Positions 1 to 64,000 of a stretch of DNA of 64,000 bases are shown one piece after another. This DNA is from Paracoccaceae bacterium Fryx2 (GTDB lineage: Bacteria > Pseudomonadota > Alphaproteobacteria > Rhodobacterales > Rhodobacteraceae). A program made the position numbers and the translations under genes. The number at the start of each line of letters is the position of its first letter. The first letter of the stretch is position 1. The stretch spans positions 2,418,001-2,482,000 of the forward strand of contig JAVSGI010000005.1 of NCBI GenBank assembly GCA_032334235.1, written 5' to 3'. The notes below the pieces were generated by a model that did not search any database, was not told the origin of the DNA, and saw only the letters and a list, made by a program, of their open reading frames with translations.

Positions 1-1188
1 CACGGCCGCCAGACCGGGCGGCAGCGCCCGCAGCAGATCGGCGGGCAGGGCGCGCAACTCGCGCGGGAGGGCGCGCAGCAGCTCGTCGGTGACCTCGGCC
101 CCGGCCTGCACCAGCCCGGCGTCGCGCGGATCGATCAGCGCCGCCAGATCGGCCAGCGCATCGCCCACCACCGCCCTTTCGCCCGCCTCGGTCAGGTTTT
201 CCAGCTTGTCGATCCAGACCGAGCCGAGGCTTTCGGCCACCGCCACCGCCTCGTTGCCCATCAGGTCGCCGTCGCGCAGCAGCCGCCAGGCCAGCGGCGT
301 CCGCCCGGTCAGCATCGGGCGCAACACCAGCTGGTCTGCCGCGTGATCGCGCCGCGCGGCGCGGACCGCCTGACCCAGCGCCGCGACCAGATCGGGCCAG
401 CCTTCCAGCCCGTCCACCGCCACCGGCACCCGCTCGAACCGCACCGCCGCCGTGTCGCGAGTCTCGGTCAGCACGCGGCCATCGTCGGTCACCGTCACCA
501 GCGTGACCGATTTCGCCCCCGCCTCGCCGATGTCGCGGCCCTGCGGCATTCCCGGCATCACCACCGTGCAGCGCCCGGGATATTCGGCCCGCACATGCAC
601 ATGCCCCAGCGCCCAGTAGTCGAAGCCCGAGGCTTGCAGGTCGGCCAGCGCGCAGGGGGCGTAAACGTCATGCCCTGCCGCGCCGCCCAGGCTGGTGTGC
701 ATCATCCCGATGTTCACCGCCCCCGGCACCGGCGGCCTGAACTTGCCCAGCAGGCTGTCGGGCGCCTGCGGGCGGGCAAAGCTGATGCCGTGAATCGCCA
801 CCGGGCGGCCGCCGGTTTCCACCATCCGCACCTCGGCCCGCGCACCGAACACCGTGACCGACGGCGGAAACACCAGCTCGGCCGTGATCCTGGACATGGC
901 GTCGTGGTTGCCGCGGATAAGCCAGGTCGCAACCCCCGCCGCCTCCAGCCGCGCCAGCTGCGCCAGCAGGAACCGCGCGGTCTTCATCGAAGTCTGCGCC
1001 CCGTCGTAAAGGTCGCCCGCGATCAGCAGCGCATCAACCGCCTCGGCCAGACAGAGGTCGATGATCCGCACGAAGGCGGCACGGGTGGCGGTGCCCACCG
1101 CCTCCGACAGCGCGGTGTCGCGCAGCGCCAGCGATTTCAGCGGCGAATCCAGATGGATGTCGGCGGTATGGATGAAACGGAAGGGCAA
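1..1188 (-). CDS. SbcD/YhaO-like DNA repair metallophosphoesterase (partial)
   Basis: Calcineurin-like phosphoesterase of the SbcD/Mre11 type, expected to act as a manganese-dependent DNA end nuclease with an SMC-like ATPase partner. Reading the complement from a TTG at 1188, the protein begins MPFRFIHTADIHLD (metal ligands D10, H12), followed by GDLYDG (about 58-63), GNHD (93-96) and a GHVH motif near residue 200. The TTG is chosen because a GAGG ribosome-binding site lies 8 bases upstream and the family starts with this hydrophobic strand. The frame is open to base 1, so the C-terminus and any partner ATPase lie outside the window. 396 codons are visible. Family assignment is firm; that the partner lies next door is inference. 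Confidence 0.88.
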   Translation of the reverse strand, partial: MPFRFIHTADIHLDSPLKSLALRDTALSEAVGTATRAAFVRIIDLCLAEAVDALLIAGDLYDGAQTSMKTARFLLAQLARLEAAGVATWLIRGNHDAMSRITAELVFPPSVTVFGARAEVRMVETGGRPVAIHGISFARPQAPDSLLGKFRPPVPGAVNIGMMHTSLGGAAGHDVYAPCALADLQASGFDYWALGHVHVRAEYPGRCTVVMPGMPQGRDIGEAGAKSVTLVTVTDDGRVLTETRDTAAVRFERVPVAVDGLEGWPDLVAALGQAVRAARRDHAADQLVLRPMLTGRTPLAWRLLRDGDLMGNEAVAVAESLGSVWIDKLENLTEAGERAVVGDALADLAALIDPRDAGLVQAGAEVTDELLRALPRELRALPADLLRALPPGLAAV

Positions 1189-1301
1189 GCGCCAGACCTC
1201 GGGCCGAAGGGGCCGACCCGCACTGTCACCCGCGCCGGGGCCGAATGTCAAAGCGGTTTGCCGCGACCCCTGCGCACGGCCCCGGGTGCAGACAGGCAAA
1301 A

Positions 1302-1319
1302 GGCGGCCCGCAGGCCGCC
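1302..1319 (-). terminator. Rho-independent terminator after the IalB-type gene
   Basis: Perfect 7-bp stem GGCGGCC/GGCCGCC with a 4-base loop. On the minus strand it is followed by TTTTGCC. It lies about 36 bases past the stop of the minus-strand gene ending at 1355, which it most likely terminates. Confidence 0.75.
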
Positions 1320-1354
1320 CCGTTCCCGCCCGATGGTCAGGCAGTCATGCCGAC

Positions 1355-1891
1355 TTACTTGCAGCGTTTCTCGGCCTCGTCCATCGCGGCGGTGAAGCCG
1401 CGCAGGCTGAACGTGTCCTTGGTCTGGGTGCCCTTGCCCGACCGGGCCGACAGCACCGCCGTCGTGCCCTTCTTCATCGAGGCGAGCAGCGCCGCGTCGT
1501 CGCCGGTGCTCGCGGGCCATGCCCATTCGCCTTCGGTGAACAGCTCGTAGGTCGTGTTGTCGATCGCCACCGAAACGGTGGACCCCGGCGCGAACGGGTA
1601 GCCGCCCGAGAACGAGATCTCGCCCTTGGCCCCGGCACCGGGGCGGAAGGTCACGAACAGCAGGATGTCGCCGCGGCGCACCGAGACGGTCTTGCCGTCA
1701 CGGGTGTTCACGGTTTCCTTGGGGCTCGATACGCCCCAGCACTCGGTTGCCTTGGCCGCGCCCTTCGGTTCGGTGAACACGCTCCAGTCGGTCTTGGTGG
1801 CGACGCGATTGGTCGATTCCTGCGCGATAGCCCCGGTTGCTGCCAGTGCGATGATTGCGCCGCCAAGGGCGCGCGCCAGAATGGATGTCAT
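1355..1891 (-). CDS. Invasion associated locus B (IalB) family protein
   Basis: Small exported protein of the IalB family, 178 residues. It starts MTSILARALGGAIIALAATGAIAQ, a clear signal peptide with an AQ cleavage site, so the mature protein is periplasmic. The mature part carries paired cysteines (ATECWGV near the N-terminus and EKRCK at the end) and short beta-rich stretches typical of the family. The ATG at 1891 is preceded by GGAGG at 10 bases; longer in-frame extensions lack a signal peptide at the start and are rejected. IalB of Bartonella is linked to erythrocyte invasion, but in free-living Rhodobacterales members of this family have no established role. It stands alone, divergent from the asparaginase gene. 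Confidence 0.82.
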   Translation of the reverse strand: MTSILARALGGAIIALAATGAIAQESTNRVATKTDWSVFTEPKGAAKATECWGVSSPKETVNTRDGKTVSVRRGDILLFVTFRPGAGAKGEISFSGGYPFAPGSTVSVAIDNTTYELFTEGEWAWPASTGDDAALLASMKKGTTAVLSARSGKGTQTKDTFSLRGFTAAMDEAEKRCK

Positions 1892-2062
1892 ATTTTCACA
1901 GCCTCCAGCTGCCTTCTGCCTCTGCCCGACCACTGTCGCTTGCAGCGCGACCTTTTCCTGTAGCGCAGGGCAATTCAACTCGATATCCCCTCCATAACGC
2001 AAAACCGGCATGCCTTGAAAGCCCCATGGGCATAAAATCGCGCATGTGTGAGAGGGGACAGC

Positions 2063-3058
2063 ATGGCACAGGCGATTCCGATGGTCGAAGCATGGCGCGG
2101 CGGGATGCTGGAAAGCAGCCATTCCGGCCACGCGGTGATCTGCGACGCGGCAGGGCATATCGTCGAATCCTGGGGCGACCCCGAGGCGGTGATCTTCCCG
2201 CGCTCATCGTGCAAGATGCTGCAGGCGCTGCCGCTGCTGGAAAGCGGCGCGGGGGCCGGGCTGTCGGATGCGCAGGTGGCGCTGGCCTGCGCCAGCCATC
2301 AGGGTGCCGCGCTGCACACGGGCATGGTGACACGCTGGCTGGCCGATCTGGGGATGACCGACGCCGACCTGCGCTGCGGATCGCACGAACCCTATGACCG
2401 CGACGAACGCGACCGCCTGATCCGCGCGTTCGAGGCGCCCTGCCAGATCCACAACAACTGCTCGGGCAAACACGCGGGCTTCCTGACGCTGGCGCGGCAT
2501 CTGGGTGCGGGGCCGGAATACGTGCGGCTTGACCATCCGGTGCAGCGCGCCGTGAAGGCCGCCTTCGAGGAGGTAACGCGCGAGCAAAGCCCCGGCCACG
2601 GCATCGACGGCTGTTCCGCGCCGAACTTCGCCACCTCGCTGCATGGTCTGGCCCGTGCCATGGCGTTCTTTGCCGCCGCCCCGGACGATGGCGACGCCCG
2701 CGCCCGCGCCGCCCACCGCCTGACCCGCGCGATGGCCGCCCACCCCGACCTGGTGGCGGGCGAAGGCCGGGCCTGCACCGAGCTGATGCGCGCCATGGGC
2801 GGCCGCGTCGCGATCAAGACCGGGGCCGAGGCGGTTTTCGTCGCCATCCTGCCCGAACAGCGGCTTGGAATCGCGCTGAAGATCACCGATGGCGCCACGC
2901 GCGCCGCCGAAGCGGCGATTGCCGGGCTGCTGGTGCGCCTTGGAGTGCTGGACGCCGACCACCCCGCCACCCGCAAGCGGCTGAATGCGGTGCAGCGCAA
3001 CTGGAACGGGCTGGAAACCGGCATGTTGCGGCTGGCGCCCGGTTTCCTGCCGGGCTGA
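2063..3058 (+). CDS. L-asparaginase, rhizobial (class 3, AnsA) type
   Basis: Hydrolyses L-asparagine to aspartate and ammonia, probably in the cytoplasm because no signal peptide is present. 331 residues. It belongs to the Rhizobium etli asparaginase family, unrelated to the E. coli enzymes: the family's serine-lysine tandem is seen as RSSCK (S48, K51), with the second pair C133/K136 in NNCSGKHAG and C184 in GIDGCSAP. The ATG at 2063 has an AGAGGGG ribosome-binding site 5 bases upstream; a GTG 15 bases earlier is also in frame but less likely. Single gene, followed by its own terminator. Confidence 0.92.
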   Translation: MAQAIPMVEAWRGGMLESSHSGHAVICDAAGHIVESWGDPEAVIFPRSSCKMLQALPLLESGAGAGLSDAQVALACASHQGAALHTGMVTRWLADLGMTDADLRCGSHEPYDRDERDRLIRAFEAPCQIHNNCSGKHAGFLTLARHLGAGPEYVRLDHPVQRAVKAAFEEVTREQSPGHGIDGCSAPNFATSLHGLARAMAFFAAAPDDGDARARAAHRLTRAMAAHPDLVAGEGRACTELMRAMGGRVAIKTGAEAVFVAILPEQRLGIALKITDGATRAAEAAIAGLLVRLGVLDADHPATRKRLNAVQRNWNGLETGMLRLAPGFLPG

Positions 3059-3069
3059 GCGCACGCAAG

Positions 3070-3113
3070 AACCCCTGCCCGCCGGGGTTTCCCTCGGCGG
3101 CAGGGGCCTTTTG
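3070..3113 (+). terminator. Terminator of the asparaginase gene
   Basis: Long inverted repeat (CCCCTGCCCGCCG at 3072-3084 pairing with CGGCGGCAGGGG at 3095-3106, one bulged base) followed by CCTTTTGG. It begins 12 bases after the asparaginase stop codon. Confidence 0.85.
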
Positions 3114-3320
3114 GTGCGCAGCAAGTGCGTCCGGCGACCCGAACTGGGTGGGGGCGAAAGATCGTGCCGCCGGACGTTCGTTACTCGCTACCCCTTTCTT
3201 TTCGCCGGCGATCCGGGCGGGGCCTGGGCGCTGCTGCGGCGGTTGCGGGGTGTTTTCGCGGCAGGAATGCGGCAGGGGATGCAGGCTTGCTTTGCCGGAT
3301 TCCGGCGGTAAGCTTGTCCG

Positions 3321-3662
3321 ATGATCGCGCCGACCCCGTTCCCTCTTTCCGCCACGCTGCACGAGCAGGTCAGCTTCGACCGGCGCGAGCTGGGTCTGAT
3401 CCTGTCGCTCTACGGCCGCATGGTGGCTTGCGGCGAATGGCGCGACTACGGCATTTCTTGCCTGCGCGAATATGCGGTGTTCTCGGTGTTCCGCCGGTCG
3501 GCCGAAAACCCGCTCTACCGGATCGAGAAGCACCCGAAGCTGCGCGTCCGGCAGGGGATCTATGTGGTGCTGGGCATGGATGGCCAGGTGCTGCGCCGCG
3601 GGCATGATCTTGCCGTGGTGCTGCGGGTGCTGGAACGCAAGCTGATCGGCCCGGTGGACTGA
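3321..3662 (+). CDS. DUF2794 family protein
   Basis: 113-residue protein of the alphaproteobacterial DUF2794 family. Family hallmarks visible are FDRRELGLILSLYGRMV near the N-terminus, EWRDYGI, AVFSVFRR, PLYRIEKHPKL and a C-terminal RRGHDLAVVLRVLERKL. No signal peptide or membrane segment. Function is not known. It is separated from the asparaginase by 260 bases that contain a terminator and no further gene, and it converges tail-to-tail (2-base gap) with the NlpC/P60 gene. Confidence 0.88.
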   Translation: MIAPTPFPLSATLHEQVSFDRRELGLILSLYGRMVACGEWRDYGISCLREYAVFSVFRRSAENPLYRIEKHPKLRVRQGIYVVLGMDGQVLRRGHDLAVVLRVLERKLIGPVD

Positions 3663-3664
3663 CC

Positions 3665-4483
3665 TCAGGGGCGGCGGCGTGCGATCACCGGGCCGTCGCC
3701 CCCGGCGGCGATGCGGGCAATGGCGGCCTTGGTATTCTCGACCACCACGGCCATGAAGGCGCTCGTGGCGTGAATCATGAAATCGGCATTCATCGCCATC
3801 GCGACATGGCCCTTCCAGAACAGCAGGTCGCCGCGCTTCAGCACCGCCTTGTCGGCCAGCGGCGCGCCAAGCGCCTGTTGCAGATCGCTGTCCGACGGGC
3901 AGGGCGTGCCGCAGGCCAGCAGGGACGCCTGCACCAGACCGGAACAATCCAGCCCCGCCCGGCTGTTGCCGCCCCAGAGATACGGCGTGCCGAGGAAGAC
4001 CTGCGCGATGGCAACCGGGTCGGCGTGCCACTGGCCCAGCGGGCGCAGGTGCCGGGTCGGCACATAGCCCGCCGTGGTCTGGCTGAACCGCGGGCCTTCC
4101 GCCAGAACCGTCAGCCGCGCGCCAAGCGTCAGGGCGCCGAACTGCGGCGCCCGGATGTCCGGCGCGGGGTAAAGGTGGCTGGCGGGCGCGGCGAGCCAAT
4201 GGGTGGGCGTCGTGGCGGGACCCAGCGCCGCCTCGGGCAGATAGCCGCAATGGCCGTCCTTGACCGACTGGCCGAAGGCATGGCCTTCGTGCCGGTCGAT
4301 CACCAGAAACCCGTCGCCCAGCAGCAGCTGCCGGTCGCGCGGCCCGCCCGGCTCCACCCGCAGATCGACCAGCGGGCGGATCACGCTGGCAGCCTCGCCT
4401 GTCGTGAAGCGGGGGGCATCGACTTGCCCGCGCAGGCTTTCCAGCGCGGCGCGGGCATTGGCGGGGGTCAGGCGGCGATCCAT
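3665..4483 (-). CDS. NlpC/P60 family cysteine peptidase with SH3-like domain
   Basis: 272-residue C40 peptidase, expected to cleave gamma-D-glutamyl-diamino acid bonds in murein peptides. The N-terminal 40-145 region is an SH3-like binding domain; the catalytic domain follows, with TPYLWGGNSRAGLDCSGLVQ (nucleophile C180) and KGHVAM (H226), then a further histidine in FMIHAT. No signal peptide is evident, so it is either exported by another route or acts on recycled cytoplasmic muropeptides. The ATG at 4483 is 3 bases past the aminopeptidase stop and 8 bases after GGGG; an alternative GTG at 4489 would overlap that stop by four bases. Translationally coupled to the upstream aminopeptidase. Confidence 0.9.
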   Translation of the reverse strand: MDRRLTPANARAALESLRGQVDAPRFTTGEAASVIRPLVDLRVEPGGPRDRQLLLGDGFLVIDRHEGHAFGQSVKDGHCGYLPEAALGPATTPTHWLAAPASHLYPAPDIRAPQFGALTLGARLTVLAEGPRFSQTTAGYVPTRHLRPLGQWHADPVAIAQVFLGTPYLWGGNSRAGLDCSGLVQASLLACGTPCPSDSDLQQALGAPLADKAVLKRGDLLFWKGHVAMAMNADFMIHATSAFMAVVVENTKAAIARIAAGGDGPVIARRRP

Positions 4484-4485
4484 GC

Positions 4486-5868
4486 TCACAACCCCAGCAT
4501 CTGCGGCAGCGCCTGCAGGACAGCCCGCGCCCCCTGCCCCACGCCGCCCTTGGGCCGGGCCGGAGCCTCTACGGGCGTATGGCCATAGATGTCGAAATGC
4601 AGATAGCGCGGGCAGGTGACGAAGCGGCGCAGGAACAGTGCCGCCGTGATCGACCCGGCAAAGCCGCCCGAGGGCGCGTTGTCGAGATCGGCGATGCCGG
4701 GTTCGATCATCGGTTCATACGGCGTCCAGAACGGCAGCCGCCAGACCGGATCACGCACCGCCGTCGCTGCCGCCTGCAACGCCTGCGCCACGCCCTCGTC
4801 ATCGGTGTAGAACGGCGCCAGATCCGGCCCGACCGCCACCCGGGCCGAGCCGGTCAGCGTCGCCATGGAAATCAGCAGGTCGGGGCCTTCCTCGTCGGCA
4901 AAGGCCAGCGCGTCGCCCAGCACCAGCCGCCCCTCGGCATCGGTGTCGTTGACCTCGACCGTCAGGCCCTTGCGCGAGGTCAGGATATCGCGCGGCCGCA
5001 TCGCGCGCCCCGAAATGGCATTCTCGACCGCTGGCACCAGCACGCGCAGCCGCACCGGCAGCCCCAGCGTCATGATCATCTGCGCCAGCCCCAGCACGGT
5101 GGCTGCCCCGCCCATGTCCTTCTTCATCAGGTGCATTCCCGATGTCGGCTTGATGTTCAGCCCGCCGGTGTCGAAGCACACGCCCTTGCCGACCAGCGTG
5201 AGGCGCGGCCCCGCGCGACCCCAGCGCATGTCGAGAAGGCGCGGCGCGCGGTCTGACGCGCGGCCAACCGCATGGATCATCGGAAGGTTCTGCGCCAGAA
5301 GGTCGTCGCCGCGCACCACGGTCGCTTGCGCGCCATGCCGGTCGGCAAGCGCCAGGAACGCGGCCTCCAGCTCGGCGGGGCCCATGTCGGAGGCGGGCGT
5401 GTTGATCAGATCGCGCGTCAGCCATTCCCCCGCCGCGATGGCCAGCAGCCGCGCCGCATCGCAGCCTTCAGGCGCCTTCAGCCGTGGCAGAACGGTCTTG
5501 GCCGCGCGGTAGCGGTCGAACCGATACTGCGCCAGCAGCCAGCCCAGCGCGGCTTCGTCCCGGTCCTCGGGCGCAAGGTCATGCTCCAGATGCCAGTCGC
5601 CCGCAGGCAGCAGCGCCACGGCCCGCGCCAGCCCGAACCGCCCACGCGACCGCGCCTTGGCGGCGCCGCGCCCCACCACGGCCCCCGCCACGCCGCCCTC
5701 GGGTGTCGGCAGCAGCCGCACCTCGCCCAGGCCCGCCTCGAACCCCGAACCGGTCAGCCAGCCTGCCACCGCCTGCGGCTGCCCCGCCAGCCAGTCGCCC
5801 AGCCCTTCTGCGGCAACGACATGCAGCGGGCGCGAGGCTTCGGCGGGATCGGCGAATTCAGGGGGCAT
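4486..5868 (-). CDS. Leucyl aminopeptidase family (M17) peptidase
   Basis: Cytosolic two-metal aminopeptidase releasing N-terminal residues from peptides. 460 residues. M17 signatures are complete: VGKGVCFDTGG (K228, D233), KKDMGGA (249-255) and NDTDAEGRL (307-315). The N-terminal 150 residues form the variable non-catalytic domain. Start at the ATG at 5868 (MPPEF) because upstream extension has no family similarity. It is the first gene of a two-gene unit with the NlpC/P60 hydrolase, which suggests a shared role in degrading or recycling cell-wall peptides (inference from context). Confidence 0.93.
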   Translation of the reverse strand: MPPEFADPAEASRPLHVVAAEGLGDWLAGQPQAVAGWLTGSGFEAGLGEVRLLPTPEGGVAGAVVGRGAAKARSRGRFGLARAVALLPAGDWHLEHDLAPEDRDEAALGWLLAQYRFDRYRAAKTVLPRLKAPEGCDAARLLAIAAGEWLTRDLINTPASDMGPAELEAAFLALADRHGAQATVVRGDDLLAQNLPMIHAVGRASDRAPRLLDMRWGRAGPRLTLVGKGVCFDTGGLNIKPTSGMHLMKKDMGGAATVLGLAQMIMTLGLPVRLRVLVPAVENAISGRAMRPRDILTSRKGLTVEVNDTDAEGRLVLGDALAFADEEGPDLLISMATLTGSARVAVGPDLAPFYTDDEGVAQALQAAATAVRDPVWRLPFWTPYEPMIEPGIADLDNAPSGGFAGSITAALFLRRFVTCPRYLHFDIYGHTPVEAPARPKGGVGQGARAVLQALPQMLGL

Positions 5869-5954
5869 GACAGGTTCCGGGCAAGGCTGCGTTGCCGCGA
5901 AGCCTAGCCTTTCCACCGCCGCCCGCAAGGGCCGATGCGAACCTGCCCGCCACG

Positions 5955-6338
5955 CTAAAGCGACTGGTCGAGCAGATCCTTGTCCGACGCGAGCGAGCGT
6001 TCCGCCACCCGCAACAGCCGCGCCCAGACCGCCGCGAACGCCGTGGCATCGCTGCTTTCCAGGCAAAGCCGCACATCGCCCGCCACCAGCCCGAGACTGA
6101 CCATCCCCAGATGTTCCGACATCCGCTGCAACCGGCGCAACTGGCGTGCCAGATCGGTCAGGTCATGCGCGCGCACCTGCTGCGCCAGCCCCGCCATCGT
6201 CAGCGCCAGCTCGGCCAGCGCCCGCGTCACCACCTGTTCGGCCGCCGAGGTGCCCATCCCGCGATACATCGCGGCGATCGGTTCCGCATCCTGGCGCACC
6301 CTGTCTTTCGGTCGAAGGACCGTTACCGTGCCTGTCAT
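5955..6338 (-). CDS. Small helical protein of unknown function
   Basis: 127 residues from ATG 6338 (MTGTVTVLRPKDRVRQ). Almost entirely predicted alpha-helix, with a central leucine/arginine-rich stretch (LTDLARQLRRLQRMSEHL). No signal peptide, membrane segment or motif that I recognise. An in-frame extension to 6506 would overlap the carbonic anhydrase start and looks non-coding. It sits upstream of the aminopeptidase (86-base gap, same strand) and divergent from the carbonic anhydrase. The length and helical hairpin pattern are reminiscent of histidine phosphotransfer proteins, but no H-box is evident, so no function is assigned. Confidence 0.7.
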   Translation of the reverse strand: MTGTVTVLRPKDRVRQDAEPIAAMYRGMGTSAAEQVVTRALAELALTMAGLAQQVRAHDLTDLARQLRRLQRMSEHLGMVSLGLVAGDVRLCLESSDATAFAAVWARLLRVAERSLASDKDLLDQSL

Positions 6339-6478
6339 TTCACCACACCTTCCACGTCTCACCCGAAGCCGACCCTGCGCCGCCATGTTGAACAAAAGGT
6401 TGCCCGCGCTGGAAGAAACCTCTCGAATTTTCCCGATCCCGCGCTTAGGAAGGGCGGCGACCCGAACGGAGACTGTCG

Positions 6479-7123
6479 ATGGACCAGGCCAAACCCCTGC
6501 CCGCATATCTGGTGCACCGCTATCTTGGCTGGCGGGCCACGACCTATCAGGACAACAAGGCCTGGTATCGCCGCCTGGCCAGCAGCGGGCAGCATCCGCG
6601 CGCGATGGTCATCTCCTGCTGCGACAGCCGGGTTCACGTCACCTCGATCTTCGGGGCGGACGAGGGCGAGTTCTTCATCCACCGCAACGTCGCCAACCTG
6701 GTGCCGCCGTTCAACCCGGACGGCGAGTATCACGGCACCTCGGCGGCGGTCGAATACGCGGTCACGGCGCTGGGGGTGGCGCATATCGTGGTGCTGGGGC
6801 ATTCCAACTGCGGCGGGGTCAAGGGCTGCCACGACATGTGCTGCGGGCAGGCGCCGGAGCTGGAGCTGCGGTCGAGCTTTGTCGGGCGCTGGATGGACAT
6901 CCTGCGGCCGGGATACGACCGGGTGGCGCATCTTCCGCCCGAAACCCGGCCCCGGGCGCTGGAGAAGGAGGCGGTGGTGGTCAGCCTGGAAAACCTGATG
7001 ACCTTCCCCTTCGTGCGCGACGCGGTCACCGAGGAAAAGCTGACCCTGCACGGCTTGTGGACCGATACCGGCGAGGGCGGGCTGGAACAGTATGACCCGG
7101 CGCAGGGCTTTGTCGGGGTGTGA
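6479..7123 (+). CDS. Beta-class carbonic anhydrase
   Basis: Zinc enzyme interconverting carbon dioxide and bicarbonate, 214 residues. Beta-class ligands and catalytic dyad are present: SCCDSRV (C47, D49, R51), and VVLGHSNCGGVKG (H108, C111). HRNVANLVPP is also typical. Start ATG 6479 matches the usual family N-terminus. The 140 bases between this gene and the divergent small gene must hold both promoters. An intrinsic terminator candidate lies 80 bases downstream. Confidence 0.95.
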   Translation: MDQAKPLPAYLVHRYLGWRATTYQDNKAWYRRLASSGQHPRAMVISCCDSRVHVTSIFGADEGEFFIHRNVANLVPPFNPDGEYHGTSAAVEYAVTALGVAHIVVLGHSNCGGVKGCHDMCCGQAPELELRSSFVGRWMDILRPGYDRVAHLPPETRPRALEKEAVVVSLENLMTFPFVRDAVTEEKLTLHGLWTDTGEGGLEQYDPAQGFVGV

Positions 7124-7124
7124 G

Positions 7125-7138
7125 TTTCACGCGTGAAA
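7125..7138. promoter_or_regulatory. Perfect 14-bp palindrome TTTCACGCGTGAAA
   Basis: Immediately after the carbonic anhydrase stop is a perfect 14-base palindrome in an unusually AT-rich 70-base stretch. It could be a protein-binding operator. No known consensus is claimed. Confidence 0.3.
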
Positions 7139-7190
7139 ATCCGTGCATGACATTGGTTTTGCACGATTTTTCTGCCTCCGTTAACCCAAT

Positions 7191-7260
7191 TGCAAGAGTT
7201 TGCGCCGCCCCGCGGGGCGGGGTTTTGCGTTTGCCTGCACGCAAGGCGCCGGTTAACCAT
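7191..7260. promoter_or_regulatory. Two CtrA-like half sites (TTAACCCA, TTAACCAT)
   Basis: TTAACCCA at 7191-7198 and a perfect TTAACCAT at 7253-7260, the half-site recognised by the alphaproteobacterial cell-cycle regulator CtrA, lie 52-120 bases upstream of the methyltransferase remnant. This is a motif match only. Confidence 0.3.
7203..7227 (+). terminator. Probable terminator after carbonic anhydrase
   Basis: CCGCCCCG/CGGGGCGG self-complementary core (7205-7220 region) followed by GGTTTTGCG on the plus strand, about 80 bases beyond the carbonic anhydrase stop. Confidence 0.6.
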
Positions 7261-7311
7261 TGCGCAACCATGGCGTGGGCTCGTGGAGCGCGGGCAGCGG
7301 GGCGGGCGTGA

Positions 7312-7524
7312 ATGACCAATCACCTGTATTACGGCGACAATCTGGCGGTGCTGCGCGACAGCATCCGCGATGCCTCGGTCGACCTGATCTACCTTGACCC
7401 GCCGTTCAATTCCAACGCCAGCTACAACGTGCTGTTCAAGGGGCCATCGGGCAGCGAAAGCGCGGCGCAGATCGAGGCTTTCGACGACACCTGGCACTGG
7501 AACGACAGCGCAGAGGCGGCGTGA
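7312..7524 (+). pseudogene. N-terminal remnant of a site-specific DNA methyltransferase
   Basis: 70 codons from ATG 7312 starting MTNHLYYGDNLAVLRDSI and containing the DLIYLDPPFNSNASYN catalytic loop (DPPF motif), then the family's conserved FDDTWHWNDSAEAA. Intact enzymes of this family are around 400 residues or more, and the conserved context would continue with a tyrosine codon exactly where the frame hits TGA in the hairpin at 7522-7543. The base composition changes sharply at this point to that of the restriction-modification island. I read this as the 5' end of a disrupted gene. It retains the AdoMet FxGx-like N-terminal turn (YYGDN) but lacks the rest of the fold, so activity is not expected. 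A matching C-terminal remnant is proposed at 8865-8993. Confidence 0.8.
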
Positions 7525-7543
7525 TGCGGTCGGATCCGCATCA
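7522..7543. terminator. Hairpin at the left junction of the restriction island
   Basis: TGATGCGG, 6-base loop, CCGCATCA: a perfect 8-bp stem whose ends carry both the plus-strand TGA of the methyltransferase remnant and the minus-strand TGA of the MT-A70 gene. On the minus strand there is no following T run, so termination is uncertain; it marks the junction. Confidence 0.45.
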
Positions 7544-8206
7544 GCCCAGTTTTGCCTTTGCTGCGAAGGGAACGACTAGCGGAAGTACATTTGATTGGGA
7601 GTGGTTTGCGTAGGTTTCCCATGTCGGCGTGTATTCGTCCGACTGATTTCCCCATACAGTCCAACCGACACGCGGACCCCGCGCGAACATTTCCAGTCTC
7701 GGTCCGTTACTGCAACCTTCGATGAGCTGGTATTGCTCGTCCGGTTTTCGGCTATGCTCGCGCTTTTGCGACGAAATGATATTCTCTTGGGTTCTGCCGA
7801 GTTGCATGGTTCGGGCATTTTTCCCCCTTACCCCGAACAACAATACCTCAGTGACATTTCGGAAGTAAAAGCCCACACCACGACGGTCTGGGCCGCCATC
7901 TTTTCGTATCTTGTACCAGATAATATTGCTTTTATAGCTGAAACCCCAATTTTCCATAACCTTCAGGCCATCCGGCAGCAGCGCGTTCGGCACCCACAGG
8001 TACAAGTGCGCCGTATCTGCTACAATGGCCTCAACCGGAAGATCGCAGATCTCGCGGAGATTCATAGTCGGGTATCGTGACAATCTTTTGTGTTCGGGAG
8101 CCATTTTTCCCGTTCTGTTCTGAAACTGCCACGGCGGGTCAGCCAGAACGGTGCGGTATTTTGTCTTACCCGCTCTCTCCAGAAGATCATCAGCTGCAGT
8201 GATCAT
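7541..8206 (-). CDS. MT-A70 family adenine-N6 DNA methyltransferase
   Basis: 221-residue AdoMet-dependent methyltransferase of the MT-A70 family, the probable protective methylase of the adjacent restriction enzyme. Visible are TVLADPPWQFQ (catalytic DPPW, 23-26), the family's LYLWVPNALLPDGLKVMENWGF and the later ARGPRVGWTVWGNQSDE. Its start ATG (8204-8206) overlaps the TAA of the endonuclease gene by one base (TAATG), so the two are translationally coupled, endonuclease first. Codon use is clearly less GC-rich than in the neighbours (many AAA, TTT, ATA codons), a sign of horizontal acquisition. Methylated base (N6-adenine) is inferred from family; the site is unknown. Confidence 0.9.
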   Translation of the reverse strand: MITAADDLLERAGKTKYRTVLADPPWQFQNRTGKMAPEHKRLSRYPTMNLREICDLPVEAIVADTAHLYLWVPNALLPDGLKVMENWGFSYKSNIIWYKIRKDGGPDRRGVGFYFRNVTEVLLFGVRGKNARTMQLGRTQENIISSQKREHSRKPDEQYQLIEGCSNGPRLEMFARGPRVGWTVWGNQSDEYTPTWETYANHSQSNVLPLVVPFAAKAKLG

Positions 8207-8796
8207 TACAGATCCTCCACGAATAGGGACTTCTTGATTCCGAAAACCAGTATCGGGCAGCCTGCGCCACCGCCACCTTCGATTCTTGGCAGCAACTTGG
8301 ACATATGGGTCGTGGAGTTTCCATAGGATGATCCTCGCCCAAGCTGGTTAAAAATGTCTTGAAGTTCGTCAGCACGCGTTATGATGATACCGACACTTAC
8401 GGCCCGCAAATCGAACAGCAGGCGGAAGTTGTTAAGATCTCTGTCGAAAAAAGGATCCTTGTTGTTCCATTCGATCTCGAGTGCCACGCAGTTCTTGAAA
8501 CAGTCAATTTTATGGGTCGGGGAATCGAGTCTGGCACCATCGACCTCGAAAGCTGTTTGAAACTGTTTCTCTACCCAGCCGCGTTCCAAGAGAAACGCAT
8601 CAATGAATCCAGAAAGCTTGGATTTGTTTCCGCCCCCAATCGTGACCCAGGACTTCTTCAGACGGAAGGCAGAAAGCAGGTCCAGTAAGTCCTGCCATTC
8701 AGAAGGGTAGTCTTGAGACAGGATAGCACTGGCGTGGCGCCATTCGTGGCATTCGTAGTTTTCTGCGACGAACAATGGAAGGCGATCGCTCAACAT
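8206..8796 (-). CDS. BglII/BstYI-like type II restriction endonuclease
   Basis: 196-residue protein with features of the BglII/BstYI endonuclease family: an acidic residue (D98 in HKIDCFKN), then VALEIEW (E107, E109) as the metal-binding core, FFDRDLNNFRLLFDL, and the strand VGIIITRADELQ that matches the IIIT segment of BglII. ATG 8796 has GGGAGG 6 bases upstream. It is followed without a gap by the MT-A70 methyltransferase, completing a two-gene restriction-modification system. BglII and BstYI cut AGATCT and RGATCY, so a GATC-centred site is a reasonable guess, not shown by the sequence. GC content is low, like its partner. Confidence 0.78.
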   Translation of the reverse strand: MLSDRLPLFVAENYECHEWRHASAILSQDYPSEWQDLLDLLSAFRLKKSWVTIGGGNKSKLSGFIDAFLLERGWVEKQFQTAFEVDGARLDSPTHKIDCFKNCVALEIEWNNKDPFFDRDLNNFRLLFDLRAVSVGIIITRADELQDIFNQLGRGSSYGNSTTHMSKLLPRIEGGGGAGCPILVFGIKKSLFVEDL

Positions 8797-8864
8797 CTCG
8801 TACCTCCCGGGAGAAGCACTAGCTTAGGTAGTGGGGACTCCATGTGCAAGTCACTTTCAGAAGC

Positions 8865-8993
8865 CTGACCGCCCGGCGCGACGACACGTTCCGGAGCGCG
8901 GCGCGCGAGGAGGGCCGGGGGGCACAGGGGGCGCTTGACCTGTGGCCGCCGCCGGGGCTGACCCCGGCGGCCGCGCGGCTCAACCCTTCTTGA
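8865..8993 (+). pseudogene. Probable C-terminal remnant of the split DNA methyltransferase
   Basis: After the AT-rich island ends near 8860, GC content jumps and the plus strand reads LTARRDDTFRSAAREEGRG...ALDLW before continuing to a TGA at 8991-8993. The basic, alanine-rich RRDDTF...AARE stretch resembles the tails of the same methyltransferase family as the remnant at 7312-7524. If so, roughly 300 codons of the original gene were replaced by the restriction-modification genes. The tail overlaps the asd terminator and the last codons of asd on the other strand. Similarity is judged by eye. Confidence 0.45.
8948..8971 (-). terminator. Hairpin downstream of asd
   Basis: Perfect 10-bp stem GCCGCCGGGG/CCCCGGCGGC with a CTGA loop (8958-8961), 8 bases past the asd stop on the minus strand. 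No U-tract follows, so it may act as a weak terminator or transcript-end stabiliser. Confidence 0.6.
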
Positions 8994-10002
8994 GGCAGCG
9001 GTTGCCCAGCACTTCGGCGATCTGCACGGCGTTCAGGGCGGCGCCCTTGCGCAGGTTGTCGGACACGCACCACAGGTTCAGGCCGTTGTCGATCGTGCTG
9101 TCCTGACGGATGCGCGAAATGTAGGTGGCATAGTCGCCCACGCATTCGACCGGGGTGATGTAGCCGCCGTTTTCGCGCTTGTCGATCACCATGACGCCGG
9201 GGGATTCGCGCAGGATGTCGCGGGCCTCGTGTTCGTCAAGGAAATCCTCGAACTCGATGTTGATCGATTCCGAATGGCCGACGAAGACCGGGACACGGAC
9301 GCAGGTCGCGGTGACCTTGATGTTCTTGTCGAGGATCTTCTTGGTTTCCGCGACCATCTTCCATTCTTCCTTGGTCGAGCCGTCGTCAAGGAACACGTCG
9401 ATGTGCGGGATCACGTTGAAGGCGATCTGCTTGGTGAACTTTTTCGGCGCGACTTCCTGACCGGGGACGTAGATGCCCTTGGTCTGGTTCCACAGCTCGT
9501 CGATGCCTTCCTTGCCGGCGCCCGAAACCGACTGGTAGGTGGAGACCACCACGCGCTTGATGCGGGCACGGTCGTGCAGCGGCTTCAGCGCCACGACCAT
9601 CTGCGCGGTGGAGCAGTTGGGGTTGGCGATGATCATCTTGTTCTTGTAGTCGTGGATCGCGTCGGCGTTCACTTCCGGCACGATCAGCGGGATCGCCGGG
9701 TCGTAGCGGTAGAGCGACGAGTTGTCGATCACCACGCAGCCGGCGGCGGCGGCGCGGGGGGCGTAGATCTTCGTCGCTTCTGACCCCACGGCGAACAGCG
9801 CGATGTCCCAGCCGGTGAAGTCGAAGGTGTCGAGGTCGCGGGTCTTGACGGTCTTGTCGCCAAAGCTGATCTCGGTGCCCAGCGACTTGCGGCTTGCCAG
9901 CGCGGCAATCTCGTCCACCGGGAACTCGCGCTCGGCGAGGATGTTCAGCATTTCGCGGCCCACGTTGCCCGTGGCGCCGGCGACGACGACTTTGTAGCCC
10001 AT
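8980..10002 (-). CDS. asd: Aspartate-semialdehyde dehydrogenase
   Basis: Reduces aspartyl-phosphate to aspartate semialdehyde with NADPH, the branch point to lysine/diaminopimelate, threonine and methionine. 340 residues. N-terminal Rossmann motif VVVAGATGNVGREML; active-site cysteine in NPNCSTAQMVVAL; SVSGAGKEG and HIDVF are conserved; C-terminal GAALNAVQIAE. The start is ATG 10002 (MGYKVV), preceded at 5 bases by GGAGGG; an upstream in-frame codon at 10017 is less likely. Monocistronic on this evidence. Confidence 0.97.
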   Translation of the reverse strand: MGYKVVVAGATGNVGREMLNILAEREFPVDEIAALASRKSLGTEISFGDKTVKTRDLDTFDFTGWDIALFAVGSEATKIYAPRAAAAGCVVIDNSSLYRYDPAIPLIVPEVNADAIHDYKNKMIIANPNCSTAQMVVALKPLHDRARIKRVVVSTYQSVSGAGKEGIDELWNQTKGIYVPGQEVAPKKFTKQIAFNVIPHIDVFLDDGSTKEEWKMVAETKKILDKNIKVTATCVRVPVFVGHSESINIEFEDFLDEHEARDILRESPGVMVIDKRENGGYITPVECVGDYATYISRIRQDSTIDNGLNLWCVSDNLRKGAALNAVQIAEVLGNRCLKKG

Positions 10003-10065
10003 CGGACCCTCCTTCACGTCGGAATGACGCGGTTCCTTAGCGCAACGGGGGGCGGGGGGAAAGGG

Positions 10066-10682
10066 CTATCGGTGCAGGGTGAAGCGGGGGTCGGTGGCGA
10101 GCAGGCCTTCGGTGAAGGCACGCTCGGCCGCGAAATCGTGCGGGGTCTGGTCGGCGCGGCGGCGGCCCGAGAGCGACTGGCTGGCGAAGAAGTCGAAGCC
10201 GTGGAGCGCGATGGCGGCGGCGGAGGAGCGGGCCAGGAGGTCGATCAGCATCAGGCCGGTGGTGGGGGGGCGCCGAGGGTGGCGCGGAGGCGGTGGAAGT
10301 CGGGCAGCGGGTGCAGGTGGAAGCCGGGGGAGGTGGCGACGGCGAAGGGCAGGCGCTTGCGCTTGTGCGACATCCACAGGATGCGGGCGGGGGCGAGCCG
10401 GGCGAGGTCGGCGGCGGGGATCGACGTGGCAAGGGCCAGGATGTCGGTGCGGCGGCCGTGGCTTTGCGGCGCGGGCATCGGGGCGCGGTTGATGCGGATC
10501 ACGAGGTCGGCGGCGTCGATGGCGGCCCCCTCGCGCCGGTCCGACAGGCTGCGGGCGTTGCCGACGATGGCGACGGATTTTCCCGCAAGGCTGGCGAGCA
10601 GGGCGGCTTGCGGTTGCGACAGCGCCTGAAGCGAGGCTTCGCGGCGCAGGGTGCGGGCGAGGAGGAAGCCGAGGCGGGTCAT
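10066..10682 (-). pseudogene. Sialyltransferase-like (GT29-type) gene with a frameshift
   Basis: Two overlapping frames together encode one GT29-like protein. Frame one, from ATG 10682, carries the nucleotide-binding start KSVAIVGNARSLSD and DAADLVIRINRAP, which are the L-type sialyl motifs of this family, and runs to a TGA just past a run of seven C's (minus strand, plus 10264-10270). Frame two takes over there with PTTGLMLIDLLARS, HGFDFFAS and DFAAERAFTEGLL to the stop at 10066. Adding one C to the tract restores a continuous frame of about 206 codons. Either this is a sequencing/assembly error, a slippage-prone phase-variable tract, or a recent pseudogene. Expected role: glycan synthesis, in line with the neighbouring GT4 gene. 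Confidence 0.75.
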
Positions 10683-10712
10683 GTGCGGCGGGGGGTGGCG
10701 CTTGCGGTGGCG

Positions 10713-10752
10713 GCGGAGCCTCCGGCGGGGATATTTGAGAACAGAAGAAGGG
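10713..10752 (+). repeat. Dispersed intergenic repeat, copy 1
   Basis: Copy of the element GCGGAGCCTCCGGCGGGG followed by ATATTTGAGAACAGAAGAAG. It lies 31 bases upstream of the start of the minus-strand sialyltransferase-like gene. Near-identical to copies at 10876, 14650 and 19520. Confidence 0.85.
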
Positions 10753-10787
10753 GGGCGGGGGTTGACTGGCGCGGGGCGGGGGCGGGG

Positions 10788-10820
10788 GCCTCCGGCGGGG
10801 ATATTCGGGAACAGGCGCAG
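10788..10820 (+). repeat. Dispersed intergenic repeat, copy 2 (divergent)
   Basis: GCCTCCGGCGGGGATATTCG then GGAACAGGCGCAG; same family with changes in the right half. Spaced about 75 bases from copy 1 and 88 from copy 3. Confidence 0.75.
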
Positions 10821-10875
10821 GGGTGGGTCATGCGGGGGTGTCCCCTGGCTGAAGGCGTTGCACCCGGGGATGGCG

Positions 10876-10915
10876 GAGGAGCCTCCGGCGGGGATATTTG
10901 AGAACAGAAGAAGGG
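10876..10915 (+). repeat. Dispersed intergenic repeat, copy 3
   Basis: GAGGAGCCTCCGGCGGGG followed by ATATTTGAGAACAGAAGAAG. Third copy in a 200-base interval between the two glycosyltransferase genes; the interval holds no gene. Confidence 0.85.
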
Positions 10916-10955
10916 GAAGAGGGTCGGTTGCGGCCCGTGGATGGGGGAGGGGTGG

Positions 10956-12008
10956 TCATGCGGGGGTGTCCAGCAGGCGGCGGTAGAGGGTGATCAGGGC
11001 GGCGGCTTCATCCTCGATGCGGAAGCCTGCGCAGACGTGGGCGCGGGCGGCGGCGCGCAGGGTGGAGCCCAAGCCGGGGTCGGACAGCAGGCGGGCGGTG
11101 GCGGCGGCGAGGGCGGCGGGGTCGCCGGGGGTGACCAGATCGCCGGTGATGCCGGGCAGCACCAGTTCCGGAAACGCGCCGACGCGGGTCGCCAGCACGG
11201 GGACGCCACAGGCCATCGCCTCCAGCGGGGTGAGGCCGAAACCTTCCCAGCGCTGGGGTGCGATGTAGAGGTCGAGCACGCGATACCAGTCGGGCATGGC
11301 ATCCACCGGGACTTCGGGCACGAAGCGGATGCGGTCTTGAAGGCCGGCGGCGGCCACTCTGGCTTGCAGCGCCTCGGCCATTGCCTGATGCGCCGGAGTG
11401 GCGCGGCCCATCACCAGCGCCACGGCCTGCGGGGTGGCGGGCAGCAGCGACAGCATCGCGGTGACGAAATCGCCGGTGCCCTTCTGGTCGCGGATGCGGC
11501 CGTAGCAGCCGATCAGCAGCGCGTCTTCCGGCAGGCCGAGGGTGCGGCGCAGGGCGGCGGGGTCATCGGCCGGGCGGAAGGTGGCGGTGTCGATGCCGTG
11601 CAGGATCACCGTTGCCGGGCGGTCGAGATAGCCCGCCGTCCGGCGCGAGGTGGCAACCAGCGCATCCATTTGCGCGATCAGCCAGCGGGTGTATCCAGTG
11701 TGGTGCCGTTGCGAGGCGGAGGTGAACAGCAGCCGCAGGCGGCGGCGCAGGAAGTGGCGCAGGAAAAGGCCCAGCAGCATTTCGGTGTTGCGCCGTGCGT
11801 GCCAGACCCGCCAGCGGTCGCGCGGCAGGAATGCCATGCGCCACAGCGGCAGATGCGGCAGGGCGGCGGGCAGGCCCGGGCCGGTGGCGACGATGCCGAT
11901 CGCGCGGGCCTGCACCGGCACGAGGCGGGCGATGGTGGCCGTGACGCCGGACAGGCGGCGCTTGAGGTTCGGTGCGATGACCTCGATCTGGGAAATGGGG
12001 GTGGGCAT
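10956..12008 (-). CDS. Glycosyltransferase family 4, LpcC-like
   Basis: 350-residue GT-B glycosyltransferase. The N-terminus IEVIAPNLKRRLSGVTATI closely resembles Rhizobium LpcC, the lipopolysaccharide-core mannosyltransferase. The C-terminal half carries the GT4 donor-binding features: ILHGIDTATFRP, GCYGRIRDQKGTGDFV and the EX7E-type stretch APQRWEGFGLTPLEAMACGVPVLAT (E and E eight residues apart). Cytoplasmic, acting on lipid-linked core sugar. Start ATG 12008. It lies upstream of the sialyltransferase-like gene on the same strand, separated by the repeat cluster. Assignment to LPS core synthesis rests on the N-terminal resemblance; the exact sugar is inferred. Confidence 0.85.
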   Translation of the reverse strand: MPTPISQIEVIAPNLKRRLSGVTATIARLVPVQARAIGIVATGPGLPAALPHLPLWRMAFLPRDRWRVWHARRNTEMLLGLFLRHFLRRRLRLLFTSASQRHHTGYTRWLIAQMDALVATSRRTAGYLDRPATVILHGIDTATFRPADDPAALRRTLGLPEDALLIGCYGRIRDQKGTGDFVTAMLSLLPATPQAVALVMGRATPAHQAMAEALQARVAAAGLQDRIRFVPEVPVDAMPDWYRVLDLYIAPQRWEGFGLTPLEAMACGVPVLATRVGAFPELVLPGITGDLVTPGDPAALAAATARLLSDPGLGSTLRAAARAHVCAGFRIEDEAAALITLYRRLLDTPA

Positions 12009-12062
12009 CGGAACCTCCGGTCTGCCCGTGACTAGCGCAGAACGGGGCGGCGGGGAAGGCGG

Positions 12063-13235
12063 TCAGTCGGTGCGGTCTTTCGACCAGAGGTAGGTCAGCG
12101 ACCCGGCCAGCAGCAGGAGCGCCAGCAGGCCGAAAAGCGCGGCATAGGGCGCCTCGGGCGGCACGGGGCTGATGGCGGCGTGCAGGCGGCCCATGCCGAT
12201 CTGTGCCACGCCGATGGTGCCGATGCCGAACAGGTTCAGAAGCGTGACGCCGCGCCCCACCAGATGCGGCGGGAAGAAGGCGCGGCCGTGGGCCATGATC
12301 ATCGGGAAGGTGGCGCCGAAGAAGCCGACGCCCGCCAGCAGCGCGACCGTCAGCCAGCCTCCCGCCGCGGGCAGGGCCCAGAGGGCGGCAAGGCAGGCCG
12401 CCGCCGCCATGTTGCCGCCGAACACCAGCCATTTGCGCGTGCCCAGCACCCGGTCGAGCGGGCCGTAGGCGAAGTTGCCCGCCACCATCGCAAGGCCCAT
12501 CACCAGCGTCACCTGCCCGATGCCGGCCGCGCCGGCGCCGAACACGTCGGTGTAGTAGGGGCCGACCCACAGCCCGCGCAGCGCGGCGGCGGGCATGTAG
12601 TTCACCGACATCATCGCGAGGATCGGCCAGATCAGCGGCATCCGCAGCAGGTCGAGCAGCGACCCCTTGGGGCCGCCCGTCACCCGCACGGGGTCGCGCA
12701 CCAGCGCCGCGATGCCCAGCGCCAGCACCCCCGACAAGAGCGCCAGCGCCAGCAGCGTCTCGCGCCAGCCGAAGGTCTGCACCGCCCATGCCAGCGGCAT
12801 CGAGCCCGCGATGTTGCCAAGCGAGCCGATGCCCAGCGTGGCGCCCGCCAGCGTTCCGAAAACCACCGGCGAATACTGCCGCGCGAAGATGTAGTAGCTG
12901 GCCATCAGCACCGGCGAGCAGCCGATGCCGATCAGCGCCATGGCAAGCGTGATCGCCCCCGGCCCCTGCGCCAGCCCGAACACCAGCGCGCCCCCGGCCC
13001 CGCCAAGCCCGAACAGCACCGCCGCCGTCAGCCGTGGGCCGACCCGGTCGAGCGCCCAGCCGACCGGAAGCTGCATGGCGGCGAAGGTCAGGAACCACAC
13101 GCCCGAGGCCATCGCCAGATCCTCGGCGGTGGCGCCAAGCTCGGTCTTCAGCAGCGGGGTCAGCACCGCGAGGAAGGCGCGGTAGAACTGGCTGAGCACA
13201 TAGGCCAGCACGAGGCTGGCAATTCCGGCTTTCAT
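12063..13235 (-). CDS. MFS transporter
   Basis: 390 residues with about 12 hydrophobic segments, so an inner-membrane major facilitator. The loop between segments 2 and 3 reads GWALDRVGPRL, a recognisable form of the MFS motif A; the equivalent in the second half is GPLDRVLGTRK. N-terminus MKAGIASLVLAYVLSQFYRAFLAVLTP resembles nitrate/cyanate-type and organic-anion carriers. Substrate cannot be told from sequence. Start ATG 13235. It is 70 bases downstream of another, unrelated MFS gene on the same strand, possibly co-transcribed. Confidence 0.88.
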   Translation of the reverse strand: MKAGIASLVLAYVLSQFYRAFLAVLTPLLKTELGATAEDLAMASGVWFLTFAAMQLPVGWALDRVGPRLTAAVLFGLGGAGGALVFGLAQGPGAITLAMALIGIGCSPVLMASYYIFARQYSPVVFGTLAGATLGIGSLGNIAGSMPLAWAVQTFGWRETLLALALLSGVLALGIAALVRDPVRVTGGPKGSLLDLLRMPLIWPILAMMSVNYMPAAALRGLWVGPYYTDVFGAGAAGIGQVTLVMGLAMVAGNFAYGPLDRVLGTRKWLVFGGNMAAAACLAALWALPAAGGWLTVALLAGVGFFGATFPMIMAHGRAFFPPHLVGRGVTLLNLFGIGTIGVAQIGMGRLHAAISPVPPEAPYAALFGLLALLLLAGSLTYLWSKDRTD

Positions 13236-13305
13236 GATGGTCCCCCCGTTCGCGGGCGGACATTGGCGCGGCGGAGCGGCGGGGGCAAGGGGGATTGCCC
13301 GGTTT

Positions 13306-14541
13306 TCAGGCGGTTTGCAAAGCGAGCGGGCGCTCGCGGATCGGAAGGTGGACCACCGCCGAGAAGGCGCCGACGCCGACGCCGATCCACCACACCATCG
13401 TGTAGTCGCCGGTCAGGTCATACATCCTGCCGCCGAGCCAGACGCCCATGAAGCTGCCGATCTGGTGGCTGAGGAAGACGAAGCCGTAAAGGGTGCCCAT
13501 GTAGCGCAGCCCGTAGATATGCGCGACGAGGCCCGAGGTCAGGGGCACGGTCGCCAGCCACAGCGCCCCCATGAACAGCGAGAACAGGAGCACGGTCGCG
13601 GGGGTCATCGGCGTCAGGATGAAGGCGGCCGAGACCAGCGTGCGGGCGATGTAGATGCCGGTCAGCAGGTACTTCTTGGAATACTTGCGCCCCAGCCAGC
13701 CAGCCGTGACGGTGCCCGCGATGTTGGCAAGGCCGATCACCGCGATCGACACCGCGCCCAGCGCCGAGGTGGTCTTGATGCCCATCGCGGCCAGCGGGCC
13801 GGTGGGGTCGATGGCGCCGCACATCTCGGTCACGAAGGCGGGGAAGTGGGCGGTGATGAAGGCAAGCTGATAGCCGCAGGAAAAGAAGCCGACGAAGATC
13901 AGGATGAAGGACGGGTCGCGGAAGGCGCGGATCAGGACGGTGCCGAGCGATTCCTCAAGCTCGGCCCGTGTGGCGAGGGTGGGAGTGCGCAGGAAGGGCA
14001 GCGCGAACAGGGTGGACAGCACGACGGCGGCGAAGATCAGGAACACGGTCTGCCAGGGGAAGATTTGCAGCAGCGCCTCGGCCACCGGGGCGCCGAACAC
14101 CTGCCCCGCGGAGCCTGCGGCGGTGGCGATGCCCAGTGCCAGGCTGCGGTTGTCGGCGCTGGCGGCGCGGCCGACCACGGCGAGGATCACCCCGAAGCCG
14201 GTGCCCGCGATGCCGAAGCCGACGAGGATTTCCAGCAACTGGTGCTGGCCCGGTGTGATGGCATAGCTGGAAAGCACGAGGCCCGCCGCATAGGTGAAGG
14301 CCCCGGCGATGATGGCGCGGCGGTCGCCGAAACGTTCGGCCAAAGCGCCGAAGATCGGTTGGCCGATGCCCCAGGCGAGGTTCTGGATGGCGATGGCCAT
14401 GCTGAACTCGGACCGGGCCCAGTTGAACTCCTCGGCAATCGGGATCTGGAACACGCCGAAGCTGGCACGCACGGCAAAGGACAGCATCAGGATGACGCAG
14501 CCCGCCACGAGGACGGGGGTGAAGACGGGGGCTTTGGTCAT
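13306..14541 (-). CDS. MFS transporter (monocarboxylate/oxalate-formate type)
   Basis: 411 residues, 12 probable transmembrane segments. The start SFAVRASFGVFQIPIAEEFNWARSEFSMAIAIQNLAWGIGQPIFGALAERFGDRRAI is typical of the OxlT/monocarboxylate branch, with motif A-like GALAERFGDRR. The second half has AGWLGRKYSKKYLL. Probably a carboxylate carrier; substrate is unknown. Upstream are 209 bases shared with the divergent GH13 gene and containing a copy of the dispersed repeat. Confidence 0.88.
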   Translation of the reverse strand: MTKAPVFTPVLVAGCVILMLSFAVRASFGVFQIPIAEEFNWARSEFSMAIAIQNLAWGIGQPIFGALAERFGDRRAIIAGAFTYAAGLVLSSYAITPGQHQLLEILVGFGIAGTGFGVILAVVGRAASADNRSLALGIATAAGSAGQVFGAPVAEALLQIFPWQTVFLIFAAVVLSTLFALPFLRTPTLATRAELEESLGTVLIRAFRDPSFILIFVGFFSCGYQLAFITAHFPAFVTEMCGAIDPTGPLAAMGIKTTSALGAVSIAVIGLANIAGTVTAGWLGRKYSKKYLLTGIYIARTLVSAAFILTPMTPATVLLFSLFMGALWLATVPLTSGLVAHIYGLRYMGTLYGFVFLSHQIGSFMGVWLGGRMYDLTGDYTMVWWIGVGVGAFSAVVHLPIRERPLALQTA

Positions 14542-14649
14542 GGCAGGCTCCGGTTCGCGGTTGCACGGTGTGGCGGGCGCGGTGCCGGGTCAATGGGGAT
14601 TTTGTGATGTGCAGGATACCGGATTTTGATGGCGGGAGGGCGGAAGGGG

Positions 14650-14689
14650 CGGAGCCTCCGGCGAGGATATTTGAGAACAGAAGAAGGGG
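14650..14689 (+). repeat. Dispersed intergenic repeat, copy 4
   Basis: CGGAGCCTCCGGCGAGGATA followed by TTTGAGAACAGAAGAAGG, in the divergent region between the MFS gene (14541) and the alpha-glucosidase gene (14751). One base differs in the central GGGG. Confidence 0.85.
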
Positions 14690-14750
14690 CCGGGTTGTGT
14701 CGGGCGCGGCACTCGACCATGCTGCGCTGCAACAACGGATGGGGTGCGGG

Positions 14751-16358
14751 ATGCGGGAATGGTGGCGGGGGTCGGTGACCTATCAGGTGTATCCGCGGTC
14801 ATTCCAGGACAGCGACGGCGACGGGATCGGCGATCTGCGCGGGATCACGGCGCGGCTGGAGCATGTCGCGGGGCTGGGGGTCGATGCGGTCTGGCTGTCG
14901 CCGGTGTTCCGGTCACCGATGGCCGACATGGGGTACGACGTGTCGGACTATACCGACATCGACCCGCTGTTCGGCACGCTGGAGGATTTCGACGCGCTGC
15001 TGGTGCAGGCCCATGCGCTGGGGCTGCGGGTGATCATCGACCAGGTGCTGAGCCATTCGTCGGCGGAGCATCCGTTCTTTCGGGAAAGCCGGGCTGACCG
15101 GGTGAACCCCAAGGCCGACTGGTATGTCTGGGCCGACCCGCGCCCGGACGGCACGCCGCCGAACAACTGGGTGTCGGTGTTCGGCGGGTCGGCATGGGAG
15201 TGGGACGCGCGGCGGCGGCAGTATTACCTGCACAACTTTCTGGCCAGCCAGCCGGATTTCAACTTTCACAACCCGGAGGTGCAGGACTGGCTGCTGGGCG
15301 TCATGCGCTTCTGGCTGGACCGGGGGGTGGACGGGTTCCGGCTGGATACGGTGAACTTCTATTTCCATGATGCGAGGCTGCGGTCGAACGGGCCGGAGCC
15401 GCGGGCGGAAAACCTGCCTGCCGTGAACCCCTATGACATGCAGGACCATATTCATTCCAAGACGCAGCCCGAGAATCTGGCGTTTCTGGAGCGGATGCGG
15501 GCGCTGCTGGATGAATACGACGACCGCGCGATGGTGGGCGAGGTCGGCGAGGGGCCTGCCCGCGCCTTGCGGGTGATGGCCGAATATACCGCCGCGGGGC
15601 GGCTGCACATGGCCTATTCGTTCGACCTGCTGGGCAACGATTTCACCGCCGCGCATTTCCGCAGCAGGGTGGAGGGGTTTTTCAAGGCCGCCCCCGATGG
15701 CTGCCCGTGCTGGGCCTTTTCCAACCACGACGTGATCCGGCATGTGACGCGCTGGACGGCGTTCGGCACGCAGGACGATCTGGCGCGGCAGGCGGCGGCG
15801 TTGCTGCTGAGCCTGCAGGGGTCGGTGTGCCTCTATCAGGGCGAGGAACTGGGGCAGACCGAGACCGACATCGCATATCACGAACTCACCGACCCGCCGG
15901 GCTTCACCTTCTGGCCCGACTACAAGGGCCGCGACGGTTGCCGGACGCCGATGGTCTGGGATGCCACGCCGCAGGGCGGCTTTACCGAAGGGGTGCCGTG
16001 GCTGCCGGTGAAGCCGCCGCAACTGGCGCGCAACGTGGCGGGGCAGATCGGGGTCGCCGGGTCGGTGCTGGAAACCTGTCGCGCGATGCTGGCCTTCCGG
16101 CGGGGCAGTGCCTTGCAGGACGGGCAGAGCCGGTTCTTCGACCTGCCCGAGCCGCTGCTGGCCTTCGTGCGGGAGGCGGCGGACGCGGCGGTGCTTTGTG
16201 TGTTCAACCTGTCGCCCGAGCCTGCCGTGGTGCAGGTGGCCGGGGTGGCGGGGCTGACGGGGCTGGCGCAGGCGGCGGTGCTGGATGGCGGCACGCTGGC
16301 GCTGGGGGCGAACGGCTTTGCGTTTCTGGCGGTCAGCGGCGCGGTGACGGTTGCGTGA
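14751..16358 (+). CDS. Alpha-glucosidase, GH13 family
   Basis: 535-residue cytoplasmic glycoside hydrolase (no signal peptide) cleaving terminal alpha-1,4/1,6-linked glucose. The (beta/alpha)8 catalytic motifs are complete: YQVYPRSFQDSDGDGIGDL at the N-terminus, IIDQVLSHSS, GFRLDTVNF (nucleophile D199), MVGEVGE (acid/base E264) and FSNHDV (325-327). The C-terminal 70 residues form the beta domain C. ATG 14751 follows GGATGGGG at a good distance; ATG 14739 is an alternative adding four residues. No sugar ABC transporter is adjacent, so it stands apart from the usual maltoside cluster. Confidence 0.93.
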   Translation: MREWWRGSVTYQVYPRSFQDSDGDGIGDLRGITARLEHVAGLGVDAVWLSPVFRSPMADMGYDVSDYTDIDPLFGTLEDFDALLVQAHALGLRVIIDQVLSHSSAEHPFFRESRADRVNPKADWYVWADPRPDGTPPNNWVSVFGGSAWEWDARRRQYYLHNFLASQPDFNFHNPEVQDWLLGVMRFWLDRGVDGFRLDTVNFYFHDARLRSNGPEPRAENLPAVNPYDMQDHIHSKTQPENLAFLERMRALLDEYDDRAMVGEVGEGPARALRVMAEYTAAGRLHMAYSFDLLGNDFTAAHFRSRVEGFFKAAPDGCPCWAFSNHDVIRHVTRWTAFGTQDDLARQAAALLLSLQGSVCLYQGEELGQTETDIAYHELTDPPGFTFWPDYKGRDGCRTPMVWDATPQGGFTEGVPWLPVKPPQLARNVAGQIGVAGSVLETCRAMLAFRRGSALQDGQSRFFDLPEPLLAFVREAADAAVLCVFNLSPEPAVVQVAGVAGLTGLAQAAVLDGGTLALGANGFAFLAVSGAVTVA

Positions 16359-16364
16359 GCCGGG

Positions 16365-17222
16365 TCACAGGATGACGTGCGGTTCGGGCTGGCCGCGACC
16401 GATGCCGGGGGCGGCGAAGGTCTGGCCCGCCAGCGGGTAACGCTCCAGCGCCTCGGGCGACATGCCCTGCCGGGCGGTGGTGCAGTAGAGCGTGGCAAGA
16501 TCCGCGCCACCGAACGCGGGGCAGGAGGTGTGGGGTGCCGCAAAGGGCACGCTGCGCAGCAGGCGGCCGTCGGGGGCATAGGCCGCGACCCGCCCTGCCC
16601 CCCACAGCGCCAGCCACAGGGTGCCCGCGGCATCGACCACCGCGCCATCGGGGTTCAGCCGTTCGGCGGCAAGGTCGAGAAACACCTGCGGGTCGCCCTG
16701 CGGCCAGCCGTCGGGATCGAGCGCCACGCGCATCACCTGCCGCAGTTCGGTATCGCAGAAATGCGCGTGCCGACCGTCGGGCGTGAAGCAGATGGCGTTC
16801 GAGATGGTGATCGAGGCAAACAGGCGGCGCAGTTCGCCCTTGTAGAAGCGGTAGATCGCGCCCTGCCCTTCTTCGGCCTTCTTGCCCATCGTGCCGATCC
16901 AGAAACCGCCCTGCAGATCGGCGCGGCCGTCGTTGGGCCGGGTGCCGGGCCGGTCCGCCTCCAGCGGGCAGAGATCCTGCCGTGCGCCGGTTTCGACGTT
17001 GAAGCGGAACAGTGCGGTTTCCGAGGCGATCAGCAGGTGGTCGTGGTCGATCCAGCCCGCCGCCGAGACGTTTTCGGCAAAGGCCCATGCGCGCGGGCCG
17101 GTGGCGTCGCGCGACAGCAGTCGGTTGCCGGTGATGTCGAACCAGAAAAGCTGGCGGCGGGTCGGGTGCCAGAGCGGGCCCTCGCCCAGGGTGCATTGGC
17201 GGGAATCGAAAACCGGGGTCAT
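16365..17222 (-). CDS. SMP-30/gluconolactonase family sugar lactonase
   Basis: 285-residue beta-propeller lactonase. SMP-30 hallmarks: [11 protein letters not shown] (metal-binding glutamate), [19 protein letters not shown] (asparagine and aspartate ligands), [19 protein letters not shown], and [24 protein letters not shown]. In this operon it most likely opens galactono-1,4-lactone (or a related aldonolactone) to the free acid. The ATG (17220-17222) overlaps the TGA of the aldolase gene by four bases, so it is the last gene of the operon SDR - kinase - aldolase - lactonase. Confidence 0.92.
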
Positions 17223-17824
17223 GTGAGGACCTCGTCACAGGCTTGCACCAGGGTGGCGGCGCGGGCGGCGATCTCGGCCACGCCCATGCCGGGGGAATAG
17301 AGCGCGGCGCCGACGCCGAAGCCGCTGGCCCCGGCGGCGACCCATTGCGCGAAGTTGGCGGGGCCGGCGCCGCCCACGGCATAGACCGGCGTGGCGGGGG
17401 GGAGAACGGCGCGGATGGCCTTCAGCCCATCCGGGCCGATCAGGCTGGCGGGAAACAGCTTCAGCCCGTCGGCACCGGCGTGCAGGGCGGCGAAGCATTC
17501 GGTGGGCGTCATGACGCCCGGCCAGCTTTGCAGGCCGTGCGCCCTGGTGGCGGCGATTACCGCCGGGTCGCAGTTGGGCGACACCACCAGCGTGCCGCCG
17601 ACATCCGCCAGCCGGGCGACCTGATCGGGGGTCAGCACGGTGCCCGCGCCGATGGTGGCTTGGCTGCCGAAGGCGCGCACCATTGCCGCGATCGAGGCGA
17701 AGGGGTCGGGCGAGTTGAGCGGCACCTCGATGGTGGTGATGCCCGCCGCAATCAGGGCTTCAGCGACCGGCACGGCCTCGGGAGGGGTCAGGCCGCGCAG
17801 GATGGCGATCAGCGGGCGGGTCAT
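17219..17824 (-). CDS. dgoA: 2-dehydro-3-deoxy-6-phosphogalactonate aldolase
   Basis: Class I aldolase splitting 2-keto-3-deoxy-6-phosphogalactonate to pyruvate and glyceraldehyde-3-phosphate. 201 residues, the length of the KDPGal/KDPG aldolase family. [10 protein letters not shown] (E33) and the Schiff-base lysine in GLKLFPA (K122) are present; IGAGTV and [10 protein letters not shown] are typical of the phosphogalactonate branch. The start ATG 17824 overlaps the kinase stop by four bases, and the stop overlaps the lactonase start likewise. The family also acts on the gluconate epimer; context with DgoK favours galactonate. Confidence 0.92.
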
Positions 17825-18717
17825 CGGCGCTCCAGTGCGGTGGCAAGGCCCGCGATGACGCAGGCGGCGGCGGGCCAGGTGCGGCTGGGGGTGCCTTGCA
17901 GGGTCAGGGCGGTGGCGTAGGTGGTGCAAAGCGGCTCGGCCCCGACCAGGATCACCTGCTGGCCCAGCCACCACGGGCGGGCGGCGGCAAGCTCGATCCC
18001 GATCAGCAGGCCCGACAGGCGGGCCCGGGCAGCGGCGGGCGAAAGGCCCGACAGCAGGCTTTCGGCGCGCAGGGCGAACAGGCGGGCGGCAATGCTGGCG
18101 GGATGCGACTGCGCGTCGGACAGGGCGGCGGCGAAGGCGCCCGCGTCCCAGCCGTCGCCTGGCATGGCGTGGCGCAGCACGGAACCCTGCGACAGCAGCG
18201 CGAACAGCTCGCCCGTCATGAAGGTCTGGAAGCCCACAACCTCGCCCGCGCTGATCTGCGCCCATTTGCAATGGGTGCCGGGCAGGCAGATCACCCCGTC
18301 GAACGCCGGATGCAGGGCAAGGGCGCCCGCGATCTGGGTTTCCTCGCCGCGCATCACGTCGGCCGGGCGTTGCTGGGAAAGGCCGGGAACAAGGCGCAGG
18401 TGCAGGCGCGGGTCTTTGGTCGGCACCGGGATCAGGCGGGCGGGGTCGAGCGGGGCGCAGGGCACCGGGCGGTAGGGGGCCTCGACCCAGCCCTGGCGGC
18501 TGCCGACCATGCCGCACGCGAGGACGGGCGTCGGGCGGGTCAGCCAGGGGCCGACCAGGCGCAGCAGGGCGGGTTCGAACTCGGCCGGGGAAAGGCGGGA
18601 CATGCCATCGTCGGAGGACGCCTCGGCCAATGTGACGCCATCGCACGTCAGGGCGAAGGCGCGAAGGCGGGTCGTGCCCCAGTCGATCGCGATCCAGTCG
18701 GGGGAAGCGGCGGTCAT
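17821..18717 (-). CDS. dgoK: 2-dehydro-3-deoxygalactonokinase
   Basis: Phosphorylates 2-keto-3-deoxygalactonate at C6 using ATP, feeding the aldolase encoded next. 298 residues of the DgoK sugar-kinase family: [12 protein letters not shown] (phosphate-1 loop), [29 protein letters not shown] and LPGTHCKWA are all diagnostic. The start overlaps the stop of the dehydrogenase gene by four bases (ATGA) and the end overlaps the aldolase start, so expression is tightly coupled. Confidence 0.94.
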
Positions 18718-19484
18718 CCGGTCACCACCACGCCGCCGTCGATCACCAGAGCCTGGCCGGTCATCATCCTGGAGGCGGCAGAGGCGAGGAAAAGCACGCC
18801 GCCGGTGATGTCATCGGGCACCAGCGTGTCGGTCAGGCACTGGCGGGCGAGGTGGGCCCGGAGCGCCTCGGGGGTGACCCAGAGATCCTTCTGCTTTTGC
18901 GTCATCACCCAGCCGGGGGTCAGGGTGTTGACCCGGACGCGGTCGGGGCCGAACTCGCGGGCAAGGCTGCGGGTCAGGCCGTTGATGCCGGAGTTGGCGG
19001 TGGTGTAGGCCGGGTAGCCCGCGTTGCCCATCATGTAGCTGATCGAGGAGAAGTTGATGATCGACCCGCCGCCCGCCGCCTGCATCCCGGGAATCACCGC
19101 CTGCGCCGCGAAGAAACAGGCCCTGAGGTTGATCGCCATCGATCTGTCCCAATAGTCGGGCGTCACGTCGAGGGTGGCGTGGCGCTGGTCGTTGGCGGCG
19201 TTGTTGACCAGCACGGTGACCGGGCCATGCGCGGCTGCGGCCCCTGCAATAGCGGCTTGCAGGGCGGGCGTGTCGGTGATGTCGCAGGGGATGAACAGCG
19301 GGCGGTTGCCGGTGCTGGCGGCCATCTCGTCGCAGAACGCGGTGGCGTCGGAGCGCTGCACGAAGGCGACGCGCGCGCCCTGACGCAGGAACGCCTCGGT
19401 CAGCGCGGCGCCGATGCCGGACCCGCCGCCGGTGATGAACACCGATGCGTCGGCAAGGTCGGGGTAGCGGGGCGGATGGGACAT
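18714..19484 (-). CDS. SDR-family sugar dehydrogenase with altered active site
   Basis: 256-residue short-chain dehydrogenase, by context the NAD(P)-dependent galactose (or related aldose) 1-dehydrogenase starting the oxidative pathway. TGGGSGIG cofactor loop, LVNNAAND and [11 protein letters not shown] (serine) are normal. The catalytic YxxxK is instead YTTAN: the lysine is replaced by asparagine (codon AAC, plus-strand positions 18993-18995). Nothing nearby offers a substitute lysine. Start ATG 19484 (MSHPPRY); a longer in-frame upstream stretch includes the dispersed repeat and is not coding. First gene of a four-gene operon with four-base overlaps throughout. Confidence 0.88.
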
Positions 19485-19519
19485 GGATGGGGCCTTGGCG
19501 CTGGGCGTGGCGGAAGGGG

Positions 19520-19558
19520 CGGAGCCTCCGGCGGGGATATTTGAGAACAGAAGAAGGG
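19520..19558 (+). repeat. Dispersed intergenic repeat, copy 5
   Basis: CGGAGCCTCCGGCGGGGATA followed by TTTGAGAACAGAAGAAGG, 36 bases upstream of the SDR gene start (minus strand) in a 255-base gene-free interval. The left flank GCGGAAGGGGCGGAG is shared with copy 4. Confidence 0.85.
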
Positions 19559-19712
19559 CAAGGGGCGTGGGTGGATGCGGCAAACCATGCGGCCCGGTGG
19601 CGGGACCTGTCAACTGCACGCGACGCGGCGGTGCCGACGGCAGGCCGGGGGCAATGCGCCCGAGGGGCCGCGCCGGGCTTCGGACAGCCGGGTGGTTCGG
19701 TGGGCGGAGAGG

Positions 19713-19731
19713 GATTTTTCGTAGAAAAATC
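19713..19731 (-). terminator. AT-rich inverted repeat after trhO
   Basis: GATTTTT CGTAG AAAAATC, a 7-bp stem 9 bases beyond the trhO stop. It is AT-rich with no separate T tract beyond the stem. It may serve as a weak terminator or as a binding site. Confidence 0.4.
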
Positions 19732-19739
19732 GTGGCGGG

Positions 19740-20642
19740 TCAGTCGGCGAAGTGGCGGGTGCCGCGCGATCGGGCCAGGGCGATCTGGTGCTGGCGCTCG
19801 CGGAAGCGGGCGCGGTCGGCGTCGCCGTGTTCGCTGAGGCAGCGCGGGCAGGAGACGCCTTCCTCGTAATCGGGGCTGGCGCGGTCCTCGGGGGTGACGG
19901 GGCGGCGGCAGGCGTGGCAAAGGGCGTTCTCGCCCGGTTGCAGCCCGTGGCCGACCGAGACGCGGGCGTCGAACACGAAGCATTCGCCCTGCCACAGGCT
20001 TTCCCCGGCAGGCACGTCTTCGAGGTATTTCAGGATGCCGCCCTGCAGGTGGAACACGTCTTCCACCCCCTGCCCCAGCAGCCAGTTGGTCGATTTCTCG
20101 CAGCGGATGCCGCCGGTGCAGAACATCGCGATGCGCTTGTTGTGGAAGCGGTCCTTGTTGGCCTGCCACCAGGCGGGAAAGTCGCGGAAGGCGCGGGTGC
20201 CGGGGTCGACGGCGCCCTGAAACGTGCCGATGGCTACCTCGTAGTCGTTGCGGGTGTCGATCACCGCCACGTCGGGGGCGGAAATCAGCGCGTTCCAGTC
20301 GGCGGGGGCGACGTAGTGGCCGACGCGGGCGCGCGGATCGACATCGGGCTGGCCCATCGTCACGATCTCGCGCTTCAGGCGGACCTTCATGCGGCCGAAG
20401 GGCATGGTGGCGGCGGGGCTTTCCTTCCACATGAGGCCGGCGCAGCCCGGCAGGGCGCGCAGATGCGCCAGCACCGCGTCTATGCCGCCCCGGTTGCCCG
20501 CGATGGTGCCGTTGATGCCCTCGCCCGCCAGCAAAAGCGAGCCCTTGACGCCCTGCGACTGGCACAGCGCCAGAAGCGGCGCGCGCAGCGCGTCGGGGTC
20601 GGGGAAGCGGGTGAAGTGGTAGAGCGCGGCGACGGTCAGCAT
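19740..20642 (-). CDS. trhO: tRNA uridine(34) hydroxylase TrhO (rhodanese domain)
   Basis: Oxygen-dependent tRNA U34 hydroxylase (YceA family) that starts 5-oxyacetyluridine formation in the wobble position. 300 residues: an N-terminal ferredoxin-like acylphosphatase domain ([31 protein letters not shown]), a rhodanese domain with [13 protein letters not shown] and the cysteine loop [10 protein letters not shown], and a C-terminal zinc-like CHACRRPV...CPRC part. Start ATG 20642 ([10 protein letters not shown]) matches the family; upstream extension is non-coding. Stands alone on the minus strand, divergent from pncA with 136 bases between. Confidence 0.93.
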
Positions 20643-20778
20643 GGCTGGCTGATTGGCCCCGACGGGGCGGAAATGCAAGCCCCTGCCGCCCGGCCCGCCC
20701 GCGCTGTTGACGCAGGGCCATTGACGCAACATCCTGCGGGTCTTACCCACAGTCATGAAACTGTGAAGGAAGACGCCG

Positions 20779-21387
20779 ATGCGACCCGCGACCGAAGCCC
20801 TGATCGTGATCGACGTGCAGAACGATTTCTGCCCCGGCGGGGCGCTGGAGGTCGCGGGCGGCGATGGGATCATCCCGCGGATCAACGCATTTCTGGGCGG
20901 TTTTGCCGTCAAGGTGCTGACGCAGGACTGGCATCCGGCCGACCATGCCTCTTTCGCGGCCAACCATCCGGGGGCGGCGGCGTTCTCGGTCTTGCCGATG
21001 GCTTACGGGCCGCAGGTGCTGTGGCCGGTGCATTGCGTGCAGGGCACGCGCGGGGCGGCGTTTCATGACGACCTGATGACCGACGCCGCCGACATGGTGA
21101 TCCGCAAGGGGTTTCGCCCGGAGATCGACAGCTATTCGGCGTTCTTCGAGAATGACCGAACGACGCCGACCGGGCTGGAGGGCTATCTGCGCAGCCGGGG
21201 GGTCACGGCGGTGACGCTGGCGGGCCTCGCCACCGATTTCTGCGTGGCTTATTCGGCGCTGGATGCCGCGCGGCTGGGCTTTGCGGTGACGGTGGTCGAA
21301 GGGGCCTGCCGGGCGATCGACCTTGACGGCTCGCTGGCCGTGGCGCGCGACCAGATGCGCGCCGCCGGCGTGACGCTGGACGCCTGA
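20779..21387 (+). CDS. pncA: Nicotinamidase
   Basis: Deamidates nicotinamide to nicotinic acid in NAD salvage. 202 residues, isochorismatase-like fold. The triad is D12 (VIDVQNDF), K110 (IRKGF) and C155 (TDFCV); metal ligands D50, H52 and H56 lie in DWHPADH. The ATG at 20779 lies 11 bases after a GAAGG ribosome-binding site. One base separates its stop from pncB, so the two steps of the Preiss-Handler salvage route are made from one transcript. Confidence 0.96.
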
Positions 21388-21388
21388 G

Positions 21389-22681
21389 ATGGTCGATATC
21401 GCAACCCGCGTGCACAACCACAAATGGAAGATCGACCCCATCGTCCGGTCGTTGCTGGATACCGATTTCTACAAGCTTCTGATGTGCCAGTCGGTGTTCC
21501 GCAACAAGCCCGACACGCAGGTGACATTCAGCCTGATCAACCGCACGAAAAGCATCCGGCTGGCCGACCTGATCGACGAGGGCGAGTTGCGCGAGCAGCT
21601 TGACAATATCCGCACCCTGCGGCTGAGCCGGGGCGAAAGCACCTTCCTGCGCGGCAACACCTTCTACGGCAAGCGCCAGATGTTCCGCCCCGACTTCATG
21701 GAGTGGTTCGAGCGGCTGCAACTGCCGCCCTACCATCTGGAAAAGCGCGACGGTCAGTATGAGTTGACCTTCGAGGGGTCGTGGCCCGAAGTGATGATGT
21801 GGGAGATTCCGGCGCTGGCGACGCTGATGGAGCTGCGTTCGCGCGCGGTGATGAACAGCATGGGGCGGTTCGAGCTGCAGGTGCTCTACGCCCGCGCCAT
21901 GACCAAGCTGTGGGACAAGATCGGACGGCTGCGCGCGATAGACACGCTGCGCATTTCCGATTTCGGCACGCGGCGCAGGCATTCCTTCCTGTGGCAGGAC
22001 TGGTGCGTGCAGGCGATGATCGAAGGGCTGGGGGCCAAGTTCGCCGGCACCTCGAACTGCCTGATCGCGATGCGGCGCGAGGTCGAGGCGATCGGCACCA
22101 ACGCGCACGAACTGCCGATGGTCTATTCGGCGTTGGCCAATTCGGATGCGGAACTGGCGCGCGCGCCCTATCAGGTGCTGGCCGACTGGCACGAGGAGCA
22201 TGACGGAAATCTGCGGATCATCCTGCCCGACACCTATGGCACGCAGGGCTTCCTGGACCGCGCGCCGGACTGGCTGACCACCTGGACCGGGATCAGGATC
22301 GACAGCGGCGACCCGGCGACGGCGGGCGAGACTGCGATTCGGTGGTGGACCGACCGGGGCGAAGACCCGCGCAGCAAGCTGGTGATCTTTTCCGACGGGC
22401 TCGACATCGGGAAGATCGAAGAACTGCACCTCCGCTTTGCCGGGCGGGTGAAGGTGTCGTTCGGCTGGGGCACCATGCTGACCAACGATTTCCGCGGGCT
22501 GGCGGCGGGCGATGCGCTGGCGCCGTTCTCGCTGGTGTGCAAGGCGGTTTCGGCCAACGGGCGGCCGACGGTCAAGCTGTCCGACAACCCGAACAAGGCG
22601 ATGGGGCCCGCCGACGAGATTGCCCGCTACAAGCGGGTGTTCGGCATCGGCAAGCAGGTGGCGCAGGAGGTGCTGGTCTAG
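21389..22681 (+). CDS. pncB: Nicotinate phosphoribosyltransferase
   Basis: Makes nicotinate mononucleotide from nicotinate and PRPP with ATP, the step after PncA. 430 residues, full length. Conserved features include DPIVRSLLDTDFYKLLMCQ, ISDFGTRRRHSF, GTSNCLIA and the phosphate-binding region IRIDSGDP...VIFSDGLDI...FGWGTMLTND; YKRVFG is close to the end. It ends tail-to-tail with the minus-strand kinase gene, and the two stop codons overlap (22678-22681), leaving no room for a separate terminator. Confidence 0.96.
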   Translation: MVDIATRVHNHKWKIDPIVRSLLDTDFYKLLMCQSVFRNKPDTQVTFSLINRTKSIRLADLIDEGELREQLDNIRTLRLSRGESTFLRGNTFYGKRQMFRPDFMEWFERLQLPPYHLEKRDGQYELTFEGSWPEVMMWEIPALATLMELRSRAVMNSMGRFELQVLYARAMTKLWDKIGRLRAIDTLRISDFGTRRRHSFLWQDWCVQAMIEGLGAKFAGTSNCLIAMRREVEAIGTNAHELPMVYSALANSDAELARAPYQVLADWHEEHDGNLRIILPDTYGTQGFLDRAPDWLTTWTGIRIDSGDPATAGETAIRWWTDRGEDPRSKLVIFSDGLDIGKIEELHLRFAGRVKVSFGWGTMLTNDFRGLAAGDALAPFSLVCKAVSANGRPTVKLSDNPNKAMGPADEIARYKRVFGIGKQVAQEVLV

Positions 22682-23604
22682 GCCAGCATCCAGTCTGCAA
22701 CCATCACCGCCCGCGCGATATGGCTGCGGTGGATCGGGTCGTCGTGGGCAAGGCGCGGTGCCGTCCAGCCGACCGATGCGAGGGTGCGGGCCAGCGTGAA
22801 CCAGTCCACCAGCTCGGCATCGACCGGGCGCAGGGTGGTGTAACCCGCGATAAGCGCCTGCCGGATGGCAGGGTAGTGCGGTTCATAGAGGTTCTGCGAC
22901 AGCACGGTGCCCAGATCGTAGGGGCGGAAGCCGAGGCCGGAATCGTCGAAGTCGATCAGGGTCAGCGCGTCGCCCCGCACCAGCACGTTCTCGCGCAGCA
23001 CGTCGGCATGGATCGGGCCGAAATCGGTCGCGGCATGGGCGGTCAGCACATCATGCAGGGCAGAGCGGGCGGCGCGCAGGGTGGCGGCCTCGGGCGCGGT
23101 CAGCGCCGGATGTTCCCAGAAGCGGCCCCAGAATGGTGCTTCCCCCACAAGCCCCTCGATATCCCAGCGCGGGCGGCTGAAATCTGCTGGAAGATCCAGC
23201 CCGTCGGTCGCGGTGTGAACTTCGGCCACAAGGCAGCCCAGTGCGTGGTGCCGGGCGGCCTGTTCGGCGGCGGTGCCGGGCAGCGGGCAGCCGGCCTCGC
23301 CCAGCGGCGCGCCTTCCACCCAGGCCAGCGCCGAGGCCATCTGGCCCCCGGGCAGTTGCACCAGCAGATCGCCCGATCCGGCCGCCAGCGGCGCCGCCAC
23401 CGCCACCCCGGCCCGCGCCAGCGCGTCGCACCACCACAGTTCCGACCGGATCGCCGCCGCACCCTGATAGCCCGGCCGGTGCAGCCGCAGCGCGGCGCGG
23501 CGCCCGCCGGGCAGCGCCATGGAATAGACCGCATTCTCGCGCGCCCGGATCAGGCGCAGGTCGGTGCCGCCCCAATGAGCTGCGGCCTGTGCGGCCAGCG
23601 TCAT
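22678..23604 (-). CDS. APH-fold kinase, hydroxylysine kinase-like
   Basis: 308-residue phosphotransferase of the aminoglycoside/homoserine kinase fold. The catalytic loop is FGPIHADVLRENVLV (HxDxxxxN) and the metal loop LIDFDDSG. Its start overlaps by four bases the stop of a class III aminotransferase-like gene whose closest recognisable relatives are the phospholyases PHYKPL/ETNPPL. In animals the hydroxylysine kinase AGPHD1/HYKK, also of this fold, supplies 5-phosphohydroxylysine to such a lyase. I infer that this protein phosphorylates hydroxylysine or another amino alcohol. Homoserine kinase is a less likely alternative because the context does not support it. Confidence 0.8.
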   Translation of the reverse strand: MTLAAQAAAHWGGTDLRLIRARENAVYSMALPGGRRAALRLHRPGYQGAAAIRSELWWCDALARAGVAVAAPLAAGSGDLLVQLPGGQMASALAWVEGAPLGEAGCPLPGTAAEQAARHHALGCLVAEVHTATDGLDLPADFSRPRWDIEGLVGEAPFWGRFWEHPALTAPEAATLRAARSALHDVLTAHAATDFGPIHADVLRENVLVRGDALTLIDFDDSGLGFRPYDLGTVLSQNLYEPHYPAIRQALIAGYTTLRPVDAELVDWFTLARTLASVGWTAPRLAHDDPIHRSHIARAVMVADWMLA

Positions 23605-24887
23605 GCGGGCACCGGCGTGGTGCGCAGGGCAGCCTCGAGCGCGTCCATCAGCAGGTCGGCATGGTCGATCCCGAAGGGCATCGGCGGGCGGATCTTCAGC
23701 GCGTTGCCGTGCCGCCCGATGCGGTTCAACAGGAAGCCACGCGCCACCATCGCCTCGACCAGATCGTCGACGAATGCCGTCGCGGGCGTCATCGCCGCGT
23801 CGGTGACGAACTCGGCAGCGAAGAACAGCCCCGCGCCGCGCACCTCGGCCAACAGCGGATGGCGCAGGGCGTGCATCCGGTCCATAACATGCGCGCTGGT
23901 GGCGGCGGCGTTTTGTTGCAGGCCTTCGTCGGCGATCACGTCCAGCACCGCCAGACAGGCCGCCGCCGACACCGGATTGCCGCCGAAGGTGTTGAAATAG
24001 CCGAACGCCTGCCGGAAGGCCGCCATCACCTCGGGCCGCGCCAACACGGCGGCGACCGGGTGGCCGTTGGCCATCGGCTTGCCGACCGTCACCACGTCGG
24101 GGGCAAAGCCGAGCGCGTCGTGCCCCCAGAAATGGCTGCCGACCCGGCCGAAGCCGGGCTGCACCTCGTCGGCCAGCACCAGCCCGCCCGCGGCGCGAAT
24201 CACCGCCACCGTGGGGTCTAGGAAACCCGCAGGCAGCGCGGGTAGCCCTTCGTTGGCAAACACCGGGCACAGCATCATGCCCGAAAAGCCGTGGCCCGCC
24301 GCCTCCAGTTCGGCAATCGCGCGGGAAATGTTGGCGGCGAAGGCGTCCGCCTGCCCCGCCAGCGTGCCCCCGACCGGGCGCAGGCTGTCGGGGGCGGGCA
24401 CCAGCCGGACATGGCCGGGATAGCCGCCGATCGGCGGGCGGCGGGTCGAGAGCGCCGAGACCGCCGCGGTGTTGCCGTGATAGGTGTTGTCGGTGGCGAT
24501 GATGCCGGTCTTGCCGGTGACCGCCTGCGCCATGCGCAGCGCGATGTCGTTCGCCTCCGACCCGGTGCAGACCATGATCGCCTGAGACAGGCCGTGCCCC
24601 AGCGTGGCGGTCAGCCGCTCGATGTAGTCCAGCACGCCGTCATGCAGATAGCGGGTGTGGGTGTTCAGCGTGCCCGCCTGCGCGCAGATCGCCTGAACCA
24701 CGCGCGGGTGGCAATGCCCGACATGGGGCACGTTGTTGTAGCAATCAAGGTAGCGCCGCCCGGCGGCATCCCAGAGCCACACCCCCTCGCCGCGCACCAC
24801 ATGCACCGGGTTGCGGTAGAAGGTGGGCACGTTCGGCCCCATCAGCCGGGCGCGGCGGTCCAGCATGTCTTGCGTATCGGGGGTCAT
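23601..24887 (-). CDS. Class III aminotransferase-fold PLP enzyme, phospholyase-like
   Basis: 428-residue PLP enzyme. The segments LDCYNNVPHVGHCHPRVV, LNTHTRYLHDGVLDYIERL and the lysine loop DVVTVGKPMANGHPVAAV match the ethanolamine-phosphate/5-phosphohydroxylysine phospho-lyase branch (ETNPPL, PHYKPL) rather than ordinary omega-transaminases. Such enzymes remove phosphate and ammonia from a phosphorylated amino alcohol to give an aldehyde. It overlaps arfB upstream and the kinase downstream by four bases each. The kinase-lyase pairing supports a two-step degradation of a hydroxylated amine; substrate is not determined. Confidence 0.82.
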   Translation of the reverse strand: MTPDTQDMLDRRARLMGPNVPTFYRNPVHVVRGEGVWLWDAAGRRYLDCYNNVPHVGHCHPRVVQAICAQAGTLNTHTRYLHDGVLDYIERLTATLGHGLSQAIMVCTGSEANDIALRMAQAVTGKTGIIATDNTYHGNTAAVSALSTRRPPIGGYPGHVRLVPAPDSLRPVGGTLAGQADAFAANISRAIAELEAAGHGFSGMMLCPVFANEGLPALPAGFLDPTVAVIRAAGGLVLADEVQPGFGRVGSHFWGHDALGFAPDVVTVGKPMANGHPVAAVLARPEVMAAFRQAFGYFNTFGGNPVSAAACLAVLDVIADEGLQQNAAATSAHVMDRMHALRHPLLAEVRGAGLFFAAEFVTDAAMTPATAFVDDLVEAMVARGFLLNRIGRHGNALKIRPPMPFGIDHADLLMDALEAALRTTPVPA

Positions 24888-25306
24888 TCGTCCTCCACCA
24901 CCTTGCCACGGCCGGCCTTGATCTCGCCGCGCACCGCCTTGGCCACCAGCCGCCGCCGCTGGCTGCCCAGCGTGGGGCGCGTCGCCACCCGGCGCTTGGG
25001 TGCCACCACGGCCTCGCGGATCAGCTCGACCAGCCGTTCCTGCGCCAGTTCGCGGTTGCGCGCCTGGCTGCGGGTTTCCTCGGCGCGGATCACGATGGCG
25101 CCCTCGTTGGTCCAGCGCCGCCCGGCCAGCCGCTTCAGCCGCGCCTTGACCGGCGCGCTCAGGTTCGGGCTGCGCTCGGCCTCGAAGCGCAGTTCCACCG
25201 CGGTTTCGACCTTGTTCACGTTCTGCCCGCCCGGCCCGGAAGACCGCGAGAAATTCTCGCTCAGTTCCCAGTCTTCCAGGCTGATGGTGTCGGTGATGCG
25301 CAACAT
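24884..25306 (-). CDS. arfB: Alternative ribosome-rescue factor ArfB
   Basis: 140-residue peptidyl-tRNA hydrolase that frees stalled ribosomes lacking a stop codon. The GGQ motif is in RSSGPGGQNVNKVET (24-28), and the C-terminal tail is lysine/arginine-rich as needed for entry into the mRNA channel. Start ATG 25306 (MLRITDTISL). First gene of the arfB - aminotransferase - kinase unit by the four-base overlaps; co-expression with amino-alcohol degradation is probably incidental. Confidence 0.93.
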   Translation of the reverse strand: MLRITDTISLEDWELSENFSRSSGPGGQNVNKVETAVELRFEAERSPNLSAPVKARLKRLAGRRWTNEGAIVIRAEETRSQARNRELAQERLVELIREAVVAPKRRVATRPTLGSQRRRLVAKAVRGEIKAGRGKVVEDE

Positions 25307-25350
25307 GGCGGCAACCTAGCGGTTTTTCCGGGGAACGGAACGCCTCCCAT

Positions 25351-25389
25351 TTCATCTTGGCAAAAATATCCCCGCCGGAGGCTCCGCCG
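25351..25389 (-). repeat. Dispersed intergenic repeat, copy 6 (inverted orientation)
   Basis: Minus strand reads GGCGGAGCCTCCGGCGGGGA followed by TATTTTTGCCAAGATGAA. The left 24 bases equal the other copies; the right half is a variant. About 45 bases upstream of arfB. Unlike other copies it reads in the direction of the downstream gene. Confidence 0.8.
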
Positions 25390-25420
25390 GCGTGGCGCGG
25401 AACCGCCGCCGCAGAAAGAG

Positions 25421-25448
25421 AAAAGGTCGCCACGATGGGCGACCTTTT
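25421..25448. terminator. Bidirectional intrinsic terminator
   Basis: AAAAGGTCGCC, 6-base loop, GGCGACCTTTT: perfect 11-bp stem with A/T tracts on both sides. In the minus direction it would end the small transcript encoded at 25497-25574 (and read-through from the transporter gene); in the plus direction there is no obvious gene to end. Confidence 0.85.
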
Positions 25449-25496
25449 CCGAGTTGCAAGGAGATGAGCCAGTTAGGACATTGGCCCAATCAACGG

Positions 25497-25574
25497 TCAA
25501 TTTCCAGAGGGCTGCCCCTGGGGAACGCTCCCGCTGACTGTCCCGACGCGTCTCTCCAATATCACTCTAGACAC
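25497..25574 (-). CDS. Candidate 25-residue small protein / small RNA gene
   Basis: A GTG-initiated frame of 25 codons starting VSRVILERRVGT and ending QPSGN. Its leader reads GAAAGGAGGTGATCCAG (25574-25590 on the plus strand), exactly complementary over 17 bases to the usual alphaproteobacterial 16S rRNA 3' end, with 7 bases between GGAGG and GTG. A perfect TTGACA sits at 25633-25638 just after the upstream gene's stop, and an intrinsic terminator follows at 25421-25448, giving a self-contained unit of about 190 bases. I do not recognise the peptide. It may be a real small protein, a regulatory RNA that binds 30S subunits, or both. Confidence 0.5.
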   Translation of the reverse strand: MSRVILERRVGTVSGSVPQGQPSGN

Positions 25575-25609
25575 TGGATCACCTCCTTTCAAATGGTTGC
25601 CGATATGGG

Positions 25610-25638
25610 TAAGTTGGCACAGATTTTGTGTTTGTCAA
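25610..25638 (-). promoter_or_regulatory. Promoter candidate for the small transcript
   Basis: Minus strand TTGACA (plus 25633-25638), 17-base spacer, AACTTA (25610-25615). The -35 box is perfect and the -10 box is weak. It lies right after the stop of the transporter gene and about 20 bases before the extended Shine-Dalgarno sequence. Confidence 0.45.
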
Positions 25639-25644
25639 AAGATT

Positions 25645-26268
25645 TTACGCAACCCGTGCGGTCAACTTTGCGACAATCAGGCGGAACGGCAACAACGCCA
25701 CGATTGCCAGTGCCAGCTTGACCCCCCAGTCGGCCACCGCCAGCGACACCCAGAGCGGCGCAAGCGGCCCAAGACCCAGCAAAGGCAGGGCTTCGCCCGC
25801 CCAGGACACGTCGTTGCCCGGCTCCAGCACGGTCAGCGTCGCGGAAAATGCGATGCTGAAAAACAGGGCAGTGTCGAGCGTGGCGCCGAACAGGGTCGAG
25901 ATCAGCGGCGCGCGCCACCACGAACCGGCACGCATCCGGTCGAACACAGCCACATCAAGCAGTTGCGCGGCAAGGAACGCGGTGCCCGAGGCCAGTGCGA
26001 TGCGCAGCGTGACCAGGGGGCCGAACTCGCCGATGATTTGCGTGCCGATCAGCGAGCAGGCCACGCCGACGGCGAACCCCGCCAGCACCACGCGGCGGGC
26101 GGCGGGGGCGCCATACAGGCGGTTGGTCAGGTCGGTGACCAGAAAGGCGAAGGGATAGGTGAAGGCGCCCCAGGTCAGCCAGGGGCCGGCCAGGAACTGC
26201 ACGAGGATGTTGGAGGCCAGCACGATGGCGGCCATGGCAAGGATGCCGGGGATCAGATGTCGGGTCAT
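25645..26268 (-). CDS. Queuosine precursor transporter (YhhQ/QPTR family)
   Basis: 207-residue inner-membrane protein with about six hydrophobic helices. PFAFLVTDLTNRLYGAPAARRVV is the signature of this family (importers of preQ0/preQ1 for tRNA queuosine), with GEFGPLVTLRIALASGTAFLAAQLLDVAVFDRMR and the later SAWADW-like VSLAVADWGVKL region. Start ATG 26268. I looked for a preQ1 riboswitch in the 80 bases upstream and saw none. It stands alone upstream of the candidate small transcript. Confidence 0.88.
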   Translation of the reverse strand: MTRHLIPGILAMAAIVLASNILVQFLAGPWLTWGAFTYPFAFLVTDLTNRLYGAPAARRVVLAGFAVGVACSLIGTQIIGEFGPLVTLRIALASGTAFLAAQLLDVAVFDRMRAGSWWRAPLISTLFGATLDTALFFSIAFSATLTVLEPGNDVSWAGEALPLLGLGPLAPLWVSLAVADWGVKLALAIVALLPFRLIVAKLTARVA

Positions 26269-26348
26269 TTCTCATTCCGTTTTGACAAGGTCGCGGAGAC
26301 TTGGCCCCTGAAGGGACGCGGCGGCTTAGCGCCGCCGGGGCGGCGGTG

Positions 26349-27245
26349 TCAATCGGTAACGCGGTATTCGACCAGTTCGGTGCGCAGGAACAGGCTGAAA
26401 TTGTCGTCGGCAATCATCGTCAGCCGCAGCGCGCCCGCGGCGTCGCGCCAGACCGACAGCCCCTCAAGGTTCTGGTGCCGCCCGGCGGGGGTTTCCAGCA
26501 GCAATTCCTCGGCAGCGATGCCCTGCGGCCCCAGCGTGAAGCGCCGCACCCGGCTGGCAAAGCCCATCAGCCCGCGGAACTGGCGTTCCAGCAGGTAGAG
26601 CCTGCCGTCGGGGCCGAAGTCGGCGGCCACCGGCAGGAAAGATCCGACGCGGGGAATCGTGAACGGCTGATCCCAGTTGCCGTTGCGGAAGCGGTAGACC
26701 GGGAAGGGCTGCCCGTCGCCCCCCGAGCGTTCGGGCAGGGTGTAAAGGCTGCCCTGCGCGTCGATCGCCAGCGCCTCCAGTGCCGAGTTGCGCTGAAACC
26801 GGGCAAAGCCCGTCGGGGTTGGCAGGTTTTCGGCCGACCCCGAAAGGCTTGCATAGCGCAGCACCCGCGCCACCCCCTCGAAAGAGATGTAGGCGGTGCC
26901 GTCGGGGGCGATGGCCAGACCTTCGCTGTCGGACCGGGCTGCGGCAATCGGGGCTTCCTCCCGCCCCTTCAAGAGCCGCATCGGGGCGGCCTCGACCGAG
27001 GCGATGCGGCCCTGCGCGTCGCGGATCAGGCGACCCTCGGTCCAGGCGCCACGGTCGGACAGGGCGACGAAGCGGCTGCCGTCCGCCATGACCTCTATCG
27101 CCGAAAAGCCGCCGAAGCGGTCGGCGCTGCTGTGCCAGACGTAGCTGCCGAACAGACCGGCGGGCACCAGGGGGCCAGCGCTGCTGTCCAGCGCCAGTGC
27201 CAGCAGCATCCCCGCGATCAGCGCGAGGCGAGAACGGCGGCGCAT
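26349..27245 (-). CDS. Phytase-like esterase domain protein, exported
   Basis: 298-residue protein of the esterase-like activity of phytase family (a six-bladed beta-propeller). The N-terminus [25 protein letters not shown] is a signal peptide, so it is periplasmic. Family features include [63 protein letters not shown], and [12 protein letters not shown]. Start ATG 27245, inside the last codons of mepA (28-base overlap), so translation is coupled. Enzymatic activity of the family is poorly defined. Confidence 0.85.
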
Positions 27246-28114
27246 TGCTGGGGCAGATCTGCCATGGTGAATTCGCGCGGGGTCTTGGCGCGCGGGGCGG
27301 GGGTCTTGGGCTTTTTCGACGGTTTCGGCGGGTTGAGGTAGTCGGTCACCCACCAGGCCAGCGTGTCGTCGCAGCCGTTGCCGCCGTTGGAAAGGTCGGC
27401 CACCGTCGGCGTCTGGGTATCGCACAGCCGCGCCCCCCTGGGGCATTTCAGGCGCACATGGAAATGCGTGTCATGCCCGGCCACCGGGCGGATCTTCTGC
27501 AACCACGCCTTGTCCTTCGCGGTGGCGGTCCGGCACATCTCTATCTTGACGGCGGCGGCGACGAAGATGCGGTCCACCCGCGGGTCGGACGCGGCGGCGC
27601 GCATCAGGGCGTGGTGCCGCGCCGTCCAGTTCGACGTGACCGACCGCTGGTCGGCCGAGCGCACCGGGATCGAGCTGATCTTTTCACGCTCGGCACGGCT
27701 CAGGTTCAGCCGTTGCGGCGGCAGCATCCAGACATCGGCATCCAGCCCGATCTGGTGGCTGGCGTGGCCCGAGGTCATCGGCCCGCCGCGCGGCTGGCTG
27801 ATGTCGCCGATGTAAAGCCCGGCCCAGCCGATCTGCGTCGCCGCAACGCTGAGCCCCTGAAGATAGTCGATCATCACCGGCTGGCCGTAGTTGCGGTTGC
27901 GCGACAGGCGCATGGCCTGCCATGTCGGCCCGGTTTCGGGCAGTTGCACCAGACCTGCGGCGCAGCCCCGGGCATAGCTGCCGATCGGCATCGGGTCTTG
28001 CCGGCTGGGGGCATCCTTGGCGCCGAACAGCTGGTTCGCCAGCGCCTGTGCCGCGGCAGGCACCGGCAGGGCAAGCCCGGCAAGCAGGGCAAGAAGGCAG
28101 AGAACGCGGGTCAT
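27218..28114 (-). CDS. mepA: Penicillin-insensitive murein endopeptidase
   Basis: Periplasmic zinc endopeptidase cutting D-Ala-meso-diaminopimelate cross-bridges in peptidoglycan. 298 residues with an N-terminal signal peptide [26 protein letters not shown]-type motifs: [15 protein letters not shown] (HxxxxxxD) and [13 protein letters not shown] (HxH). Six or more cysteines in the mature part fit the family's disulfides. It lies 4 bases downstream of the UMF1 carrier gene and overlaps the phytase-like gene, forming a three-gene unit. Confidence 0.94.
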
Positions 28115-28117
28115 GTC

Positions 28118-29446
28118 TTACCGTTCGCCATTGGGTTTCACCCAGAGTAGCAGAACGAGACCCACAAGGAACAGGGCGATCAGCGGCGTGATGCCGAGTT
28201 GTTGACTGCCGGTGATGTCGGTCACCACCCCGATCGACAGGGGCGCGATGAACGAGGTGGCCTTGCCCGCAAGCGCGTAAAGCCCGAAACTTTCGGTGAT
28301 CTTTCCGGGGTCGGACTGGCGGACCATCATCGTCCGGCTGGCGGTTTGCAGGGCACCCCCCGCCGCGCCGATCATGCCGCCCAGCACATAGAAGGCAATG
28401 TCGGGCAGGCGGCTTTCCGCCCCCACCGGCAGCCCGAACACCGAGGTGCGCGAAACATAGATGATCCCCACCGCCACCAGCGTCAGCACGATGACGCAGA
28501 AGACGATCACCGGCTTCGGGCCGAACCGGCTGTCGGCCTTGCCGCCGAGCCAGGCGAACAGCGCGCCGGTGATGGTGCCGAGGATGCCGAACAGGCCCAC
28601 ATCGGTCACCGACCAGCCCAGCACCCCGGCCGCGTAGATGCCGCCGAAGATATACATGCCGTTCAGCGCGTCGCGGTAGAACATCGACGAGGCGAGGTAG
28701 GCGAACAGGCTGGATCGTTGCGGCAGGCCGCGCAGGGTGGCGCGCAGTTCGGGTATGGCGCTTGCGGCGGCGGCGCGGATGCCCATCGCGTTCGGGCGCC
28801 TCGGCTCGCGCACCCACAGGAAGAACGGGATCATGAACAGCGCATACCAGAGCGCGGTCAAGGGCCCGACCGACCTTGTGCCCTCGCGCATCTCGGGGTC
28901 GAGCCCGAGGATCGGCGCGATGCCGATGAGGGTGGTTCCGGTGGCCTGTTCGGCCAGCAGCGTCAGCATCAGGATCAGGGAAACCATGCCGCCCAGATAG
29001 CCGAACGCCCAGCCGGTGCCGGAAATGCGGCCGATCTCCTTTTCCGAGCCCAGATCGGGCAGCATCGCGTTGGTGAAGGTGGTGGCAAACTCCATCCCCA
29101 CCATGCCCAGCGCGAAGGACAGCATGACGAAGATCAGGTTCACGTCACCGGGGGCCGCAAACCACAGCCCCGCCGCCCCCAGCACATAGCACAGCGAGAA
29201 CAGCCAGATGAACGCCATCCGCCCGCCCGCCTTGTCGGCAATCGCCCCCAGCAGCGGCGAGAGCAGCGCGATCACCAGACCGGCCCCGCCGACGCCGTAG
29301 CCCCACACCGCCTGCGCCGTGCCGCCATCGCCCAGGATGTCGGCCATGTAGGGTGCGAAGATGAAGGTCAGCAGCAGGGTGTTGTAGGGCTGGCTGGCCC
29401 AGTCGAAGAAATACCAGCCCCAGATCCGTTTGCGCGCGCCCGTCAT
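28118..29446 (-). CDS. MFS transporter, UMF1 (Atg22-like) family
   Basis: 442-residue inner-membrane protein with 12 expected helices. KRIWGWYFFDWASQPYNTLLLTFIFAPYM is the diagnostic UMF1 N-terminus, and [21 protein letters not shown] with GKITESFGLYALAGKATSF is the typical ninth to eleventh helix region. Atg22, the yeast relative, exports vacuolar amino acids; the bacterial substrate is unknown. ATG 29446. First gene of the unit with mepA and the phytase-like gene. The association with mepA hints at uptake of murein breakdown products, which is only inference. Confidence 0.9.
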   Translation of the reverse strand: MTGARKRIWGWYFFDWASQPYNTLLLTFIFAPYMADILGDGGTAQAVWGYGVGGAGLVIALLSPLLGAIADKAGGRMAFIWLFSLCYVLGAAGLWFAAPGDVNLIFVMLSFALGMVGMEFATTFTNAMLPDLGSEKEIGRISGTGWAFGYLGGMVSLILMLTLLAEQATGTTLIGIAPILGLDPEMREGTRSVGPLTALWYALFMIPFFLWVREPRRPNAMGIRAAAASAIPELRATLRGLPQRSSLFAYLASSMFYRDALNGMYIFGGIYAAGVLGWSVTDVGLFGILGTITGALFAWLGGKADSRFGPKPVIVFCVIVLTLVAVGIIYVSRTSVFGLPVGAESRLPDIAFYVLGGMIGAAGGALQTASRTMMVRQSDPGKITESFGLYALAGKATSFIAPLSIGVVTDITGSQQLGITPLIALFLVGLVLLLWVKPNGER

Positions 29447-29544
29447 GCCATCCCCCGCTGTTTTGCGCGATCAAGCCCGAAATGCCGCGGCCATGCAAGC
29501 ACGCCGCGGGGGTGCGGCGCCGGCGCAGCGGGGCTGGACGGGCC

Positions 29545-30075
29545 TCAGCGCAGCGGCGGCCAGGGGCGCTCTGCGTCGCCCGCGATCCAGGCCTGCACCC
29601 AGCCGGGCAGGGCCGGGCTTTCGGGCGGCTGGCCGAGGGCGGCCATCACCTGTTCGGGCGGCACGATCCCCGACTTCGACGTGACGGCAGACCGCAGCAG
29701 CATGTGGCTGGTGCAGTCGCCGCCCTTCCACATGCTCTGTTCCATGTAGATGAAGCGGGCATCCCAGCCGATGCAGCGGCTGTGCATCTCGACCCGGTCC
29801 CACAGGCGGACCCGTCGGCGGTAGCGGGTGGTGTTGCCTGCCACCGTCATGCCCCAGCCTTTGGCTTTCAATGCGGCGTGCAACCCGGTGCGCTGGCCCA
29901 GCGGAATCCGGCCCAGGTCGTAAAGCGTCAGGGTGCGGCCGTTGTTCAGCTCCAGCCACGGGTCAAGATCCTGCGGCCAGCAGCGGTGGTGGCTGACGTG
30001 GGTGCCAAGAACCGGCAACGCCGGGGCGCTGCGGAACTTCCACAGCTCCTTGAACATGCGGGCATAGGGATACAT
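29545..30075 (-). CDS. Thioesterase-like (hot-dog fold) acyl-CoA thioesterase
   Basis: 176-residue protein of the 4HBT-like family. THVSHHRCWPQDLDPWLELNNGRTLTLYDLGRI is the family's conserved D/N-containing segment, and RYRRRVRLWDRVEMHSRCIGWDARFIYMEQSMWKGG the beta-sheet core. No signal peptide. It probably hydrolyses an acyl-CoA; substrate is unknown. The start ATG 30075 is placed at MYPYARMFKELW; upstream in-frame extension lacks similarity. Divergent from yggT, with 127 bases between. Confidence 0.82.
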   Translation of the reverse strand: MYPYARMFKELWKFRSAPALPVLGTHVSHHRCWPQDLDPWLELNNGRTLTLYDLGRIPLGQRTGLHAALKAKGWGMTVAGNTTRYRRRVRLWDRVEMHSRCIGWDARFIYMEQSMWKGGDCTSHMLLRSAVTSKSGIVPPEQVMAALGQPPESPALPGWVQAWIAGDAERPWPPLR

Positions 30076-30202
30076 CTCGGGCTCCTTTGCCCCCCGGTGC
30101 CGCAGTGCGGCACTCGGGTCAAGCGGAACGCTGCGGAAACGGTTGCCCTTTGGCCTGTGCGGCGATACCTGTGCACCATCCCATGTGCCCGGAGCCGCCG
30201 AC

Positions 30203-30490
30203 ATGACCTCTGTCCTGCAAATCCTGCTGCTGATCCTTGACGTTCTCCAGTTCATCATCCTTGCCCACATCATCATGAGCTGGCTGATCAATTTTTCGGT
30301 GCTTAACCTGCGCCAGCCGCTGGTGGCGCAGATCTGGGACGGGCTGAACCGCCTGCTGGAGCCGGTCTATTCCCGCGTGCGGTCGATCCTGCCGTCGATG
30401 GGCGGCATCGACCTTGCGCCGCTGCTGGTGCTGCTGGCGGTCTATGCCCTGCGCATCGTGCTGATGAACAACGCGGCGGCTTTCGCTTAG
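30203..30490 (+). CDS. YggT family membrane protein
   Basis: 95-residue protein with two YggT repeats, each a hydrophobic helix: ILLLILDVLQFIILAHIIMSWLINF and LAPLLVLLAVYALRIVL, joined by NRLLEPVYSRVRSILPSMGGID, the highly conserved family segment. Inner membrane; the family is linked to osmotic shock tolerance and cell division clusters in other bacteria. Start ATG 30203. A strong terminator follows at 30542. Confidence 0.93.
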   Translation: MTSVLQILLLILDVLQFIILAHIIMSWLINFSVLNLRQPLVAQIWDGLNRLLEPVYSRVRSILPSMGGIDLAPLLVLLAVYALRIVLMNNAAAFA

Positions 30491-30541
30491 CCGGGCCTTG
30501 GCCGGGGCCTCCGGGCCCGACGATCTTCACGCTTTCTTCAG

Positions 30542-30568
30542 CTTGTCCGGTGAAAACCGGACAAGTTT
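30542..30568 (+). terminator. Terminator between yggT and recQ
   Basis: CTTGTCCGGT, GAAA tetraloop, ACCGGACAAG: perfect 10-bp stem followed by TTTAA, 51 bases past yggT. It precludes starting recQ upstream of this point and supports an independent recQ promoter within the hairpin-start interval or read-through. Confidence 0.88.
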
Positions 30569-30593
30569 AATGATTCTCGAAACACGCAGGCCC

Positions 30594-32645
<2,052 letters not shown>

Positions 32646-32656
32646 GGAGGCTGGCG

Positions 32657-33427
32657 ATGCTGACCGTGATTTCCCCCGCCAAGCGGCTGGACGAGGCGCC
32701 CCTTGCCGGGGCCGAGATTACGCGGCCCGCCTTCGGAGCCGAGGCGCTGGAACTGGCCGCCGTGGCGCGCGGGTTGACGGTGGCCGACCTGCGGCGGCTG
32801 ATGGGTATTTCGGAACCGCTGGCGCGGCTGAACCGCGACCGCTTTGCCGGGTTCGCGGCGCAGGCGGAAAAGCCCGCGATGCGGCTGTTCGCGGGCGACA
32901 CCTATGCCGGGCTGGAGGCCCGGACGCTGGACACTGACGCGCTGCGCTGGGCCCAGGGTCGGCTGCGCATCCTGTCGGGGCTTTACGGGCTGCTGCGGCC
33001 GCTGGACGCGATCCGGCCGCACCGGCTTGAAATGGGCAGCAGGCTGGCGAACCCGCGCGGGCCGGACCTTTACGCCTTCTGGGGCGACCGCATCGCGCGG
33101 GCGCTGGATGCGCAGGCCGATGCGGTGGGCGCGCGGGTGCTGGTGAACTGCGCCTCGGCCGAATATTTCGGCGCGGTGGACCGGGCGGCGCTGCGGCTGC
33201 GGGTCGTGACGCCGGTGTTTCTGGAGGACCGCGAGGGCGAGCCCAGGATCGTCAGCTTCTGGGCCAAGAAGGCGCGGGGGGCGATGGCGCGCTTCATCGC
33301 GGAGCACCGGCTGACCGACCCCGCCGACCTGCGCGACTTCGCGGCCGGCGGCTATCGCTATGACGCCGCCCTGTCGGACGGCGACCGGCCGGTGTTCCTG
33401 CGCCCGGCTCTGGTGCAGACCGCCTGA
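32657..33427 (+). CDS. yaaA: Peroxide stress protein YaaA
   Basis: 256 residues of the YaaA/DUF328 family, which in E. coli lowers intracellular free iron during peroxide stress. Typical features: MLTVISPAKRLDE, FAGDTYAGLEA, LSGLYGLLRPLD, RLEMGSRLAN and NCASAEYF. ATG 32657 with GAGGAGG 6 bases upstream. It follows recQ closely and probably shares its transcript; both concern DNA or oxidative damage. Convergent with the hybrid kinase gene (24-base gap). Confidence 0.94.
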   Translation: MLTVISPAKRLDEAPLAGAEITRPAFGAEALELAAVARGLTVADLRRLMGISEPLARLNRDRFAGFAAQAEKPAMRLFAGDTYAGLEARTLDTDALRWAQGRLRILSGLYGLLRPLDAIRPHRLEMGSRLANPRGPDLYAFWGDRIARALDAQADAVGARVLVNCASAEYFGAVDRAALRLRVVTPVFLEDREGEPRIVSFWAKKARGAMARFIAEHRLTDPADLRDFAAGGYRYDAALSDGDRPVFLRPALVQTA

Positions 33428-33451
33428 GGAGCGGGGGTGACGGCCGGGGGC

Positions 33452-35995
33452 TCACGCCTCGGCCTCGGCCTGCACCGGCTGGGCGTCGGTCGGGCAGAAG
33501 TCGGCCAGCGCCTCGATGATCGCGGTCTTGCGCAGCGGTTTGGTCATGTAGCGGTCGATCCCGGCGGCGAGGATGTCATCGGCGTCGCCGTCCATCGCGT
33601 GCGCGGTCAGGGCCACGATCGGCACGTGCCGGCCGGTGTGCGCCTCCAGGCTGCGGATGGCGCGGGCGGCCTCGCACCCGTCCATTTCCGGCATCGAGAT
33701 GTCCATGAAGATCATGTCGGGCCGCAAGGACTGGAACAGGTCGACCGCCTCGCGGCCATTGCCCGCAAAGGTCAGCTCGATGTCGAGATCCTTGACCATC
33801 TTGCGGAAAACCAGCTGGTTGGTGCGGTTGTCTTCGGCCGCCAGCACCCGCATCAGCCGACCTCGCGCGGGCGCTTCGGGTTCCGCCGGCGGGGCGGGTG
33901 GGGCAGGCACCGACAGGGCCTGCAGGCGGCGGTAGAGATCGGACCGCAGCAGGGGTTTCTGCAACACGGCGGTCAGGGCCGCCGCCCCGGGCCCTTCGCG
34001 CGCGCCGGTGGAGTTCGACGACAGCAACACGATCGGCATGGTGAACCCATCGGCGCGCACCTTGGCGGCCAGCGCCACGCCGTCCATCTCGGGCATGTCG
34101 TGGTCGGTCAGCAGCACGTCGAAGTCGCCATCCTGCGCCAGCACGGCCAGGGCTTCCGCCCCAGACCGGCAGAGGGTGACCCTGATGCCGCAGGTCGACA
34201 ACTGGCGTTCGAGGATGGTGCGGTTGATGAACTGGTCATCGACCACCAGCGCGCGGTCCAGCGTCACCGGCACCTGCGGCTGAACCGCATCCTCGGCCAC
34301 CGGCAGCGACAGCCGGAAGCCGAAGCACGAACCCTTGCCCGGCTCGCTGTCTACCCAGACCGCCCCCTCCATCCGTTCGATCAGGCGCTGGGTGATCGCG
34401 AGGCCAAGGCCGGTGCCCTCGAACTTGCGGTTGGTTTCGCTTTCCACCTGATTGAATTCGCCGAAGATGTGGTCAAGGTGTTCGGGCGCGATGCCGATGC
34501 CGGTATCCTCGACCGAAACGTGCAACTGCTGGCTGCCGGGCTGTGTCTCGATGCCGACGACGCGGATCAGCACATGGCCTTCATCGGTGAACTTGACCGC
34601 GTTGCCGATCAGGTTGGTCAGCACCTGACGCAGCCGCCCGGGGTCGCCGATATAGCGGGTGGGCAGGAACAGATCGAAATCGACCATCAGGTCCAGCCCC
34701 TTGGCGCGGGCGCGGGGTTGCAGCAGCATGGCAACCTCGTGGATCGTGCGTTCCAGATCGAAAGGTTCGGGGTGCAGCGTCAGGCGTTCGGCCTCGATCT
34801 TGGAATAGTCGAGAATGTCGTTGATGATCACCAGCAGCGCCTCGCCCGAGGAGCGGATGGTTTCCGCGAACAGGCGCTGGTCTTCGGTCAGGGTGCTGTC
34901 GCACAGCAGTTCGGCCATGCCGACGACGCCGTTCATCGGCGTGCGGATCTCGTGGCTCATGTTGGCGAGGAAGGCGGATTTGGCGCGGTTGGCGGCCTCG
35001 GCCGCCAGGCGTGCAGCCTCAAGTGCGGCCTGCTGTTCCTTCTGGGCGGTGATGTCGACGCGCAGGCCGACCCGGCCGCCATCGGGCGTTTCCTTCTCGA
35101 TCACCCGCAGCCAGCGGCCGTCGGTCATCTGCTGTTCGAAATCGTCGCTTTTCGCCTTGCGGCGCTCCAGACGCTCGGCGATCCATTCATCCTCGATCCC
35201 CACCGCATCGGCATAGGCGCCCCGTTCCAGCCCGTAGCGCAGGATCGATTCGTAGCTGGCCCCCTGCACCAGTGCCTCGGCGCTTTCGGGGTAAAGATCG
35301 CGGTAGCGTTGATTGCAGGTCATCAGCCTGTCCCCTCGGTCAAAAAGCACGAATCCGTCCGGGATCGCCTCGATCGCGGCCCAGATTCGCATCTGTTCAG
35401 TGATGTCGAGCGCGAGGCAGACCATGTCGCCGTCGCGGGATCGGTGATCGACCAGCCGCACCCAGGTGCCGCTGGCAAACTGCACCACGACAGGCTCGAT
35501 CGGGTCGTCATCCCAGCGGGCCAGCATTTGCGCCGACCAGTCGGCAACGCTGCGTGCGCCGATGTCGACCAGGCCGGTATCGCCCGAAATCTGCAGGATT
35601 TCCTCGTAGCCGATGCCGGGGGCGACCTTTGTGCTGTCAAACATCGACAGGTAGGCGCGGTTGGCCGCCACCAGCCTGCGCTTTGTGTCGAACACGGCGA
35701 AGCCGTCGCGGATGGTGTTGATCGAATCCCACAGCCGCCGTTCGGCCATCACCGCTGCGGTGTGGGCGCGGTCGAGGTCCGTCAGGAAGCGCGAGTTCTG
35801 GCCCTTGAGCTCCTGCGCCTCGGACAGGGCGGCGTGGACGACGTGGCGCTGTTCGACGATCTGGTCGGACAGGGCGCGGGCGTGCAGCGACAGCTTTTCA
35901 TTGGCCGCGAAAAGTTCTCTGCTCTTGTGTTCGAGCAGGCGTTCGGCGGCCAGCCGCGCGCGCCGTTCCTTGGCCAGCCTTTCTGCCATTTCCAT
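33452..35995 (-). CDS. Soluble hybrid histidine kinase, PAS-HisKA-HATPase-REC-REC
   Basis: 847-residue sensor kinase without transmembrane segments, so a cytosolic sensor. Order: N-terminal coiled coil (about 1-75, LAKERRARLAAERLLEH...), two PAS domains (about 80-200 and 205-325; DSINTIRDGFAVFDTKRRL and AAIEAIPDGFVLFDRGDRL), HisKA with SHEIRTPMNG (H about 345), HATPase_c (NLIGNAVKF, VEDTGIGI, GTGLGLAITQ), and two receiver domains with phospho-acceptor aspartates in LLTDHDMPEMDG (about 631) and FMDISMPEMDG (about 764). No cognate output protein is adjacent. Start ATG 35995 (MEMAERLAKE). Signal is unknown; the PAS pair may bind a small ligand or flavin/heme. Confidence 0.93.
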   Translation of the reverse strand: MEMAERLAKERRARLAAERLLEHKSRELFAANEKLSLHARALSDQIVEQRHVVHAALSEAQELKGQNSRFLTDLDRAHTAAVMAERRLWDSINTIRDGFAVFDTKRRLVAANRAYLSMFDSTKVAPGIGYEEILQISGDTGLVDIGARSVADWSAQMLARWDDDPIEPVVVQFASGTWVRLVDHRSRDGDMVCLALDITEQMRIWAAIEAIPDGFVLFDRGDRLMTCNQRYRDLYPESAEALVQGASYESILRYGLERGAYADAVGIEDEWIAERLERRKAKSDDFEQQMTDGRWLRVIEKETPDGGRVGLRVDITAQKEQQAALEAARLAAEAANRAKSAFLANMSHEIRTPMNGVVGMAELLCDSTLTEDQRLFAETIRSSGEALLVIINDILDYSKIEAERLTLHPEPFDLERTIHEVAMLLQPRARAKGLDLMVDFDLFLPTRYIGDPGRLRQVLTNLIGNAVKFTDEGHVLIRVVGIETQPGSQQLHVSVEDTGIGIAPEHLDHIFGEFNQVESETNRKFEGTGLGLAITQRLIERMEGAVWVDSEPGKGSCFGFRLSLPVAEDAVQPQVPVTLDRALVVDDQFINRTILERQLSTCGIRVTLCRSGAEALAVLAQDGDFDVLLTDHDMPEMDGVALAAKVRADGFTMPIVLLSSNSTGAREGPGAAALTAVLQKPLLRSDLYRRLQALSVPAPPAPPAEPEAPARGRLMRVLAAEDNRTNQLVFRKMVKDLDIELTFAGNGREAVDLFQSLRPDMIFMDISMPEMDGCEAARAIRSLEAHTGRHVPIVALTAHAMDGDADDILAAGIDRYMTKPLRKTAIIEALADFCPTDAQPVQAEAEA

Positions 35996-36183
35996 GCCCC
36001 GATGCGCCCCGCCGCCTGCCTGTCACCCCGGTGAAAGCCTGTGCTTCTGCCCCGGCTGATCCGCACCTTCGGACAACAAGATGAAGCAAGTCTTAATGGA
36101 ACAAAGCGCAAACCTGGCCGAGAATCCTTGCCATGCCGGTTTCCGGCGTGCCAGTCTCCTGCCGTCCCCTGGGAGGAATTTTC

Positions 36184-39100
36184 ATGCGTGTCCTGTCGTT
36201 CGGCCGTCTGGCGAGTGTGGTCGGTATCGTGTGTCTTGCGCTGTCGGGGGCGGCCGTGGCGCAGGATCTGGTGCCCGCAAAGCGGATCGCGCTGAGCCAG
36301 GACACCGACTATCCGGGGGGCGACATCGCCACCATGCTCGACACCACGCTGGAGGCTTGCGAGAAGGCCTGCCTGTCGAACCGGCTCTGCACCGCGTTCA
36401 CCTTCAACACCCGCAACGGGTCGTGCTTTCCGAAGTCGGCGGCCGGAGAAGGGACGTTCTTTCAGGGGGCGTTCTCGGGCCGGGTGCTGACCGCCGAACC
36501 GGGAATCGAGGCGCGCGCGCGGGAGCGGCGGGCCGATTTGCGCTTCCTGCCCGACTGGGACATTGCGGCCGCTACGGAACAGGCCGCCGGGCTGGGCAAC
36601 CAGCACACCACGGGGGCGTGGAGCGCGGAGGAGCATCTGGCCTCGGCCAGCCAGTCGGAAGCGGAAGGCAATTTCGACATGGCGGCGCAGTTCACAGGGG
36701 CCGCGCTGAACCTGTCGGATGACGCGGGAACCTGGGTCGAGTATGCGCGCCGCCTGTTCGAGGCGGGCAACCGGAACACGCAACAGCAGCGCGCCTTCCA
36801 CGACCGGGCGTTTTGGGCCTCGGTGAACGGCTATCTGCGGGCCGAGGCGCCGGGGCTGCGCCACACCGCGCTGGTGCAGATGGGGCTGGCGCTGGAGCGG
36901 ATCGACCGCGGGCGCGACACGGTGCAGGCCTACCGGCTGGCGCAATCGCTGCAGGCGCGCGACGATACCGGCGCTCTGCTGGATGCGGCGGTGGGCAAAT
37001 ACGGCTTCCGCATCACCGAACACGAGGTGCAGTCCGATTCCGCCCGCCCGCGGATCTGCGCGACGTTCTCCGAAGATCTGGCCACGGCGGGCGTCGATTA
37101 CGGCAGTTTCGTGCAGATGCCGGAAACGGGCATGACGGTCACCGCAGGCGGCTGTCGGCAGTTGTGCGTCGAGGGGCTGAGCCATGGCGCCCGCTACACC
37201 GTGACCTTCCGCGAGGGGCTGCCTGCGGCCGACGGGCAGAGCATGGCAAAATCGGTGCCGATCACCGCCTATGTCCGCGACCGCAGCCCCGGCGTGCGCT
37301 TTCCGGGGCGGGCTTACGTGCTGCCGAAATCGGGCAGCGCCGCCCTGCCGGTGGAAACCGTGAACGCCGAGAAGCTGGAACTGACGCTTTACGCCGTGTC
37401 GGACCGCAACCTGCTGCGATCCTTGCAGAACGACTATTTCGGCACGCCGATGCCGGAGTATCAGGAGGGGTCTTTCTCGGGCGAGGTCGGCTCGCAAATC
37501 TGGACAGGCACCGCCACGGTGGGGATGGAGGTCAACCGCGACGTGACCACCCGCCTGCCGCTGGACGAGGCGATTGCCGGGCTGCCTGCCGGGATCTATG
37601 CGCTGAAGGCCGCCGTGCCGGGGGTGGACCCCTATGTGGTCGGCGCGGCGTGGCAGTGGTTCGTGATTTCCGACCTTGGCACCACCACGATGAGCGGCGT
37701 TGACGGGCTGCATGTCTTCGTGCGCTCGCTGGGCACGGCGGCGGCGAAGCCGGGGGTTTCGGTCGAGTTGCTGTCGCGCGCCAACGCGGTGCTGGGCACG
37801 GCGGTGACCGATGAAATGGGGTATGCGCGGTTCGAGCCGGGCCTGACGCGCGGCACCGGCGGGGCCTCGCCCGCGCTGGTGGTGCTGCGCGAGGGGGAAA
37901 GCGACATCGCCTTCCTGTCGCTGACCGACCCCGAGTTCGACCTGTCGGATCGCGGCGTCGAAGGGCGCGAGCCTGCGCCGCCGGTCGATGTGTTCCTGAC
38001 GACCGACCGGGGCGCCTATCGCGCGGGCGAGACGGTCTATGCCACGGCACTGGCGCGTGATGCAAAGGCGGCGGCGCTGCCGGGCCTGCCGCTGACCGCC
38101 GTGCTGAAGCGCCCGGATGGCGTGGAATATTCGCGCGCACTGGTGGCCGATGGCGGGGCGGGCGGGCATGTCTTTGCGCTGCCCGTCGCCGGGTCGGCGC
38201 CGCGCGGCGTCTGGCGGCTGGAAGTGCTGGCCGATCTTGCGGCCGAACCGCTGGCGGCGCGCACGTTTCTGGTCGAGGATTTCCTGCCTGAACGGATCGA
38301 CTTCGACCTGACGCTGGCCGATGGCCCGCTGCGCCCCGGCGCTGTAGCACCGCTGACGGTCGATGCGCGCTACCTGTTCGGCGCGCCGGGGGCCGACCTT
38401 GCGATCGAGGGCGAGGTGCTGGTGCGCGAGGCCAAGGATCTGGCAGCCTGGCCCGGCTATGTCTTCGGGCGGCAGGACGAGCCGTTCAACGCGCGGATGG
38501 AGTCGCTGCCCGGCGGGGTGCGCACCGATGCCTCCGGGCAGGCGGTGCTGGACATGGCGCTGCCTGCGGTCGAAGCCGCCGACCGGCCGCTGGAAGCACG
38601 GGTGACGGTGCGGGTTGCCGAAGGCTCCGGCCGCCCGGTGGAACGGCAGGTGGTGCGGGCCCTGACCCCCGCCGCGCCGATGATCGGGGTGAAGCCACTG
38701 TTCGACGGCGTGGTGGCCGAGGGTGCCGAGGCGCGCTTTGCGCTGGTCGGGGTGGGCGCGGACGAGGCCGCCGCGCCGATGGCGGTGACGTGGGAGCTGA
38801 CGCGGATCGAGACCCGCTACCAGTGGTATCAGAGCTTCGGTAACTGGAACTGGGAACCCGTGGTCAGCAGCAGTTTCGTGACCGAAGGCACGGCGACGCT
38901 GGGCGCGGGCCCGGTGGAGATTGCGGCCCCGGTGCAATGGGGCGAGTATCGACTTACGGTGACCCGCAGCGACGGTGCTGCGGCCGAAACCACGACGCGG
39001 TTCCATGCGGGCTGGTATGCACCCGCCGATACCACCGCGACGCCCGACACGCTGGAACTTTCGCTCGACCGACCGGCCTACAAGGCGGGCGACACGGCGG

Positions 39101-41640
39101 TGCTGCGGATCGTGCCGCGCGCGGCGGGCACGGCGCTGGTGACGGTGCTTTCCAACCGGCTGGTTGCGATGCAGGCGGTCGAGGTGACCGAGGGCGAGAA
39201 CCTGATCTCGCTGCCCGTCACCGACGACTGGGGCGCGGGGGTCTATGTCACCGCCTCGGTGCTGCGGCCGATGGACGTGGCGGCGGGGCGCAACCCGGCG
39301 CGGGCGCTGGGGCTGACCCATGCAGCGGTCGATCCGGGCGCGCGCAAGCTGGTGGCAACGGTGGAAACCGCGCCCGAGGCCGCACCACGCGGGCCGATGG
39401 AGGTGGCGGTGAAGGTCGAGGGCATCGCGGCGGGCGACACCGCCTATGCGACGATTGCGGCGGTGGATGTCGGCATCCTGAACCTGACCGGTTTTGAGAG
39501 CCCCGATCCCACGGGGCACTATTTCGGCCAGCGCAAGCTTGGGATCGGCATCCGCGACGTTTACGGGCGGCTGATCGACGGGCTGAACGGGGTGCAGGGC
39601 GTGGTGCGCTCGGGCGGCGATGCCGGGGCCGGGGCGCGGTTGCAGGCACCGCCGCCGACCGAGGAACTGGTGGCCTATTTCACCGGGCCGGTGCAGGTGG
39701 GGGCCGATGGCTATGCCCGCGCCAGCTTCGATCTGCCATCGTTCAACGGCACGGTTCGGGTGATGGCGGTGATCTGGTCCGACACGGCGGTGGGTCAGGC
39801 CGAGGCGGACGTGCTGGTGCGCGACCCGGTGGTGGTGACCGCCAGCCTGCCGCGCTTCCTGTCGCCGGGCGACGAAAGCCGCCTGCTGCTGGAAATCGTT
39901 CATGCCAGCGGGCCTTCCGGGCGGATGGGGCTGGATGTCACGGCCAATGGCGTGACACTCGGCTCCGTGCCCTCGGGCTTCGATCTGGGCGACAAGGCGA
40001 AGGCGGTGTTTGCGGTGCCGCTGACCGCCGGTGCGGTGGGGGTGCAAAGCGTCGATGTGGCGCTGACCACGCCGGACGGCAAGCAACTGAAGAAGCGCCT
40101 GCAGATTCCGGTTCAGGTCAACGACCCCGAACTGGCGCGGACCAGCCGGTTTAAACTGGCGCCGGGGCAGAGCTTTACCTTCGACGCCAACGTGTTTGCG
40201 GGGCTGGCCCCCGGGTCGGGCAGCGCCACGCTGGCGATCGGGCCGTTAGCCCGGCTGAATGCGCCGGGTCTGCTGGCCGCCTTGGACCGCTACCCTTACG
40301 GCTGCACCGAACAGATCACCTCGAAGGCGATGCCGCTGTTGTATTTCGACCAGGTGGCGCAGGCGATGCAGCTTGGCGGGGCTGATAACATCGCGCAGCG
40401 GATCAATGAGGCGGTGGCCGAGATCCTGACCAACCAGACCTCGGAAGGGGCGTTCGGGATGTGGCGTCCGGAATCCGGCGACATGTGGCTGGATGCCTAT
40501 GTCACCGACTTCCTGTCGCGCGCCCGGGCGCAGGGCCATGCGGTGCCGGACGGGGCCTTCCGGCAGGCGCTGGACAACCTGCGCAACCAGGTGAACTACA
40601 CCGCCGATTTCGACAGCGGCGGCGAAGGGCTGTCCTATGCGCTGATGGTGCTGGCACGCGAGGGTGCGGCGGCAGTGGGCGATCTGCGCTACTATGCCGA
40701 TGTGAAGGGCGATGCCTTCAGCACGCCGGTGGCACAGGCCCAGCTTGGCGCGGCGCTGGCCTCCTATGGCGACCAGACGCGGGCGGATGCGATGTTCCGC
40801 CGGGCCGGGGCCAAGCTGACGGCGCTGCCGGGTGCAGAGACCGATCAGGTGTTCCGCATCGACTATGGCACCCACTACCGCGACGCGGCGGCGGTTCTGA
40901 CGCTGGCGGCAGAGGCCGGGTCACAGGCGGTTGACCGGGCGGTGCTGACCGACCGGATCGCCGCGCGCGGCACCGGGCTGTCCACGCAGGAGGCGACCTG
41001 GGCCCTGCTGGCGACCAACGCGCTGATCGACCGGCCGGGCACCGAGGGACTGACCATCGACGGCGCCGCCCCGAACGGCCCGCTGGTGCGGGTGCTGGAG
41101 GCGCAGGCGGCCTCGGTTCCGGTGGTGGTGGCCAATGGCGGCACGGCGCCGACCACGCTGACGGTCACGACCTACGGCGTGCCGTCGGAACCCGAACCGG
41201 CGGGCGGCAACGGCTATGCCATCACCCGCAGCTACTACACGCTGGAGGGCGAGCCCGCGACGGTTGACAGCGTGAAGGCCGGCACCCGGCTGGTGACGGT
41301 GCTGGAGGTGACGCCTTTCGGCAGCGGCGAGGCGCGGCTGATGGTGGCCGACCCGCTGCCCGCCGGGTTCGAGATCGACAACCCGAACCTGATCAAGGGC
41401 GGGTCGATCTCGGCGCTGGACTGGCTGGGGCTGGAGGAGGATGTGGCGCACAGCGAGTTCCGTCAGGACCGTTTCCTGACCGCCGTGAACCGCACTGACT
41501 CCACACCGTTCAGGCTGGCCTATGTGGTGCGGGCGGTTTCGCCGGGGGTGTTCCACCATCCGGCGGCTTCGGTCGAGGACATGTACCGCCCTGACTTCCG
41601 TGCCCGCACGGATGCCGGACGCATCACGATCAACGAGTGA
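36184..41640 (+). CDS. Bacterial alpha-2-macroglobulin with N-terminal PAN domain
   Basis: 1818-residue periplasmic protease inhibitor. The signal peptide RLASVVGIVCLALSGAAVAQ lacks a lipobox cysteine, so the mature protein is soluble, unlike lipoprotein YfhM. Residues about 36-110 form a cysteine-rich PAN-type module (EACEKACLSNRLCTAFTFN...CFPKS). Macroglobulin domains, a bait region, and the thioester site YPYGCTEQIT (CTEQ 1374-1377) follow, then the receptor-like C-terminal domain. The start has GGAGG 8 bases upstream. The gene overlaps pbpC at its TGATG. The pair is the known alpha-2-macroglobulin/PBP1C unit, thought to guard against proteases when the cell wall is breached and to repair it. 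The PAN module is the unusual feature. Confidence 0.93.
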   Translation: MRVLSFGRLASVVGIVCLALSGAAVAQDLVPAKRIALSQDTDYPGGDIATMLDTTLEACEKACLSNRLCTAFTFNTRNGSCFPKSAAGEGTFFQGAFSGRVLTAEPGIEARARERRADLRFLPDWDIAAATEQAAGLGNQHTTGAWSAEEHLASASQSEAEGNFDMAAQFTGAALNLSDDAGTWVEYARRLFEAGNRNTQQQRAFHDRAFWASVNGYLRAEAPGLRHTALVQMGLALERIDRGRDTVQAYRLAQSLQARDDTGALLDAAVGKYGFRITEHEVQSDSARPRICATFSEDLATAGVDYGSFVQMPETGMTVTAGGCRQLCVEGLSHGARYTVTFREGLPAADGQSMAKSVPITAYVRDRSPGVRFPGRAYVLPKSGSAALPVETVNAEKLELTLYAVSDRNLLRSLQNDYFGTPMPEYQEGSFSGEVGSQIWTGTATVGMEVNRDVTTRLPLDEAIAGLPAGIYALKAAVPGVDPYVVGAAWQWFVISDLGTTTMSGVDGLHVFVRSLGTAAAKPGVSVELLSRANAVLGTAVTDEMGYARFEPGLTRGTGGASPALVVLREGESDIAFLSLTDPEFDLSDRGVEGREPAPPVDVFLTTDRGAYRAGETVYATALARDAKAAALPGLPLTAVLKRPDGVEYSRALVADGGAGGHVFALPVAGSAPRGVWRLEVLADLAAEPLAARTFLVEDFLPERIDFDLTLADGPLRPGAVAPLTVDARYLFGAPGADLAIEGEVLVREAKDLAAWPGYVFGRQDEPFNARMESLPGGVRTDASGQAVLDMALPAVEAADRPLEARVTVRVAEGSGRPVERQVVRALTPAAPMIGVKPLFDGVVAEGAEARFALVGVGADEAAAPMAVTWELTRIETRYQWYQSFGNWNWEPVVSSSFVTEGTATLGAGPVEIAAPVQWGEYRLTVTRSDGAAAETTTRFHAGWYAPADTTATPDTLELSLDRPAYKAGDTAVLRIVPRAAGTALVTVLSNRLVAMQAVEVTEGENLISLPVTDDWGAGVYVTASVLRPMDVAAGRNPARALGLTHAAVDPGARKLVATVETAPEAAPRGPMEVAVKVEGIAAGDTAYATIAAVDVGILNLTGFESPDPTGHYFGQRKLGIGIRDVYGRLIDGLNGVQGVVRSGGDAGAGARLQAPPPTEELVAYFTGPVQVGADGYARASFDLPSFNGTVRVMAVIWSDTAVGQAEADVLVRDPVVVTASLPRFLSPGDESRLLLEIVHASGPSGRMGLDVTANGVTLGSVPSGFDLGDKAKAVFAVPLTAGAVGVQSVDVALTTPDGKQLKKRLQIPVQVNDPELARTSRFKLAPGQSFTFDANVFAGLAPGSGSATLAIGPLARLNAPGLLAALDRYPYGCTEQITSKAMPLLYFDQVAQAMQLGGADNIAQRINEAVAEILTNQTSEGAFGMWRPESGDMWLDAYVTDFLSRARAQGHAVPDGAFRQALDNLRNQVNYTADFDSGGEGLSYALMVLAREGAAAVGDLRYYADVKGDAFSTPVAQAQLGAALASYGDQTRADAMFRRAGAKLTALPGAETDQVFRIDYGTHYRDAAAVLTLAAEAGSQAVDRAVLTDRIAARGTGLSTQEATWALLATNALIDRPGTEGLTIDGAAPNGPLVRVLEAQAASVPVVVANGGTAPTTLTVTTYGVPSEPEPAGGNGYAITRSYYTLEGEPATVDSVKAGTRLVTVLEVTPFGSGEARLMVADPLPAGFEIDNPNLIKGGSISALDWLGLEEDVAHSEFRQDRFLTAVNRTDSTPFRLAYVVRAVSPGVFHHPAASVEDMYRPDFRARTDAGRITINE

Positions 41641-43673
41641 TGCGCGCCCGCTGGCTTTTGTCGCTGGCCGCTGCCCTTTGGGTGGCGGCCGTGGTGCGCG
41701 ATGCGGGGGAGGAATGGGTGCTGGCGACGGTGTTGCCGCCCTTGGCCGTGGAAACGTCGGTCGAGGTGGTGGACCGCAACGGCGCCCTGCTGCGCGCCTA
41801 TACCGTGGCCAACGGTCGCTGGCGGCTGGCGCTGGAGCCGGGCGCGGTGGATGCGGGGTACCTGGCGATGCTGGTCGGCTACGAGGACCGGCGGTTTCAT
41901 GACCACGGCGGGGTCGATCTGCGCGCGATGGCGCGGGCGGTGGCGCAGGCGGTGTGGCATGGCCGGGTGATCTCGGGCGGGTCAACCCTGACGATGCAGG
42001 TCGCGCGGCTGCTGGAGGAAAGCGGCACCGGCAAGGTGGCGGGCAAGCTGCGCCAGATCCGGGTGGCGCTGGCGCTGGAGCGGCGGTTGGGCAAGGACCA
42101 GATCTTGCAGCTTTACCTGCATCTGGCGCCCTATGGCGGCAATCTGGAAGGGCTGCGGGCGGCGACCCTGTCGTATTTCGGCAAGGAGCCGTGGCGGCTG
42201 ACCACCGCCGAGGCGGCGCTGATGGTGGCCATTCCGCAATCGCCCGAGGCGCGCAGGCCCGACCGCGCGCCGGGGTCGGCCTTGGCGGCGCGGGGCCGCG
42301 TGCTGGGGCGGGCGGTGCAGGACGGGGCGCTGGCCGCCGATCAGGCGCTGGCGGCGGGAAGCGAGGCCGTGCCGCAGGCGCGCCGGCCGTTCCCCGCGCT
42401 GGCGCCGCATCTGGCCGACCGCGTGCGCAGGGACGCGCCGGGCGCGGGGCGGGTGCAGGTGACGCTGGACCGGGGTTTGCAGCGGCAACTGGAGGCGCTG
42501 GCTGCCGAGGCCGTGGCCGGTCAGGGCGACCGGTTGCAGGTGGCTATCGTGGTGGCCGACCACCGCTCGGGCGAGATTCTCGCCTCGGTCGGGTCGGCGG
42601 CATACCGGGCGGATGCGCGGCAGGGGTTCGTGGACATGACGCGGGCGCTGCGCTCGCCGGGCTCGACGCTGAAGCCGCTGGTCTATGCGCTGGCCTTTGA
42701 CGAGGGGCTGGCGCATCCCGAAACGCTGATCGAGGACCGGGCCACCGACTTCAACGGCTATGCGCCGCAGAACTTCGACCGGATCTTCCGCGGCACGGTG
42801 CGGGTGCGCGAGGCGCTGCAACTGTCGCTGAACCTGCCGGTGGTGGCGCTGACCGAGGCTTTGGGGCCTGCGCGCCTGCTGGCAGCGATGGAGCGCGCCG
42901 GGATGCGGGCCGAGGTGCCGGGCGGCCAGCCGGGGCTGGCGGTGGCGCTGGGCGGCGTGGGGGTCACGCTGGAGGACATGGTGCAGCTATACGCGGCGCT
43001 GGCGCGGGGCGGCGTGGCGCTGCCGCTGCGGGTGACGGGCGAGGGGGGCGAAGGCGCGCGGGTGGTTTCGGCCGTGGCGGCGTGGCAGGTGGGTGACATC
43101 CTTGCCGGGCTGGCCCCGCCGCCGGGGGCGCCTGCCAACCGGCTGGCCTACAAGACTGGCACCAGCTACGGCCACCGCGACGCCTGGGCGATCGGCTATG
43201 ACGGGGCGCATGTGGTGGGGGTCTGGATGGGCCGGGCCGATGGCACGCCGGTGCCGGGGGCGTTTGGCGGCGATCTGGCGGCGCCGGTGCTGTTTCGGGC
43301 CTTCGCCCGGGTGACGCCCGCGCTGGTGCCGCAGCCCCCTGCCCCGCCCGCGACCCTGCTGGTGTCGAACGCCGCGCTGCCGCAGCCGCTGCAACGCTTC
43401 CGGTCGCGCAACGCGGCGTTTCAGGTCGCGGCGGACGCGCCGGTGGTGGCCTTTCCCCCCGACGGGGCCGAGGTGGAACTGCTGCCCGAGGGGCTGCTGG
43501 TCCGGGTGCGCGGCGGGGCGGCGCCGTTCACCTGGCTGGCGGACGGCGTGCCGCTGGTGGTGGCGCTGCGCGGGCGCGAGGCGGTGCTGCCGATGCCGGG
43601 GCCGGGCTTCGTGCAGTTGTCGGTGGTCGACGCGCAGGGAAGGTCGGCCCGCGCCTTCGTGCGGCTGCACTAG
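41640..43673 (+). CDS. pbpC: Penicillin-binding protein 1C
   Basis: 677-residue bifunctional peptidoglycan synthase. N-terminal membrane anchor (LLSLAAALWVAAVV), GT51 transglycosylase with YEDRRFHDHGGVD (catalytic E about 82) and ISGGSTLTMQVARLL, transpeptidase with SPGSTLKP (SxxK, S about 341), SLN and KTGTSYGHRD (about 503), and the BiPBP C-terminal domain typical of PBP1C. Its ATG shares the A of the macroglobulin TGA (TGATG), so it is translationally coupled. Terminator follows. Confidence 0.95.
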   Translation: MRARWLLSLAAALWVAAVVRDAGEEWVLATVLPPLAVETSVEVVDRNGALLRAYTVANGRWRLALEPGAVDAGYLAMLVGYEDRRFHDHGGVDLRAMARAVAQAVWHGRVISGGSTLTMQVARLLEESGTGKVAGKLRQIRVALALERRLGKDQILQLYLHLAPYGGNLEGLRAATLSYFGKEPWRLTTAEAALMVAIPQSPEARRPDRAPGSALAARGRVLGRAVQDGALAADQALAAGSEAVPQARRPFPALAPHLADRVRRDAPGAGRVQVTLDRGLQRQLEALAAEAVAGQGDRLQVAIVVADHRSGEILASVGSAAYRADARQGFVDMTRALRSPGSTLKPLVYALAFDEGLAHPETLIEDRATDFNGYAPQNFDRIFRGTVRVREALQLSLNLPVVALTEALGPARLLAAMERAGMRAEVPGGQPGLAVALGGVGVTLEDMVQLYAALARGGVALPLRVTGEGGEGARVVSAVAAWQVGDILAGLAPPPGAPANRLAYKTGTSYGHRDAWAIGYDGAHVVGVWMGRADGTPVPGAFGGDLAAPVLFRAFARVTPALVPQPPAPPATLLVSNAALPQPLQRFRSRNAAFQVAADAPVVAFPPDGAEVELLPEGLLVRVRGGAAPFTWLADGVPLVVALRGREAVLPMPGPGFVQLSVVDAQGRSARAFVRLH

Positions 43674-43737
43674 CCGCGCGGGCGGAACCGGGGTTTCACA
43701 CCCCCCCTGCCCGGCCATGGGCCGGGCGTTCTGCGCT

Positions 43738-43762
43738 GAAAACCTTCCACCGGAAGGTTTTC
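43738..43762. terminator. Bidirectional terminator between pbpC and thiolase
   Basis: GAAAACCTTCC, ACC loop, GGAAGGTTTTC: perfect 11-bp stem with A/T-rich ends, between convergent genes. A second GC-rich hairpin CCCGGCC/GGCCGGG lies just before it (43711-43728 region). Confidence 0.8.
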
Positions 43763-43776
43763 CGGGCGCGCATCAC

Positions 43777-43802
43777 CGTGGGGTATTTGGACCAAGAAGA
43801 AG
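43777..43802 (+). repeat. Dispersed intergenic repeat, partial copy 7
   Basis: GTGGGGTATTTGGACCAAGA followed by AGAAG: only the right half of the family (ATTTG + AGAAGAAG) is preserved. It overlaps the 3' end region of the thiolase gene. Confidence 0.55.
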
Positions 43803-43813
43803 CGCAGTGGAGG

Positions 43814-44989
43814 TCAGATCCGCTCGATCGCCAGCGCGATGCCCTGGCCGCCGCCGATGCACATGGTGATCAGGGCGCGGCGGGTGCCGGTGCGTTCCAG
43901 CTCGTGAAGCGCCTTGACCACCAGCAGCGCGCCGGTGGCGCCGACCGGGTGGCCCAGCGCGATGGCGCCGCCGTTGGGGTTGACGCGTGCGGGGTCGAAG
44001 CCGAGGGTGGCGCTGACGGCAAGGGCCTGGGCGGCGAAAGCCTCGTTCGATTCGATCACGTCGAAGTCGGCAACGGTCAGGCCGGTACGGGCCAAGAGCG
44101 CCTCGACGGCGGGAATCGGGCCAAGGCCCATCACCTCGGGGCGCACGCCGGCAATGGCGTAGCCGGTGATGCGGGCGCGCGGGGTCAGGCCCTGGCGGTC
44201 GGCGGCATCGGCGCGGGCGAGGACAAGGGCCGCGGCGCCGTCGTTGATGCCGCTGGCGTTGCCCGCGGTGACGCTGCCGGTCTTGAGGAAGGCCGGGCGC
44301 AGGCCCGCCAGCGCGTCGAGGCTGGTGGCTTTCGGATGTTCGTCCTGGGCGAACGACACCGCGCCCTTGCGCGAGGCGATCTCGACCGGGACGATCTGGC
44401 TGGAAAAGCGGCCCTCGGCTATGGCGCGGGCGGCGCGGGTCTGGGATTCGAGCGCGAAGGCGTCCTGGGCCTCGCGGGTGATGCCGTGCCCGGCTGCGAC
44501 GTTCTCCGCCGTGACGCCCATGTGGCCGGTGCCGAACGGGCAGGTCAGCGCGCCGGTCATCATGTCGACGGCCCCGGTGTCGCCCATCTTCTGGCCGAAA
44601 CGGGCGGTGGTCAGGGCGTAGGGGGCGCGGCTCATGCATTCGGCACCGCCGGCCAGCGCGAAGTCGGCGTCGCCGAGCATCAGCGACTGGGTGGCCGAAA
44701 CGATGGCCTGCGCGCCCGACCCGCACAGCCGGTTGACGTTCATCGCCGGGGCGGTTTCGGGCACGCCGGCCTGCATCGCGGCAACGCGCGACAGGTACAT
44801 GTCGCGCGGCTCGGTGTTGATGACGTGGCCGAACACGGTCTGGCCGATGGCGGCGCCGGGCAGGCCCGCACGCTCCAGCGCCGCCTTCGCGGCGACGGTG
44901 GCAAGCTCGATCGGGCTCACGCCGGACAGCGCGCCGCCAAAGGTGCCGATGGCGGTGCGGGCGGCAGAGAGGATAACGATGTTGGTCAT
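43814..44989 (-). CDS. Acetyl-CoA C-acetyltransferase (thiolase)
   Basis: 391-residue degradative/biosynthetic thiolase joining or splitting acyl-CoA units. Conserved residues: NRLCGSGAQA (nucleophile C89), NPNGGAIALGHPVGATGA (histidine about 347) and the second cysteine in MCIGGGQGIA near the C-terminus. Length and motifs match the acetoacetyl-CoA thiolase group; whether the physiological direction is polyhydroxyalkanoate precursor synthesis or ketone-body/aromatic degradation is unclear. The ATG overlaps the stop of the maiA remnant upstream by four bases. Confidence 0.92.
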   Translation of the reverse strand: MTNIVILSAARTAIGTFGGALSGVSPIELATVAAKAALERAGLPGAAIGQTVFGHVINTEPRDMYLSRVAAMQAGVPETAPAMNVNRLCGSGAQAIVSATQSLMLGDADFALAGGAECMSRAPYALTTARFGQKMGDTGAVDMMTGALTCPFGTGHMGVTAENVAAGHGITREAQDAFALESQTRAARAIAEGRFSSQIVPVEIASRKGAVSFAQDEHPKATSLDALAGLRPAFLKTGSVTAGNASGINDGAAALVLARADAADRQGLTPRARITGYAIAGVRPEVMGLGPIPAVEALLARTGLTVADFDVIESNEAFAAQALAVSATLGFDPARVNPNGGAIALGHPVGATGALLVVKALHELERTGTRRALITMCIGGGQGIALAIERI

Positions 44990-45410
44990 TTGGAAACCTC
45001 GGGTTTGTGACTGTCGGGGGCTGCGGCGGCGAAGGCCGGGTTGAAATGCAAGGTGTCAAGGATTGCCGGGATACGCGAGAAGGACGCAACGTCCACCCGC
45101 CGGTGCCGGGCGTTGCCTGCCTGCGGCACCGGGCAGATGTCGGCAAGGCTGACGATCCTGCCGCGGCGGAAGCGGCCGGTGGCGGGTTCGTCGAGCATCC
45201 GGTCCGGCGCCTTCCGGCCGCGGGTGCTGGGATGCTGCATCCGGCCTTCGCCCGTGACCGCCGTGCCCGGGGCCGCGGCGGCGCGGGTCCGGGTGCGGCC
45301 AGCCGGATCGGGAAGCCCGCGCAGCGCGTCTTGCGCAGGTGCTCCGGGATGGCGGGCGATTGCGTCAGGGTCAGCCCGGCGACCGGCAAAGCCGCGCCTG
45401 CCGGACGAAG
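44986..45410 (-). pseudogene. maiA: Decayed maleylacetoacetate isomerase gene
   Basis: The minus strand encodes recognisable pieces of a zeta-class glutathione transferase in different frames. One frame has ALPVAGLTLTQSPAIPEHL, the family's active-site neighbourhood (normally GLTLTQSLAIIEYL). Another has GLPDPAGRTRTRAAA (normally LLPxDPAGRARVRAL) and VSLADICPVPQAGNARHRRVD, followed by the C-terminal AILDTLHFNPAFAAAAPDS and a stop that overlaps the thiolase start. The N-terminal third and much of the middle are missing or scrambled, and there is at least one frameshift. MaiA acts just before fumarylacetoacetase, whose intact gene lies 1.4 kb away. Boundaries are approximate. Confidence 0.7.
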
Positions 45411-45590
45411 CGGCGACCGCAGGCTGGCAGGGCAGAAACGCGGCTAGGTCGAAACTGCTCAAGGTATGGCTCCGGGAAATCGGGCTTTCTGCATTGGTGC
45501 AGGAAAGGCAGGCGGCGCGCAAGCCTGTGGGGGCGGTTGACAGTGGCCGCAGGCCGGGCGATGGCGGCGCCTGCAGATCGGGGGCGGATG

Positions 45591-46715
45591 ATGCGGCAAC
45601 TGGTGGGAACGAACGCAGGCTTGCTGGTCGTGGGGCTGCTGAGCTTCGTGCTGATGGGGGCGGGGCAGTCGATGTATGGCCCCGCGCTGCCAGCCTTTGC
45701 CCGGATGTTCGCGCTTGGCGGCAACGAGGTGGCGCTGCTGGTGTCGGCGCATTGGGTGGGGGCGGCCGTCGGGGTGACGGCCATGTTCCTGCGCGCCGAC
45801 AAGGTGACGCCGCGGCTGATGCTGGCGCTGATGGCGCTGGGGGCCGGCATGGTGGCATCGGGGTTGCACTGGGGGCTGGTGCTGCTGGGCGCGGTGGTGT
45901 TCGGCGCGGGCTACGGAGGCTCGACGACGATCTACAACCGCCGCTTCCTGATGCGCTTTGGCGCGCGCGGCCCGGCGATGCTGAGCCTTCTGAACGCGGT
46001 GTTCGGCATCGGGGCGATTGGCGCGCCGCTGGCCTTCGTGGCACTGGGCAGCGACACGCGGCTGGCCTACGGGCTGGTGGCGGTGCTGACGGGGCTGGCG
46101 GTGCTGGGAGCGGGCGCGGCCGGCCCCGCCGAGCCTGCCACGGCAACCGCCGGGAGGTTTTCCTTCCGGCCGGGCATCCTGACGTTCGGGGCACTGGCGA
46201 TCGGGGTCGAGGCCAGTCTGATCGGGCTGGGGCCGGTGGCGCTGATTGCGGCGGGCGAGACCGAGGCGCGGGCGGCGGAACTGCTGTCGCTGTTCTTCGT
46301 CGCGTTTCTGGCGGCACGGCTGGGGCTGGTCTGGGTGTCGGGCGCGCTGGCGCCTTTCACACTGTTCACGCTGGCGCTGGGGCTGGCGGGGGGGCTGGCG
46401 CTGGGGGCGGCGATGGTGGACGCGGCACTGTTCTTCGTGGCGCTGGGGGTCTGTGCCGGCATGTTCTTCCCGGCGTTCTACGTCTGCGCCTCGGTGCGGA
46501 TGGGGGATGATGCGCGCGTGTCGGCCACCATCATCGCGGCCGGGCTGGCGGGGGGCATCGTCTGCCCGCTGCTGCTGGGGGTGCTAATGGCGCGGTTCGG
46601 CGACGCGGTGTTCTTCTGGGTGATCGCCGGGATGACGCTGGCGGCCTTTGTGGCGGGGGTGCTGGCGCTGGGCCGGATGAACCGGCCCGAACCGGCGCCG
46701 GGGCGCGAAGCCTGA
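45591..46715 (+). CDS. MFS transporter
   Basis: 374-residue inner-membrane carrier with about 12 helices. GTNAGLLVVGLLSFVLMGAGQSMYGPALPAFARMF is the first helix region, LLVSAHWVGAAVGVTAMFLRADKVTPRLM the motif A region. ATG 45588 and 45591 are adjacent; a GGGGCGG stretch precedes both. A longer frame to 45339 is not coding: it overlaps the maiA remnant. It is followed 121 bases later by fumarylacetoacetase, so an aromatic acid or a pathway intermediate is a possible substrate (inference). Confidence 0.85.
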   Translation: MRQLVGTNAGLLVVGLLSFVLMGAGQSMYGPALPAFARMFALGGNEVALLVSAHWVGAAVGVTAMFLRADKVTPRLMLALMALGAGMVASGLHWGLVLLGAVVFGAGYGGSTTIYNRRFLMRFGARGPAMLSLLNAVFGIGAIGAPLAFVALGSDTRLAYGLVAVLTGLAVLGAGAAGPAEPATATAGRFSFRPGILTFGALAIGVEASLIGLGPVALIAAGETEARAAELLSLFFVAFLAARLGLVWVSGALAPFTLFTLALGLAGGLALGAAMVDAALFFVALGVCAGMFFPAFYVCASVRMGDDARVSATIIAAGLAGGIVCPLLLGVLMARFGDAVFFWVIAGMTLAAFVAGVLALGRMNRPEPAPGREA

Positions 46716-46836
46716 TCCCTTCGCCGTGCGCGCGGTGCAGGATCGGCGGCCGGGAAAGCCTGACGAAGGTATTCGACGCCATGCCGGGGGTGAAGTAGGG
46801 TCGGCACGCAGGCACATGTTGGAGGCGGGGCAAGAG

Positions 46837-48090
46837 ATGCTGTTGAGATCATGGGTGGAAAGCGCAAACTTCGCGACCACCGACTTTCCGTTGAACAACC
46901 TGCCCTGCGGGGTGTTCTCGGTCGGGCACGACGCGCCGCGCTGTGGCGTGGCGATCGGCGACATGGTGCTGGACGTGACGGTGCTGGAGGAGGAAGACCT
47001 TCTGGTCGTGGCCGACCAGCCGGTGTTCGACGTGCCGTTCTGGAACGACTTCATGGAGCTTGGCCCTGACGCTTGGGCGGATTTTCGTGCGCAGGTGACG
47101 GGGTTTCTTGCCGAAGGCGCAGCGAAGCGGTTCCTGCTGGAGGATTACCTGCTGCCCATGGCGGAGGTGCAGATGCACCTGCCGTTCCTGGTGGCGGAGT
47201 TCACCGATTTCTTCTCGGGGCGAAACCATGCGGTCAACGTCGGCGCGTTGTTGCGCGACCCGGAAAACGCGCTGCCGCCGAACTGGCTGCATCTGCCGAT
47301 CGGGTATAACGGGCGGGCGTCGTCGGTTGTGGTTTCGGGCACTGACCTGCGCCGCCCGCTGGGCCAGCTGAAGCATGCGGGCGCGGATGTGCCGCATCTT
47401 GGCCCCTCGAAGCGGTTCGATTTCGAGCTGGAACTGGGCGCGGTGGTGGGGCAGGCCAGTGCGGGCATGGTGTCGGTGGCAGAGGCCGATGCGATGATCT
47501 TCGGCTATGTGCTGCTGAACGACTGGTCGGCGCGCGACATCCAGGCGTGGGAATCCCAGCCGCTGGGGCCGTTTCAGGCCAAGGCGACGGCCACCACCAT
47601 CAGCCCGTGGATCGTGATGGCGGCGGCGTTGCAGCCGTTCCGCGTGGCCGGGCCGGTGCGCGAGGTGCCGCTGCTGCCCTATCTGCGCGAACCGGGGCCG
47701 ATGCTTTACGACATCGCGCTGGAGGCGGCGCTGACGCCGGAGGGCGGGGACGAGACCGTGCTGGCGCGGACAAACCATGCCGAGATGTATTACTCGGCGG
47801 CGCAGCAGCTCTGCCACCACACCACGTCGGGCTGCCCGATGACGGTGGGCGACCTGCTGGGGTCGGGCACCATCTCGGGTGCCGGGAAGGACCAGCAGGG
47901 CAGCCTGCTGGAACTGAGCCGGGGCGGCAAGGAGCCAGTGGCGATTGCCGGGGGCAGCCGCTGTTTCATCGAGGATGGCGATACCGTGACCCTGCGCGGC
48001 GCGGCGCTGGGCGAAGGCTACCGCATCGGCTTCGGGACGTGCAGCGGGCGGGTTCTGCCTGCGCCAGAGGTGCCGGACTGGGCAAGATGA
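46837..48090 (+). CDS. fahA: Fumarylacetoacetase
   Basis: Hydrolyses fumarylacetoacetate to fumarate and acetoacetate, the last step of tyrosine/homogentisate degradation. 417 residues, full length. Active-site features: TDFFSGRNHAVNVG (metal aspartate and catalytic histidine), GYNGRASSVVVSG, DFELELGAVVG (metal glutamates), NDWSARDIQAWESQPLGPFQAKATATTISPWIV, and the C-terminal SGTISGAGKDQQGSLLEL. ATG 46837 with GGGGCAAGAG upstream; ATG 46816 is an alternative. The homogentisate dioxygenase gene is not in the window, and the isomerase gene is decayed. Confidence 0.96.
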   Translation: MLLRSWVESANFATTDFPLNNLPCGVFSVGHDAPRCGVAIGDMVLDVTVLEEEDLLVVADQPVFDVPFWNDFMELGPDAWADFRAQVTGFLAEGAAKRFLLEDYLLPMAEVQMHLPFLVAEFTDFFSGRNHAVNVGALLRDPENALPPNWLHLPIGYNGRASSVVVSGTDLRRPLGQLKHAGADVPHLGPSKRFDFELELGAVVGQASAGMVSVAEADAMIFGYVLLNDWSARDIQAWESQPLGPFQAKATATTISPWIVMAAALQPFRVAGPVREVPLLPYLREPGPMLYDIALEAALTPEGGDETVLARTNHAEMYYSAAQQLCHHTTSGCPMTVGDLLGSGTISGAGKDQQGSLLELSRGGKEPVAIAGGSRCFIEDGDTVTLRGAALGEGYRIGFGTCSGRVLPAPEVPDWAR

Positions 48091-48123
48091 CCGGTCTGCG
48101 CGGCGGATGACGCTGCGAAACGG

Positions 48124-48858
48124 CTAGGGCCGCAGCGGCACGCGGCCGGTTTCGGTCAGGTGGAACACCTCGCGCCCTTCCAGCACCACGGCCGACAGCG
48201 GCCCGCCGTAGGCCGCGCCGCTGTCGAGATTCAGGCGGTTGCCGTAATGGGTCGGCCGGTCGATGGCGGTGTGGCCGTGCACGATCAGCGCGCCGTGGTC
48301 GCGGGTGTCGGAGAGGAACGGCTCGCGGATCCAGACGAGGTCGGTTTCGCTTTGCCGCTCCAGCGGGATGCCGGGGCGGATGCCCGCGTGGACGAAGACC
48401 GCCGCACCGCGCCGGAAAGAGGTCGGCAGGGTTTCGAGAAAGGCGCGGTGGCTGGCAGGCACCACCGCCTGCGCATCGGCCAGCACCGGGGCCAGCGGGC
48501 GTTCGCCCGCGTTCGCCACGCCATAGGAGGCCAGCGTCGTGACCCCGCCGATCCGGGGATGCAGGTAGCCGAGTTCGGGACGCAGGCCGGGATCATGTGC
48601 CTTGAGGTCAGTCAGGTAGAGCGTGAACATCCGGTCGTGGTTGCCTTTCAGCACCACCCAGTTTTCGCCCGCGGCGATGCCCGCCCGCAGGTATTCGACC
48701 ACGCCGCAGCTGTCGGGGCCGCGATCGACCAGATCACCGACATGGATGATCGGCGCGTCGGCATCGCCGATGGCGGCGCGGTCGGCGGCGATGCGCGCGT
48801 GCAGGGACTTCAGCTTGTCGAGATGGCCGTGGATGTCGCCGATGGCATAGCTGCGCAT
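48124..48858 (-). CDS. Metallophosphoesterase (serine/threonine phosphatase / ApaH-like)
   Basis: 244-residue PPP-family phosphatase with the full motif set: AIGDIHGHLD (7-14), HVGDLVDRGPDS (GDxxDRG, 41-47), LKGNHDRMF (GNHD, 72-75) and VHGHTAIDRP late in the protein. It may dephosphorylate proteins or hydrolyse diadenosine tetraphosphate; sequence alone does not decide. Start ATG 48858 (MRSYAIGD). Convergent with fahA (33-base gap). Confidence 0.88.
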   Translation of the reverse strand: MRSYAIGDIHGHLDKLKSLHARIAADRAAIGDADAPIIHVGDLVDRGPDSCGVVEYLRAGIAAGENWVVLKGNHDRMFTLYLTDLKAHDPGLRPELGYLHPRIGGVTTLASYGVANAGERPLAPVLADAQAVVPASHRAFLETLPTSFRRGAAVFVHAGIRPGIPLERQSETDLVWIREPFLSDTRDHGALIVHGHTAIDRPTHYGNRLNLDSGAAYGGPLSAVVLEGREVFHLTETGRVPLRP

Positions 48859-48896
48859 GTCCGGTCCGCCTGAAGGGGAAGGCCGGGGGCGCTGCC

Positions 48897-48932
48897 CCCG
48901 GACCTCCGGGATATTTGGGCCAATGTGAAAGG
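48897..48932 (+). repeat. Dispersed intergenic repeat, variant copy 8
   Basis: CCCGGACCTCCGGGATATTT followed by GGGCCAATGTGAAAG, 39 bases upstream of the phosphatase start. Shares CTCCGG...GGATATTTG with the family; the arms pair as CCCGGA/TCCGGG. Confidence 0.6.
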
Positions 48933-48985
48933 GCAAGAGGTGTCGGCCCCCTGCCCCTCAGTATCGCGGTCAGGACCGCGACGGA

Positions 48986-50581
48986 TCAGGCAACGTCGAA
49001 TTGCAGCGGTTTGACCTGCTGGAACATGCCGGTGCCTTCGAGCGTTTCGACCACTTTCGGGTCGATCGCCTGATCGAGGTAGAGGATCGCGATGGCCTCT
49101 TGCCCGATCCCGGAGCGGCCGAGGGTGAAGTTGGCGATGTTGACGCCGTTCTTGCCCATCGTCATGCCCAGAAGGCCGATGATGCCCGGCACGTCCTCGT
49201 TGGTGGTGTAGAGCATGTGTTCGCCGATTTCGGCGTCGATGTTGATGCCCTTGATCTGGATGAAGCGCGGCTTGCCGTCGGAGAACACGGTGCCCGCGAT
49301 CGAGCGTTCGCGCAGGTCGGAGACCACGGTGAGCTTGATGTAGGCGTCGAAGGTGCCGGTCTTTTCCTGCCGGGTGGTCGAGATCTGGATGCCGCGTTCC
49401 TTGGCGATGATGGGTGCCGAAACCATGTTCACATCCGGGTTGGTGGCCTGCATCACCCCGGCGATGGTGGCGCAGTTCAGCGCCGCGAGGTTCATGTTGG
49501 CCACCGTGCCGTCGTAAAGCACGTTGATCGCCTTGATCGGCTCGTCGGTCATCTGGCCGACGAACGACCCGAGGTGGCTGGCGAGCTTCAGCCAGGGGCC
49601 CATCACGGCCGCCTCTTCAGCGGTGACAGAGGGCATGTTGAGCGCGTTCTGCACCGCCCCGGTCAGCAGGTAATCCGACATCTGCTCGGCAACCTGGAGG
49701 GCGACGTTTTCCTGCGCCTCGGTGGTGGAGGCGCCGAGGTGCGGCGTGACCACCACGTTGGGCAGGTTGAACAGCGGCGAATCGGTGGCGGGTTCGACCG
49801 CGAACACGTCGAAGGCGGCGCCGGCGACATGGCCGGAGTTAAGCGCCTCGGCCAGGGCCGCCTCGTCCACCAGACCGCCGCGGGCGCAGTTGATGATGCG
49901 AACACCCTTTTTCGTCTTTGCGAGGTTTTCGGCCGACAGGATGTTGCGGGTCTTGTCGGTGAGCGGGACGTGCAGGGTGATGAAATCGGCTCGGTGCAGC
50001 AGCTCGTCAAGCTCGACCTTGGTGACGCCCAGCGTTTTCGCGCGTTCCTCGGACAGGAAGGGGTCGTAGGCCACGACCTTCATGTGCAGCCCGACAGCCC
50101 GGTTGCACACAATGCCGCCGATGTTGCCCGCGCCGATCACGCCGAGGGTCTTGTTGAAAAGCTCCACCCCCATGAAGCGCGATTTTTCCCATTTGCCGGC
50201 ATGGGTGGAGGCGTTGGCCTCGGGCAGTTGGCGCGCGACGGCGAACATCATGGCGATGGCATGTTCGGCGGTGGTGATCGAGTTGCCGAACGGCGTGTTC
50301 ATCACGATCACGCCTTTTTTCGAGGCGGCCGGGATGTCGACGTTGTCGACCCCGATGCCCGCGCGGCCGATCACCTTGAGGTTGGTCGCCAGCGCCAGCA
50401 GCTTTTCGGTAACCTTGGTGGCCGACCGGATGGCAAGGCCGTCATACTGGCCGATGATTTCGGCCAGCTTTTCCTTGTCCTTGCCGAGTTTCGGCATGTA
50501 GTCGACCTCGACCCCGCGGTCGCGGAAGATCTGGACGGCGGTTTCGGAAAGTTCGTCGGAAACGAGAACGCGGGGGGCCAT
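48986..50581 (-). CDS. serA: D-3-phosphoglycerate dehydrogenase
   Basis: First committed step of serine synthesis, oxidising 3-phosphoglycerate. 531 residues, the long form with an intervening domain and a C-terminal ACT domain for serine feedback (INIDAEIGEHMLYTTNEDVPGIIGLLGMTMGKNGVNIANFTLGR). Rossmann motif GVIGAGNIGGIVCNRAVGLHMKVVAYD; catalytic residues in NCARGGLVDE (R) and the H of VTPHLGAST. Start ATG 50581. Downstream of serC by 71 bases that contain a hairpin. Confidence 0.97.
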   Translation of the reverse strand: MAPRVLVSDELSETAVQIFRDRGVEVDYMPKLGKDKEKLAEIIGQYDGLAIRSATKVTEKLLALATNLKVIGRAGIGVDNVDIPAASKKGVIVMNTPFGNSITTAEHAIAMMFAVARQLPEANASTHAGKWEKSRFMGVELFNKTLGVIGAGNIGGIVCNRAVGLHMKVVAYDPFLSEERAKTLGVTKVELDELLHRADFITLHVPLTDKTRNILSAENLAKTKKGVRIINCARGGLVDEAALAEALNSGHVAGAAFDVFAVEPATDSPLFNLPNVVVTPHLGASTTEAQENVALQVAEQMSDYLLTGAVQNALNMPSVTAEEAAVMGPWLKLASHLGSFVGQMTDEPIKAINVLYDGTVANMNLAALNCATIAGVMQATNPDVNMVSAPIIAKERGIQISTTRQEKTGTFDAYIKLTVVSDLRERSIAGTVFSDGKPRFIQIKGINIDAEIGEHMLYTTNEDVPGIIGLLGMTMGKNGVNIANFTLGRSGIGQEAIAILYLDQAIDPKVVETLEGTGMFQQVKPLQFDVA

Positions 50582-50626
50582 GGCGGGCTCCTGTCAATGA
50601 GGGATGGGGATCGGTCGCGGGAAACG

Positions 50627-50647
50627 GGGCGGGGTTTGGCCCCGCCC
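50627..50647 (-). terminator. Hairpin between serC and serA (attenuator candidate)
   Basis: On the minus strand GGGCGGGG, 5-base loop, CCCCGCCC followed by CGTTTCCC: an 8-bp GC stem just past the serC stop and before serA. It could partly terminate transcription, lowering serA relative to serC. Confidence 0.55.
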
Positions 50648-50652
50648 GCAGG

Positions 50653-51810
50653 TCAGGCGACCCTGGCCAGTTCGGCGATTTCGGCGTGGAACGCGTAGGC
50701 GATCCACGGCATCAGGGCTTCGACATCGGACGCTTCGACCGTCGAGCCGCACCAGATGCGCAGGCCGGGAGGCGCGTCGCGGTAAGCGCCGACATCCAGG
50801 GCAACGCCCGCCTTTTCCAGCCGCTTGGCCACGGCCTTGGCGAAGGCGGCGCCGTCGGTGATGCGCGGGTCGGTGAACTTCAGGCAGACCGAGGTGGTGG
50901 AGGCGGTGGCGGGATCGACCGCGAGGTTGGCGATCCAGTCGTTGGCAGCCACGAAGGCCGCGACGACCGCGGTATTGGCCTCGGCGCGAGCGACCAGGGC
51001 GGGCAGCCCGCCGATGGCCTTCGCCCAGTCGAGCGCCACGAGGTAGTCTTCCACCGCCAGCATCGACGGCGTGTTGATGGTCTCGCCTTCAAAGATGCCT
51101 TCGATCAGTTTGCCCTTCGCGGTCAGCCGGAAAATCTTGGGCAGCGGCCAGGCGGGGGTGTAGCTTTCCAGCCGTTCCACCGCGCGGGGGCCAAGGATCA
51201 GCATGCCGTGCGCGCCCTCGCCACCCAGCACCTTCTGCCAGGAGAAGGTGACGACATCGAGCTTGTCCCACGGCAGGTCCATCGCAAAGGCGGCCGAGGT
51301 CGCGTCGCAGATGGTCAGGCCGGCGCGGTTGGCCGGAATGGCATCGCCATTGGCCAGACGCACGCCCGAGGTGGTGCCGTTCCAGGTGAAGACCACGTCC
51401 TTGTCGAAATCGACCTCTGCCAGATCGACGACCTCGCCATAGGCGGCCTTGCGCACCGTGGCGTCGAGTTTGAGCTGCTTCACCGCGTCGGTGACCCAGC
51501 CTTCGCCAAAGCTCTCCCAGGCCAGCATTTCCACCGGGCGTTGCCCCAGCAGCGACCACATCGCCATTTCGACCGCGCCGGTGTCGGACCCCGGCACGAT
51601 GCCGATGCGATAGCCTGCGGGCACGCCGAGAATCTCGCGCGTCAGGTCGATGGCGCGTTTCAGCTTGGCCTTGCCGACCGAGGCGCGGTGCGACCGGCCG
51701 AGCGGCGCGTCCGACAGCATGTCCAGCGAATATTGGGGGATCTTGGCGCAGGGGCCAGAGGAAAAGCGCGGATTTGCCGGGCGCGTGGCCGGTGCTTGCA
51801 GATCAGACAT
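50653..51810 (-). CDS. serC: Phosphoserine aminotransferase
   Basis: PLP enzyme converting 3-phosphohydroxypyruvate to phosphoserine, also used in pyridoxal synthesis. 385 residues, the alphaproteobacterial form. Schiff-base lysine in [15 protein letters not shown]-terminal [11 protein letters not shown] and [35 protein letters not shown] is the cofactor-binding aspartate region. ATG 51810, preceded by GGAAGG at 5 bases. Promoter region divergent with serB. Confidence 0.96.
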
Positions 51811-51813
51811 GGT

Positions 51814-51872
51814 ATCCTTCCAGATAAATGCCCCCCGGTGGGGAGGGGTGTCCCACCGATGGGTCTAAGCGC
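51814..51872 (-). ncRNA. Putative serC leader RNA
   Basis: The minus-strand 5' region of serC has two adjacent hairpins, CCCATCGGTGGG and CCCC(8)GGGG, immediately before ATTTATCTGGAAGGATACC and the start codon. The arrangement agrees with the serC RNA motif described in alphaproteobacteria. No ligand is known for that motif. Match is by eye. Confidence 0.5.
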
Positions 51873-51960
51873 GGCGGCGGGGTGGCACAAGCCGGAAAAT
51901 CATCGTAAAGCGCCGCATCGCTGTGCGAAAGCGACGCAGCGTTCCCAGACCGGAGCCGCC

Positions 51961-52839
51961 ATGTTCATTGCCACCCTGCTGACCGACCCCGCCCGTCCCA
52001 CGCTTGACCGCACCACGGTCGAGTCTCTGCGCAATGCCTGGGGCGGGGGCGAGGCGGTGTGGCTTGACCCCGGCGTGGCGGCGGAGTTTGCCGTGGCGGC
52101 CATGCCCGCGAACCGCTGGGAGGCGTGGCAGGGCTTGCAGGGGCTGGGCGTCGATCTGGTGGTGCAGGCGGCGGCGGGGCGGGCCAAGCGGCTGCTGCTT
52201 GCCGACATGGACAGCACGATGATCCGGCAGGAATGCATCGACGAACTGGCCGACGAGGCCGGGGTCGGGGCGCATGTCGCGGGCATCACGGCGCGGGCGA
52301 TGAACGGCGAGTTGCCGTTCGAGGCGGCGCTGCGCGAACGTGTGGCGCTGCTGAAAGGGCTGCCGGAGGCAGTTATCGAACGGGTGTTCGCCAATCGCAT
52401 CACGATGATGCCCGGCGGGCGGGAACTGGTGGCGACGATGAAGGCGCAGGGAAGTTACGCCGCGCTGGTGTCGGGCGGCTTCACCGCCTTCACCCGGCCG
52501 GTGGCGGCGGCGCTGGGGTTTGACGAGAACCGGGCGAACGTGCTGCACATCGCGGGCGGGGTGCTGACCGGGACGGTGGCGGAACCCATTCTCGGCCGCG
52601 AAGCCAAGGTGCAGGCGCTGGAGGAGATTTCCGCCCGGCTGGGAATCCTGGAAGCTGACGTGCTGGCGGTGGGGGATGGGGCGAACGATCTGGGGATGCT
52701 GGGGCGCGCCGGGGCCGGGGTGGCGCTGCACGCCAAGCCCAGCGTCGCGGCACAGTGCGACATCCGCATAAACCACGGCGACCTGACGGCGCTGCTGTTC
52801 ATCCAGGGCTACAGCCGCGCGGAATTCGCCGCGGCCTGA
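51961..52839 (+). CDS. serB: Phosphoserine phosphatase
   Basis: Final step of serine synthesis. 292-residue HAD phosphatase: LLADMDSTMIRQECIDELAD holds the nucleophile D82 and acid D84; SGGFTAF is motif II; VGDGANDLGML motif IV. The N-terminal about 75 residues are the regulatory segment seen in SerB but without a full ACT pair. ATG 51961. Divergent from serC-serA by 150 bases, so all three serine genes could be controlled from one intergenic region. Confidence 0.96.
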   Translation: MFIATLLTDPARPTLDRTTVESLRNAWGGGEAVWLDPGVAAEFAVAAMPANRWEAWQGLQGLGVDLVVQAAAGRAKRLLLADMDSTMIRQECIDELADEAGVGAHVAGITARAMNGELPFEAALRERVALLKGLPEAVIERVFANRITMMPGGRELVATMKAQGSYAALVSGGFTAFTRPVAAALGFDENRANVLHIAGGVLTGTVAEPILGREAKVQALEEISARLGILEADVLAVGDGANDLGMLGRAGAGVALHAKPSVAAQCDIRINHGDLTALLFIQGYSRAEFAAA

Positions 52840-52918
52840 ACATGGCCCTCCGGTGCGGGCCGCGCCGACGAGACCGCCGGCGGCCTGTCGACCGGCCGCG
52901 CCCTGCCCGGCCGACCCG

Positions 52919-52936
52919 GCCGGCCCCGGGGCCGGC
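52919..52936. terminator. 18-bp perfect palindrome between serB and zapE
   Basis: GCCGGCCCCGGGGCCGGC, perfectly self-complementary, in a 104-base gap between convergent genes; a bidirectional terminator is likely though without T-tracts. Confidence 0.5.
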
Positions 52937-52943
52937 GACATTC

Positions 52944-54023
52944 CTACTGCCCCCAGCCCGCCGCCTGCATTTTCCGTAACCTGCTGGCGGTGCGTTCGAA
53001 TTCGAACGAGCCGGTGCCTTCGATATACAGACGTTCCGGCTGGTCGGCGGCGGAACAGACCAGCCGCACCCGGCCCTCGTAAAGCGCGTCGATCAGGGTG
53101 ACGAAGCGTTTCGCCTCGTTGTAGTTCGAGGCGCAAAGCTGCGGAATGTCTTCCAGTATCAGCACCCGCACCGCCGCGGCGATCGCCAGATAATCGGCCG
53201 GCCCCAGCGGGCGCGCGCACAGATCCCAGAACGAGGCGCGCCCCACCCCGTTGGCGAAACGCGGCAGCGTGATCTCGCGGCCGTTGACCGGCAGGTGCAG
53301 CGGCTGGCCGGGTGCCCCGCCGGTCAGATCTGCCCAGATCGCGGTGATGGCGGGGCCAGACTTGCCCGCCGGGGTGAAATAGACCTGCGCCCCTTCCAGC
53401 CGGTGCTGGCGATAATCGGTCGGGCTTTCCAGTTCCCGAACGATCATTCGTTCACGCAGCAGCGCAATGAACGGCAGGAACAGAGCGCGGTTCAGCCCGT
53501 CCTTGTACAGATCCTCGGGCGGGCGGTTCGAGGTGGTGACGATCACCACGCCCGCCGCCAGAAGCCGCTCGAACAGCCGCCCCACGATCATTGCATCGGT
53601 GATGTCGTTGATCTGCATCTCGTCGAAGGCCAGCAGGCGCACGTCGCGGATCACGCTGTCGGCAAAGGGGGCTAGCGCATCCTCCACCCCCTTCTTGCGG
53701 GCGGCGTGCATGGCGCGGTGGACCTCTTGCATGAAGGCATGGAAATGCACGCGGCGCTTGGCGGCAATGGCGGTGGCGTCGGTGAACAGGTCCATCAGCA
53801 TCGACTTGCCGCGCCCGACCCCGCCCCAGAGGTAAAGCCCCTTCGGCGGGGTCACGGGGCGGGAAAACAGGCCGGCAAAGCGCCCGGTGCGCCGTTCCGG
53901 CTGCGCCTCCAGCCAGGCGCGCAGGTCTTCCAGCGCCACGAGGACGCCGTGCTGCGCGGGGTCGGGGCGCAGGTCGCCGGTTGCAACGCGGGTCTCGTAG
54001 ATTTCGGTCAGGGTCTGGCGCAT
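52944..54023 (-). CDS. zapE: Cell division ATPase ZapE (AFG1 family)
   Basis: 359-residue AFG1-like P-loop ATPase. Walker A WGGVGRGKSMLMD (67-74), Walker B LLAFDEMQINDITDAMI, sensor TTSNRPPEDLYKDGLNR. ZapE associates with the Z-ring in E. coli; mitochondrial AFG1 helps turnover of respiratory subunits. Start ATG 54023 (MRQTLTEIYE), rather than a longer frame to 54332 that overlaps kdsD on the opposite strand. Monocistronic. Confidence 0.94.
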   Translation of the reverse strand: MRQTLTEIYETRVATGDLRPDPAQHGVLVALEDLRAWLEAQPERRTGRFAGLFSRPVTPPKGLYLWGGVGRGKSMLMDLFTDATAIAAKRRVHFHAFMQEVHRAMHAARKKGVEDALAPFADSVIRDVRLLAFDEMQINDITDAMIVGRLFERLLAAGVVIVTTSNRPPEDLYKDGLNRALFLPFIALLRERMIVRELESPTDYRQHRLEGAQVYFTPAGKSGPAITAIWADLTGGAPGQPLHLPVNGREITLPRFANGVGRASFWDLCARPLGPADYLAIAAAVRVLILEDIPQLCASNYNEAKRFVTLIDALYEGRVRLVCSAADQPERLYIEGTGSFEFERTASRLRKMQAAGWGQ

Positions 54024-54149
54024 GGCGTCCCATAGCGCGCCCGGCCGGGGGAGAAAAGCCCGCGCCGCCGCCCGAGCATTGGCATTCCGGGCGGTTCTGG
54101 CTATGGTCCGGCAGCGCCCGGCCGGGGCGCGTGCCCGGAAAGCTTGCCC

Positions 54150-55121
54150 ATGACCCTGCAACCCCCCCACCCCTCCCTTGTCATGCTCAGCGGCCAGCGC
54201 GTGCTGCGAACGGAAGCCGAGGCGCTGCTGCTGCTGGCCAACCATCTGCCGCCCGATTTCGAGGCAGCGGTGCGGCTGATCTTTGCCGCCACGGGCCGGG
54301 TGATCGTGTCGGGCATCGGCAAGTCGGGCCACATCGGGCGCAAGATCGCGGCCACGCTGTCATCGACCGGGACGCCCGCCTATTTCCTGCACGGGGCCGA
54401 GGCGAGCCACGGCGACCTTGGCCTGATCGCCGCCGATGACGTGTGCATCCTGATTTCAAACTCGGGCGAGACGGCGGAACTGCGCGACGTGATCGCCCAT
54501 ACCCGCCGCTTCAAGGTGCCGCTGGTCGCGATTTCCAAAAGGGCCGAGAGCACCCTGATGCAGGCTGCCGACCTGCGCCTGCTGCTGCCCGACGCACCCG
54601 AAGCCTGCCCGATCGGCATGGCCCCCACCACCTCGACCACGCTGACGCTGGCGCTGGGCGATGCGCTGGCGGTGGCGCTGATGGAGCTGCGCGGCTTCAA
54701 GCCAGAGGATTTCAAGGTGTTCCACCCCGGCGGCAAGCTGGGGGCGCAGATGATGCAGGTGGCGGCCCTGATGCACAAGCGCGACAGCCTGCCGCTGGTC
54801 AACGTGGGCGCCAGCATGAGCGAGACGCTGCTGGAAATGACCTCGAAGGGCTTCGGCGTGACGGCGGTGGAGGACGGCGGGCGGCTGGTCGGCGTGGTGT
54901 CTGATGGCGACCTGCGGCGCAACATGGCCGACCTGATGACCCGCACCGCCGGACAGGTGGCGACGCGCCATCCGGTGACGGTGCGCTCCGACGCGCTGGC
55001 CGCCTCGGCGCTGGCGATCATGAATGACCGCAAGATCAATGCGCTGGTGGTGATGGACGGCGACGACCTGCCGCTGGGCATCCTGCATATCCACGATTGC
55101 CTGCGCGCGGGCGTGGCCTGA
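54150..55121 (+). CDS. kdsD: Arabinose-5-phosphate isomerase
   Basis: Interconverts ribulose-5- and arabinose-5-phosphate, the first step towards Kdo of lipopolysaccharide. 323 residues: SIS domain ([37 protein letters not shown]) then two CBS domains ([12 protein letters not shown]..., [14 protein letters not shown]...). ATG 54150. Followed after 19 bases by kdsA, so both Kdo precursors' enzymes are co-transcribed. Confidence 0.94.
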
Positions 55122-55140
55122 GACACGAAGGGACTTCACG

Positions 55141-55983
55141 ATGACACAAAGGATCGTCACGGTCGGCGACATTCCCGTGGGGGGGCTGAACCCCTTCATG
55201 CTGATCACCGGCCCCTGCCAGCTGGAAAGCCTGGATCACGCCCGGATGATGGCCGGCCGCATCGCTGAAGCCTGTGCCCCGACCGGCACGCGCTTCGTGT
55301 TCAAGGCAAGCTATGACAAGGCCAACCGTTCCTCGATTGGCACCGAGCGGGGGCTGGGCATCGAGAAGGGGCTGGAGATTCTGGGCCGCATCCGCGAGGA
55401 ATTCGGCTGCCCGGTGCTGACCGACGTGCACGAGGCCAACCAGTGCGCCACCGCCGCCACGGTCTGCGACGTGCTGCAGATACCGGCGTTCCTGTGCCGC
55501 CAGACCGACCTTCTGCTGGCGGCGGGCGAAACCGGGCGGGTGATCAACGTCAAGAAGGGCCAGTTCCTGGCACCGTGGGACATGGGCAACGTGGCCGCCA
55601 AGATCGCCAGCACCGGCAACCAGAACATCCTGCTGTGCGAACGCGGCACCTCGTTCGGCTACAACACGCTGGTCACCGATTTCCGCGGGCTGCCGACCAT
55701 GGCCGCCACCGGCTACCCCGTGGTGTTCGACGCCACCCACTCGGTGCAGCAGCCCGGCGGGCTGGGCGGATCGTCGGGCGGGCAGCGCGAGTTCGCGCCG
55801 GTGCTGGCGCGGGCGGCCTGTGCGGTCGGCATCTCGGCCCTGTTCATCGAGACGCATCAGGACCCGGATCACGCCCCATCGGACGGGCCGAACATGATTC
55901 CCATCGACCAGATGGCCGGGCTGATCGCCACGCTGCGCGCCTTTGACGGGCTGGCGAAGGCCACCGGTGTCATGGGGGCGTGA
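55141..55983 (+). CDS. kdsA: 3-deoxy-8-phosphooctulonate synthase
   Basis: Condenses arabinose-5-phosphate with phosphoenolpyruvate to Kdo-8-phosphate. 280 residues, full length. Conserved features: [74 protein letters not shown], and [23 protein letters not shown] 55141. Confidence 0.97.
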
Positions 55984-56131
55984 TGGGCACGGGTCTGCAA
56001 GGCTGCGGCAAACAGTCCTCTGACACTGTGCCGCGCATGATCATTGCCAGACGCGGGCAAGATTGCGATGATGCCGGAAACAGACGGTAACGCCGGTCGC
56101 GGATCGGCAACCGGAAGGACCGGAGGCTGCC

Positions 56132-57202
56132 ATGGCGCTTGTGTCGTTGCTGCGGAATCTGACCTTGCGGGTGCTGGTGCTCGGCATTCTGGGTCTTGCC
56201 CTGCCGATGGCCGCCACCGCCCAGTCTAACCCGTTCGAGGGCGGCTGGACGCTGCAACCCGAGGCGTCGTCGCTGCGTTTCCAGTCGGTCAAGAACTTGA
56301 CCAAGATCGAATCCAGCGGCTTCGTCACCTTCACCGGCGCCATCGAGCCTTCGGGGGCGGCCAGGATCACCGTGCTGCTCGACTCGGTCGATACCAAGAT
56401 CGACCTGCGCAACGTGCGGATGCGGTTCCTGCTGTTCGAGACCTTCCAGTTCCCCGAAGCGATGATCGAAACCACCATCGACCCGGCCTGGGTGACAGAT
56501 CTGGAAACCGTGCGGCGCAAGACCGTGCTGTTGCCCTACACGCTGAGCCTGCATGGCGTGACCAAGGCGTTCGAGGCCGAAGTGACCCTGACGCTGATCG
56601 ACGCCAATCTGGTGGCGGTATCCACAGCCGCGCCGATTCCGGTGGCGACATCGGATTTCGCGCTCGACGATGGCGTGCGCAAGCTGGAGGAGGCGGCGAC
56701 GGTGGCCATCGTGCCGTCGGCCACCGTCAGCTTCGATTTCATCTTCGCACGCAACGGCACGGCGGCGGCGACCCCTGCTCCTGTCCTCGAACAGCCCGCC
56801 GCCGTGGCGCTGGAAGCGGCGGGCGATTTCGACCCCGAAGCCTGCAAGGGCCGGTTCGAAGTCCTGTCACGCTCGGGCAACATCTACTTCCGCGCAGGCT
56901 CTGCCCGGCTCGACCCCCAAAGCGCGCCGCTTCTGGACAGTCTGGCCGACATCATCGCGCGCTGTCCCGGCATGACCATCGAAGTGTCGGGCCACACCGA
57001 TGCCGACGGCAGCGAGGCCACCAACCAGCGCCTGTCGCAGCAGCGCGCGGAATCGGTTGCGGCCTATCTGGCGTCGAAAGGCATCGAGCCAGGACACATG
57101 GTCTCGGTCGGGTATGGCGAGGCACGCCCGGTTGCGGGCAATGACACGGCGGAAAACAAGGCGCGCAACCGCCGGATCGAATTTGCGGTGGTCAATGGAT
57201 GA
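56132..57202 (+). CDS. Exported YceI-like/OmpA C-terminal hybrid protein
   Basis: 356 residues. Signal peptide about 1-30 (LRVLVLGILGLALPMAATAQ), then a YceI-type lipocalin-like domain about 35-215 (WTLQPEASSLRFQSVKN..., DTKIDLRNVRMRFLLFETFQFPEAMIETTI, LSLHGVTKAFEAEVTLTL), a short linker, and an OmpA-like peptidoglycan-binding domain (about 245-356: IYFRAGSARLDPQSAPLLDSLADI, EVSGHTDADGSEATNQRLSQQRAESVAAYL, NRRIEF). So a lipid-binding fold is tethered to the cell wall. GGAGG lies 6 bases before ATG 56132. The next gene, a caspase homologue, overlaps or abuts its stop. Confidence 0.87.
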   Translation: MALVSLLRNLTLRVLVLGILGLALPMAATAQSNPFEGGWTLQPEASSLRFQSVKNLTKIESSGFVTFTGAIEPSGAARITVLLDSVDTKIDLRNVRMRFLLFETFQFPEAMIETTIDPAWVTDLETVRRKTVLLPYTLSLHGVTKAFEAEVTLTLIDANLVAVSTAAPIPVATSDFALDDGVRKLEEAATVAIVPSATVSFDFIFARNGTAAATPAPVLEQPAAVALEAAGDFDPEACKGRFEVLSRSGNIYFRAGSARLDPQSAPLLDSLADIIARCPGMTIEVSGHTDADGSEATNQRLSQQRAESVAAYLASKGIEPGHMVSVGYGEARPVAGNDTAENKARNRRIEFAVVNG

Positions 57203-57209
57203 TGTGAAG

Positions 57210-58049
57210 ATGACGATGCGTGCGGCATTGCTTGTCCTGCTGGCCTGGGCCGCCCCTGCACTGGCAGAGCCGCGCTTCGCACTGGTGATCGGCAATGGCG
57301 CCTATCAGGCGGTGGCACCGCTCGACAATGCCGTGGCCGATGCGCAACTGATGGCCGGCACGCTGGAACGCAAGGGATTCACCGTCACCCTGCTGATCGA
57401 CACCGGACAGGCAGACCTGAAACGCGGCATCGGTCAGTTCGGCCGCCAGCTGCGCGAGGCGGGGGCGGATGCGACCGGACTGTTCTACTATGCCGGGCAT
57501 GGCGTGCAGTCGTTCGGGGCGAACTACCTGCTGCCGGTCGATGCCAGCCTGACCGATGCCGCCGACCTGGGGCTGGTGGGCGTGCCCGCCGATGCGATCC
57601 TGCGGCAGATGTATTCGGCCCGCAACAAGACCAACATCGTGATCCTGGATGCCTGCCGCAACAACCCCTTCGCCGCGATCCCCGATCTGGGCGACAACGG
57701 GCTGGCGGAAATGAAGGCGCCGACCGGCACATACCTCGCCTATTCCACCGCGCCCGGCGCCGTGGCGCTGGACGGGGCCGACGGCAACAGCCCCTTCACC
57801 CGGGCACTGGCCGCCGAGATCGACAGCCCCGGCGCCCCGATCGAACAGGTGTTCAAGCAGACCCGCGTCGCCGTGCTGGCCGCCACCAACGGGTTGCAGA
57901 CGCCGTGGGACACCTCGTCGCTGACAGCGTCGTTCAGCTTTACCCCCGCGGTCGTGCTGTCGCCCGAAGAACTGGCCGCGCGGCAGCTCTGGGATTCCGT
58001 GCGCGAAAGCCGCGACCCGGTGCAGATCATGCTGTTCCTGCGCGGCTAG
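57210..58049 (+). CDS. Exported caspase-like (C14) protein
   Basis: 279-residue protein of the metacaspase/caspase fold with a signal peptide (MTMRAALLVLLAWAAPALA). The p20 core starts RFALVIGNGAY; the catalytic pair is H97 in FYYAGHGVQ and C149 in IVILDACRNNPF. It ends shortly after AARQLWDSVRESRDP, where longer caspase proteins continue with further repeats, so this is a trimmed form. ATG 57210 and 57216 are both plausible; ATG 57195 would overlap the YceI-OmpA gene by eight bases. Probably co-transcribed with it. Protease or not, its place is the periplasm. Confidence 0.9.
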   Translation: MTMRAALLVLLAWAAPALAEPRFALVIGNGAYQAVAPLDNAVADAQLMAGTLERKGFTVTLLIDTGQADLKRGIGQFGRQLREAGADATGLFYYAGHGVQSFGANYLLPVDASLTDAADLGLVGVPADAILRQMYSARNKTNIVILDACRNNPFAAIPDLGDNGLAEMKAPTGTYLAYSTAPGAVALDGADGNSPFTRALAAEIDSPGAPIEQVFKQTRVAVLAATNGLQTPWDTSSLTASFSFTPAVVLSPEELAARQLWDSVRESRDPVQIMLFLRG

Positions 58050-58055
58050 CCGGGG

Positions 58056-59256
58056 CTATTCCGCGACGGTCGAGATGAAGAAATACACCCATTCGCCCTT
58101 GAAGTCCGGCGTGGCGGCGCGCTGACGGGCCACCTCGGCGCGCAGGGCCGCAAGGTAGGGCTCGGCCGGTTCGACCATCGGGCGCGGGGTGTCGAACAGC
58201 GGGGCAGAGGTGGCGAAGGCCACGGCGATTTCCTGCCCGAAGGGCGGCGCGATCGTCAGGTTCAGCGCGGGCACGCCGGGGCTTTCCTTTCCGACGGTCA
58301 GCACCGCCTGCGGCGGCACCAGACGCTGCGGCACGACCTCGTTCGGTTGCAGGTGGATCACGTTGCCTGCCGCATCGAAGTACAGGGGCGGGGCTGGGTG
58401 GCAGGGTCCGGGCGTCGGGGCGTTGCGTCGGCACGCTGTCGGCGGCGGAAGCCGATGGTGGCAGCGGGTCGGCGGGCAGGTCTGCCGGGGGCAGGTTCGT
58501 GGCGGCGGCGGGCATCGGGGCGGCCGTGGCGGATGGCGGCGCACCTGCCACCAGCCGCGCGGGCATGGGGGGCGGAACCGCAAGGGCTACGCCCGCAGGC
58601 AGTTCGTCGGCAGTGATGGCAGGCGGCGGAGGTTCGGCCACAACCCGTTGTGGCGCCGGGGGCGATGCGCTCAGGGGGGCCGCGGCGGGAGCTTCGGCCC
58701 TCAGCGGTTTCGGCTGCGGCAATACCGCGGCGAGGGTCGCGGCCGGGGGTGGCACCGCGTCAACCGCCGGGGGTTCGGGTGCGGGCATCTGCGCCGCAGC
58801 GGGCAGAGGCAGGGGGGCGGCAGGCGCCGCGGGCGAGGCGAGCGCGGGCAACGGCGGGGTGCGGGGGGCCGTGGCGGGGGTGGCGGGCGGTGGACCCAGC
58901 GGGGCGGCGGCAGCGGCCCGCGGCCGCAGCGCCGTGGCCTGCGAGACCGGAATGGCGCCTTCCGCAACCGCAGCGCCTGTGGGCGTTTCGCGGGCGGCGG
59001 GCTCGGACGGGGGCGGCACGGCGGCGGCAATGCTGCCCGGGACCTGCTGGGCCGCGAAATCGAGCCTCGCTTCGGGCATCGGCTGGGGCGGGAAGGGCTG
59101 CGGCTGCACCGCCACCAGCAGCACCGCCACCAGCCCGCCATGAGCGGCCAGCGACATGGCCCCTGCCACCGGCCAGACCGCGCCGCCCCGGTCTCGCCCG
59201 CCCCGGTCTGGCCCGCCCCGGTCCGCGCCATCCTCGGCAGACAGCGCGGCCATCAC
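58056..59256 (-). pseudogene. TonB-shaped protein with C-terminal DUF4384, apparent frameshift
   Basis: Starts MMAALSAEDGADRGG, with a transmembrane helix (GAMSLAAHGGLVAVLLVAV), then a long Pro/Ala-rich stretch of about 250 residues as in TonB/TolA. The last part, in another frame, reads LYFDAAGNVIHLQPNEVVPQ...LTIAPPFGQEIAVAFATSAPLF, which is a DUF4384 domain. The frames meet near 58385-58400 in a CCCC-G-CCCC tract; removing one C gives a continuous protein of 399 residues. Whether this is an assembly error, programmed event or real break is open. Last gene of the ExbB/ExbD operon, overlapping the upstream gene by four bases, so it is presumably their energy-coupled effector. Confidence 0.7.
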
Positions 59257-59657
59257 CCGCCCTCCGGCATGACAACCAGCACGATATCGCGCGCGCCCAG
59301 CGCCTCGATCTCGGCCACCAACGGCAGCAGGTGGCGCAACGGTCCGGCATGATGTGCGTTGATGCGGATCAGCAGGCCAGGGTCTGCCTTCAGCGCATCC
59401 GCGACCCCCGACACCAGAGCGTCGCGGTCCAGCGCCACGCCGTCCAGCGCCAGATCGCCGGCTTGCGAGACGGAAACCGTGGCCCCGCCACCCGGCATCA
59501 CGCTGCCGCGCGACGCCACGGGGGGCAGCACCTCGAACGGCGCGGTCGCGTCCATCCGCCCGATCAGCAGAAAGAACACCAGCAGGAAGAACACCACGTC
59601 GATCAGCGCGATGATGGTTTCGGGGGCCCGGCGCTGCGGGCGGCGGCGCAGTTTCAT
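59253..59657 (-). CDS. ExbD/TolR family protein (1)
   Basis: 134 residues, one N-terminal transmembrane helix with the proton-path aspartate (APETIIALIDVVFFLLVFFLL) and a periplasmic domain ending LVAEIEALGARDIVLVVMPEG. Part of a proton-motive-force motor with the ExbB/TolQ homologue. Overlaps its upstream neighbour and downstream partner by four bases each. Confidence 0.9.
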   Translation of the reverse strand: MKLRRRPQRRAPETIIALIDVVFFLLVFFLLIGRMDATAPFEVLPPVASRGSVMPGGGATVSVSQAGDLALDGVALDRDALVSGVADALKADPGLLIRINAHHAGPLRHLLPLVAEIEALGARDIVLVVMPEGG

Positions 59658-60064
59658 GGGGCCGCCTCCAGCCGCAGCAGGCGCAGGCGCGTCACGCCGG
59701 CGCGGGTCACGGTATCGAGCAGGGTCACCAGCGCCTGCGCGTCGGCCTGACCCGAGGGCAGCACAAGCACCGACGTGTCAGGCGCCTGCGCCATCCGGGC
59801 GGACAGCAGCACCACCAGCGCCCCGGCATCCAGCGGCCGACCCTGCACCCTCGCCACGCCGTCGGGTCCAAGGCGGATCAAAAACGTCCCGCCCGGCATG
59901 CCCGGGGCGGCCGCAGGGGCGGCGGCCCTTTCGGCCACCGGCACCATGCGCAGGTCAAGGAAGGTCGAGGTGACCATGAAGAAGATCAGCATGATCATCA
60001 GCACGTCGATCATCGACACCAGCGAGATCGGGTTGGGCGGGGCTGTCGGGCGGCGCAGCTTCAT
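59654..60064 (-). CDS. ExbD/TolR family protein (2)
   Basis: 136 residues, same architecture as the next gene: NPISLVSMIDVLMIMLIFFMVTSTFLDL with the membrane aspartate and a periplasmic part rich in alanine. A pair of different ExbD proteins per ExbB is known from several TonB-type systems. Starts 18 bases after the ExbB stop. Confidence 0.9.
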   Translation of the reverse strand: MKLRRPTAPPNPISLVSMIDVLMIMLIFFMVTSTFLDLRMVPVAERAAAPAAAPGMPGGTFLIRLGPDGVARVQGRPLDAGALVVLLSARMAQAPDTSVLVLPSGQADAQALVTLLDTVTRAGVTRLRLLRLEAAP

Positions 60065-60082
60065 CGTCCCCCCTCGGGCGCG

Positions 60083-60703
60083 TCAGCGCCGCGCTTCCTC
60101 CAGCGTGAACAGCCGGCCCACGGCGGCCTCGATCAGCAGGGCCGCGCGGTCGGCGCGGTCGGCCAGCAGACCGGCAGCGACGGCGGCGGGAATCGCCACC
60201 AGCAGCCCGGCGGCGGTGGTCAGCAGCGCCTCCCAGATGCCGCCCGCCAGCAGCGAGGCGTTGGCGGCCCCTTCGGCCATCGCCAGTTCCTGAAACGCCT
60301 TGATCATCCCCAGCACGGTGCCCAGCAGGCCCAGCAGCGGGCTGACCATGGCGATCAGGTCCAGCAGTCGCAGATGCCGGTTCATCGCCGCCAGTTCGGC
60401 ATTGCCGCGCCATTCCAGATCGGCATCCAGCCCCGGCCGGCGCTGGCCCGCCAGCAGGCCCTGCATCGCGGCCAGGGCGATACGGTCGGCCGGCGCGCGC
60501 CCGTCCCGAAGCGCGGCGCCGGCCCCGACCCGGTCGCCCTGCGCCCAGAGCGCGTAGGCCCGCTCGCGAAGCTCGGCACCCGAAAGAACGGCCCGCATCT
60601 GCCAGACCTTCGCGGCGATCAACGCCAGCGAGAACACCGACAGCGCGATCAGCAGCCAGATGACCGGACCACCCGCCGCCAGCATTCCGAACGGGCCGGA
60701 CAT
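60083..60703 (-). CDS. ExbB/TolQ (MotA) family proton channel
   Basis: 206 residues with three membrane helices: GGPVIWLLIALSVFSLALIAAKVW at the N-terminus and the conserved pair around VSPLLGLLGTVLGMIKAFQ and GGIWEALLTTAAGLLVAIPAAVAAG. Inner-membrane stator subunit that uses the proton gradient. 3 bases separate its start from the stop of the small secreted protein gene. Confidence 0.92.
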   Translation of the reverse strand: MSGPFGMLAAGGPVIWLLIALSVFSLALIAAKVWQMRAVLSGAELRERAYALWAQGDRVGAGAALRDGRAPADRIALAAMQGLLAGQRRPGLDADLEWRGNAELAAMNRHLRLLDLIAMVSPLLGLLGTVLGMIKAFQELAMAEGAANASLLAGGIWEALLTTAAGLLVAIPAAVAAGLLADRADRAALLIEAAVGRLFTLEEARR

Positions 60704-60706
60704 GGC

Positions 60707-61159
60707 CTACTGCACCAGTGCGGCAGAGGTGCGGCTGACAAGGTTCAGCATGGGAAAACAGTCTGTCTCGGCGGCGTTCTGCGGGCGGCAGGAGCCGATC
60801 TCGTGCAGCAGAACCTCGGAGATCGCGGCGCAGCGCGTATCCGGAATCTCGAACAATTTCAATGTGGTGCGCGCGGCGGGTATCGGGGCTGCGTCGATGG
60901 TCAGCAGCCGGTCGATGACGCCTTCGGTGTTCAGGATGGCCAGCGACATCTCGAACCCCTCGAAGGTCAGGCCGGTCTGGTTGCGAAACAGGAAGAAGGC
61001 GCGGCAACTGCCGCTGTCGCCATCCTCGATCTTGTTCAGTTCGACCGTCAGCGGGCCGGGTTGCGCGAACGACGGCCCCGGCGGCGCGTCCTGTGCGACG
61101 GCGACCCCCAGTGCAAGGCCCCGCGCGCAGGAACAGGACAAGACCGCAACCGCTTTCAT
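60707..61159 (-). CDS. Small secreted protein heading the Exb-type operon
   Basis: 150 residues. Signal-peptide-like MKAVAVLSCSCARGLALGVAVAQD, then a domain with four cysteines (DSGSCRAFFLF, PDTRCAAISEV, IGSCRPQN, ETDCFPML). No known function is recognised; it may be an unnamed family associated with ExbB-ExbD-type motors. First gene of the operon; transcription starts in the 180-base region divergent from tssA. Confidence 0.72.
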   Translation of the reverse strand: MKAVAVLSCSCARGLALGVAVAQDAPPGPSFAQPGPLTVELNKIEDGDSGSCRAFFLFRNQTGLTFEGFEMSLAILNTEGVIDRLLTIDAAPIPAARTTLKLFEIPDTRCAAISEVLLHEIGSCRPQNAAETDCFPMLNLVSRTSAALVQ

Positions 61160-61339
61160 TGATGGCGCCCCTCGGCATTGATAGCCAAAGGAAACGGGAT
61201 CACCGACCCCGGGTCAAGCAATGATTTCGGCGGTGGCGGCGCCGCATAAATCCAATAAATCACCCTCTGGATTTGTGCGGACGATGTGCTACGCTGCGAC
61301 TTAATGTTTCGGTTTTAGCAATTTTTCATCGGGGAAGCC
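61160..61339. promoter_or_regulatory. Divergent promoter region between Exb operon and tssA
   Basis: 180 bases without a gene, AT-richer than the flanks in its right half. A perfect inverted repeat AAATCCA (61248-61254) / TGGATTT (61268-61274) with a 13-base spacer is the only clear structure and might be an operator. No -24/-12 sigma-54 element was seen. GGGGAAG precedes the tssA ATG. Confidence 0.45.
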
Positions 61340-62356
61340 ATGCGTTTGGACGCCTATCTTAGCGATCGGGCTGGGAATGGGCCTAGCGGTGAGAATCTGG
61401 AATACGATCCGGCTTTCACCGCCCTGATCCTTGCGGCTCAGCCGGGCGAGGAACGGCAGGCGGGCAACGAGATCATCGCCGCAGAAGAACCGGATTTCCG
61501 GCAGGTTACCGAAAGGGCGCTGGCAGTCCTCGAACGCAGCCACGACCTGCGCGCTGCCGTGATGCTGGGCTATGCGCAACTGCGGCTGAACGGGCTGGAA
61601 GGCTTGGCGGGGGCAGTCGCCTATGTCCGCCACTGCCTCGAAAACCACTGGGATACCTGCCACCCCCAGCTCGACGCCGAGGACGACAATGATCCGACGA
61701 TGCGAATCAATGCCGTGCTTGGTCTGGCCGAACCGGCCCGGATGCTGCGGGCGCTGCGGCTTGCACCGTTGACGCACAGCGCGTCCTTCGGGCGGTTCTG
61801 CCTGCGCGACATCGCGGTTGCCGATGGCGAACTGGCCGCCCCGGAAGACATGACCACGGTGCCCGATGCCGCCGCGATCCGCGCCGCGTTCAAGGATACC
61901 AGGCCCGATGTGCTGCGCGCCCGGCTGGAGGCGGCCCGCAGCCTGCTGGAGGACAGCACGGCGATCAACGCGGTGTTCGATGCCCGGACGCCGGGCGAAG
62001 GCCCCGACATGGACCCGCTGATCCGCATGGCGAAGAAAGCGGTGGGGCGACTGGCCGAGGCGGTGGGCGAACCGGCAGAGGCCGCGACGGAAGCGTCGGC
62101 AGGCCCCCCCGCGACGGAAAGCGCGGCCGCCGCCGTGCCCGGCAGCATCAGCTCGCGGCGCGACATCGAAGACGCGCTCGACCGCATCATGGCCTATTAC
62201 GCCGCCAACGAACCTTCCAGCCCCCTGCCGATCATTCTGGCGCGCGCGCGCCGACTGGTGGGGGCGGATTTCATGACGATCATGACCGACCTTGCCCCCC
62301 TGGGGATCGAGAACGTCAAGCTAGTGGGCGGTATCGCCGAAGAAGACCAGTATTGA
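61340..62356 (+). CDS. tssA: Type VI secretion system protein TssA
   Basis: 338 residues with the ImpA N-terminal domain (SGENLEYDPAFTALILAAQPGEERQ, LRAAVMLGYAQLRLNGLEGLAGAVAYV, HWDTCHPQLDAEDDNDPTMRINAV) that defines TssA, a baseplate/sheath-assembly organiser. A short C-terminal domain follows an alanine-rich linker, ending RARRLVGADFMTIMTDLAPLGIENVKLV. ATG 61340. First gene of the T6SS operon. Confidence 0.92.
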   Translation: MRLDAYLSDRAGNGPSGENLEYDPAFTALILAAQPGEERQAGNEIIAAEEPDFRQVTERALAVLERSHDLRAAVMLGYAQLRLNGLEGLAGAVAYVRHCLENHWDTCHPQLDAEDDNDPTMRINAVLGLAEPARMLRALRLAPLTHSASFGRFCLRDIAVADGELAAPEDMTTVPDAAAIRAAFKDTRPDVLRARLEAARSLLEDSTAINAVFDARTPGEGPDMDPLIRMAKKAVGRLAEAVGEPAEAATEASAGPPATESAAAAVPGSISSRRDIEDALDRIMAYYAANEPSSPLPIILARARRLVGADFMTIMTDLAPLGIENVKLVGGIAEEDQY

Positions 62357-62418
62357 CCACCCAAACCTGAAGGGGCGGCGCAACGGACCGCCCACGATCC
62401 GAACAACGGGAGATCTTG

Positions 62419-62928
62419 ATGTCTAGTTCGCAGAAGTTCATCGCGCGCAACCGCGCACCGCGTGTCCAGATCGAATATGATGTGGAGCTTTACGGGGCGC
62501 AGAAGAAGGTCCAGCTGCCCTTCGTGATGGGGGTCATGGCCGATCTGGCAGGCAAGTCGGAAGTGCCGCAGCCCGGCATCGCAGACCGGAAGTTCCTGGA
62601 AATCGATGTCGACAACTTCGACAGCCGCATGAAGGCGATGAAACCCCGGGCCGCCTTTCAGGTGCCCAACACACTGACCGGGCAAGGGAACATGTCGGTC
62701 GATCTGACCTTCGAAAGCATGGACGATTTCTCGCCTGCCGCCATCGCGAAACAGGTCGAGCCGCTGAACGCCCTGCTGGAGGCGCGCAACGAACTGTCGA
62801 ACCTGATCACCTACATGGATGGCAAGCCGGGGGCCGAGGAGCTGATTGCCAAGGTTCTGGCCGACCCTGCACTGCTGAAGACGCTGGCGGGCGCACCTGC
62901 ACCCAAATCTGAAACCGGGGGGGAATGA
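62419..62928 (+). CDS. tssB: Type VI secretion sheath protein TssB
   Basis: 169-residue small sheath subunit (VipA/ImpB family): KFIARNRAPRVQIEYDVELYGAQKKVQLPFVMGVMADLAGKS, KFLEIDVDNFDSRMKAMKPR, and PLNALLEARNELSNLITYMDGKPGAEELI. Forms the contractile sheath with TssC. ATG 62419 with GGGAG 9 bases upstream; a TTG three bases earlier is disfavoured. Three bases separate it from tssC. Confidence 0.95.
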   Translation: MSSSQKFIARNRAPRVQIEYDVELYGAQKKVQLPFVMGVMADLAGKSEVPQPGIADRKFLEIDVDNFDSRMKAMKPRAAFQVPNTLTGQGNMSVDLTFESMDDFSPAAIAKQVEPLNALLEARNELSNLITYMDGKPGAEELIAKVLADPALLKTLAGAPAPKSETGGE

Positions 62929-62931
62929 GCG

Positions 62932-64000
62932 ATGGCGCAGGAAGCAACCGAAACCACCCTTGGCGCCGTGCAGTTCGGCGACACCGACTTCGCCAGCCTG
63001 CTGAACAAGGAATTCCGGCCGCGCACCGATCAGGCGAAAAGCGCGGTTGAAACCGCGGTCAAGACGCTGGCCGCGCAGGCGCTGGTCAACACCGCGCTGA
63101 TTTCCGACGACGTCGTGAATTCGCTGAACGCGATGGTCGCGGAAATCGACCGCAAGCTCAGCGAGCAGATCAACCAGATCATCCACCATCCCGACTATCA
63201 GCAGCTTGAAAGCTCGTGGCGCGGGCTGGCCTATCTGGTCAACAACACCGAGACCGACGAGCAGCTGAAGATCCGGGTGCTGAACATCTCGAAGAAGGAT
63301 CTGCACAAGACCCTGAAGAAGTTCAAGGGTGCGGCCTGGGACCAGTCTCCGATCTTCAAGAAGCTATATGAGGAAGAATACGGCCAGTTCGGCGGCGAGC
63401 CCTACGGCTGTCTGGTGGGCGACTACCACTTCAACCATTCGGCCCCGGATATCGAGCTGCTGGGCGAAATGTCGAAGGTCGCGGCGGCGGCACATGCGCC
63501 GTTCATCTCGGGCGCGGATGCCTCGCTGATGCAGTTCGAAAGCTGGCAGGAACTGGCCAACCCGCGCGATCTGACCAAGATCACCACCACGCCGGAATAT
63601 GCGGGCTGGCGCAGCTTGCGCGATTCCGAAGACAGCAAGTACCTTGGCCTGACCATGCCGCGCTTCCTCGGGCGGCAGCCTTACGGGGCCAAGTCGAACC
63701 CGGTCGAGGAATTCGCCTTTGAAGAAGACACCAACGGCGCCGATTCCTCGCGGTTCAACTGGCTGAACGCGGCCTATGGCATGGCGGCCAACATCAACCG
63801 GTCGTTCAAGGAATACGGCTGGTGCTCGCGGATCAGGGGCATCGAGTCAGGCGGGGCATTGTCGAACCTGCCGACCCACACTTTCCCCACCGACGATGGC
63901 GGCGTCGACATGAAATGCCCGACCGAGATCGGCATTTCCGACCGGCGCGAGGCGGAACTTGCGAAAAGCGGGCTGATGCCGCTGGTGCACCGCAAGAACA
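62932..64000 (+). CDS. tssC: Type VI secretion sheath protein TssC (partial)
   Basis: 356 codons visible before the window ends. The large sheath subunit (VipB/ImpC/EvpB): HHPDYQQLESSWRGLAYLVNNTETDEQLKIRVLNISKKDL, FGGEPYGCLVGDYHFNHSAPDIELLGEMSKVAAAAHAPFIS, LTMPRFLGRQPYGAKSNPVEEFAFEE, and WCSRIRGIESGGALSNLPTHTF. ATG 62932 directly after tssB. The rest of the T6SS locus lies beyond the right edge. Confidence 0.96.
   Translation, partial: MAQEATETTLGAVQFGDTDFASLLNKEFRPRTDQAKSAVETAVKTLAAQALVNTALISDDVVNSLNAMVAEIDRKLSEQINQIIHHPDYQQLESSWRGLAYLVNNTETDEQLKIRVLNISKKDLHKTLKKFKGAAWDQSPIFKKLYEEEYGQFGGEPYGCLVGDYHFNHSAPDIELLGEMSKVAAAAHAPFISGADASLMQFESWQELANPRDLTKITTTPEYAGWRSLRDSEDSKYLGLTMPRFLGRQPYGAKSNPVEEFAFEEDTNGADSSRFNWLNAAYGMAANINRSFKEYGWCSRIRGIESGGALSNLPTHTFPTDDGGVDMKCPTEIGISDRREAELAKSGLMPLVHRKN

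Follow-up and report, generated by a model that had tools for sequence, protein, structure and literature searches.

What is the 17-base perfect complement of the 16S rRNA 3' tail that lies between a yhhQ-type gene and arfB in the genome of Paracoccaceae bacterium Fryx2: the ribosome-binding site of a small gene, part of a regulatory RNA, or a chance match? The DNA analysed, here called the window, is a stretch of 64,000 nucleotides (contig JAVSGI010000005.1, positions 2,418,001 to 2,482,000), and all coordinates below count from its first nucleotide.

The locus and its match to the 16S rRNA 3' tail

The features of the locus, all on the minus strand, are as follows.

26268-25645 (-): yhhQ-type gene; the small-RNA locus sits between this gene and arfB
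25633-25638 (-): -35 box TTGACA, read from the sequence; TTGAC is also present upstream in most Rhodobacterales relatives
25611-25616 (-): weak candidate -10 element CAACTT at a 16-nt spacing, suggested by the sequence and a similar CANNYT in relatives
25574-25590 (-): extended Shine-Dalgarno (SD) 17-mer GAAAGGAGGTGATCCAG, complement of the complete 16S 3' tail, from the sequence match and predicted duplex energy
25497-25574 (-): small ORF with GTG start (25574-25572), VSRVILERRVGTVSGSVPQGQPSGN, and stop TGA (25499-25497); the start is kept and the stop fixed in relatives, with frame-specific conservative substitution
25518-25520 (-): codon 19, the ancestral stop position, CAG in the window and TAG, TGA or TAA in 106 of 113 loci
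25579-25586 (-): 5' strand of helix P1, GGAGGUGA, which is the SD itself; comparative pairing and fold
25460-25467 (-): 3' strand of P1, UCAUCUCC, second half of a split 16S-tail mimic; comparative pairing and fold
25570-25578 (-): 5' strand of helix P2, UCCAGUGUC, which includes the GUG start codon; comparative pairing and fold
25555-25563 (-): 3' strand of P2, GAUAUUGGA, first half of the split mimic; comparative pairing and fold
25487-25540 (-): hairpin P3 (CAGUCAGCGG ... CCGUUGAUUG), with its tip at the ancestral stop, from the fold of the window RNA; its sequence varies among relatives
25543-25547 (-): 5' strand of helix P4, GUCGG (codons 10-11); comparative pairing
25468-25472 (-): 3' strand of P4, CUGGC; comparative pairing
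about 25419-25450 (-): intrinsic terminator, a 13-bp palindromic stem and U-tract, from sequence and fold; a terminator is present in nearly all relatives read
25306-24884 (-): arfB (ribosome-rescue factor), downstream neighbour of the small RNA

The first-pass annotation of this locus had reported a perfect -35 box, a 17-base complement of the 16S 3' end and a bidirectional terminator. All three were recovered: the box at 25638-25633 (-), the complement with 17 of 17 bases pairing, and the terminator as a palindrome at about 25450-25419 (-). Transcription in Fryx2 would start downstream of the box and end at this palindrome.

The complement of GAAAGGAGGTGATCCAG is CUGGAUCACCUCCUUUC, the end of the 16S rRNA in three genomes of the same family (L007-L009), whose 16S genes contain the matching tail GCGGCTGGATCACCTCCTTTCT; a published S. 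meliloti 16S oligonucleotide carries this same tail (PMC6943124). No 16S rRNA gene was found in the assembly of the window's own genome, and the match therefore refers to the 16S of relatives. By pattern count, the 13-mer AAGGAGGTGATCC occurs a single time in the 5.47 Mb genome and the 9-mer GGAGGTGAT occurs 91 times. A chance match is excluded because the 13-mer is unique and because the element and its downstream sequence are kept in 185 of 197 Rhodobacterales genomes. A 16S antisense fragment or pseudogene was likewise ruled out: the homology among relatives spans the whole RNA, and the 16S match ends at the start codon.

The duplex of the 17-mer with a single-stranded 16S tail has a predicted energy of -29.7 kcal/mol, or -32.8 kcal/mol with two further nucleotides, compared to about -10 kcal/mol predicted for AGGAGG or an ordinary SD.

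Relation to the RF01867 family and to arfB

A 15-base pattern matched 96 of 198 genomes of the same family. Reading 31 of the loci yielded 28 that are the small RNA or a diverged copy and three that are 16S ends, and a covariance model (A1, R1) was built from 25 of the 28. This is the model that matches the 185 Rhodobacterales genomes, with one copy each among the matches listed; most of the 12 genomes that it missed gave weak matches in a relaxed search. One diverged copy, in a Rhodobacteraceae genome (L012), has no adjoining yhhQ or arfB and contains a GGAGCAGCCUC motif resembling other orders. A variant clade of six loci (L325-L328, L330 and L335) has the SD AGAAAGGAGGUGCCAAUG, a 16S complement of only 12 nt and a peptide, MIIGKQEQLVKV..., unrelated to the usual one, which by eye is 18 codons long in five of the six. 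The pattern scan across the phylum (299 genomes) gave 44 matches among 86 Alphaproteobacteria and none among the other 213 genomes.

It was found that the Rfam family RF01867 (Caulobacter sRNA CC2171) aligns over its full length, 1-159 of 159, with its parts in the same order, to 25598-25424 (-), including an identical conserved 5' block GAAAGGAGGUGAUCCAGUGUCU and the terminator at the end. The E value was 6e-5 in a 241-base search and 3.3e-4 genome-wide, and this is the single RF01867 match in the genome. The score, 30.1 bits, is below the gathering cut-off of 75, and at that cut-off no RF01867 match was listed in the scan of the window. Judged by this alignment, the window element is a divergent relative of RF01867 that falls under Rfam's cut-off. 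A match to STnc320 was rejected because it covers the terminator hairpin alone. A separate Rfam match in the window, at 51807-51858 (-) with 66.2 bits, is to the serC leader RF00517, which is already known from Alphaproteobacteria.

The RF01867 model itself has matches in 66 of the 289 genomes searched from the class; of the named controls, Caulobacter vibrioides alone was matched. Six alphaproteobacterial genomes (G207, G228, G330, G403, G423 and G429) have two or three RF01867-like matches each, which suggests paralogous copies. The relatives found with RF01867 resemble the window RNA in having an ORF at the same position and a 16S-tail mimic, although Rfam classes the family as a non-coding sRNA. 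The Rhodobacterales branch differs from RF01867 in its score of 30 bits, under the cut-off of 75, and in its split mimic, three-helix closure and 18-codon ORF. RF01867 is among the intergenic sRNA candidates of Mesorhizobium huakuii (PMC5596092). In the open literature we found no function for CC2171/RF01867 and no description of the coding evidence, the 16S-tail mimic, the Rhodobacterales branch or the stand-alone nature of the RNA, and so what appears to be known already is the RNA family by name. Comparison of genomes thus reveals a near-universal Rhodobacterales RNA that is itself under the Rfam cut-off and has relatives filed as non-coding.

The surroundings of the RNA might suggest that it is a transcription attenuator or leader of arfB. 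In 93 of 107 Rhodobacterales loci the RNA is followed by arfB in the same orientation, in a few of them only 11-22 nt past the T-tract; a terminator stands between the two, and it is appealing to connect translation with ribosome rescue. However, the distance to arfB varies from 11 to 513 nt, and arfB was found in the flanks of none of the 30 RF01867 loci fetched from other orders, where the RNA has unrelated neighbours that are frequently convergent, although ORFs in such GC-rich loci could be called only roughly. An attenuator or leader would be read through into a conserved downstream gene, whereas no downstream gene is common across the orders. Furthermore, 22 of 68 loci have TANNNT at its peak position of -13/-12 relative to the arfB start, compared to 4.9 +/- 2.1 in shuffles, and an SD precedes arfB in only 10 of the 68; this peak and the scarcity of SDs make it probable that arfB is leaderless and transcribed from a promoter of its own. 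The window's arfB is probably no different, having a -10-like element, TAGGTT, that ends 6 nt before the ATG. We consider the attenuator explanation very unlikely; the comparison of loci argues for a separate transcript, independent of its neighbours, with read-through into arfB that may occur in the minority of loci where the gap is 11-22 nt.

Pairing of the ribosome-binding site with a mimic of the 16S tail

Helix P1 of the Rhodobacterales RNAs joins the SD GGAGGUGA to a distal strand, UCAUCUCC or C(A/G)CCUCC, and helix P2 joins the start-codon segment UCCAGUGUC to GAUAUUGGA. Over 100 sequences, 97.0% of cells were paired, with seven pairs changed on both sides, whereas slid control versions of the helices were 33-53% paired. 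P1 was paired in 99.7% of cells; its SD side is invariant, as expected because the SD must also fit the 16S rRNA, and its opposite side alternates between C and U and between A and G with the pair maintained. P4 was paired in 98.5% of cells, and three of its pairs had changes on both sides. Fold energies, which are those of the RNA alone and ignore proteins and co-transcriptional kinetics, gave z = -4.55 for the window RNA and a closed full-length RNA in 101 of 105 Rhodobacterales. The ribosome-binding site of the window RNA is thus predicted to be base-paired in cis and not exposed.

The 3' strands of P2 and P1 (AUUGGA ... UCAUCUCC) resemble the 16S tail CUGGAUCACCUCC interrupted by an insertion, and we infer that these split strands are homologous to one 16S-tail mimic. 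Outside Rhodobacterales, the mimic is contiguous, for example CCUGGAUCCUCGCCUC pairing with GAGGUGAUCCAG, and it co-varies with the nucleotides before and at the start codon (UCCAG/CUGGA, UCCCG/CGGGA, UCCUG/CAGGA and UCCAA/UUGGA). When spacers were permuted among 36 dissimilar RNAs, none of 5000 permutations reached the pairing observed between the mimic and the SD-to-start region with its own spacer, and the reversed-sequence control gave 0.35. When 5' fragments were cut at the mimic, the SD was predicted to be closed in 33 of the 36, compared to 15-23 in shuffles; fragments that end at the best partner inflate pairing by construction, hence the shuffled controls and the covariation test. Of the full-length RNAs from these orders, 18 of 36 were predicted to switch to an open SD, compared to 3-9 in shuffles, the mimic being captured by sequence further 3', and so closure outside Rhodobacterales is perhaps only transient. 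A general and permanent closure of the SD across all orders was therefore not supported, many full-length folds having an open SD. Nine loci (L101, L111, L246-L248, L054, L055, L058 and L061) have a recurrent motif, (T/C)(T/C)GGAGCARCCTYY, near the end of the ORF, which is apparently another form of the 16S-tail mimic.

The mimic (UCAUCUCC, CGCCUCC) also complements SDs of the ordinary kind and stays paired with the SD of its own RNA until it is displaced, so the RNA might act in trans, with binding of a 30S subunit freeing the mimic to mask the SDs of other mRNAs. Anti-SD-like segments are indeed known in the alphaproteobacterial sRNAs SmelA075 and CcsR (PMC3927594). In these sRNAs, however, the anti-SD is exposed in hairpin loops as CCUCCUCCC, whereas that of the window RNA is paired with its own SD; the CCUCCUCCC motif in exposed hairpin loops is absent from the window RNA, as is the repetition of such loops. 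Moreover, the mimic outside Rhodobacterales lies mostly within the translated ORF, and ribosomes would therefore cover it. This makes a trans-acting anti-SD sRNA quite improbable in our estimation, and a mimic that closes the ribosome-binding site of its own RNA is the reading that we carry forward.

The small ORF and a proposed ribosome-gated RNA

The ORF had been described as a GTG followed by 25 sense codons. That is the length in the window, but it is atypical: the frame is exactly 18 codons long in 101 of 107 distinct Rhodobacterales loci and in 78 of 80 named relatives, and the window ORF is longer because the window species lost the ancestral stop at codon 19. Across 113 loci, this codon is TAG in 50, TGA in 34 and TAA in 22, with seven exceptions that include the CAG of the window. 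TGG was never seen there, although a purely structural T-purine-purine constraint would permit it. The score for conservative substitution over codons 2-12 was +1.70 in frame and about zero in the other two frames; codon 8 keeps R or K through AGA, CGA, AAA and AAG, and codon 2 uses three synonymous Ser codons.

Of the 36 mutually dissimilar RNAs that lie outside the Rhodobacterales set, 34 reach their first in-frame stop within codons 13-33; the other two frames do so in 13 and 9 RNAs, and shuffles in 11.7 +/- 2.6. The peptides themselves differ by group (MSRVILERGVGT..., MSHCH..., MSSDFVFQ... and VSYTKRCHLAGIAR), so that the conservation of translation and of ORF length reaches further across the groups than that of the peptide. 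On this comparative evidence, the small ORF is under coding selection, as the ORF of a dual-function sRNA would be, with a fixed stop and a frame-specific score, and we regard the RNA as a candidate dual-function RNA. The first-pass annotation had counted a lack of conservation in close relatives, for the 17-mer and for the frame alike, among the grounds that would refute it, and since both are conserved, the finding stands.

Our preferred reading, to which we assign a probability of about 0.55, is that the locus encodes a stand-alone, self-closing small mRNA of about 185 nt, belonging to a CC2171-like group, with a ribosome-binding site that is shut by a 16S-tail mimic and opened by the 30S subunit. 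In the closed state, the internal mimic, split between P2 and P1 in Rhodobacterales and contiguous elsewhere, would pair with the RNA's own ribosome-binding site. A 30S subunit with a free tail would win the competition with the mimic by offering 17 bp in place of the cis helix; the predicted energies given above for the 17-mer:16S duplex exceed the -21.0 kcal/mol of an isolated P1-type helix, and the tail should therefore be able to displace the mimic. Initiation at the GTG, translation of the short ORF (18 codons in relatives) and termination would follow, after which the RNA would reclose. Translation output and RNA conformation would in this way reflect, or be controlled by, the 30S subunits that are competent for initiation. 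The comparative evidence points to an RNA that is translated and organised around complete 16S-tail complementarity, with its own mimic of that tail, and the scheme offers a concrete, testable model by which a cell could gauge the supply or the condition of its ribosomes. With much more reserve, we suggest as a tentative generalisation that Alphaproteobacteria carry an RNA switch with the ribosome as its ligand, which senses free or tail-accessible 30S subunits and might signal through the peptide or the freed anti-SD.

The conservation of residues 2-12, specific to the frame and including the codon 8 and codon 2 patterns, could also be explained by a plain small mRNA whose very strong ribosome-binding site serves to express a functional short peptide (MSRxxLE(R/K)GVGT...), the structure being incidental or no more than a means of tuning expression. 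However, residues 13-18 are not conserved, and the peptides are unrelated between orders and in the MIIGKQEQLVKV... variant, while the SD, start, stop and closing helices persist. In addition, efficiency in E. coli drops when the SD exceeds 6 nt (PMC2176067), and in Flavobacterium a very strong SD serves autoregulation by a special ribosome population (PMC9976891). Because long SDs are unfavourable in E. coli and because of the Flavobacterium precedent, we prefer a ribosome-gated switch and consider the plain small mRNA unlikely. The initial proposal of either a translation-regulating RNA, which may hold 30S subunits, or a strongly translated small protein can be adjusted accordingly: each half has support, since the frame is selected and the RNA is built on 16S pairing, but conserved helices sequester the SD and the start codon, which makes strong translation doubtful. 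Ribosome profiling in Caulobacter found most ncRNAs to be untranslated and two earlier ncRNAs to be translated, which the main text does not name (PMC4117421). The findings on this RNA should change how sRNA and ribosome-profiling datasets already available for Caulobacter, rhizobia and Rhodobacter are interpreted.

The closest parallel in the way of working is the extended SD of Flavobacteriales rpsU, in which an exceptional SD:16S pairing answers the state of the ribosome, the gene being autoregulated by ribosomes lacking bS21 (PMC9976891). Unlike the window RNA, with its short peptide and internal 16S mimic, rpsU encodes a ribosomal protein, and the ribosomes of its hosts hide the 16S tail (PMC9976891). 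The extended SDs near start codons in Staphylococcus aureus likewise involve extended pairing close to the start codon, but they are common to many genes, whereas the window RNA is found once per genome and contains a cis competitor (PMC13009471). In overall form, the window RNA resembles Pos19 of Rhodobacter sphaeroides, a stand-alone coding sRNA of about 220 nt from the same bacterial family, containing a small ORF and ending in a Rho-independent terminator (PMC5036791). Pos19 differs in its 50-codon ORF, its control by RpoE and its weak and dispensable SD, and its description includes no 16S-tail complement or mimic (PMC5036791).
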